Source: an uncultured Prevotella sp. (lineage in GTDB: Bacteria; Bacteroidota; Bacteroidia; Bacteroidales; Bacteroidaceae). From it: 34,781 bases of DNA. Position numbers and translations under genes: made by a program. Position 1 is the stretch's first letter. Every line of letters starts with the position of its first letter. The stretch covers positions 1-34,781 of the forward strand of contig OMXO01000024.1 in NCBI GenBank assembly GCA_900315035.1, written 5' to 3'. The notes beneath the pieces are model-generated. The model was not told where the DNA came from. It ran no database searches and was given only the letters and a program-made list of their open reading frames with translations. Below, piece by piece: positions 1 through 34,781 of the stretch.

Positions 1-537
1 TAAGGGTATGGCGAAGCGTCACCAGCAGGTAGATTCCGATGCCAACGAGGCGCTGAAGACGTGGGCTTATCGTCTGGATAAGGTGGAGGGCGAAATCCCT
101 ATTGAACCTCTGAACGACGAGACCTACGACTGGCAGTCGAGCCGCATGGAGATCGCAGAGTTCAACGGCGACAAGGCCGACCGCACGCTGCTGAAGCGAA
201 TACCGTATTACGGCATCGGCGTGTCGCTGCCATATATCCTGATGCGCCATTGGGACGAGTGGCAGGAGTCGCGAACCCTGACGATGGACGACAGGGACCG
301 GCGCCTCTGCCGGTTGGCTATGGAGATTCAGTACAAATGTCAGCAGTTCTTCTTCGGCGAGATGGCCTTCAACTACTCCGCAAGTTGCCCGATGAGTTCA
401 AGACGCAGCAGTTCATGGAGGTGTTTGGCTGTTCACAGTCTGCCGCCTCGAAAGCCATCAAGCGTATGATTGGCGATGGAGTCGTAGAAATGGTGAAGTA
501 TTCGATTTATCGGAAATTGTCTCAAGAACTTCCATAG
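1..537 (+). pseudogene. DUF3987-type protein, 3' part, frameshifted
   Basis: The open frame is already running at base 2 and continues without a break through the ATG at base 8, so the 5' end lies outside the window. It reads to about base 375 (ending in the segment QYKCQQFFFGEMAFNY) and then loses sense. The recognisable C-terminus (LRKLPDEF, then a small helix-turn-helix-like SQSAASKAIKRMIGDG stretch) continues one frame over from about base 376 to the TAG at 535-537. The first part resembles the C-terminal region of DUF3987 proteins of Bacteroidetes, which often sit just upstream of an M15 peptidase or amidase gene, as here. As I remember the family, a linker separates the two segments, so a small deletion is as likely as a single-base indel. 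Family assignment is from memory of the motif and is moderately sure; the frame break is directly visible. Confidence 0.6.
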
Positions 538-543
538 TCTCTA

Positions 544-570
544 CCTCGTGCAGGGGCATCCCTGCCGAGG
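544..570 (+). terminator. Hairpin after the DUF3987-type gene
   Basis: An 11-bp stem with one bulged T (arms 544-555 and 560-570) lies 6 nt after the stop codon. It is followed by a loose AT-rich stretch rather than a clean T-tract, so it may be a terminator or an mRNA 3'-end stabiliser. Confidence 0.4.
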
Positions 571-620
571 TTATTACAGTTATAACTTATTCACTTTGGA
601 CATTTAGGTATTTTGAAATC

Positions 621-1235
621 ATGAATCAAGTTGAAATGAACAAACAAGCAAAGTTGTCGGCTCACTTTACATTAGGGGAGTTGACGAGGAGTAAGTCGCA
701 TCCGGAGGTGTATAATGTTCCTTCGCGGGTGCATATTGAGAATTTGAAGCGGGTTTGCGTGTGGTTGGAGGCGCTGAGGGAGCGGTACAATGAGCGCTAT
801 GTGCTCGTTGGGAGTGAGGTCCTGCGAGGGGCTGGGGGTCAGGTCCCGAAAAGTCGACTGGCGAAGGCTGGGGGTCAGGTCCCGAAAGTAGAAGTTTTCG
901 GGGAAAACTTTATTTCGAGACCAGACCCCGAAAAGGCAAGACCAGACCCCGAGGAACCGATTGTTATAACGAGCGGGTATCGGTCGGCGGAGCTGAATCG
1001 GAAGGTGGGGGGAGTGGCGACCTCGAATCATCTGACGGGGTGTGCCGTCGATATCCGCGTGGCGGGGAAGGAGCAACTCATTCGCTATGCGTGTATCCTC
1101 TTGGATTATGCCGACGAGACGAGGCAGGACTTCGATGAACTCCTGCTCGAGCACGGGGCGAATGGGGTGATTTGGTTGCACTTCGCGGTGAGGGCGCAGG
1201 ACAATCGGAGGAAAATCAGTTTCTTGAAGGCTTAA
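621..1235 (+). CDS. M15-family peptidase (D-Ala-D-Ala carboxypeptidase-like) with in-frame insertion
   Basis: 204 residues, no signal peptide. The N-terminus (HFTLGELTRSKSH) and the core VITSGYRS, SNHLTGCAVD and WLHFAV match the M15 zinc-peptidase family found in Bacteroidetes next to DUF3987 genes. The likely zinc ligands are H137, D144 and H187, all present. Such enzymes cut peptidoglycan peptide cross-bridges; in this gene context they are often of phage-lysin type. Between ALRERYNE and PIVITSGYRS, where family members as I know them have almost nothing, there are about 50 extra residues coded by a palindromic repeat element (see the repeat at 831-952). The frame stays open through it. Whether the enzyme still folds is unknown, but the insertion lies before the catalytic core and could loop out. 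No good promoter was found just upstream. Confidence 0.8.
   Translation: MNQVEMNKQAKLSAHFTLGELTRSKSHPEVYNVPSRVHIENLKRVCVWLEALRERYNERYVLVGSEVLRGAGGQVPKSRLAKAGGQVPKVEVFGENFISRPDPEKARPDPEEPIVITSGYRSAELNRKVGGVATSNHLTGCAVDIRVAGKEQLIRYACILLDYADETRQDFDELLLEHGANGVIWLHFAVRAQDNRRKISFLKA
831..952. repeat. Palindromic repeat element inside the M15 peptidase gene
   Basis: Two direct copies of a 22-nt unit (831-852 and 867-888; GGGGTCAGGTCCCGAAA core) are followed by a perfect 8-bp hairpin (892-899 with 903-910, GGG loop). Two inverted copies of the same unit then follow (about 913-931 and 936-952; core ACCAGACCCCGA). The left pair is spaced 36 nt and the right pair 21 nt, both multiples of three, so the host frame reads through as repeated GQVPK and RPDPE peptides. 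The whole resembles REP-type or MITE-like palindromic elements and, in behaviour, the in-frame palindromic elements of Rickettsia. The repeat structure is seen directly; mobility is inferred. Confidence 0.75.
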
Positions 1236-1240
1236 CGGGA

Positions 1241-1277
1241 TGGGGGGATTTTACTAATTATAGCGAAAATCCCCCCA
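1241..1277. terminator. 12-bp perfect hairpin after the M15 peptidase gene
   Basis: Perfect inverted repeat 1241-1252 with 1266-1277 (TGGGGGGATTTT and its complement), loop 13 nt, 5 nt after the stop. The G-rich stem flanked by A/T runs suits an intrinsic terminator on either strand, though the T-tract on the plus strand is part of the stem. Confidence 0.55.
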
Positions 1278-1282
1278 AAACG

Positions 1283-1314
1283 TTTGGATGACTCGATTTT
1301 TTGTGCTATCTTTG
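1283..1314 (+). promoter_or_regulatory. Bacteroidetes-type promoter for the gene at 1351
   Basis: TTTG at 1283-1286, 20-nt spacer, TATCTTTG at 1307-1314. This matches the TTTG / TAnnTTTG consensus and leaves a leader of roughly 30 nt before the ATG at 1351. Confidence 0.7.
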
Positions 1315-1350
1315 CCCCATATTACAGAACCTCAAAACGGGAAATAGCGT

Positions 1351-2307
1351 ATGGATGCAATTAATAAACCTAAGATGAAAATGTTTTTATTGGCATTGAT
1401 GATGATTTGCGCTGTATGCAGATCGGTAGAGGTGGCGGCAGAGAATCGTGGATTCAAGGCTGTCATGAACGGGAAGATTGCCGTAGAGGTGTGTTTCCAG
1501 ACGGTGCAAATCGGTAACGAGTGGCAGACGGCGGGCTATATCTATTACCCCAATGCCAAGAAGCCGGCACCAATCCTGATCGTTGAGAACTGGGGCAAGG
1601 AAAAGCCGAAAGACTATGCTGAAGACAATGTTTACGACCGCCGATTTGAGGAGTATCAGCCTGATGGCGAGATGACAGGCATACTTTATATGACGTGTGC
1701 CGAGGTAGAGGGCGACTTCCAGATGATGAAAGCCTCATGGAAGAATCCTTCGAACGGCAAGGTGCTCCAACTGTCGAAATTCGAAGAGACGCGCGAGCTG
1801 CCCAGTTGGTGGCCTGGAGCGCCATCAGTCTTCGGTGCGCCTCAGCGTGAGGCATGGGTGTTCTGGTACAAGCTGATTAATAAGTACGACGAGACTGGTG
1901 ACAGTGAGTGGATGGACACGATCTGCGTGACAGTCGAGGTGAACGGCAAGAAGCACCCCTTGAGTTTCGACGAGCCTCTGAACGGTTCCGTCAACAGCGA
2001 GATGGAGGAGACGCTGGACTGGGTTATCGATAAGGACATCAACTTTGACGGCATTCCCGACGTGTTGGTTTATCTCGGTTTGACCCATCGTGCGCAGTCG
2101 CTCTATAAGGCTTTCGTATGGAATCCGGTAACGCGTCAGTACTATAACGTCAAGGCGTTTGAAGAGATTCAGGAGCCGGAATTCGACAGCGAGACGAAGA
2201 CGATTATCAGTCGTGTCCGCGATGTGAACATATTATACGAGGAAACGTATAAATGGAAAAACGGCAAACTCAAAAGAGTTGCCGTTAAGGAAATTAAGCT
2301 GGATTAA
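1351..2307 (+). CDS. Secreted protein of unknown function, XAC2610-like C-terminal region
   Basis: 318 residues. A hydrophobic segment at residues 10-22 (MFLLALMMICAVC) followed by VAAENRG suggests an N-terminal signal peptide; the internal ATG at 1375 would give a more usual signal-peptide start. The middle has no family I recognise. The C-terminal 100 residues contain DKDINFDGIPDVLVY (227-241), a calcium-loop-like motif, then a FVWNP segment and a final YKWKNGKLKRV segment. This layout is seen in XAC2610/FG-GAP-type secreted proteins, where the loop is followed by beta strands. Its own promoter lies at 1283-1314. The gene converges on the GH5 gene with only 15 nt between their ends. Envelope or extracellular location is inferred from the signal peptide; the function is unknown. 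Confidence 0.7.
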   Translation: MDAINKPKMKMFLLALMMICAVCRSVEVAAENRGFKAVMNGKIAVEVCFQTVQIGNEWQTAGYIYYPNAKKPAPILIVENWGKEKPKDYAEDNVYDRRFEEYQPDGEMTGILYMTCAEVEGDFQMMKASWKNPSNGKVLQLSKFEETRELPSWWPGAPSVFGAPQREAWVFWYKLINKYDETGDSEWMDTICVTVEVNGKKHPLSFDEPLNGSVNSEMEETLDWVIDKDINFDGIPDVLVYLGLTHRAQSLYKAFVWNPVTRQYYNVKAFEEIQEPEFDSETKTIISRVRDVNILYEETYKWKNGKLKRVAVKEIKLD

Positions 2308-2322
2308 TCGACAGAAATCGCT

Positions 2323-4095
2323 TTACTTGGCGAGATATTTCTTGCCGTTCTGAATGTAGATACCTTTGCGGGGAGCGGTGACGCGCTGACCACTGAGGAG
2401 GTGGATGGCGTCATCGGTCTGACGCTCAACTATCTTGACACTCTGGATGGCTGTAGGTTTGAGAGTGCCATCGGCGGTTATCAAGCCGCCCCAGGCTACG
2501 GCTGGCCAAAGGGGCTCCTCGGTGTCATCGTTCTTGACGAGAGCCATTTTGACAATCTTGGCCTTGGCTGATGCCACGTAACACTGCAGGGTGATACGCG
2601 ACACGTTGGCACCCGTTTTGGCCGGCACGAAATTGACGGTGGTAACTTTCGAGTCGGAGGCCAGATCGTATGTGCCTTCCTTGAATTTGTCACCGCTAGC
2701 ATCGCCATAGACCTTGACCTTTAGGCTGCCTGCTGCGGGTATTTCAGCGAGTTCGACACGAACGCCCTTGTATTCGCTCACCTTGAAAGCATTTCTCGTG
2801 TTATTGTTGCCATAGAGAAAGATTTCCGACCACTGCTGGTTCCAGTTGACATTAAAACATTGTATATCGAAGTCGTCCTTAGTAGGGTATTTGCCCTGGT
2901 AGTCGCTACCATGATAGGCCTTGACGATACGCTCTGCGAGGTCGGGCTGATTGAAGGCGGGCAACGAGCGATAAATACCGTCGGTAAGTCCCATCCAATA
3001 GAAGGTGGCTACTGAATTCTCTTTACATTTCTGAATCATGTAATCGACGAACTGGAACATCACGTCGCGACGCACGTCGTAGTCGGTCTTGCCGTCGCCC
3101 TTATCCACATTGGCCGAACCCCATTCACCGAGAATCATGGGAACGCCCTTTGAGATGATATGCGTATTCCACGCAGCGACCATCTCATCGATCTCTTCCT
3201 TCACCTTGTCGATGCCGCCCTCGATGTTGGGATAGTCGTGTACTTGTACCATGAGGTGGCCTTCGGTCTGGTCGGTAGGGATGGTAAGCTCGGAGAGCGG
3301 GTCCTTGAGGTGCTGATTCCATGTGCCGCTGCCACAGCAGGCAGCGTAGGTGTTGACCACGAGGTTGCGCTCGGCATTGTTGCCGCCCGTGGCGCGCACG
3401 ACATCGACAAAGCTCTGTGCATAGCCGTTGATGGCCTTATAGGCCGATGCTGCCACAGCGGCATCGTACTTGTTCTTAGACGCAAAAGAGGCGAAGCACC
3501 AGCTGCTGAGTTTGTCGAGCATCTCGTTGTAACTCTCGAAGAGCAGATGCTGGTCGTAGTCCTTGAACTCGGTGGCAATCTGTTTCCAGAGGTTCTCGTA
3601 TTTCACCTTATTAGTATTATAATTGTCTTCGTCGGCCTTGATCCATGAGTGGAATCCATCGCTGTCGGCTCCAGTGTCGTGATGGACGTTGATGATGCAA
3701 TAGAGGCCTTGGTCGATGACGTAATCGACGACCTCGTGGACACGTTTCATCCACTCGGCACTGACCTTGCCGTCTTTATCCATGTGATTATACCAGGTGA
3801 CTGGTACGCGGATGGCGCCGAAGCCTGCCTCTTTCATCATCTTGATCAACTCGGGCTTTGTAAATCCCTGTCCCCAGCACGTCTCGGAATCGAGTCCCTG
3901 ACGGCCCCAGAAGTCGTCGCGGGTAAAATCGGTGATGAGCACGTTGTCAATATTCTGGCGGTTGGCCTCGAGGGTATTACCTAAGTTCCAGCCTACGCCC
4001 ATATTCTTAACGGCCTGGCTGGCAGACTCGAAATCTGCCGCACACATATTCATGCTGACGAGCAGACTACACACAAAAAGTAGAGATTTCTTCAT
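2323..4095 (-). CDS. Secreted GH5-family endoglucanase with C-terminal sorting-like domain
   Basis: 590 residues. Signal peptide 1-20 (MKKSLLFVCSLLVSMNMCAA). The catalytic (beta/alpha)8 barrel covers about 25-395: VGWNLGNTLEA (34-44), IRVPVTW (95-101), NVHHD (136-140), LLFESYNEM with proposed acid/base E191, QVHDYP (284-289), ILGEWGS with proposed nucleophile E324, and FYWMG (365-369). This is clan GH-A family 5, probably subfamily 4, which cleaves beta-1,4-glucans such as cellulose, xyloglucan or mixed-linkage glucan. Residues 405-525 look like a beta-sandwich carbohydrate-binding module. The last 50 residues end in LSGQRV...KGIYIQNGKKYLAK, like the Bacteroidetes C-terminal sorting (type IX secretion) tail. 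The usual NEP after the acid/base is NEM here. It has its own promoter and is divergent from the HIT gene. Confidence 0.9.
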   Translation of the reverse strand: MKKSLLFVCSLLVSMNMCAADFESASQAVKNMGVGWNLGNTLEANRQNIDNVLITDFTRDDFWGRQGLDSETCWGQGFTKPELIKMMKEAGFGAIRVPVTWYNHMDKDGKVSAEWMKRVHEVVDYVIDQGLYCIINVHHDTGADSDGFHSWIKADEDNYNTNKVKYENLWKQIATEFKDYDQHLLFESYNEMLDKLSSWCFASFASKNKYDAAVAASAYKAINGYAQSFVDVVRATGGNNAERNLVVNTYAACCGSGTWNQHLKDPLSELTIPTDQTEGHLMVQVHDYPNIEGGIDKVKEEIDEMVAAWNTHIISKGVPMILGEWGSANVDKGDGKTDYDVRRDVMFQFVDYMIQKCKENSVATFYWMGLTDGIYRSLPAFNQPDLAERIVKAYHGSDYQGKYPTKDDFDIQCFNVNWNQQWSEIFLYGNNNTRNAFKVSEYKGVRVELAEIPAAGSLKVKVYGDASGDKFKEGTYDLASDSKVTTVNFVPAKTGANVSRITLQCYVASAKAKIVKMALVKNDDTEEPLWPAVAWGGLITADGTLKPTAIQSVKIVERQTDDAIHLLSGQRVTAPRKGIYIQNGKKYLAK

Positions 4096-4129
4096 ATAGT
4101 TTTCGTTTATCAGTTATCAAATTCGTGTG

Positions 4130-4161
4130 CAAAATTACGATTTATTCGCGAAGTATGCAAA
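4130..4161 (-). promoter_or_regulatory. Promoter of the GH5 gene
   Basis: On the minus strand, TTTG (plus 4158-4161), 20-nt spacer, TAATTTTG (plus 4130-4137). It lies 34 nt before the start codon at 4095. Confidence 0.75.
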
Positions 4162-4176
4162 TAAACTTGCAAAGAT

Positions 4177-4207
4177 TTTGTGAATCGGAAGAATTTGCGT
4201 AATTTTG
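4177..4207 (+). promoter_or_regulatory. Promoter of the HIT / DUF1015 operon
   Basis: TTTG at 4177-4180, 19-nt spacer, TAATTTTG at 4200-4207, leaving a leader of about 30 nt before the ATG at 4243. It is back to back with the GH5 promoter in one 147-bp intergenic region. Confidence 0.75.
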
Positions 4208-4242
4208 CACCACTAAAATCAAAATCTTAAAACAAAACGATT

Positions 4243-4668
4243 ATGCAAAGTGACCCTAAGCAGTGTCTGTACTGCACTAACAATCAGACGCTTCACGACC
4301 TGATGATTGAGTTTGCCCAACTGTCGGTATCGCGTGCCTTCCTTTTTAAGGAGCAGACCTATCGCGGGCGTTGTCTCGTGGCCTATAAGGACCATGTGAA
4401 CGACCTGAACGAGTTGAGCGATGAAGACCGTAACGCCTTTATGGCCGACGTGGCCCGCGTGACACGTGCGATGCAGAAGGCCTTCAATCCCGAGAAGATC
4501 AACTATGGTGCCTATAGCGACAAGCTCTCTCATCTGCACTTCCACCTGGCTCCGAAATATGTTGACGGTCCCGACTACGGTGGCACGTTCCAGATGAATC
4601 CTGGCAAGGTGTATCTCTCGGATGCAGAATACGCAGAGATGATCGAGAAAATCAAGGCCAATCTGTAG
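4243..4668 (+). CDS. HIT-family nucleotide hydrolase/transferase
   Basis: 141 residues, cytoplasmic. The histidine triad HLHFHL (H97, H99, H101) near the C-terminus, followed by APKY, marks the HIT superfamily (Hint or Fhit-like enzymes that hydrolyse nucleoside phosphoramidates or dinucleotides). A CxxC pair (C8, C11) near the N-terminus resembles the zinc-associated CxxC of some bacterial HIT proteins. The gene is followed after 39 nt by the DUF1015 gene in the same direction, with no promoter seen between them, so they probably share the promoter at 4177-4207. The exact substrate cannot be told from sequence. Confidence 0.88.
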   Translation: MQSDPKQCLYCTNNQTLHDLMIEFAQLSVSRAFLFKEQTYRGRCLVAYKDHVNDLNELSDEDRNAFMADVARVTRAMQKAFNPEKINYGAYSDKLSHLHFHLAPKYVDGPDYGGTFQMNPGKVYLSDAEYAEMIEKIKANL

Positions 4669-4707
4669 TGGTCAAAATGTAAAATGGTCAATGTTAAATA
4701 AATAATC

Positions 4708-5955
4708 ATGGCAATCGTAAAACCATTCAAAGGAATCCGTCCGCCAAAGGAACTGGTGGAGCAGGTAGAGAGCCGTCCGTATGACGTGCTCAACAGTGAA
4801 GAGGCGAGGGCAGAGGCTGGCGACAACGAGAAGAGCCTCTACCACATCATCAAGCCCGAGATAGACTTCCCCGTAGGTACATCGGAGTATGACCCTCGCG
4901 TCTATGAGAAGGCTGCCGAGAACTTCCAGAAATTCCAGGATAAAGGCTGGCTGGTGCAGGACGCCCGCGAGCATTATTATATCTATGCACAGACGATGGG
5001 CGACAAGACGCAGTACGGACTGGTGGTATGTGCCCATACCGACGACTATATGGCTGGCCGCATCAAGAAGCACGAGCTGACACGTCGCGACAAGGAAGAG
5101 GACCGCATGAAGCACGTACGCGTGAACAATGCCAATATCGAGCCCGTATTCTTTGCCTATCCTGACAATGAGGTGCTCAACGCGCTGATTATGCGCTATG
5201 CTGCCACGGAGCCAGAATATGACTTCGTAGCACCTATCGACGGTTTCCGCCATCAGTTCTGGGTGATCGACGACGACAAGGACATGCAGACCATCACCGA
5301 CGAGTTTGCCAAGATGCCATCGATGTATATCGCCGACGGGCACCACCGTTCGGCAGCAGCAGCCCTCGTAGGCGCTGAGAAGCAGAAACAGAACCCCAAC
5401 CACAAGGGCGACGAGGAGTATAACTTCTTCATGGCTGTCTGCTTCCAGGCATCGCAGTTGACGATTCTCGACTACAACCGTGTGGTGAAAGACCTGAACG
5501 GCCTGTCGTCGGAGGAATTCCTCGCTGCCCTGCAGGTAAACTTCGAAGTGGAAGACAAGGGAACGGAGATCTACAAGCCTCAGCAGCTGCATGAGTTCTC
5601 GCTCTATCTCGATGGACACTGGTTCTCGCTGAAGGCCAAGGACGGCACCTACGACAATAGCGATCCGATCGGTGTGCTCGACGTGGATATCTCCAGCCGA
5701 CTGATACTCGACGAGATCCTGAACATCGGCGACCTGCGCTCTTCACAGCGTATCGACTTCGTGGGCGGACTGCGCGGTCTGGGTGAGTTGAAGCGCCGTG
5801 TGGACAGCGGTGAGATGCGTGCTGCGCTGGCACTCTATCCCGTCTCGATGCAGCAGATCATGGATATCGCCGACAGCGGTAAGATCATGCCGCCGAAGGC
5901 CACCTGGTTTGAGCCGAAGCTGCGCTCAGGACTGGTGATCCACAAGTTGAGCTAA
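4708..5955 (+). CDS. DUF1015 family protein
   Basis: 415 residues, cytoplasmic, no signal peptide. The start MAIVKPFKGIRPP, the segment YDVLNSEEA (25-33) and the central MYIADGHHRSAAA (206-218) are the hallmarks of DUF1015. The DGHHR motif (210-214) recalls the nucleotide-binding motif of ParB/sulfiredoxin-type proteins, so a phosphotransfer or nucleotide-dependent role is possible. In other Bacteroidetes I recall this gene near serine-biosynthesis genes; here its only partner is the HIT gene. The full length fits the family and a strong hairpin follows. The biochemical function is not established from this sequence. Confidence 0.85.
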   Translation: MAIVKPFKGIRPPKELVEQVESRPYDVLNSEEARAEAGDNEKSLYHIIKPEIDFPVGTSEYDPRVYEKAAENFQKFQDKGWLVQDAREHYYIYAQTMGDKTQYGLVVCAHTDDYMAGRIKKHELTRRDKEEDRMKHVRVNNANIEPVFFAYPDNEVLNALIMRYAATEPEYDFVAPIDGFRHQFWVIDDDKDMQTITDEFAKMPSMYIADGHHRSAAAALVGAEKQKQNPNHKGDEEYNFFMAVCFQASQLTILDYNRVVKDLNGLSSEEFLAALQVNFEVEDKGTEIYKPQQLHEFSLYLDGHWFSLKAKDGTYDNSDPIGVLDVDISSRLILDEILNIGDLRSSQRIDFVGGLRGLGELKRRVDSGEMRAALALYPVSMQQIMDIADSGKIMPPKATWFEPKLRSGLVIHKLS

Positions 5956-5963
5956 TAGCATGA

Positions 5964-5994
5964 AGAAAGGCTTGTCGAAATGACAAGCCTTTCT
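5964..5994. terminator. Strong bidirectional hairpin terminator
   Basis: Perfect 13-bp stem (5964-5976 with 5982-5994, AGAAAGGCTTGTC and complement) with a 5-nt GAAAT loop, between the convergent DUF1015 gene and the end of the VgrG operon at 6013. Confidence 0.85.
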
Positions 5995-6012
5995 CTTTAG
6001 AAATCCATCTGC

Positions 6013-6792
6013 TTATTCCTCATAGCCGGGACGGAAACTGGATACCCCATCGTACTCCTTAGGCTTATTCTTCTTGAGATTATAACGAGCATAAGCCTCG
6101 TCGATCTCCCTTAATTTCTCGTCGCGCAGAGAGTCGGCCCGATTCTTGAACTCCTTATACATGCGCTCAAGATCGTCTTTCACCGTGTTGGCATCCTCAA
6201 TGTTAGCACTGTTAATCATAGTGACTAGCACCTCGCTATTACGTGCACAGACAGCATCTAAACGGAGCATGCACTCAGCGTGGAGACTCTTGACGGTGGT
6301 AGTCAGCAGATCGCGACGATCTTTATCGACATCGGGCATCGTATAGAGCAGGAAGACACTCTCGGGAGCGGCATCCGTACTGGCATCAGGAATCTTGTTG
6401 AACTCTTCTGCAGAGACCTGCATGTTTTGTTGACTATTTTCATTGTCTTCTTCAGGCTCGTCGTAATCCTTGTTCTTATGATCTACGCGTGAGAATTTTC
6501 CCTGTTTGATGGTCAACTTGAACTCCGGGTGAGCCTCAGCAATGCCTGCGATAATCTTGTGCAACAATTCCGGATACTTGGGGTAAACGATCATCTGATA
6601 CTCGTTGGCTATCGCCACATCGGCCACCTCTTCGATATCATACGACATGCCATCATCGTCGATGACGACAGGCATCAGAGCAGCCACATCCGACTTGATG
6701 CAAAGATTGGAATATTTGAAGCCCAGTAACACTGTGTAGCCATTCATCTGCTGGCTTACATCAGATAATTGTGTATAAAGTAATGTGTTCAT
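6013..6792 (-). CDS. Ribosome-recycling-factor-like protein, last gene of the VgrG operon
   Basis: 259 residues, no signal peptide or membrane segment. I found no exact family, but the pattern follows ribosome recycling factor (RRF). Residues 40-80 (MPVVIDDDG...VADVAIANEYQMIVYP) line up with the RRF segment that runs from the conserved valine-rich strand through AxVxV to the IxP strand. Residues 150-233 (MPDVDKDRRDLL followed by three long amphipathic helices) line up with the RRF PPLTEERRKDL helical region. Between them, about 96-148 is an acidic, Gln/Asn-rich insert (DEPEEDNENSQQ) absent from RRF. The N-terminal helix of RRF is shortened or divergent. The gene follows the needle-like gene after 18 nt, so it is translated with the spike operon. 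The role is unknown: an adaptor, an immunity or cargo protein, or a divergent translation factor are all possible. The fold assignment is an inference made by eye. Confidence 0.6.
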   Translation of the reverse strand: MNTLLYTQLSDVSQQMNGYTVLLGFKYSNLCIKSDVAALMPVVIDDDGMSYDIEEVADVAIANEYQMIVYPKYPELLHKIIAGIAEAHPEFKLTIKQGKFSRVDHKNKDYDEPEEDNENSQQNMQVSAEEFNKIPDASTDAAPESVFLLYTMPDVDKDRRDLLTTTVKSLHAECMLRLDAVCARNSEVLVTMINSANIEDANTVKDDLERMYKEFKNRADSLRDEKLREIDEAYARYNLKKNKPKEYDGVSSFRPGYEE

Positions 6793-6810
6793 TGTGATGA
6801 TTCAATCTAA

Positions 6811-8598
6811 TTATTGTCCACTTGTCTCTTCTTTGAGTTTCGCACTCAGGCTGCCACTTGCGCCTGCAGCGGGAGCAGCCATGCCGTCGCTGATGTTTGG
6901 CGAGGTAAACGCCGTTTTGACGTTGAGAGTATCGATGGTGGCCTGAGGCGCCTTGAGGGCACCTTTCACCTCGGTGTTGGCGTTGACGGTGGTCTCGCCA
7001 TACACCTGCGTCTTACTGCCAGCAAGTGCGGCATTGCCATCGGCCAGCTGGAGCACAGCCTTGCCGTCGCCCTGCTGAGCCTCCATCACGGTATCGGCAA
7101 AGATACCCACGCTGTGGGAGGCTGCCTGCAGCAGTTTGCTTCTGACATCCTTCGACTGGGCGCCTACGAACATCTTCTCGGCAACGAGTGACATCGCGCT
7201 GCCCCCGAGGAGTTTTCCCTCGGCATCAACAGCAGCGATAGCCGTCTGCTCACTATTCACGGCAAGTGTCTTCGACTTCACGATGATGTCGCCCTCGGCG
7301 GGTGCATCCTCAGGACCTTCGTTAGACATCTCGATGGTCTTGGCGCGGAGCTTGATCTTACTTTCGGGCGCAAGTTGTGTTTCCTTCAGTTCTTCGTTGG
7401 CCAGTTCATAGTCGGCAGCTTCGACGGTGACGCTGTTTGACTTCAGCATGAAATCACCTCCTGCCTGATAGGTGGCAGCGGTCAGGGTGCCGTCGTCTGC
7501 ATACTGCTGATCTTTCTCGCCAGTCGTGCTGACCTCTACATGCATGGCCTGCAGACTGATCTTTCCTTCAGGTTTCAGTTGTCCGTCTTCCTCTAAGGAG
7601 GCAACGCTCACCTGGTTAGCCAGCATTCTGATGCCCGATTCCTTGTTGTCACGCAGATTGCCTTCGCCATCGGCAGAGACGAGGTTGATAGCCTCACTGG
7701 TAATCATCACCGCAGCAGCCGTCGTCTGTTGCTTGAAATCGTCGCCCTTCACAATGGTAGCCTTCGTATCGTTCAGACACTTCAGTTGGCGGTTCACTTC
7801 TGCCAACATGGAAATGGTGTCGGTATAGCTGGCTGTAATCTCTGCCAGCGAACCAGAGGCATCGACGACCTGCTTGTTCAGCCAGTCGATATCTTCATAG
7901 TTGGCATGTATGGCATCATCGTCAACAAGCAGTTTGTCGCGATCGTCCATCAGTTCCTGCAAGTTCTTAGAGACCTCCTTGAACGATTCTTTCTGTAATG
8001 ATATTTCGTTCTTTAATCGCTGCTTCTGCGACTCCAGATTGGCTATCAGACTGTCGATCTGCTGTTCGCGACTCTCTGCAGTCATGGTGGCAGAGACATC
8101 AACAGTCTTGTCGGCATGAATGAAAACGCCACAGGAGCCATTGGGTACAGTCGGAGTGGCAAAGGTGCCCTGGGCATCCTCGCTATGCACGATGATGCTG
8201 CGTGCCTGACTGACGACTTCAGATAGCGGTCCTACGACATGTTCCCGCCCATCGTCGCCAGGATCTTCTGCCACCTGACGGATACGCGGTGCACGCGTCT
8301 CTACCTGTCCGTAGTCGCCTGCGGCCTGCAGTCCGATGTGAGTGCCTCGCACTGTGATTACTGAAGGTCCATCGAGCAGCATGCCTTCGCTATCCACATT
8401 ACCGATAATAATCTCGGGAGCAGAGAGAATCAGGCGTTCTTTGTCACGCTCGAATCGGCCTTTCTTCAGTTGATTGCTGATCTCTGCGGTCAAGTTCCGC
8501 ATCTCAGCCTTGCATTGTCTCATTTCAGCAAGGTCGCTTTCGACGCTTGCCTCAAATGCGGAGAGTCGTTTCTCCCATTCTTCAAATATGTAGTCCAT
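6811..8598 (-). CDS. Needle-like protein with coiled coils and beta-repeats, VgrG partner
   Basis: 595 residues, no signal peptide. Residues 8-50 and 172-280 are predicted coiled coil by eye (heptads rich in Leu, Glu, Lys, Gln). Residues 55-165 and 290-560 are built of short repeated strands with alternating hydrophobic residues (ISLQAMHVEVS, IKLRAKTIEMS, DIIVKSKTLAVNS, SLVAEKMFVGA), like the beta-helical needle at the C-terminus of gp5/VgrG proteins. The end (TIDTLNVKTAFTSPNISDGMAAP) resembles phage-tail or spike proteins. The gene begins 27 nt after vgrG in the same operon. I infer a structural or tip component that extends or caps the spike; no enzymatic motif is seen. A PAAR motif is not visible. 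Confidence 0.6.
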   Translation of the reverse strand: MDYIFEEWEKRLSAFEASVESDLAEMRQCKAEMRNLTAEISNQLKKGRFERDKERLILSAPEIIIGNVDSEGMLLDGPSVITVRGTHIGLQAAGDYGQVETRAPRIRQVAEDPGDDGREHVVGPLSEVVSQARSIIVHSEDAQGTFATPTVPNGSCGVFIHADKTVDVSATMTAESREQQIDSLIANLESQKQRLKNEISLQKESFKEVSKNLQELMDDRDKLLVDDDAIHANYEDIDWLNKQVVDASGSLAEITASYTDTISMLAEVNRQLKCLNDTKATIVKGDDFKQQTTAAAVMITSEAINLVSADGEGNLRDNKESGIRMLANQVSVASLEEDGQLKPEGKISLQAMHVEVSTTGEKDQQYADDGTLTAATYQAGGDFMLKSNSVTVEAADYELANEELKETQLAPESKIKLRAKTIEMSNEGPEDAPAEGDIIVKSKTLAVNSEQTAIAAVDAEGKLLGGSAMSLVAEKMFVGAQSKDVRSKLLQAASHSVGIFADTVMEAQQGDGKAVLQLADGNAALAGSKTQVYGETTVNANTEVKGALKAPQATIDTLNVKTAFTSPNISDGMAAPAAGASGSLSAKLKEETSGQ

Positions 8599-8625
8599 AT
8601 ATGATTCAGTACTTTAAAAGTTAGA

Positions 8626-11600
8626 CTATTTGATGGTGTACAACACTTCTATCAGCCTGTTGATATTGTTCTGGTTATTGGCTTCCTCAGACTGGAGCCC
8701 ATCCTTCACCATATTCAGCGTATAGTTAGGATTGTCGGAGAAGAGAATCTGTCCGCCCTCGCTGTTCCAGGGCTTAGACTTCTCCCACCATCTCTCATTG
8801 CGGAAGTGCTCATTCCAGTACTTATCGGCAAAGCTCATGATTAACTTCCTGTTGAAGTTGTTCTGGAAGTAGCGGTTCATATTCTGCATGAAGCGATTCC
8901 AGTAGTAGTCTTTCGTCAGTCTCTCCTTCGTAATATGCTCCTTGCCATATCCTACGTAAATATACTTGTCGTTCTTGTTCTGTTCACTGTTGTCGACCTG
9001 GAGGATGAAGAGGGCTGCCAGTTCGCGTTTCGTCTCCTTCAGATTGTTGAAGAAGATATCTTTAGGACTTACAACCGTCAAGAAATTCTCCTCTGGGAGT
9101 CCATTAATATCCTTGTAGCAATCAAGCCACTTACGCTTGAACTCCATGTCAGCGAATACATGCGCAAACGCATCTTTGACCCATGCTACCTGATGATCTT
9201 CAGGCAGAGGCTCTGCACCATTCTGCCCAGCGTGCTCCAGGAAGTTATCAAGCGACTCGATCTTCATCATATGTCGCCTCAGGACGTAGAGGACTGAGGC
9301 GTAAACCTTGGCTAATTCTATCAACTCATTTTTATTTTTCTCTTTGATATTCGGTTTGAACCTATCATCAAATGCCTTGACAATCTTGTTGACATCCCAC
9401 TCTTCGTCCGCATCAGATCCGAAAGCCAGATTGATGACACTTGGAAGATCTATTATCTTCAGACGCCGCATGGCCTTTTCATGATATTTCATGTAGGCAT
9501 CGCGAGCTGTTTCCCAGAGTTGTTTGTAAGTCTCGGCGAAAGAGTCGAAGCCTGCATTGATACAGTTCACGTATTTGATCATGTTCTCATATACCAGGCA
9601 ATAGTCGTCGGGCTTAGCCTTTCTGTAACGGTCGTTCTTGATCATCGCCTTACCTTTTCCGGCTTCGAGCAGCATGTACTTGTGCGACTTGATACAGAGT
9701 GTTCCATCCACAGGTTTGAGGAAGGTCTGCATCAGGTAGCGGAAGAAAGTAATATCGGTAACGGGGAGCAGTTTAAATCCCTCCTTACCCAGTTCTGGGG
9801 CAGCTTCCAACAGAACTTCGTGACCAAAGGCATGGAACGATTCGCCTATGAAGTGTCCGAACCTGGAGAGGAAGTTCTTACCCTTGATCCATTCGTATTG
9901 CGGTTTGCCGATGCCTGTTCCGAGACCGATGTTTGTGCCCGATTCAATCGTCAACTTGTTACTGGCTTTGATTTCTACATTCTTACCGTCGATCTTGATG
10001 TCGCCATTGGGGGCAACGATGCTGATGCCGGTAAAGGCATTGAGGTTGACCTTTCCTAATGGAGAGTTGATGCTGATCGATCTGCCATTCGACGACATCG
10101 ATATTTCATAGAGTCCGAACCTGTCGCCGATATGGATACCGCCTGCCAGATCCTTTGCCTGTTTGGGCATGAGAAATGGCAAAGACGGGGCTCCCAGGCT
10201 CGAGATGAAATTGATAGACTTGGCGGGGCCGAGCAGATCGCCGATGAATTTCTTACTATCGTCGGGATCCTGGAAGGCGATATGATGTCCGTTAGGCGAG
10301 ACGAGTGCCATCGAACCCAGACCACGGAGGCTCATCTTACGATTCATGCGCTCTCGCGGATCGTTGGTGTTCTTGGAATAGAGCTGACCTACCACATAGG
10401 GGCGCTCCACATTGTCGTTGTCGAAATTCACGAGCACCTCATCGCCCACACGCGGTTCGTAATAGAAGCCGCCGCCTTCGGTAGCGATGGGGGTAGCTAC
10501 ACGTATCCAGGGTGAAGCCATCGCCTTGACCTTATCGTCGAATTTACCTTTGGCTTTCTCGAGAGAGGCTTCTTTTTCCTTGACGTCTTGTTCGGCTGCC
10601 TGCACCGCTGTCTGTTTCGCTCCGATAGCATCAGCCGTCTTTTTCACTTCTGCTTTCTTCTCTGCCAGAAGATCCCTTCCCGCAGACTGATTGGTAGATG
10701 CCTCCATCATATTAAGGAGTGCCACGATGCGCTCGATCTTCTTCTTGTTCGCGGCAATCTTCTTCTTGTTTTCCTCAATCTCGGGACTATAGTTGAAGAC
10801 AAGAGCTTCTTTTTCGACCTCATTCTCCGCTTTGTCGATAGCCTGCAGAGCGTCGTTGATAGCCTTCTCGTATTTCTCATTTTCGGTTTCGAGCAACCAG
10901 ATGTCTCCATCTTCATCCCAGAGGGCTTTCGCGCGCTTCTCACGTTCTTCGGGTGATAGTTTCTTCCACTCCTCCATGAGTTCCTGCTCTTTGAGTAGCA
11001 GACGGTATTCTTCTTCCAACTGAGCCAGTTCGTCTTTACTGCGCTGTCGCTGCTCTGTAGCCTGTTGCAGCGTGCTGGCTGCTTTCTCCAGTCGGTTTTT
11101 CTCTGCATCGCCAGTCGCCTGCCAGGGGAAGGAGATTCTTACGCGGCCTTGATATTTGGGATCGTCGCTTGCCACGATGAAAGCCGTCTGAGGTCCAGAC
11201 TTCCTGATGATAGAGACAGGCTGCACGGGTGGTATGAAGCATTGACGTCCCTCGTTGTCGTCATAGGATGGAATAGCATAAAACATCATCGAACGGATGT
11301 TGTCCGACTTCTCGTCAGCCTTTTTGCCATAGGTGTCATAGTTCTGCTTCCAAGCCTCTTCGGAATTCTGCACGATATGTATAATCACATAGCACTCGCT
11401 CGAACCAGCGATCCTAATCTTCTGTCCAAGTTTCAACGGCCTAACCATCGTGCCGAGATTCACACAGATGATCTGCTGTTGTTGGCGCTCCTCGTGAGTA
11501 CGGATATCGTTGAAATAATCGATCGTGGTCCAGCCCTTGGGCGAGAGTGTTCCGAACTGTACGATGCAATCGTCGCTATACTGTTCGCTCTTACCCTTCA

Positions 11601-12897
11601 GTGGCTTAAAGAAGTTGTTGCGTAATTTCTTATTGAGGTTATTCGATGCAATTCTTGACGTGAAAGCAGCTTGAACAGCCTCGGGGAACCCATATTGTGC
11701 GGCAGAGATGGCCAGATTGATGGGGCCGCCTTTCCTGTTGGCTGCCACCTTTTTCATGTATAACATGGTTTTGTGGATAGCTGACTGGTCACCGTCGCCA
11801 TACATCATCTCATGCGCCAGATCTGATGCCTTATCCTTATAGAGTGGGAATATGTACTCGTCGTTGGCATATTCAGAGTTATAAGATACGGTGTCTGTAA
11901 ATACACCATCAGGGTATGAACCTTCTTTCTTGATAGGCGTAAAGTTGAAGTGCTTGGGAGCACCTGTACCTTCTTTGACGCTATCGCGCGCATAGAGCTT
12001 GATCGATAATGGGGCTTCACCCACATCTTGTGTTGTCACCGATTCGAATTCATCGATCACGATGGGTTCACCACTATCAGGCAGACCGAGTGTCAGCTTA
12101 CCATCTTCGAAGAAGAAAAACTCACCACAGCGGTTTGACGTACGAACCATGAAATCGTAGAACGACTCGTTGTATTGAACCAGATAGGGATGGATGAACT
12201 CTGAAGGGATTGTTGCCACCATCGTCTGATTGGTCTTGGGATCCTTGAAAGTCAATTGACTTTCATATTTCAGGAACCGCATATCCGTCACAGAGGCCTC
12301 GATGAGCGATGTCTTCGAATCTTCCTGATAGTTGAAGTTACGGCACTCAGGCATCAGAATGCCGGAACCCAGTTTGCTGGCAACATAAGCCTTACTGTAC
12401 TTGTTGAGCGTCATCAGTTTGTCCATACTGAAGATGTTCAACTTCACATACATCAGCACACCGTCGGTATCACGTCTGAGTTGTGGCTTTACCTCGTGTA
12501 TAAAATAGTGCTGGGCAATCGTGAATTCCTGGAACTTGTCTTCTGACTTCAAGGCCTGCGGCGATTCACGTCTGACGGTCAGAGTCACCTCGCGCTGAAG
12601 CAATAGTGCGGAAACACCTTTCATCGATGGAGTTTCCAACGTGACAGTACCATTTGCATCTGGAACTTCCTGCATGAAGGTCAGCTCCGCCTCGATCTCA
12701 CCGGGCTGATAGATCTTGCGGTTCATCTTGATTCCAAGCAAGATGGCAGAGAACTTCTTATTGTTTTCTGTAAATGACAGACCAACCCCCTGTACAAATT
12801 TGAGCTGAGGGAGCGCTTCACTCATATTCGTGATGCTGTTTCCGAGCGTCAGTACATACGTGTATGACGCTGTATTCTCGATGATTCTATCTTCCAT
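8626..12897 (-). CDS. Giant VgrG-like spike protein with coiled-coil insertion in the OB fold
   Basis: 1423 residues, no signal peptide. Residues 1-560 correspond to the gp27-like part of VgrG (key segment HPYLVQYNESFYDFMVRTSNR at 236-256, followed by GEFFFFEDGKLTLGLP). The gp5-like OB fold starts at 577 (SDDPKYQGRVRISFPWQATGD) and resumes at 795 (SPWIRVATPIATEGGGFYYEPRVGDEVLVNF). Between them about 200 residues (597-793) of highly charged coiled coil are inserted. Residues 930-995 form the beta-prism-type needle repeats (SINSPLGKVNLNAFTGISIVAPNGDIKIDGKNVEIKASNKLTI). Residues 1000-1423 are a mainly helical extension of unknown function, a possible effector or adaptor region. VgrG trimers form the puncturing tip of type VI secretion and related contractile systems. 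The gene lies 21 nt after the STAS gene. No tube, sheath or baseplate gene is in the window. Confidence 0.88.
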   Translation of the reverse strand: MEDRIIENTASYTYVLTLGNSITNMSEALPQLKFVQGVGLSFTENNKKFSAILLGIKMNRKIYQPGEIEAELTFMQEVPDANGTVTLETPSMKGVSALLLQREVTLTVRRESPQALKSEDKFQEFTIAQHYFIHEVKPQLRRDTDGVLMYVKLNIFSMDKLMTLNKYSKAYVASKLGSGILMPECRNFNYQEDSKTSLIEASVTDMRFLKYESQLTFKDPKTNQTMVATIPSEFIHPYLVQYNESFYDFMVRTSNRCGEFFFFEDGKLTLGLPDSGEPIVIDEFESVTTQDVGEAPLSIKLYARDSVKEGTGAPKHFNFTPIKKEGSYPDGVFTDTVSYNSEYANDEYIFPLYKDKASDLAHEMMYGDGDQSAIHKTMLYMKKVAANRKGGPINLAISAAQYGFPEAVQAAFTSRIASNNLNKKLRNNFFKPLKGKSEQYSDDCIVQFGTLSPKGWTTIDYFNDIRTHEERQQQQIICVNLGTMVRPLKLGQKIRIAGSSECYVIIHIVQNSEEAWKQNYDTYGKKADEKSDNIRSMMFYAIPSYDDNEGRQCFIPPVQPVSIIRKSGPQTAFIVASDDPKYQGRVRISFPWQATGDAEKNRLEKAASTLQQATEQRQRSKDELAQLEEEYRLLLKEQELMEEWKKLSPEEREKRAKALWDEDGDIWLLETENEKYEKAINDALQAIDKAENEVEKEALVFNYSPEIEENKKKIAANKKKIERIVALLNMMEASTNQSAGRDLLAEKKAEVKKTADAIGAKQTAVQAAEQDVKEKEASLEKAKGKFDDKVKAMASPWIRVATPIATEGGGFYYEPRVGDEVLVNFDNDNVERPYVVGQLYSKNTNDPRERMNRKMSLRGLGSMALVSPNGHHIAFQDPDDSKKFIGDLLGPAKSINFISSLGAPSLPFLMPKQAKDLAGGIHIGDRFGLYEISMSSNGRSISINSPLGKVNLNAFTGISIVAPNGDIKIDGKNVEIKASNKLTIESGTNIGLGTGIGKPQYEWIKGKNFLSRFGHFIGESFHAFGHEVLLEAAPELGKEGFKLLPVTDITFFRYLMQTFLKPVDGTLCIKSHKYMLLEAGKGKAMIKNDRYRKAKPDDYCLVYENMIKYVNCINAGFDSFAETYKQLWETARDAYMKYHEKAMRRLKIIDLPSVINLAFGSDADEEWDVNKIVKAFDDRFKPNIKEKNKNELIELAKVYASVLYVLRRHMMKIESLDNFLEHAGQNGAEPLPEDHQVAWVKDAFAHVFADMEFKRKWLDCYKDINGLPEENFLTVVSPKDIFFNNLKETKRELAALFILQVDNSEQNKNDKYIYVGYGKEHITKERLTKDYYWNRFMQNMNRYFQNNFNRKLIMSFADKYWNEHFRNERWWEKSKPWNSEGGQILFSDNPNYTLNMVKDGLQSEEANNQNNINRLIEVLYTIK

Positions 12898-12918
12898 AAG
12901 ATTGTTGTTTGGAGAAGG

Positions 12919-13224
12919 TTATTCATATTCAAACATACTGGATAGTCCAGTCATGTGTAAAGTCTGACGCACGAAGTCGCAGGGGTTCTTAATCACCACG
13001 CGTGCTTCTCGAGTCCTGGCATTCTTTGCAATGGCAAAAAACAGTCGCAGACCGCTGGATGCAATATACTCAAGATCAGTGCAATCGAGAACGATATTCT
13101 CGAGATCCTCATCTTCTGCTATGTCAAGCAGACCTTCTTCCACATCAGGTACACTCATAGAATCAAGTTTGCCACTTAATATGGCTACGGCTGTCGCCTC
13201 TTCCTTTTGAATTTTGATATCCAT
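12919..13224 (-). CDS. STAS-domain protein (anti-anti-sigma factor-like)
   Basis: 101 residues, a single STAS domain of the SpoIIAA/RsbV type. The phosphorylation loop is DLEYIASSGLRLF (50-62); by comparison with SpoIIAA the second serine, S57, would be the phosphoacceptor. Both serines and the following Gly-Leu are intact, so the switch should work. In partner-switching systems the unphosphorylated STAS protein binds a HATPase kinase or another target and a SpoIIE-type phosphatase restores it. That phosphatase is encoded 11 nt upstream, but no RsbW-like kinase is seen here. It directly precedes the VgrG gene (21 nt). Confidence 0.9.
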   Translation of the reverse strand: MDIKIQKEEATAVAILSGKLDSMSVPDVEEGLLDIAEDEDLENIVLDCTDLEYIASSGLRLFFAIAKNARTREARVVIKNPCDFVRQTLHMTGLSSMFEYE

Positions 13225-13235
13225 ATCTTTCAGTT

Positions 13236-14822
13236 TTAGTTGGTTATTTCTTTTCCATAATAGCTAACGGCTAGCATCGTCAGATCGTCGCTTTGTTCTG
13301 CGTCGCCGGTAAATGCATGTAGCGACTCAATCATCTGTTCGATGAGAGGACGGGGCTGCAGATGTCCACTGCTTACGGCCTGATGAGCTGTCTCCATGAT
13401 GCGCTTTCTGCCAAACATCTGAACCTCTTTAGCCTCACTGTCCATCCCTTCCGACAATCCATCGGTGAAGAGCATAAGTGTCGTGCCGGGCGTCATCTCT
13501 ACCGCTTGTGCTTCATAGATGACAGGCATCAGTCCCACAATTGCGTTAGTCTTCACCGGGAGTTCTGTGACGCCGTTAGGATTAACGACAAGAGGTGCTT
13601 CATGTCCACCGTTACAATAGTCGAGGTGACCTGTATTCAGGTGAAGAACCCCGACAAAAAGCGTCACGAACATGTTGGAGTTATTACCATCCATCATGGC
13701 CTCGTTGATGCCTTTGAGAATTTCATCGGGTTTTATTTCGCGTGAAGCAAACGAACGGAACAGATTCTTGGTAACAGTCATATACAATGCTGCAGGAACA
13801 CCCTTCCCCGAGACGTCACCGATACAGAAGAAGAGTTTCTCATCGCGGATAAAGAAGTCGAATAGATCGCCGCCTACGGCCTTTGCGGGTTTCATGAAGC
13901 CATAGATATCGATGTCTTTGCGCTTAGGGTAGGGCGGGAACTTCTTAGGTATCATCGACATCTGTATGTTGCGCGCAATGTTCAGCTCTTTCTCCATCGC
14001 AGCCTTCGAGGCGGTCGTTGTCTTCAGTTCTTCAATGTAATTCGAAAGCGAGTGCTGCATATCCTGAAAAGAATCGTGCAACAATCCGATCTCATCGTGA
14101 CTCTTGATGTCGGGCAAGGGAACATCGAAGTTTCCCTTCGCAATCTCCTGGGTAGAAACGGCGAATTTGGTCAGTGGTCCTGTCAGGTGACGAATAGTGA
14201 CGACACAACCCAAGAATATTACCATCAGACTGACGGCTATCATCACGAGAAGCATGATGCCTACAAGTCTTCCTGTGCCGTAATACAGTTCTTGGGGGAT
14301 GACGACGAACAGCGTATATGGTGTGTTACAGATAGATGTATAGAAAACCGCCTTATCTGCATCATTGATTGTCAAAAACGTCATGCTGATGCCGAAATGA
14401 GTCACTGAATCCGGGGCGTGTAAGGTCTGGAACTGTGGGAAACTGTCGCTCTGGATATTGGTGGAGTCAGAAACAACGATGTATTTCCCATTGCCATCAG
14501 CAATGAAACTGTAAACATCGTCGGACTCAAAGAAGGGATTCTTGTAATTGTTGTTGACCCGCTCATCGGCATCTCTCAGGATGTCTGCCACCTGAGTCAG
14601 ATCCTCGGTATCGATGGTCTTCATCTTGTCAGCAACTGTTTCTTTCGTATGTAGCAGGATTTCCTGATAGAGAATCTCTTCCATCTTAGTCAACGACGAG
14701 TTGACCACCTTATATATAATAATAGAGAGTATTCCCATCACAATCCAAACAGCCAGCACAATCTCCCATGCTAACTTCCTGGAAAAACTTTTCCGCTTGG
14801 ATAATTTGGTATAGTTACTCAT
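13236..14822 (-). CDS. Membrane-bound SpoIIE/RsbU-type PP2C phosphatase with HAMP domain
   Basis: 528 residues. Membrane segments at about 19-39 and 184-208 enclose a 145-residue extracytoplasmic sensor region that looks PAS/dCache-like (YSFIADGNGKYIVVSDS). A HAMP linker (about 209-262, ending DEIGLLHDSFQDM) and a short coiled coil (264-290) lead into a SpoIIE PP2C domain. Metal-binding motifs GGDLFD (317-322), GDVSGKG (335-341), FTDGLSEG (452-459) and SDDLTML (511-517) are all intact, so the enzyme is probably active. Substrate: very probably the STAS protein encoded next. It is the first gene of the spike operon, behind its own promoter, so an envelope signal may control the downstream spike genes or their activity. 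Confidence 0.93.
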   Translation of the reverse strand: MSNYTKLSKRKSFSRKLAWEIVLAVWIVMGILSIIIYKVVNSSLTKMEEILYQEILLHTKETVADKMKTIDTEDLTQVADILRDADERVNNNYKNPFFESDDVYSFIADGNGKYIVVSDSTNIQSDSFPQFQTLHAPDSVTHFGISMTFLTINDADKAVFYTSICNTPYTLFVVIPQELYYGTGRLVGIMLLVMIAVSLMVIFLGCVVTIRHLTGPLTKFAVSTQEIAKGNFDVPLPDIKSHDEIGLLHDSFQDMQHSLSNYIEELKTTTASKAAMEKELNIARNIQMSMIPKKFPPYPKRKDIDIYGFMKPAKAVGGDLFDFFIRDEKLFFCIGDVSGKGVPAALYMTVTKNLFRSFASREIKPDEILKGINEAMMDGNNSNMFVTLFVGVLHLNTGHLDYCNGGHEAPLVVNPNGVTELPVKTNAIVGLMPVIYEAQAVEMTPGTTLMLFTDGLSEGMDSEAKEVQMFGRKRIMETAHQAVSSGHLQPRPLIEQMIESLHAFTGDAEQSDDLTMLAVSYYGKEITN

Positions 14823-14841
14823 ATCTTGTATTCATTGGTTG

Positions 14842-14872
14842 CAAAAATAACTAAAAAATTCGAAACAGCCAA
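14842..14872 (-). promoter_or_regulatory. Promoter of the phosphatase-STAS-VgrG operon
   Basis: On the minus strand, TATTTTTG (plus 14842-14849) with GTTG at the upstream position (plus 14870-14873), spacing 20 nt. The upstream box is weaker than the consensus TTTG. It is 20 nt before the phosphatase start codon. No further promoter was seen in the four gene junctions downstream. Confidence 0.55.
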
Positions 14873-14894
14873 CGAACAATGGAAAAAAATGAGC

Positions 14895-14927
14895 CAAAAA
14901 AAGAAGAGAATCAAATGATTCTCTTCT
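14895..14927 (-). terminator. Intrinsic terminator of tRNA-Ser
   Basis: Perfect 12-bp inverted repeat (14902-14913 with 14916-14927). On the minus strand it is followed by a run of seven T (plus 14895-14901). It lies 24 nt past the tRNA 3' end and also separates the tRNA from the phosphatase operon. Confidence 0.9.
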
Positions 14928-14950
14928 AGGCGGAAAATTGAAGTTTTGAG

Positions 14951-15038
14951 CGGAAAGTGAGGGATTCAAACCCCCGATACCCGGAAAGGGTATACCGGAT
15001 TTCGAGTCCAGCGCATTCGGTCACTCTGCCAACTTTCC
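14951..15038 (-). tRNA. tRNA-Ser (anticodon CGA)
   Basis: 88 nt. The acceptor stem pairs GGAAAGT (plus 15032-15038) with ACTTTCC (plus 14952-14958); discriminator G; the 3' CCA is not encoded. The anticodon stem CTGGA/TCCGG encloses the loop CTCGAAA, giving anticodon CGA, which reads UCG. A long variable arm (TACCC, TTTC, CGGGTA) and a T arm (GGGGG TTTGAAT CCCTC) fit class II tRNA-Ser. Confidence 0.95.
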
Positions 15039-15085
15039 AAAAAATTCGCAGCGTTCTCATCACACTTGACGAGTGAAAAGCGTTG

Positions 15086-15116
15086 CAAAGGTAATACAAT
15101 TAATTGATACTACCAA
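15086..15116 (-). promoter_or_regulatory. Promoter of tRNA-Ser
   Basis: Minus-strand TACCTTTG (plus 15086-15093) with CTTG-type upstream box (plus 15113-15116) at 20-nt spacing, about 48 nt before the mature tRNA 5' end. Confidence 0.6.
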
Positions 15117-15141
15117 GAGAATTTTGAAAAACTTACGATTT

Positions 15142-15729
15142 TTATTCAAAAGTAAGTTTCTGTAAACGGTTTCTGAGCTGTTCAGCCTCGCTTTTGCGGA
15201 TACCTAAGCGGATTTCGCAAGTGTTGTCGTAAGTCTGCGAGATGATACGTGGCTGCATCTCCTTCACGATTCGCATCACGTCGTTCATCATCGGGTAGGC
15301 AAACGTGTAGGTGATGATTTCTTCTACCTGGCGCATCTCTATCTCACAATGGGCGATAGCATCGGCAGCAGCCTCGCGATAAGCGACAATCAGACCGCTG
15401 GTACCAAGATTAACCCCGCCATAATAGCGCACGACGACAATCAGGATATCCGTCAGTTCGTTGGAGTTAATCTGCCCGAGGATAGGCTTGCCTGCTGTCG
15501 ATGATGGCTCACCGTCGTCGTTGGCACGAAACTCAAGTCGCTCAGGTCCCAGCATATAGGCATAGCAGACGTGACGGGCATCGTAGTATTTCTTGCGATA
15601 GCCCGCCAGCAGCTCCTTGATCTCATCTGTCGAAGTGACATGATGAGCGAAGGCGAGGAACTTGCTACGCTTATCGGTGTAGTAACCCTCGCCTTCGGTC
15701 TTGATGGTGCGATATTCGTCGCTATTCAC
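15142..15729 (-). CDS. yigZ: YigZ / IMPACT family protein
   Basis: 195 residues, cytoplasmic. The UPF0029/IMPACT N-terminal domain shows KRSKFLAFA (20-28), DARHVCYAYMLG (50-61), NDDGEPSSTAGKPIL (70-84) and VVVRYYGGVNLGTSGL (98-113), all family hallmarks. The C-terminal 60 residues form the second small ferredoxin-like domain. Family members are linked to translation control in eukaryotes; the bacterial role is unclear. It starts 9 nt after the end of carB on the same strand, so the two probably form one operon. Confidence 0.9.
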   Translation of the reverse strand: MNSDEYRTIKTEGEGYYTDKRSKFLAFAHHVTSTDEIKELLAGYRKKYYDARHVCYAYMLGPERLEFRANDDGEPSSTAGKPILGQINSNELTDILIVVVRYYGGVNLGTSGLIVAYREAAADAIAHCEIEMRQVEEIITYTFAYPMMNDVMRIVKEMQPRIISQTYDNTCEIRLGIRKSEAEQLRNRLQKLTFE

Positions 15730-15738
15730 TTTTCACGA

Positions 15739-18700
15739 TTAATTATTATACTCCTGCCAAGACTTGATCTTCACATCGTCGAGCTTCATGGCGGTGAAGG
15801 CTTCGATGAATGCCTTTGCCAGACGCACGTTTGTCATCAGAGGAATATTATGATCGATGGCGCCACGACGGATCTTGTAACCGTTGGTCAACTCGCGCGA
15901 AGTGTGGTTCTTCGGCACATTGATTACCAGACCAACCTTGTGCTGTGAAATAAGATCCATCACATTGTTGTCGCCATCCTCATCGGGCCAAGCCACAGCC
16001 GTTGCCTTCACACCGTTATCATTGAAGAACTTAGCGGTTCCTGCAGTAGCATAGATGGTGTAGCCCTTCTTGGCTAGTTGCTGTGCGGGCTCCAACAGCG
16101 ATACCTTACCCTTGGCGCCACCAGAAGAGATCAAGACGGCATCCTTCGGGATAGAATAGCCTGTGGCAATCAGTGAGTTAAGCAGTGCCTCGTTCAGATC
16201 GTCGCCCAGACAGCCCACCTCACCAGTAGAGCTCATATCCACACCCAGCACAGGGTCGGCATTCTGCAAGCGAGCGAATGAGAACTGAGAAGCCTTCACA
16301 CCGATACGGTCGATATCAAACTCACTCTTCTCTGGACGCTGGTAAGGAGCATCAAGCATGATCTTCGTAGCAGTCTCGATGAAGTTGCGCTTCAGAATCT
16401 TAGATACGAAGGGGAACGAACGAGAGGCACGGAGGTTACACTCGATAACCTTCACCTCACGGTTCTTAGCAAGGAACTGGATATTGAACGGACCAGAGAT
16501 ATTCAACTCGGCAGCAATCTTATGTGCGATTTTCTTAATCTGACGGATGGTAGAGAAGTAGATGTGCTGTGCAGGGAATACCATCGTGGCATCGCCTGAG
16601 TGCACACCAGCATACTCCACATGCTCAGAGATGGCATACTCGATAACCTCGCCCTTGTCGGCAACAGCGTCGAACTCTATCTCCTTGGTCTCTGTCATGA
16701 ACTTAGAAACCACTACGGGGAACTCCTTCGATACCTCGGTAGCCATACTGAGGAAACGATGCAACTCTTCATCGTCGTAGCAGACGTTCATCGCAGCACC
16801 TGAAAGCACATACGAAGGACGAACGAGTACGGGGTAGCCCACCTTATCTACAAACTCTTTCACATCGTCGAAACTGGTAAGTGCGCGCCATGCTGGCTGA
16901 TCGATACCAAGTTTATCGAGCATTGCCGAGAACTTATCGCGGTTTTCTGCACGGTCGATATCCACAGGACTTGTTCCGAGAACAGGAACGCCCTGACGAT
17001 AAAGTTTCATGGCGAGGTTGTTAGGAATCTGACCACCTACAGAGACAATCACACCACGAGGTGACTCGAGGTCGATAACATCGAGTACGCGCTCCAGAGA
17101 GAGCTCATCGAAATACAGACGGTCGCACATGTCATAGTCGGTAGAGACAGTCTCTGGGTTGTAGTTGATCATGATAGACTTATAGCCTAACTTGCGGGCA
17201 GTGTTGATAGCATTCACAGAACACCAGTCAAATTCTACAGAAGAACCAATACGATAAGCACCTGATCCTAAGACAACTACCGATTTTTCGTTGTTGTAAT
17301 AGTTGATGTCGTGTGCAGCCACGTATTTTTCACCTTCTGGGTTGCCGAAAGCAGGTGTGTGGGTATAGGTGAAATAGAGATAGTTCGTCAGTTCTGGATG
17401 CTCAGAGGCCACTGTCGGAATACGCTTGACAGAGGGCAAGATGCCACGCTGCTTACGATATTTACGAACGGCAAGGTTCTCTTTCTCCATATTAGTGGAC
17501 TTTGACTTCAGGACGAAGCGGGCAATCTGGAAATCGCTGAATCCACAACGCTTCACCTCAAGCAGCAGCTCGTCGGGCAGTTCCTCAAGGGCATTATATT
17601 TCTGCAATTCGTGCTTCAGATCGACAATATGCTTCAGACGCTCCAGGAACCATACATCAATCTTCGTGAGCTGTTCGATGCGCTCGATGGTGTATCCTTC
17701 TTCGAGTGCCTGAGCGATAGCGAAGATGCGGAGATCGGTAGGGTTAGCCAGTTCGTCGTCGAGGTTGTCGAACTTCGTATGATCGTTACCCACGAATCCG
17801 TGCATACCTTGACCAATCATGCGCAGACCTTTCTGAATCATCTCCTCGAAAGAACGTCCGATAGACATGATTTCACCCACAGACTTCATAGACGAACCAA
17901 TCTGACGGCTGACACCAGCAAACTTCGTCAGGTCCCAGCGAGGAATCTTACAGATCATATAGTCGAGCTGCGGAGCCACATAGGCTGATGAGGTCGTACC
18001 CATCTCACCAATCTGATCGAGGGTGTAGCCCAGGGCAATCTTCGCAGCAACGAAGGCAAGGGGATAACCAGTAGCCTTTGAGGCGAGGGCTGAAGAACGC
18101 GACAGACGGGCATTGATCTCAATGATGCGGTAGTCGTTGGTCTCTGCGTTGAAGGCAAACTGGATGTTGCACTCACCCACGATTCCAAGATGTTTCACAC
18201 ACTTAATCGTGATATCCTGCAGCATCTTCACCTGCTCCTCACGCAGCGAGCAAGTAGGAGCCACCACAATCGACTCACCCGTATGGATACCCAGGGGATC
18301 GAAGTTCTCCATCGATGCTACGGTAAAGCAGCGGTCATTGGCATCGCGGATGCACTCGAACTCAATCTCCTTCCAGCCCTTCAGGCTCTCCTCAACAAGA
18401 ATCTGTGGAGCGAAAGTGAAAGCCGACTCTGCCAGTTCGATGAATTTCTTCTCATCGGGGCAGATACCAGAACCCAGACCACCCAGAGCGTAAGCAGAAC
18501 GGATCATGATGGGGAAGCCGATCTCATGAGCAGCCTTCAGCGCATCTTCCATCGACTCTACAGCATGGCTCACGGGCACCTTCAGATCCACCTCTGCCAG
18601 CTTCTTCACAAAGAGGTCGCGGTCTTCTGTGTTCATGATGGCTTCGACGCTGGTACCAAGTACCTCGACACCATATTCTTTAAGAGTACCGTTCAGATAG

Positions 18701-18999
18701 AGCTCTGTACCACAGTTCAGGGCTGTCTGACCACCGAAGGCAAGCAGAATACCGTCTGGACGCTCTTTCTTGATGATCTCTGTTACGAAATGGGCATTGA
18801 CAGGCTGGAAATAAACCTTGTCTGCAATACCTTCACTGGTCTGGATGGTTGCGATGTTGGGGTTGACGAGTACACTCTTGATGCCTTCCTCGCGAAGGGC
18901 TTTCAAGGCCTGTGAACCTGAGTAATCAAACTCACCTGCCTGTCCGATTTTCAAGGCACCCGATCCGAGCACCAACACCTTTTTAAGTTCTTTCTTCAT
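15739..18999 (-). CDS. carB: Carbamoyl-phosphate synthase large subunit
   Basis: 1086 residues from the chosen start (E. coli CarB is 1073). It makes carbamoyl phosphate from glutamine-derived ammonia, bicarbonate and two ATP for arginine and pyrimidine synthesis. Two homologous ATP-grasp halves are present, each opening with a VLGSGAxxIG(Q/S)-type motif (KVLVLGSGALKIGQAGEFDYSG at the N-terminus and VVVLGSGAYRIGSSVEFDW in the middle). The C-terminal allosteric MGS-like domain (KGYTIYATAGTAKFFNDNGVKA) is complete. The frame also has an ATG at 19032, but the promoter -7 box is at 19043-19050, which would leave almost no leader; 18999 starts directly with MKKELKKVLVLGSG as in relatives. The small subunit carA is not in the window. 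Confidence 0.97.
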   Translation of the reverse strand: MKKELKKVLVLGSGALKIGQAGEFDYSGSQALKALREEGIKSVLVNPNIATIQTSEGIADKVYFQPVNAHFVTEIIKKERPDGILLAFGGQTALNCGTELYLNGTLKEYGVEVLGTSVEAIMNTEDRDLFVKKLAEVDLKVPVSHAVESMEDALKAAHEIGFPIMIRSAYALGGLGSGICPDEKKFIELAESAFTFAPQILVEESLKGWKEIEFECIRDANDRCFTVASMENFDPLGIHTGESIVVAPTCSLREEQVKMLQDITIKCVKHLGIVGECNIQFAFNAETNDYRIIEINARLSRSSALASKATGYPLAFVAAKIALGYTLDQIGEMGTTSSAYVAPQLDYMICKIPRWDLTKFAGVSRQIGSSMKSVGEIMSIGRSFEEMIQKGLRMIGQGMHGFVGNDHTKFDNLDDELANPTDLRIFAIAQALEEGYTIERIEQLTKIDVWFLERLKHIVDLKHELQKYNALEELPDELLLEVKRCGFSDFQIARFVLKSKSTNMEKENLAVRKYRKQRGILPSVKRIPTVASEHPELTNYLYFTYTHTPAFGNPEGEKYVAAHDINYYNNEKSVVVLGSGAYRIGSSVEFDWCSVNAINTARKLGYKSIMINYNPETVSTDYDMCDRLYFDELSLERVLDVIDLESPRGVIVSVGGQIPNNLAMKLYRQGVPVLGTSPVDIDRAENRDKFSAMLDKLGIDQPAWRALTSFDDVKEFVDKVGYPVLVRPSYVLSGAAMNVCYDDEELHRFLSMATEVSKEFPVVVSKFMTETKEIEFDAVADKGEVIEYAISEHVEYAGVHSGDATMVFPAQHIYFSTIRQIKKIAHKIAAELNISGPFNIQFLAKNREVKVIECNLRASRSFPFVSKILKRNFIETATKIMLDAPYQRPEKSEFDIDRIGVKASQFSFARLQNADPVLGVDMSSTGEVGCLGDDLNEALLNSLIATGYSIPKDAVLISSGGAKGKVSLLEPAQQLAKKGYTIYATAGTAKFFNDNGVKATAVAWPDEDGDNNVMDLISQHKVGLVINVPKNHTSRELTNGYKIRRGAIDHNIPLMTNVRLAKAFIEAFTAMKLDDVKIKSWQEYNN

Positions 19000-19042
19000 A
19001 ATTGTTATGGGTTGTTTTCGAGTTTTCTGCAATTTTTGCGTG

Positions 19043-19073
19043 CAAAGGTACGAAAAAACTCCAAAACATCAAA
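19043..19073 (-). promoter_or_regulatory. Promoter of carB-yigZ
   Basis: Minus-strand TTTG (plus 19070-19073), 19-nt spacer, TACCTTTG (plus 19043-19050). It decides the carB start in favour of 18999, giving a leader of about 35-40 nt. Confidence 0.8.
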
Positions 19074-19128
19074 ACACAATCATTGAATTCTCATGCTAAA
19101 AAAGTTAATTTACAATAAAAGCAAATTT

Positions 19129-19160
19129 TTTGGCTGTATCATTTGTTTTTCGTACCTTTG
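19129..19160 (+). promoter_or_regulatory. Promoter of pcrA
   Basis: TTTG at 19129-19132, 20-nt spacer, TACCTTTG at 19153-19160. The box ends only 4 nt before the ATG at 19165, so the transcript should begin at or within a few bases of the start codon. It is divergent from the carB promoter. Confidence 0.8.
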
Positions 19161-19164
19161 CAGC

Positions 19165-21525
19165 ATGAAACACACTGAGCTGTTAGAACAATTGAATGAG
19201 AGCCAGCGCGTTGCAGTGGAGTACTGCGATGGGGCTTCGCTGGTAATTGCTGGTGCAGGATCGGGAAAGACGCGTGTACTCACGTATAAGATAGCCTGGT
19301 TGCTGGAGCAGGGAATGGTTCCCTGGCAAATTCTGGCGCTGACATTTACCAACAAGGCAGCGCGAGAGATGAAGGAGCGCATAGGGCGTCTGGTAGGCGA
19401 GGAGCGTGCCAGATACTTGCAGATGGGAACATTCCACAGCGTCTTTGCCCGTATTCTGAGGGCAGAGGCAGAGCACATCGGCTTTAATTCCAACTTCACG
19501 ATTTATGATCAGACGGATGCCCGTTCACTGGTGAAGACCATCATCAAGGAGATGGGGCTCGACGATAAGGTCTATAAACCGTCATCCGTTGCCGACAGAA
19601 TCTCGATGGCCAAGAACCACCTGATGATGCCGCAAGCCTATGCCAATAGTGCATGGGGTAGTGATGATGCCTCCCAGAAACGTCCGCAGGTTGCTAATAT
19701 ATATATAAGGTATGTGGAGCGATGCCGTCAGGCAAATGCGATGGACTTCGACGATCTGCTTGTTCAGACATGGGTACTGTTTAAGAATCATGAGGATATC
19801 CGCCAGAAATATGTTGAGAAGTTCCAGTTCGTGCTCGTCGATGAGTATCAGGATACTAACTTTGCACAGCAGGCTATTGTCTATCAACTGACTAAAGAGC
19901 GCCAAAAGGTGTGTGTCGTGGGTGATGATGCTCAGAGTATCTACTCCTTCCGTGGGGCAAACATTGACAACATCCTGAATTTCCAGAAGCTGTATCAAGG
20001 TGCTAAACTCTTCAAACTGGAGCAGAACTATCGTTCTACGCAGTTGATTGTTCAGGCGGCGAACTCGCTGATCAGACGTAATGAACGACAGATACCAAAG
20101 AATGTCTTCTCGAAGAATGAACATGGTGAGAAACTGCAGTTGAAACCTGCTTTCAGCGACAGGGAAGAAGCTATGATTGTGACTCAGGACATTAAACGGC
20201 TGCGGCGTCAGGATCACTGCAACTGGAGCGACTTCGCTATTCTCTATCGCACCAATTCGCAAAGCCGAAGTTTCGAGGAACAGATGCGTAAGGACAATAT
20301 ACCTTATCGGATTTTCGGTGGTCTGAGCTTTTATCAGCGCAAGGAGATTAAAGACGTGATAGCCTACTTCAGACTGATAGCCAATCCTTATGACGAAGAG
20401 GCCTTTAAGCGTATCATCAACTATCCGGCACGAGGTATCGGCGATACTACCATTGGAAAGATTATCCAGACAGCCCAAACCTATGGCGTCAGTCTTTGGC
20501 AAGTGATTAAGGATCCTGTGCTCTTCCCGATGGAGGTGAGCAAAGGTACGATGACGAAGATACAGGCTTTTCGTGAACTCATCGAAGGTTGGATAGGTCG
20601 TCTAAATTCTGAAGATGCCTATGCTCTGGGACATGATATCATCATGAACTCGGGCATCAGCAAGGATATCTACTCTGGACGTAACCCAGAGGACATCTCG
20701 CGACAGGAGAATCTTGAAGAGTTTCTGGGTGGTATGCAAGACTTTGTAGAGAGTAGGCGCGAGGAGGATATGGGCGATCAGGTGTATCTGCCAGACTTCC
20801 TGCAGGAAGTGGCGCTCTTGACTGATCTCGACAGCGATGAAGGCGATTCTAACGATAAGGTGACGCTGATGACGATTCACTCTGCCAAAGGTCTGGAGTT
20901 CCCGACGGTCTTTGTTGTCGGTCTCGAAGAGAATATCTTCCCCAGTCCGATGTGTACCAATTCGTTGCGCGAACTCGAAGAGGAACGGCGTCTGCTCTAT
21001 GTGGCAATCACACGTGCAGAAAAACATTGTATCCTGACTTGTGCACAAAACAGGTTCCGCTATGGGCGGATGGAATATGACACGCCTTCACGTTTCATCA
21101 GGGATATTGATCCTGAGTTGCTGGAAGTTCAGAGCGAAACGGGTGGGGGAGATTCTTCATACAGAAGACCATCTGGAGGCAGTCGGAGTCCTGAATGGAT
21201 GCAGAACCCGCGCCCTGTGGCTACACAGTTCAAGGCTGATCCGAAACCGAGGATGGTGGCTCCGAGACAGGAAGAGAAGCCTGTGGATCCTTTTGGTCCC
21301 AACTTCAAACGTGTTTATAATGCTGTAGCTCCGCGTCCGATGGCTTCACAACCCAGTGCTGGCGATCTCCGCGAAGGGGTTACTATCGAGCATCAGCGGT
21401 TTGGTGTAGGCACCGTAATTAAGATCGAGGGGACTGGCGAGAACACCAAGGCCACAGTCGAGTTCCGTAATACGGGTACGAAGCAGTTGTTACTGAAATT
21501 CGCGAAGTTTAAGATCGTTAAATAA
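19165..21525 (+). CDS. pcrA: ATP-dependent DNA helicase, UvrD/PcrA type
   Basis: 786 residues, cytoplasmic SF1A helicase acting in DNA repair and replication-transcription conflicts. Walker A AGAGSGKT (29-36), Gln motif NESQRVAV (11-18), motif II VDEYQDTN (225-232), motif III GDDAQSIYSFRGA, motif V MTIHSAKGLEFP and motif VI LLYVAITRAEK are all present in order. A 130-residue C-terminal tail ends in a Tudor-like module (GVTIEHQRFGVGTVIKIEG), as in PcrA. The longest frame begins at 19093, but that ATG lies upstream of the promoter, and homology begins with LLEQLNESQ, so 19165 is chosen. The mRNA is therefore predicted to be leaderless or nearly so. Confidence 0.95.
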   Translation: MKHTELLEQLNESQRVAVEYCDGASLVIAGAGSGKTRVLTYKIAWLLEQGMVPWQILALTFTNKAAREMKERIGRLVGEERARYLQMGTFHSVFARILRAEAEHIGFNSNFTIYDQTDARSLVKTIIKEMGLDDKVYKPSSVADRISMAKNHLMMPQAYANSAWGSDDASQKRPQVANIYIRYVERCRQANAMDFDDLLVQTWVLFKNHEDIRQKYVEKFQFVLVDEYQDTNFAQQAIVYQLTKERQKVCVVGDDAQSIYSFRGANIDNILNFQKLYQGAKLFKLEQNYRSTQLIVQAANSLIRRNERQIPKNVFSKNEHGEKLQLKPAFSDREEAMIVTQDIKRLRRQDHCNWSDFAILYRTNSQSRSFEEQMRKDNIPYRIFGGLSFYQRKEIKDVIAYFRLIANPYDEEAFKRIINYPARGIGDTTIGKIIQTAQTYGVSLWQVIKDPVLFPMEVSKGTMTKIQAFRELIEGWIGRLNSEDAYALGHDIIMNSGISKDIYSGRNPEDISRQENLEEFLGGMQDFVESRREEDMGDQVYLPDFLQEVALLTDLDSDEGDSNDKVTLMTIHSAKGLEFPTVFVVGLEENIFPSPMCTNSLRELEEERRLLYVAITRAEKHCILTCAQNRFRYGRMEYDTPSRFIRDIDPELLEVQSETGGGDSSYRRPSGGSRSPEWMQNPRPVATQFKADPKPRMVAPRQEEKPVDPFGPNFKRVYNAVAPRPMASQPSAGDLREGVTIEHQRFGVGTVIKIEGTGENTKATVEFRNTGTKQLLLKFAKFKIVK

Positions 21526-21526
21526 A

Positions 21527-21655
21527 TTAGAGCGCCTCGTCATCGGGGCGCTCTATCTTCTTGCCAGTCTTTGGCAGATGTTTCTTTTTGCGGAGCCAGG
21601 CAGCCTTACGCGCCTCATACTCCTCGTGATGTTTCTCTAAGAATCCGTCGGCCAT
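21527..21655 (-). CDS. Small basic protein (42 residues), DUF4270 operon
   Basis: ATG at 21655 (minus) to TAA at 21527. The protein begins MADGFLEKHHEEYEARKAAW and continues with a lysine-rich LRKKKHLPKTGKK stretch and a final ERPDDEAL. It starts 2 nt after the stop codon of the DUF4270 gene, which suggests translational coupling. I recall similar tiny proteins with an EARKAAWL(R/K)KKK core in other Bacteroidetes, sometimes mislabelled dehydrogenase; I cannot confirm this here. The composition (amphipathic helix with a basic cluster) suggests nucleic acid or ribosome binding, which is speculative. Its last ten codons form the terminator hairpin shared with pcrA. Confidence 0.65.
   Translation of the reverse strand: MADGFLEKHHEEYEARKAAWLRKKKHLPKTGKKIERPDDEAL
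21529..21554. terminator. Hairpin shared by pcrA and the opposing operon
   Basis: 10-bp stem with one G-U pair (21529-21538 with 21545-21554), loop GTCATC, 3 nt after the pcrA stop, followed by a short T/C-rich stretch on the plus strand. On the minus strand the stem is inside the last codons of the 42-residue gene. Confidence 0.7.
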
Positions 21656-21657
21656 AA

Positions 21658-23136
21658 CTACTGTTTCTTCTCATTGAACCTCGCGTAGATGACGCTTATC
21701 TTGATAGGTGTGTTACCACCCGTCAATTGGGTGCTCGTTAGTCCGAAATTATTGCAGATATACGATACCGTCGCAGTAGTATTCTTTGAGGATGTCGTCG
21801 TGGCTGTCGCAGTTGATATGGTTGTTACTGGCACCAGCACCACCTTATTCCAATTAGGATGTTTTTTTATCCATTCAGGATCTAAGAGCGAACCTACGAA
21901 CATGTGCGTGTACATCAGTGTCACCATGTTACCCATATTTCTGAATGAATAGCTGTTTTTCGACAGGTTGGCTACAAACGAGTCGCGGTAGTCATAGGTT
22001 GACTCTTTCTCGAAGAAACTGTTCAGACTGTCTTTCTGGATCATCAGAATGGTATTTGGCGCCGGAATCAGATACAGGTTCATAGGTATCAGACTGTTCT
22101 GGCGCTGAACGGTCATGCTGACAGAGAGCAGGGAGTCGTTGAAATGTCCTTCCATGATTTTCTCTACAGGCAACTCTATCTCCGTGAAGATGCCAGCAGG
22201 TGTCTTCAGATAAGTACAGGTATTGTCTTCTACCAGTCGCTTGAGTCCTTCCTTGTCATTGGTGACCTTGGCGGTTGACAGCACCTCTGAAGTCGCAGAG
22301 AAATTCATAACGGCATTTGTCAGCTTGTCATCTGATTTCTTGTAGCGATAAAAGGCTGTCAGACGGATATCTTCTATATAAGCCATCGACCCAATACCTT
22401 CGGTAATCTGGAAGTAGAGTCCTGGGCAAAGGGTATGAACGAAAGTGTAGGAGTTCTTGAAGTACTCAGGATGGTCATAATAGTTCTGTAAGATATACGA
22501 TCCGAAATTCGAGTATTTCTTGCCGTCCTTAGCTGTATAAGGGTCATTGAGCCTAACGCGGATAAAATCTTGATAGCCAGTGAGTTTACGGATACTGTCA
22601 GAGAAGGTACGGTTACTCACGGTAAACATCATACTCTTCTTCATACCGTCTTTCCTGATAAGTCCCTTTTCCTCCGGATCGTAGTTGCTGTAGTACTTGG
22701 CATTCTCGTCCATGGGCTTGTCCAATTCCTTAATCGACATTTTCAGGGGCGTAAGACTGTCTCCGTAGCACTTCGTCTTATCAATGAACAGTCGGATTTC
22801 ACAAGAATCGACGAGAATATTCCCGTCTTCTCCCAGCAACATCAGTTCCTTACTGGGGAAGGTAGTTCCTTCCAGCAGGTTAAACTGAGTCATGAATTCT
22901 GACTTGACATATGTTTCTGTTTCTGGATCCTTAATCTGTCCGAAATAGCACTCGAAGTTCTGGCCATAGACAGAGTCGGCAAGGAGAGAACGACTGAAGG
23001 CTTCATAAACACCTGTAGTCACCTGAAGTTTATCATCCTCGTCAGTCAGCGACTTTCCGATACTTGCTGTCTCTTCGTTACAAGAAATTACCGCCATTGC
23101 GGTGAATGCAATCGCTGTAAACAATCTTAGTTTCAT
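21658..23136 (-). CDS. DUF4270 family lipoprotein
   Basis: 492 residues. The N-terminus is a lipoprotein signal peptide with lipobox AVISC and acylated C19, and mature sequence NEETASIG. The body is a Bacteroidetes DUF4270 domain: predominantly beta, with repeated segments such as SFRNMGNMVTLMYTHMF near the C-terminus. Expected location is the outer membrane, attached by lipid; since the residues after Cys are acidic it may be surface exposed. Function unknown. In other Bacteroidetes this gene is, to my knowledge, commonly found just after the short glycogen-synthase gene, as here (15 nt gap). It is followed by the 42-residue gene. Confidence 0.85.
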   Translation of the reverse strand: MKLRLFTAIAFTAMAVISCNEETASIGKSLTDEDDKLQVTTGVYEAFSRSLLADSVYGQNFECYFGQIKDPETETYVKSEFMTQFNLLEGTTFPSKELMLLGEDGNILVDSCEIRLFIDKTKCYGDSLTPLKMSIKELDKPMDENAKYYSNYDPEEKGLIRKDGMKKSMMFTVSNRTFSDSIRKLTGYQDFIRVRLNDPYTAKDGKKYSNFGSYILQNYYDHPEYFKNSYTFVHTLCPGLYFQITEGIGSMAYIEDIRLTAFYRYKKSDDKLTNAVMNFSATSEVLSTAKVTNDKEGLKRLVEDNTCTYLKTPAGIFTEIELPVEKIMEGHFNDSLLSVSMTVQRQNSLIPMNLYLIPAPNTILMIQKDSLNSFFEKESTYDYRDSFVANLSKNSYSFRNMGNMVTLMYTHMFVGSLLDPEWIKKHPNWNKVVLVPVTTISTATATTTSSKNTTATVSYICNNFGLTSTQLTGGNTPIKISVIYARFNEKKQ

Positions 23137-23151
23137 GTGTGTGATTAAAAA

Positions 23152-23973
23152 TTATTCTTCTCCAGCTTTTTCCGGAAACAGCTGGTCATAAAATGATTCA
23201 TATGCATCTGCGAAATCTTCCTGATAGCCAAGAACCGGAATATTTTTCTCCTTGGCAAAGTTAATGAATTGGTTATCGATAGTCTTGTCTGCCTGTATGA
23301 TACCGTCGCTGTATTCAATAGCCAACTTAGTCAGATCGCTGAAGTTGAAGATGTCGTTATAGTCCTTCAGCAAGTCTGCACGCGCTTCTCTGAACTCCAG
23401 ACATTTCTTGAAGTGATCGCCGAAACCTCTGTCCAGATTCTGGTTATAGAGCGAGGTTACCACCTTCGTCTCTGCGAAAGACGGCTCATCGTGATAGGCT
23501 GTCTTGATATAGAGAGGCACTACGGCACTCATCCAGCCCTGACAATGAATAATATCAGGCACCCAGCGCAACTTCTTGACGGTCTCAAGCACGCCACGGG
23601 CAAAGAAGATGGCACGTTCGCCGTTGTCGATATAGTCCTCGCCAACTTCATCCTTCTGCATCAGGCGCTTGCCAAAATAGTCATCATTGTCGATGAAATA
23701 GACCTGAATCCTTGCCGATTGGATGGAAGCCACCTTGATAATCAGCGGATGATCGGTATCATCGATGATGAGGTTCATACCCGATAGGCGAATCACCTCG
23801 TGAAGCTGTCCGCGACGTTCGTTGATGATGCTCCATTTTGGCATGAATGTACGGATCTCGTGGTTACGCTCTTGCATTGCCTGCGGCAGGTCTTTTCCCA
23901 TTAACGACAGGTTGTTGTCGGGAACATAAGGAGAAATCTCCTGATTGATGAATAATATCTTCTTCTTTGCCAT
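23152..23973 (-). CDS. Short glycogen/starch synthase, GT5 N-terminal domain only
   Basis: 273 residues from the ATG at 23973 (MAKKKILFINQEISPYVPD). The longer frame from 24045 runs through the promoter region and lacks homology there, so it is rejected. The sequence corresponds to the N-terminal Rossmann domain of ADP-glucose glycogen synthase (GlgA): INQEISPY near the start, then ARIQVYFIDNDDYF and DIIHCQGWMSAVVPLY, like the DVVHAHDW region of GlgA. The C-terminal GT-B domain, which carries the nucleotide-sugar-binding and catalytic residues of GlgA (about 477 residues), is absent. This short form is common in Bacteroidetes. Whether it is active alone, needs a partner, or has another role is open. 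It heads the DUF4270 operon. Confidence 0.85.
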   Translation of the reverse strand: MAKKKILFINQEISPYVPDNNLSLMGKDLPQAMQERNHEIRTFMPKWSIINERRGQLHEVIRLSGMNLIIDDTDHPLIIKVASIQSARIQVYFIDNDDYFGKRLMQKDEVGEDYIDNGERAIFFARGVLETVKKLRWVPDIIHCQGWMSAVVPLYIKTAYHDEPSFAETKVVTSLYNQNLDRGFGDHFKKCLEFREARADLLKDYNDIFNFSDLTKLAIEYSDGIIQADKTIDNQFINFAKEKNIPVLGYQEDFADAYESFYDQLFPEKAGEE

Positions 23974-23991
23974 TGTGATAAAATTACTCGG

Positions 23992-23999
23992 CAAAGATA
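23992..23999 (-). promoter_or_regulatory. -7 box of the glycogen synthase/DUF4270 operon
   Basis: Minus-strand TATCTTTG (plus 23992-23999), 18 nt before the ATG at 23973. No well-spaced TTTG was found upstream. Confidence 0.5.
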
Positions 24000-24119
24000 C
24001 AAAAAAAAATGCACAAATCCCCGTTTCTGTGAATGATTTTAGCAAAAAGTGACAATTCAGGGGGCTTTTTTAGTTTATTTTTTCTCTTTTTTTAATTAAA
24101 AATGTGGAAAAACACCAAT

Positions 24120-25943
24120 TTACACATATTTTTGTATGATGGCAATGAAGCGGTTGCCATACTTCTGTTTTTTATGCTCACCGATACCTGCAATGTTCCC
24201 AAACTGTTCGAGTGTTGTCGGTTTGATGGTAGCCAGTGAATGGAGCACCTTGTCGTTGAACACGATATATGGCGGGAATCCCTCTTCGGCGGCACAGGTA
24301 GCTCGTAAACTTCTGAGGGCTTCGAAGAGTTTCGGGTCTTCGATGCCTGTCGTTGGCGGCAGTCCTGGTATGGTTACTGTAGGTATCTCCAGTCTCAGTC
24401 TGGGCTTTTTCTTCGGCGTCTCCTTAGCGCTATGGTCTATCACGCAGAGTTGTGTCTGGCGCCTGCCATAGAGCACGTCTTCGCCTAGAGGCGTGATCTT
24501 CACTTTGTGTCCTTCGTTATACGCAATCTCTATAAATCCCATCTGGAGCATCTGCAACAGATAGTCCTGCCAGTCGTTGGTGGTGATGTCCTTGCCTATG
24601 CCGAAGGTCTTCAACTCGTTGTAATGATAGCGCTCAACGGTAGGAGAGTGCATACCCTTCAGGATCTCGATGACCGTTGATATCCTGATGGAATCGTCTG
24701 TTCTTCTGATGGCGCTCAGGGCCATCTGCACATATTTTGTACCATCGAAATGTTGCGGTGGATTCTCGCAAATATCACAGTTGCCGCAGTCTTCACCGCT
24801 CTGTTCACTGAAGTAGTTCAACAGAATCCTTCGCCTGCACACGCTCGATTCTGCGTATTCCTGCATTCTGCGAAGTTTGTCCATATTGATGGCTTGCTGA
24901 CCGCTCTGACGGGCAAACTCCGTGAGTTGCACGATGTCTGCCAACGAATAGAAAAGGATAGTGTCTGCTGGTGCCCCATCTCTGCCTGCACGTCCAATCT
25001 CCTGATAAAAACTCTCGATGCTCTTGGGCATGTTGTAATGGATTACCCACCTCACATTGCTTTTGTCGATGCCCATGCCAAAGGCGATGGTTGCACAGAC
25101 CACAAGTAATTGATCGTTCTTAAAGTATTCCTGCGTCTGATTGCGCTCAAGTGTTGACATGCCAGCATGATACGATGCGGCGTTAATACCTCTTAAACGT
25201 AAATCGGCAGCCAGTTTTTCTGTCGTTTTGCGACTCAGACAGTAGATGATGCCAGCCTCTCTCGGACGGGCCTTGATGAAGTTGAGGATGAAGTGCATCT
25301 TCTCGGCAGCCTTGTAACCTCTCTTTACGCTAAGACTCAGGTTCGGACGATCAAAACTTGCGATAAATTCACGTGCATCTTTCAGTTTCAACTGTTCAAT
25401 AATATCGTGGCGTGTTATCTTGTCTGCTGTGGCTGTAAGAGCCATCACCGGTGTGTCGGGAAAATTCTCTCTTAAGACACCCAGTTGCGTGTACTCAGGT
25501 CTGAAGTCGTGCCCCCATTGACTGATGCAGTGGGCCTCGTCAATGGCAAAGAGCGAAATCTGCAGATGACGCAGCAGATAGCCCATCTCTGCCAACAGTT
25601 TTTCTGGGGATATGTAGAGTAGTTTGACGCGCCCAGAAAGACATTTCCGCCGTATCAGCATATCGGCAGTGCTGTCATTGCCGCTGTTCAGGGCCTCTGC
25701 CTCGATACCATTGGCCTTGAGAGTCTCCACCTGATCTTTCATCAGGCTGAGCAGCGGTGATATCACGATGGTGATGCCCGGTAAGGCGAGGGCTGGAATT
25801 TGGTAACAGATGCTCTTTCCACCACCTGTGGGCATCAGCACAAGTGCATCGTGGCCTGCCATCACATGTCGGATGATTTCTTCCTGGTTCGGGCGGAATG
25901 AATCATACCCGAAATGGCGCTTTAAGACTTCAAAAATGTCCAT
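24120..25943 (-). CDS. recQ: ATP-dependent DNA helicase RecQ
   Basis: 607 residues, cytoplasmic 3'-5' helicase of recombination and repair. Walker A MPTGGGKS (37-44), DEAH box (135-138), aromatic-rich loop SQWGHDFRPEY (141-151), motif VI QEIGRAGRDG, zinc-binding cysteines in the CRRR...CGNCDIC stretch, an RQC winged-helix region, and a C-terminal HRDC domain (LFEALRSLR to the end) are all present. The frame also contains an ATG at 25964, but that lies inside the -7 box of the promoter (plus 25962-25969), so the start at 25943 (MDIFEVLKRHFG) is used. The region between recQ and the glycogen-synthase start (23974-24119) holds only its promoter and AT-rich sequence. Confidence 0.96.
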   Translation of the reverse strand: MDIFEVLKRHFGYDSFRPNQEEIIRHVMAGHDALVLMPTGGGKSICYQIPALALPGITIVISPLLSLMKDQVETLKANGIEAEALNSGNDSTADMLIRRKCLSGRVKLLYISPEKLLAEMGYLLRHLQISLFAIDEAHCISQWGHDFRPEYTQLGVLRENFPDTPVMALTATADKITRHDIIEQLKLKDAREFIASFDRPNLSLSVKRGYKAAEKMHFILNFIKARPREAGIIYCLSRKTTEKLAADLRLRGINAASYHAGMSTLERNQTQEYFKNDQLLVVCATIAFGMGIDKSNVRWVIHYNMPKSIESFYQEIGRAGRDGAPADTILFYSLADIVQLTEFARQSGQQAINMDKLRRMQEYAESSVCRRRILLNYFSEQSGEDCGNCDICENPPQHFDGTKYVQMALSAIRRTDDSIRISTVIEILKGMHSPTVERYHYNELKTFGIGKDITTNDWQDYLLQMLQMGFIEIAYNEGHKVKITPLGEDVLYGRRQTQLCVIDHSAKETPKKKPRLRLEIPTVTIPGLPPTTGIEDPKLFEALRSLRATCAAEEGFPPYIVFNDKVLHSLATIKPTTLEQFGNIAGIGEHKKQKYGNRFIAIIQKYV

Positions 25944-25961
25944 AATTGTTTGATTTCTCCA

Positions 25962-25993
25962 CAAAGTTAGTCTTTTTTTGAAAAAAAATCAAA
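25962..25993 (-). promoter_or_regulatory. Promoter of recQ
   Basis: Minus-strand TTTG (plus 25990-25993), 20-nt spacer, TAACTTTG (plus 25962-25969), 18 nt before the ATG at 25943. Confidence 0.8.
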
Positions 25994-26022
25994 AAAAACG
26001 TGGTTTATTTCAAATTTTTATG

Positions 26023-26030
26023 TATATTTG
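26023..26030 (+). promoter_or_regulatory. -7 box of the AraC-type regulator operon
   Basis: TATATTTG at 26023-26030. A weak GTGG stands 19 nt upstream in place of TTTG. The box overlaps an ATG at 26028, which therefore cannot be the start; the start is at 26058. Confidence 0.55.
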
Positions 26031-26057
26031 CACATTAATCAACTAATCCGCATAAAT

Positions 26058-26519
26058 ATGGGTAAGTATAACATTACTGAAAAAAAAGAGAAGGAGGCTG
26101 CCTATCGTAGCCTTGTTAGCCCAAGGATGATGGATGAGATGCAGGAGAAGATACTCAACATCATCGTGATGCAGAAGAAGTACCGCGACAAGGACTATTC
26201 TGCCAAAAAACTTGCTGAGGAACTTGGCACAAACACTCGTTACATTTCGGCTGTTGTGAATGTTCGGTTCCACATGAACTATACTTCTTTCGTGAACAAG
26301 TATCGCATCGACGAAGCGATGACCATTCTCGTTGATAAGCGTTACCAGGATCTACGTATGGAGGAAGTCAGCGACATGGTTGGCTTTGCTAACCGCCAGT
26401 CGTTCTATGCGTCATTCTTCCGTGTCGTAGGTGTCACCCCGCGCGAGTATCGTATGCAGCACCTGAAGCAGCATCCCGCGATGCAGGCAAAGCGTCTTGG
26501 CAGAAAACCCAAACCGTAA
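26058..26519 (+). CDS. AraC-family transcriptional regulator, HTH domain only
   Basis: 153 residues from the ATG at 26058. Residues 46-136 form the double helix-turn-helix of AraC/XylS proteins: YSAKKLAEELGTNTRYISAVVN for the first motif and VSDMVGFANRQSFYASFFRVVGVTPREYR for the second. There is no N-terminal ligand-binding domain, only about 40 charged residues. In Bacteroidetes such short AraC proteins often resemble the DNA-binding end of hybrid two-component regulators. The last ten residues (AKRLGRKPKP) are basic with a GRKP core like an AT hook. It is probably cotranscribed with the peptidase gene 14 nt downstream. Target genes are not evident. Confidence 0.9.
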   Translation: MGKYNITEKKEKEAAYRSLVSPRMMDEMQEKILNIIVMQKKYRDKDYSAKKLAEELGTNTRYISAVVNVRFHMNYTSFVNKYRIDEAMTILVDKRYQDLRMEEVSDMVGFANRQSFYASFFRVVGVTPREYRMQHLKQHPAMQAKRLGRKPKP

Positions 26520-26524
26520 GGAGG
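26518..26524 (+). promoter_or_regulatory. Strong Shine-Dalgarno before a GTG start
   Basis: AAGGAGG at 26518-26524, overlapping the stop codon of the AraC-type gene and 9 nt before the GTG at 26534. A full Shine-Dalgarno sequence is unusual for this group and supports the GTG start. Confidence 0.6.
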
Positions 26525-26533
26525 CAGCACAAC

Positions 26534-28483
26534 GTGGATTTTTGCTACCAGGATGAGCGGTTTGCAGATTTGCAGTTGCTCAGATACAGACTAAACGGCT
26601 TCGAGAAGTTGTCCTTACGTCAGAAAGTGCTTGTTTATTATCTGTCTGAGGCAACCTTGTGGGGGAGAGATATCACGTTTGATCAGTTTGGAAAATACAA
26701 TCTCCGCATCAGAAAGATGTTGGAGGTTGTTTATTGTGACCTTACCATCCCTCACGATACCGATGAATTCAAGGCTTTTGAGACCTATCTCAAACGCGTG
26801 TGGTTCTCTAACGGCATTTATCATCATTATGGCTCCGAAAAGTTCGTTCCCGGCTTTTCAGAGGATTGGCTTCGTCAACAACTTCGTGTGGTAGATGCAA
26901 GGCGTCTGCCATTGAATGAAGGTGAGACGGTTTCTCAACTCTGCGATGAGTTGTTCCCCATTATTTTCGATGAAACCATACTTCCTAAACGCGTCAATAA
27001 GGCTGATGGTGAGGATTTGCTCCTGACATCTGCCTGTCATTTCTACGAAGGTGTGACTCAGGCGGAAGCCGAAGCTTTCTATACTCAGATGAAGCAGACT
27101 GATGCCCATACTTCGACACCTCCGTCATACGGTCTGAATTCTGCCTTGGTTAAGGAGAAGGGGGGCTTGAGAGAGCAGGTGTGGTCTGCTAATGGCCTGT
27201 ATGCCAATGCCATTCGTCATATAGTCTATTGGCTGGAGAAGGCGCGGGACGTGGCAGAGAATGAACAACAGAGGCGTGTGATTTCCTTGCTGATAAGTTA
27301 TTATGAATCAGGCGATTTACAACTTTTCAATCAATATTGTATTGAATGGCTGAAAGAGCATGATTCAGTCATCGACTTCATCAATGGGTTCATTGAGGTC
27401 TATGGCGATCCTCTAGGACTGAAAGGTTCATGGGAAGGTCTGGTGGAGTATATTGATGAAGAGGCTACGCAGCGCACGCGTACTATTAGTAATAATGCAC
27501 AGTGGTTTGAAGATCATTCACCCGTAGATCCACGTTTCCGCAAACCTGTAGTTAAGGGTGTCTCTGCCAATGTCATCTGTGCCGCCATGCTCGGTGGCGA
27601 TGAGTATCCCTCTACAGCCATCGGTATCAATCTGCCTAATGCTGATTGGATACGGGCGGAGTACGGCTCCAAGAGCATCACCATCAGCAATATTACCGAT
27701 GCCTACAACAAGGCTGCTCATGGCAGCGGATTCAAGGAAGAGTTCGTCATCGACAGCGAAACACTCGGTCTCATAGTGAAATATGGTGATGTATGCGACG
27801 ATCTTCACACCGACCTCCACGAATGTTTAGGACATGGCAGCGGACAGTTGTTGCCGGGAGTTGATCCCGATGCCCTCAAGGCTTATGGCAACACGATAGA
27901 AGAGGCAAGGGCCGATCTGTTCGGACTCTATTATATCGCAGACAAGAAATTGGTGGAACTGGGACTGACGCCTGATGAAGAGGCCTATAAGTCGCAGTAT
28001 TACACCTATATGATGAATGGTCTGATGACGCAGCTGATCCGTATTACCCCAGGCCATCAGATAGAAGAGGCCCATATGCGTAACCGTGCCCTGATAGCCC
28101 ATTGGTGCTACGAGAAGGGCAGTGCCATCCGCTTGGTGAAGCGTGAGGGCAAAACGTATGTTGAGATCGCGGATTACGAAGAACTGCGACGCTTGATAGC
28201 CACCCTTCTGGCAGAGGTGCAGCGCATCAAGAGCGAAGGCGACTACGAGGCTGCCCGCCAGCTGGTGGAGCGATATGCCGTCAAGGTCGATCCCGTGTTG
28301 CATCAGGAGGTGCTCGATCGCTATCAGCAACTGAACCTGGCACCCTACAAGGGATTCATCAATCCGTGGCTGCTGCCTGTACGTGATCACGATGGCAACA
28401 TCTGTGATATTCAGGTGAACTATAGTGAAAGCTATGCCCACCAGATGCTCCGATACAGTACTGAATACGCAAGTCTGATCTGA
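26534..28483 (+). CDS. Dipeptidyl peptidase III (M49)
   Basis: 649 residues, GTG start. Zinc peptidase that removes dipeptides from the N-terminus of small peptides. The M49 signature HECLGH (429-434) supplies two zinc-binding histidines and the catalytic glutamate E430; EEARAD (456-461) supplies the third ligand, E457. The cysteine in HECLGH (HELLGH in eukaryotes) is, as I recall, the form known from Bacteroides DPP III. The start matches the expected N-terminus (YQDERFADLQLLRY) so the GTG, with AAGGAGG in front, is well supported. No signal peptide, so cytoplasmic. It overlaps the next gene by one base (TGATG). Confidence 0.93.
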   Translation: MDFCYQDERFADLQLLRYRLNGFEKLSLRQKVLVYYLSEATLWGRDITFDQFGKYNLRIRKMLEVVYCDLTIPHDTDEFKAFETYLKRVWFSNGIYHHYGSEKFVPGFSEDWLRQQLRVVDARRLPLNEGETVSQLCDELFPIIFDETILPKRVNKADGEDLLLTSACHFYEGVTQAEAEAFYTQMKQTDAHTSTPPSYGLNSALVKEKGGLREQVWSANGLYANAIRHIVYWLEKARDVAENEQQRRVISLLISYYESGDLQLFNQYCIEWLKEHDSVIDFINGFIEVYGDPLGLKGSWEGLVEYIDEEATQRTRTISNNAQWFEDHSPVDPRFRKPVVKGVSANVICAAMLGGDEYPSTAIGINLPNADWIRAEYGSKSITISNITDAYNKAAHGSGFKEEFVIDSETLGLIVKYGDVCDDLHTDLHECLGHGSGQLLPGVDPDALKAYGNTIEEARADLFGLYYIADKKLVELGLTPDEEAYKSQYYTYMMNGLMTQLIRITPGHQIEEAHMRNRALIAHWCYEKGSAIRLVKREGKTYVEIADYEELRRLIATLLAEVQRIKSEGDYEAARQLVERYAVKVDPVLHQEVLDRYQQLNLAPYKGFINPWLLPVRDHDGNICDIQVNYSESYAHQMLRYSTEYASLI

Positions 28484-29100
28484 TGATGGATATACAAGAG
28501 CAAGTCAAGGAGATTAAGCAGTCGTTCCGCCAGATGATGGACGGAGCGATTGCTCAGTCTATGCGCGATAAAGGTGTCGATTACAGGCTAAACTGGGGCG
28601 CCACACTGCCTCGCCTGAGGGAAAAAGCCGATAAAATCGGCAAAAACTACGATCTCGCCATCGCCCTTTGGAAAGAAAATGTACGCGAGTGTAAGATTCT
28701 GGCAACGATGGTGATGCCTGCCGACGAAGTGCTGCCAGAGGTCATCGATATCTGGATGGAGCAGGTGCCTAATCAGGAGATTGCCGAACAGGCATCCTTC
28801 AACCTCTTCCAATATCTGCCCTTTGCCCCTGAGAAAGCCTATACCTGGATGGCTTCAGAGAAAGAACTCTACCAGTTGTGCGGGTTCCACATTCTGAGCC
28901 GTCTGTTTTTGAATAAGCAGGAACCCAATGAGCGCGGCATCAACGAATTCATCGATCAGGCGCTGGTAGCGCTGCAAGGGCCGAGCCTTGCGGTGAGAAA
29001 GGCTGCTTATGCGTGTGTGCAGCGTTTCTCTGAATTAGGGCTCGTCTATGAACGGATTGCCCGAAGCGCATTAAAACAGGCTAATTTAGATTTTTTTTAA
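28483..29100 (+). CDS. AlkD-like HEAT-repeat protein (DNA alkylation repair family)
   Basis: 205 residues, all helical. Repeated HEAT-like helix pairs (YDLAIALWKENVRECKILATMVMP, EIAEQASFNLFQYLP, LAVRKAAYACVQRFSEL) resemble the DNA alkylation repair (AlkD-type) family. AlkD proteins remove or recognise bulky or charged N3/N7-alkylated bases by wrapping DNA in a HEAT solenoid. The N-terminal helix with QSMRDKG and GATLPRLR fits the family only moderately, and catalytic tryptophan/aspartate residues cannot be assigned by eye, so it may be a non-enzymatic relative. Start ATG overlaps the peptidase stop; a second ATG three bases on is equally possible. Confidence 0.65.
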   Translation: MMDIQEQVKEIKQSFRQMMDGAIAQSMRDKGVDYRLNWGATLPRLREKADKIGKNYDLAIALWKENVRECKILATMVMPADEVLPEVIDIWMEQVPNQEIAEQASFNLFQYLPFAPEKAYTWMASEKELYQLCGFHILSRLFLNKQEPNERGINEFIDQALVALQGPSLAVRKAAYACVQRFSELGLVYERIARSALKQANLDFF

Positions 29101-29131
29101 ATTAAATTTCTTTTGTCTCATCTAAAATGCG

Positions 29132-29139
29132 TACCTTTG
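29132..29139 (+). promoter_or_regulatory. -7 box upstream of the Fur-family gene
   Basis: TACCTTTG at 29132-29139, 22 nt before the ATG at 29162. The nearest TTTG (29112-29115) is only 16 nt upstream, so the -33 region is weak, which would suit a regulated promoter. No obvious Fur-type palindrome was seen. Confidence 0.5.
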
Positions 29140-29161
29140 TGCGGTTTTCTGAACATTAAGG

Positions 29162-29659
29162 ATGAAAGAAAGTGTTTTAAGGGCTGTAGAAAGGATTCTG
29201 GATAACTATCTTGAGATGAACAATCATCGCAAGACACCAGAGCGCTACACCATTCTTAAAGCCATTTATAGTATTGACGGCCATTTCGGGCTCGAAGAAC
29301 TGAATGACAAACTCGCCAATGATTTTAATTTCCCCGTCAGTCGTGCCACCTTATATAATACGCTGAACCTCTTCCTGGCGCTGCGCCTTGTGATTCGCCA
29401 CCGCTTCCAGGGAACCACGAAGTATGAGGCCTGCTACGACAATGAGAGCCATTGCCATCAGGTCTGCACGATGTGTGGCAAGGTGATCGAGGTGCGCTCG
29501 CCGGAAATCATTGCAGCTGTGAATAACGTCCGTATGAAGCGTTTCAGGAAAGACGGGTTTACACTCTATGTCTATGGGGTGTGCAGCACTTGTCAAGCTA
29601 AACTGACTAAACTGAAGAATAAAGAGAGACAGAAAAAGAATCAAAAACTGAATAAATAA
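29162..29659 (+). CDS. Fur-family transcriptional regulator
   Basis: 165 residues. N-terminal winged helix (RYTILKAIYSIDGHFGLEELNDKL, then VSRATLYNTLNLF) and C-terminal metal-binding dimerisation domain. Structural zinc cysteines are present as C102/C105 (CTMCG) and C141/C144 (CSTC). The regulatory-site histidine cluster common in Fur and PerR (HHHH-like before the first CxxC) is here SHCHQVC, with H97, C98 and H99, so metal preference cannot be read directly. The tail is lysine-rich. It is followed after 6 nt by purA; whether it controls the metal permease further down the same strand is an open question. Confidence 0.92.
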   Translation: MKESVLRAVERILDNYLEMNNHRKTPERYTILKAIYSIDGHFGLEELNDKLANDFNFPVSRATLYNTLNLFLALRLVIRHRFQGTTKYEACYDNESHCHQVCTMCGKVIEVRSPEIIAAVNNVRMKRFRKDGFTLYVYGVCSTCQAKLTKLKNKERQKKNQKLNK

Positions 29660-29665
29660 AGCATT

Positions 29666-30937
29666 ATGAACAAAGGAAAAGTTGATGTCCTGCTCGGTTT
29701 GCAGTGGGGCGATGAGGGTAAAGGTAAGGTGGTCGATGTGCTGACCCCGAAGTACGATGTGGTGGCTCGCTTCCAGGGTGGTCCTAACGCCGGACATACG
29801 CTAGAGTTCGAAGGCCAGAAGTATGTGCTGCGCTCCATTCCCTCTGGAATCTTCCAGGGTGGCAAGGTAAATATCATCGGTAATGGCGTGGTACTGGCTC
29901 CCGACCTTTTTATGGATGAAGCCAAGGCTCTCGAGGCCAGCGGTCACGATCTCCATTCACGCCTGCATATCTCTAAGAAAGCCCATCTCATCATGCCTAC
30001 TCACCGTGTGCTCGATGCAGCCTACGAGGCTCAGAAGGGTAAAGACAAGGTAGGAACCACCGGTAAGGGCATCGGTCCGACATATACCGATAAGGTAAGC
30101 CGTAACGGACTGCGCGTAGGCGATATCCTCGAGAACTTCGAGGAGAAGTATGCCAAAGCCAAGGCGCGCCATGAGGCTATCCTGAAGTCGCTTAACTTCG
30201 ACTACGACATCACTGAGGTCGAGAAGAAGTGGCTCGAGGGTATCGAGTATCTGCGCCAGTTCCCCATCGTCGATTCTGAGCACGAGATCAACAATATCCT
30301 GAAGAGTGGCAAGAGCGTGCTCTGCGAGGGTGCTCAGGGAACGATGCTCGACGTCGATTTCGGCAGTTATCCCTTCGTTACTTCATCCAACACCATCTGT
30401 GCTGGTGCTTGCACAGGTCTGGGCATTGGTCCCAACAAGATAGGTGATGTGTTCGGTATCATGAAGGCCTATTGTACCCGCGTAGGTGCCGGTCCTTTCC
30501 CCACGGAGCTCTTCGATGAAACGGGCAAAACCATTCGCGACCTGGGTCATGAGTATGGCGCTGTCACTGGTCGTGAGCGTCGTTGCGGCTGGATAGACCT
30601 CGTTGCCTTGAAATATTCAATCATGGTCAACGGTGTCACCCAACTCATCATGATGAAGAGCGACGTGCTCGACGGCTTCGACACCATCAAGGCCTGTGTA
30701 GCTTACAAGCAAAATGGCGTTGAAATCGACTATTTCCCCTATAATATTGAAGAAGGCATCGAGCCTGTCTATCAGGAACTCCCTGGCTGGAAGACGGATA
30801 TGACGAAGTTTACCTCAGAGGATCAGTTCCCGAAAGAGTTCAACGATTACATCGCCTTCCTCGAGGCTCAGCTCGAGACACCTATTAAGATTATCTCCAT
30901 CGGTCCGGATCGCGATCAGACAATTATCAGAAAGTAA
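29666..30937 (+). CDS. purA: Adenylosuccinate synthetase
   Basis: 423 residues, cytoplasmic. Converts IMP, aspartate and GTP to adenylosuccinate in AMP synthesis. The GTP-binding motif GDEGKGK (15-21) follows the opening VDVLLGLQW. The segments GPNAGHT, STGKGIGPxYxDK-like ([21 protein letters not shown]), [22 protein letters not shown] and TGRERRCGW are all present. Length is normal for the family. The stop codon overlaps the hisS start by one base, so the two are translationally coupled. The gene follows the Fur gene closely. Confidence 0.98.
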
Positions 30938-32301
30938 TGGCACAGAAACCCAGTATTCCCAAAGGAACGCGCGACTTCGGCCCCTCAGAGATGGCCCGTC
31001 GCAATTATATCTTCGATACTATCAAGCAGGTGTATCAGCTCTATGGCTTCCAGCAGATAGAGACACCTGCGATGGAAACACTCGGCACGCTCATGGGTAA
31101 GTATGGGGAGGAGGGCGACAAATTGCTCTTCAAGGTACTCAACTCTGGCGATTTCCTCAATAAGGTCTCCGATGAAGAACTGCAGGAGCGTAATGCCCTT
31201 CACCTCGCAGCCAAACTCTGTGAGAAAGGCTTGCGCTACGATCTGACGGTACCCTTCGCCCGCTATGTAGTGATGCACCGCGACGAACTCCAACTGCCAT
31301 TCAAGCGTTATCAGATGCAGCCCGTGTGGCGTGCAGACCGTCCGCAGAAGGGCCGCTATCGTGAGTTCTGGCAGTTCGATGGTGATATCGTAGGCTCCGA
31401 CTCCTTGCTCAACGAGGTAGAACTTATGCAGATTGTCGATACCGTGTTCAGCCGCTTTGGCGTGCGCGTACAGATTAAGATTAATAACCGCAAGATTCTC
31501 TCGGGAATTGCCGAAGTCATCGGAGCTGCGGAGAAGATTGTAGATATCACCGTAGCCATCGATAAGCTCGATAAAATCGGCCTCGACAATGTCAATCAGG
31601 AGTTGCGCGAGGATGGTCTCTCTGAGGAGCAGATCGAGAAACTGCAGCCTATCATCTCGCTCGAGGGCTCTAATGATGTCAAGCTCGATACCATTGCCCA
31701 GGTGCTTGGTGACAGCGAGACGGGCCTCAAGGGCGTAGAGGAGACGCGTTTCATCCTTGATACCCTTAAGACCGTAGGCTTGAAAAACGAGATACAACTC
31801 GACCTTACACTGGCACGCGGTCTTAACTACTATACAGGCGCTATCTTCGAGGTGAAGGCTCTCGACGTGCAGATAGGTTCCATCACGGGTGGCGGGCGCT
31901 ACGACAACCTGACGGGTATCTTCGGCATGCCAGGCATCTCGGGTGTAGGCATCTCCTTCGGTGTCGATCGTATCTACGATGTGCTCAATGCACTCGACTG
32001 CTATCCCAAGGATGCCACCAACGGCACCCAGCTGCTCTTCATCAACTTTGGAGATCGTGAGACGGCCTATTGTCTGCCAGCTGTGGCGAAGGCCCGCGAG
32101 GCCGGCATCCGCACGGAGATATTTCCCGATTCGTCGAAGATGAAGAAGCAGATGTCGTATGCCAATGCCAAGCAGATTCCCTTCGTTGCTCTCGCTGGTG
32201 AGAACGAGATGACTGCTGGTAAACTTACATTGAAGAATATGTTAAGTGGAGAGCAACAATTGCTTGATATTGAAGAGATTATAAATATTGTAAAATCATG
32301 A
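30937..32301 (+). CDS. hisS: Histidyl-tRNA synthetase
   Basis: 454 residues, class II aminoacyl-tRNA synthetase. Motif 1 region ([12 protein letters not shown] near the N-terminus), motif 2 ([13 protein letters not shown]), and the histidine-binding stretch [14 protein letters not shown] (RGLDYYTG in most relatives, here N for D) and motif 3 ([15 protein letters not shown]) are present. The C-terminal anticodon-binding domain ends in [15 protein letters not shown]. It overlaps purA by one base at the start and the esterase gene by four bases at the end. Confidence 0.98.
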
Positions 32302-33296
32302 AGAAAGCCCTTGTTTTCGTCTTCTCAGCCTTGCTGTTGCTGACGGCGGCTGTACCCGATAAGACCACGACAATCTTTATCATCGGTGACTCTACCGCTG
32401 CCAATAAGGATATCTCTGAAGGCAAGCAGGAACGTGGATGGGGCATGGCTCTTCAGTGCTATTTCGACGATAACATCCTTGTCGATAACCACGCTGTCAA
32501 CGGTCGCTCGTCTCTCTCCTTTATCCGTGAGGGGCGTTGGGATAAGGTGCTCGAGCGCCTGAAGCCGGGCGACTACGTCATTATCCAGTTTGGTCATAAC
32601 GACGAGAAAGCCGGTGCTGGTCGTCACAGTGATCCCGGCTCTACCTTCGACTACAATCTGGCGAAGTATGTGCGTGAGACGCGCGAGCGTGGTGGCATCC
32701 CCGTATTGATGAACTGCGTCGTGCGCCGTAATTTCTTTATCAATGCACCTGAGAACGACGATGACGAGAAGTTGCGCACTACGACCTTCAAAGACGGTGT
32801 GAAGATGATAGAGGGTGATTCGCTCATCGATACCCACGGTCTCTATCGTGTGGCGCCCCGCGATGTGGCCCGTCGCATGAATGTCCATTTCATCGATGCT
32901 AATCAGATCACTCACGATCTCGAGCAAGGTCTCGGCACCGAGGCTTCCAAGAAGCTTCACATGTGGTTCCTCCCAGGTCAGGAGCCCAGTGTTCCCGCAG
33001 GTCGTCAGGATAATACACATTATAATATCCATGGAGCCCACGTTGTGGCCAGGTTGCTCGCCGATGCGCTCTGCGAGGAGATACCCGTGCTGAAGCCCTT
33101 CCGTTGCGAAGCCGACATCACCGTTGATAAGCAGGGGCGTGGCGACTATCTCGATCTGCAGTCTGCTATGGCAGCCATCGATCCCTCGAAGCCTCTTACC
33201 ATCCAACTGTTGGGAGGCGAGTGGGAGAGACCTCAGTTGACGAAAAAGTCCAAACTGAAGTTCGTCCTTCGTCAGGGCGCCACTTGGAAACAGTAA
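32298..33296 (+). CDS. CE12-type SGNH acetylesterase with C-terminal remnant of a CE8 pectinesterase
   Basis: 332 residues with a short N-terminal signal ([20 protein letters not shown]). SGNH hydrolase blocks: GDST with nucleophile S32 (30-33), NGRSS (68-72), FGHND (98-102), and DNTH with D238 and H241 (238-241). Together they fit the rhamnogalacturonan acetylesterase family CE12, which removes acetyl groups from pectin. Residues 270-331 ([21 protein letters not shown]...) match the start of a CE8 pectin methylesterase beta-helix (typical I-V-A-K-D-G-S-G-D-Y with a following QEAI) but stop after about 60 residues, long before any catalytic residue. The start overlaps hisS by 4 nt; the permease gene follows after 2 nt. 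Confidence 0.85.
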
Positions 33297-33298
33297 CA

Positions 33299-34528
33299 AT
33301 GAAAGATTTTTTGTTGTCTCTGACAAACGTCGTTTGCGAGATGGCTCCCTACCTCCTGTTGGGATTCTTCATCGCCGGGGTGCTTCATGTATTTGTGCCT
33401 CAGAACTTCTATCGTCGTTATCTGTCAGCCGACAACAAACTGGCAGTGCTTTGGGCAGCGCTGTTGGGTGTTCCCCTTCCACTCTGTTCGTGCGGTGTGA
33501 TTCCTACGGCTATCGGATTGAGAAAAGAGAAGGCTTCCAAGGGAGCTGTTGCCTCATTTCTCATTGCCACACCACAGACAGGTATAGACTCTATCCTGGC
33601 AACATTCTCGCTGATGGGTTTGGGGTTTGCCATCATCCGTCCTGTAGCGGCGCTCATCACTGGTGTTTGCGGAGGACTGTTGGTAAACCGTCTGGTGCGT
33701 GAAGATGACACGATGGCTGATGCCGCATCGACATGTCAGGTGGAGCATGGTGGACGATTATGGCGTGTACTGAAGTATGCCTATTACGATATGATACGTG
33801 ACATCGGCCTGCGGCTTGTCATAGGCCTTGTTGTGGCTGCTCTGATACAGGTCGCTGTACCCGATGAGTTCTTCCTGCAGTTTGGCAGCCAACCATTGTT
33901 GCAGATGTTCGTCATTCTCGTCATTGCCGTCCCCATGTATATCTGTTCCACAGGCAGCATTCCCGTGGCAGCTGCATTGCTGATGAAGGGACTGTCGCCT
34001 GGTGCGGCACTGGTAATGCTGATGGCGGGACCTGCTGTCAACATGGCCAGCATTCTCGTAGTGAACAAGGCGCTGGGGCGGCGTTTCACATCCATCTATC
34101 TGCTTACCATCGTAGGCTTTGCCGTTGGTTTCGGTCTGCTCCTCAATGCCTCGGGCATCGAACTATACACTGCTGCCAGCCACGAAGTCTGCTGTACGAT
34201 GGCCTCATCATTGCCAAGTCTATATAAAATAGTTTGTGCAGTATTATTAACCCTTTTAATCACATTTGCTCTTATGATGAAATTTTTCAGTAAGTTTACC
34301 AACAAGACCTTAGCTCCTGATACAGTTGTTTACAGAGTTGAAGACATGCATTGCAGCCATTGCGAGGCTGCTGTGGTTCGTGCCGTTGAGAGTGTGCCTG
34401 GTGTGAAGAAAGCAAAGGCGAGTTCTTCTGCAAACACCCTCACAGTCGAAGGTTCTGCATCCGAAGAAGATGTTCGCAAAGCCGTTGAGGGCATCGGCTA
34501 TACGTTCAAGGGGAGAATAGATTGTTAA
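33299..34528 (+). CDS. SO_0444-type Cu/Zn efflux permease with C-terminal HMA domain
   Basis: 409 residues from the ATG at 33299; a longer in-frame start at 33221 lies inside the esterase gene and reads through its end. About eight to ten membrane helices of the DUF318/ArsP permease family. Signature blocks are PLCSCGVIPTAIGLRKEKAS (61-80) and CSTGSIPVAAALLMKGLSPG (216-235), with MLMAGPAVNMASI after the second. The last 65 residues form a ferredoxin-like heavy-metal-associated domain with MHCSHC (350-355), metal cysteines C352 and C355. Proposed role is export of copper or zinc. It begins 2 nt after the esterase stop, so it is the last gene of the fur-purA-hisS series. Confidence 0.88.
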   Translation: MKDFLLSLTNVVCEMAPYLLLGFFIAGVLHVFVPQNFYRRYLSADNKLAVLWAALLGVPLPLCSCGVIPTAIGLRKEKASKGAVASFLIATPQTGIDSILATFSLMGLGFAIIRPVAALITGVCGGLLVNRLVREDDTMADAASTCQVEHGGRLWRVLKYAYYDMIRDIGLRLVIGLVVAALIQVAVPDEFFLQFGSQPLLQMFVILVIAVPMYICSTGSIPVAAALLMKGLSPGAALVMLMAGPAVNMASILVVNKALGRRFTSIYLLTIVGFAVGFGLLLNASGIELYTAASHEVCCTMASSLPSLYKIVCAVLLTLLITFALMMKFFSKFTNKTLAPDTVVYRVEDMHCSHCEAAVVRAVESVPGVKKAKASSSANTLTVEGSASEEDVRKAVEGIGYTFKGRIDC

Positions 34529-34535
34529 CTATTTT

Positions 34536-34630
34536 CGCTTGTTTCGGATGAGGATCCGTTTTGCGGTTCCCTTAGGTTACAAGCGCTCGCGCGCCTGAAA
34601 ATTTTGTTGCCTAGTTAGGTCGCAATTTTC
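34536..34630. other. Structured intergenic segment after the permease gene
   Basis: A 7-bp stem CGCTTGT/ACAAGCG (34536-34542 with 34579-34585) encloses a 5-bp hairpin (34545-34549 with 34554-34558, GAGG loop). A second hairpin follows: GAAAATT/AATTTTC (34597-34603 with 34624-34630) around CCTA-GT-TAGG (34609-34612 with 34615-34618). It could be an mRNA 3' structure, a repeat element or a small RNA. No open frame longer than a few codons is present. Confidence 0.45.
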
Positions 34631-34640
34631 ATCTTTTTTT
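34597..34640 (+). terminator. Terminator-like hairpin with T-tract after the permease operon
   Basis: Stem-loop at 34597-34630 followed by a run of seven T at 34634-34640. It lies about 70 nt after the permease stop. Confidence 0.5.
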
Positions 34641-34651
34641 CATGGATAATG

Positions 34652-34659
34652 CAAAGGTA
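34652..34659 (-). promoter_or_regulatory. Possible minus-strand -7 box
   Basis: TACCTTTG on the minus strand (plus 34652-34659), pointing into the structured segment. No well-spaced TTTG was found; the only short open frames downstream are four or five codons long. Confidence 0.3.
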
Positions 34660-34705
34660 CGAAAATTTCATTCCAAGACACACTGTCTTATACTAAAATA
34701 GGTTG

Positions 34706-34732
34706 ACACATTTAAGAACTTAATAAATGTGT
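34706..34732. repeat. 9-bp inverted repeat before a partial open frame
   Basis: ACACATTTA (34706-34714) and TAAATGTGT (34724-34732) with a 9-nt spacer. It stands just before the partial open frame at 34740 and could be an operator or part of an insertion-sequence end. Confidence 0.4.
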
Positions 34733-34739
34733 TAATTGT

Positions 34740-34781
34740 ATGAGAATTTTAAATCCAAGAATTCCAAAGGAGAAGAAAGCG
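34740..34781 (+). CDS. Start of an unidentified gene, cut by the window end
   Basis: ATG at 34740 followed by 13 open codons to the edge (MRILNPRIPKEKKA). Too short to identify. The position just after an inverted repeat suggests a transposase gene, but this is a guess. Confidence 0.3.
   Translation, partial: MRILNPRIPKEKKA

Follow-up and report, generated by a model that had tools for sequence, protein, structure and literature searches.

The window, which is the whole stretch of DNA that was analysed (34,781 nucleotides), is contig C143 of the draft genome of an uncultured Prevotella sp. (3.41 Mb, 172 contigs, 91.7% complete), hereafter the source genome. ORF calling identified an operon of five minus-strand genes in the window, with successive gaps of 11, 21, 27 and 18 nt. 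An earlier note on this DNA, made from the sequence alone, had given the same layout, and the ORF coordinates reproduced it exactly. The gene identities proposed in that note were supported by Pfam for the HAMP-SpoIIE phosphatase, the STAS protein and the VgrG OB domain, while the RRF assignment obtained only a match below the family cut-off. The genes and the sequence elements around them are as follows.

13236..14822, minus strand: HAMP-SpoIIE (PP2C-type) membrane serine phosphatase, 528 aa (Pfam SpoIIE 1.9e-47, HAMP 1.1e-11)
12919..13224, minus strand: STAS switch protein, 101 aa (Pfam STAS 2.3e-17; TIGR00377 1.2e-20, over cut-off)
8626..12897, minus strand: VgrG-type spike protein, 1423 aa (Phage_base_V/VgrG OB domain 2e-14, over cut-off)
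6811..8598, minus strand: needle-like protein, 595 aa (homologues in the source genome, alignment, islands)
6013..6792, minus strand: RRF-fold protein, 259 aa (Pfam RRF 4.6e-4, below family cut-off)
14842..14849, minus strand: Bacteroidetes-type -7 element TATTTTTG upstream of the operon (consensus match only)
12930..12937, minus strand: candidate internal -7 element at the 3' end of the STAS gene (consensus match only)
About 5965..5993, minus strand: hairpin directly downstream of the operon and its RRF-like gene (found by eye; absent from the terminator-scan list)
14902..14927, minus strand: terminator-like hairpin separating tRNA-Ser from the operon (terminator scan)

The motif TAnnTTTG, which we take to be the Bacteroidetes-type -7 promoter motif, begins 27 nt 5' of the phosphatase start codon at the front of the operon and 40 nt 5' of that of vgrG at the internal site. 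Both elements have a one-mismatch TTTG 20 nt farther upstream. Judged by sequence, the internal element matches about as well as the one at the front, and vgrG may have a promoter inside the operon. The window contains 23 TAnnTTTG motifs against 13.2 expected (3/100 shuffles reach 23), and because the motif is so frequent single matches carry little weight. The earlier note had described closely spaced genes in which it could see no internal promoter; the spacing stands, but the absence of a promoter is not secure given the promoter-like motif between STAS and vgrG. The terminator scan of the window generated 9 candidates versus 8.2 in shuffles, which is no excess.

The phosphatase has hydrophobic segments starting at residues 16 and 182, and the stretch of ~145 residues between them is presumed to be periplasmic. 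All four PP2C-type motif patterns are present (4/4). S56 of the STAS protein, two positions ahead of the G in SSGLR, is presumed to be the phospho-acceptor, by comparison with the positions that we take to be the phosphorylated sites of SpoIIAA and RsbV. The Pfam scan identified no HATPase_c_2 kinase of the RsbW type among the five genes of the operon.

The NCBIfam VgrG models match the window VgrG below their cut-offs (TIGR01646 1.6e-19). Further VgrG matches were found on three contigs of the source genome, C124, C102 and C94. In the alignment a long insertion in the OB region is shared by the VgrG proteins of the window and C124 and is absent from those of C94 and C102. The C124 VgrG is split into two same-strand ORFs (L026 12722-14197 and 14271-17048) by either a frame break or an assembly error. 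Homologues of the needle-like protein in sister islands of the source genome are 31-60% identical. The 259-aa protein is probably a repurposed ribosome recycling factor fold. It has the same two-domain fold as ribosome recycling factor, for which a separate housekeeping gene was found at C71, but the key arginines of the housekeeping copy are replaced in the T6SS copies. None of 86 T6SS copies has R at housekeeping positions 28, 30, 33 or 131, 78/86 have D or E at position 131, and 2/86 have R at position 134. We take these to be conserved arginines with roles in the ribosomal factor.

The earlier note considered the lack of sheath, tube and kinase genes part of the puzzle. All three were found outside the window. 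A single TssC sheath gene was identified at C80:16213-17487 using PF17541 (337.8 bits, cut-off 25; 7.8e-101); Pfam VipB (PF05943), also used as a sheath probe, had no match in the source genome. TssD (Hcp, PF17642) adjoins VgrG at C102 and C124 with 40.8 and 35.8 bits, respectively (cut-off 25.8). HATPase_c_2 matches over the cut-off occur on C67, C53, C153, C27, C103 and C83. The core locus at C140 contains gp25/TssE over the cut-off and TssK matches below it. A 573-aa gene of this locus has a homologue in the T6SS locus of L054 and no family match, and was taken as a candidate TssF by position. PADLOC produced only weak scattered matches, the best (9.1e-5) to a coiled-coil model.

The C140 core locus (L128 1132-11859) and that of L054 (13541-19804) also encode a ThiF/E1-like protein (2.2e-51), a protein of 105 aa with weak similarity to ubiquitin/SUMO or YukD (0.01), one with a weak match to E2 (0.0034) and one of 803 aa that matches prokaryotic RING below the cut-off (1.8e-5). 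A ubiquitin-like conjugation set within the core locus is possible. Alternatively, the 105-aa protein may be connected with the ubiquitin-like domain that has been proposed for TssN (PMC10781749).

RRF-like loci were found at six places in the source genome, and in four of these STAS lies beside the cassette.

C143 (window): SpoIIE-STAS-VgrG-needle-RRF
C94: VgrG-needle-RRF-STAS
C80: needle-RRF-STAS-SpoIIE-DUF4280
C103: needle-RRF-STAS-kinase-SpoIIE
C124: TssD present, STAS absent
C19: needle and RRF only, on a 3.2-kb contig

STAS matches occur at seven places in the source genome, four of them in these cassettes. A different partner-switch cluster at C27 (L034 43-4785) contains STAS, an isoamylase-like gene, kinase and SpoIIE.

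The number of launchers was examined through TssC. Among 18 genomes with STAS islands, exactly one TssC match was found in 17 and none in 1. A family sample of 151 genomes, the source genome included, contained 12 with TssC and 4 with the RRF-like protein, one of them weakly (8.6e-4), and 4/4 genomes with the RRF-like protein are among the 12 with TssC. The three genomes with a strong RRF-like match had TssC scores of 338-346 bits, versus 419-759 bits in the other nine. In related loci, L054, L073 and L078 among them, the genes for TssC, TssD, X161, VgrG, the needle-like and the RRF-like protein are clustered; X161 is an Hcp-like protein (Hcp fold) that pairs with TssD in other cassettes. Because the RRF-like genomes all carry TssC and the strong ones have the lowest TssC scores, the best reading of these sequence comparisons is that cassette and launcher belong to a divergent T6SSiii lineage, in which one launcher would serve several spike cassettes.

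Recurrence of the arrangement was examined using an RRF-like alignment (A1), rather than STAS, as the bait. The alignment was built from five islands of the source genome, four with STAS. A scan of genome contigs with the RRF-like profile identified 84 relatives, and the best 80 of these gave 78 distinct loci (1.33 Mb), mostly from Prevotella/Prevotellaceae and also from Mediterranea, Parabacteroides, Caecibacteroides and Xylanibacter. Neighbourhoods were mapped with HMMs from proteins of the source genome, iterated once. An island was defined as a same-strand string with gaps of ≤400 nt that includes both VgrG and the needle-like gene. This produced 72 islands, loci of the source genome included, and the needle-like gene adjoins VgrG in all 72. 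Islands reaching an end of their sequence stretch (11/72) were dropped, leaving 61 uncut islands.

Among the 61 uncut VgrG-needle islands from the best 80 of 84 relatives and the source genome, 25 contain STAS, 32 contain TssD/X161, 4 contain neither and 0 contain both. The value of 25/61 is not a population estimate because the bait came from five islands of which four have STAS, and the best 80 of 84 matches were used. With cut islands included the numbers are 29, 35, 8 and 0 of 72. The Fisher P for the exclusion of STAS and TssD/X161, 2.7e-13, is descriptive only, the islands being related by descent. One exception lies outside the 61-island count: in L148 a single strand encodes STAS-TssD-X161-VgrG-needle-RRF, the first two genes lying 157 nt apart. 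In L046, TssD-X161 is divergent from the STAS string. The earlier note would have abandoned its proposal if the STAS/phosphatase pair and VgrG never occurred together elsewhere; they do co-occur in other genomes, as the 25/61 uncut islands attest. Outside the islands, the 78 loci (1.33 Mb) contain 2 STAS genes, one of which turned out to lie in a further VgrG island.

Four gene orders recur in the uncut islands. SpoIIE-STAS-VgrG-needle-RRF was found in 8, the window included, VgrG-needle-RRF-STAS-kinase-SpoIIE in 6, VgrG-needle-RRF-STAS-SpoIIE-DUF4280 in 4, and TssD-X161-VgrG-needle-RRF in 17. Median gaps are 24 nt for SpoIIE-STAS (n=10), 22 nt for STAS-VgrG (n=15) and 20 nt for RRF-STAS (n=20; some negative through the choice of ORF start). 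SpoIIE is present in 29/34 STAS islands, cut ones included, and 5/34 have no SpoIIE in the string; in one of the latter, L049, a divergent SpoIIE lies beside it.

A needle tree built by maximum likelihood from 66 rows (36 Hcp-type, 30 STAS), which leaves out rows with neither or an undecided state, needs 5 changes of state, all forced by supported branches. The association with STAS has therefore arisen or disappeared on more than one occasion. The groups are shown by a wider tree of 76 rows, where L069, whose VgrG is cut off, is mislabelled. STAS and needle distances are correlated (r 0.54, 33 pairs; 0/5000 permutations as high), and such co-variation is equally expected under plain co-inheritance. 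Among the 28 largest gene clusters within 4 kb of islands, no third family commonly accompanies STAS islands; the search yielded only small groups, for example an NMT1-like gene at 3 loci. We consider the genetic link of the phospho-switch genes to the VgrG cassette well supported.

The motifs expected of the switch proteins are kept in the islands. The four phosphatase motifs were found in 29, 27, 29 and 28 of 30 island SpoIIE proteins, respectively. The phospho-serine motif is present in 35/35 island STAS proteins and the serine is invariant in the STAS alignment. A C-terminal tail, NDVV-x-Y-x-M, is shared by 18/35 island STAS proteins using the strict pattern. It is missing from the window STAS, and the C80 protein has L in place of M. 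The tail around NNDVVCYxMKLGQ is strongly conserved, for example at L035 7025-7432, and is perhaps a docking motif. A search of the non-STAS ORFs of the loci for the tail gave 5 loose matches, none convincing.

Phosphatases of the window type that were scanned, those of L050 and L064, have dCache and HAMP domains. In these loci an NMT1-like periplasmic binding protein gene lies immediately 5' of the phosphatase gene (L050 694-1653, L064 434-1393), and its product perhaps supplies the signal. Kinase-bearing islands mostly have a short phosphatase (258-282 aa in 8/11 STAS-kinase-SpoIIE strings) with no clear hydrophobic pair. SpoIIE and the HATPase_c_2 kinase are also found fused in one sensor protein (L063 11649-14039, L064 11571-13718, L087 11019-13202). 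The fusion lies inside the island in L087 and L064 and ~1 kb downstream of it in L063.

A separate kinase gene is present in 12/34 STAS islands, cut ones included, and some sister islands carry all three genes in the order STAS-kinase-SpoIIE. The ATP-site patterns are kept in 11/12 island kinases, L067 missing one pattern. Among islands with STAS before VgrG, 13/14 lack a separate kinase gene, the window included. The island-kinase profile has matches in 19/19 genomes searched. Twelve chosen stretches around the more distant kinase matches, from genomes with STAS before VgrG, were inspected and none contained VgrG, needle or RRF-like genes. A STAS gene ~2 kb from a kinase gene was also seen in several other genomes (kinase stretches L134-L145).

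We propose, with a probability of roughly 0.5, that the window cassette carries its own serine-phosphorylation partner switch, which licenses its spike on a common launcher. The window would then be one of several spike cassettes (VgrG, needle-like and RRF-fold proteins) for a single T6SSiii-related launcher encoded elsewhere. The membrane phosphatase would sense an envelope or periplasmic cue and dephosphorylate S56 of STAS, and an RsbW-type kinase encoded elsewhere would phosphorylate it again. Unphosphorylated STAS would bind a partner, either the kinase or the VgrG/RRF-fold assembly, and its binding would license the spike for use on the common launcher. Both the mechanism and the direction of control are what we infer. 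The earlier note had proposed that an envelope signal sets the phosphorylation state of STAS and thereby controls how the spike is loaded, assembled or expressed; we regard its interpretation as supported in part. Set against our reading are the missing kinase of the window operon and of most islands with STAS before VgrG, the STAS islands with no SpoIIE in the string, L148 with its STAS and Hcp genes, and the promoter-like motif before vgrG. Going further, the launcher might pick among competing spikes by phosphorylation: cassettes without Hcp would carry their own sensor phosphatase and STAS, different envelope cues would arm different spikes, and the RRF-fold protein would be a spike assembly factor. 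We offer this extension tentatively.

Partner switches classically act on sigma factors, and SpoIIE, STAS and HATPase_c_2 are the usual sigma-control set. A classic transcriptional switch, in which free STAS captures an anti-sigma kinase and a sigma factor transcribes the spike operon and perhaps others, is a strong rival, and one that we regard as possible if rather doubtful. Kinase-type matches are present in the genome and the trio is encoded together in some sister islands, as this rival would have it, but the 28 largest clusters near the islands (not individually annotated) include no widespread extra family, and the -7 element of the operon looks like an ordinary Bacteroidetes-type one. 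We lean slightly towards post-transcriptional control, acting on the stability, assembly or loading of the spike, over sigma-factor control, because the switch is built into single cassettes, because no extra family commonly accompanies the STAS islands among those 28 clusters, and because in Bordetella the influence of BtrU/BtrV/BtrW on type III secretion extends past the transcript level (PMC7498569).

The split of the uncut islands into STAS only and TssD/X161 only suggests another role for STAS, that of a structural or chaperone part replacing TssD and the Hcp-fold X161, the Hcp pair of other cassettes, with phosphorylation regulating its role in assembly. The resemblance of X161 to Hcp and the tail conserved in 18/35 proteins point the same way. 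We think this unlikely, since the STAS and Hcp folds are unrelated, STAS lies either before VgrG or after RRF, L148 has STAS and Hcp genes together, and the window STAS has no tail. The signalling pair might merely share an operon with the spike genes; STAS and SpoIIE genes are found away from VgrG too, and a promoter-like element precedes vgrG. Recurrence on several branches with tight gaps, differing gene orders and co-variation makes such a chance neighbourhood quite improbable. Finally, VgrG-type OB domains are known from phages and other contractile systems, and the window has no sheath gene, as expected of a phage or extracellular contractile remnant. The clustering of TssC, TssD and X161 with the spike genes in related loci, the fit of the TssC of the source genome to the T6SSiii model and the housekeeping genes on the window contig leave this reading very little probability.

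T6SS control is usually viewed at the level of the whole machine. If a switch does act on single spike cassettes, a bacterium could choose which spike, hence which payload, to fire, which would help explain why several VgrG genes are kept alongside one sheath gene. In the RRF-fold protein, a fold known from a translation factor would have been put to a new use. Prevotella sp. ne3005, which carries L054, L087 and L095, is probably a cultured isolate; if so, experimental tests of licensing look feasible.

A search of the open-access literature (titles and abstract starts of the best matches, with most subscription papers and preprints outside its scope) found no description of STAS/SpoIIE with VgrG or of an RRF-fold T6SS protein. 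Several known systems are related in part. RsbU/RsbV/RsbW and SpoIIE/SpoIIAA/SpoIIAB are modules of a phosphatase, a phospho-serine STAS protein and a kinase. The window operon shares with them the phosphatase and the STAS protein with its phospho-serine, and some sister islands also share the kinase; it differs in its linkage to VgrG and in having no kinase in the same operon. PpkA/PppA control the proteobacterial T6SS through reversible threonine phosphorylation. Reversible phosphorylation controlling a T6SS is also what we propose, but the enzymes differ and PpkA/PppA act on the whole machine. The T6SS subtype iii of Bacteroidales (GA1-GA3) shares TssC (PF17541), TssD (PF17642), VgrG and a gp25-type TssE with the present system. 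It differs in that here an RRF-fold and a needle-like protein accompany each VgrG, STAS/SpoIIE are present, TssC scores are low, and the scanned C140 genes gave no TssN-TssR match. A T6SSiii paper (PMC4714493) nowhere uses the words STAS, anti-sigma or ribosome in its text. Type III secretion in Bordetella requires BtrU/BtrV/BtrW, and BtrV appears to act post-transcriptionally (PMC7498569). As in our proposal, a SpoIIE-family phosphatase, a STAS protein and a serine kinase are tied to a secretion machine, and they affect secretion itself. The Bordetella machine is a type III injectisome with one switch per machine and an ECF sigma factor in the locus, whereas here the window operon has no kinase, the spikes are of the T6SS type, and the switch lies in single cassettes.
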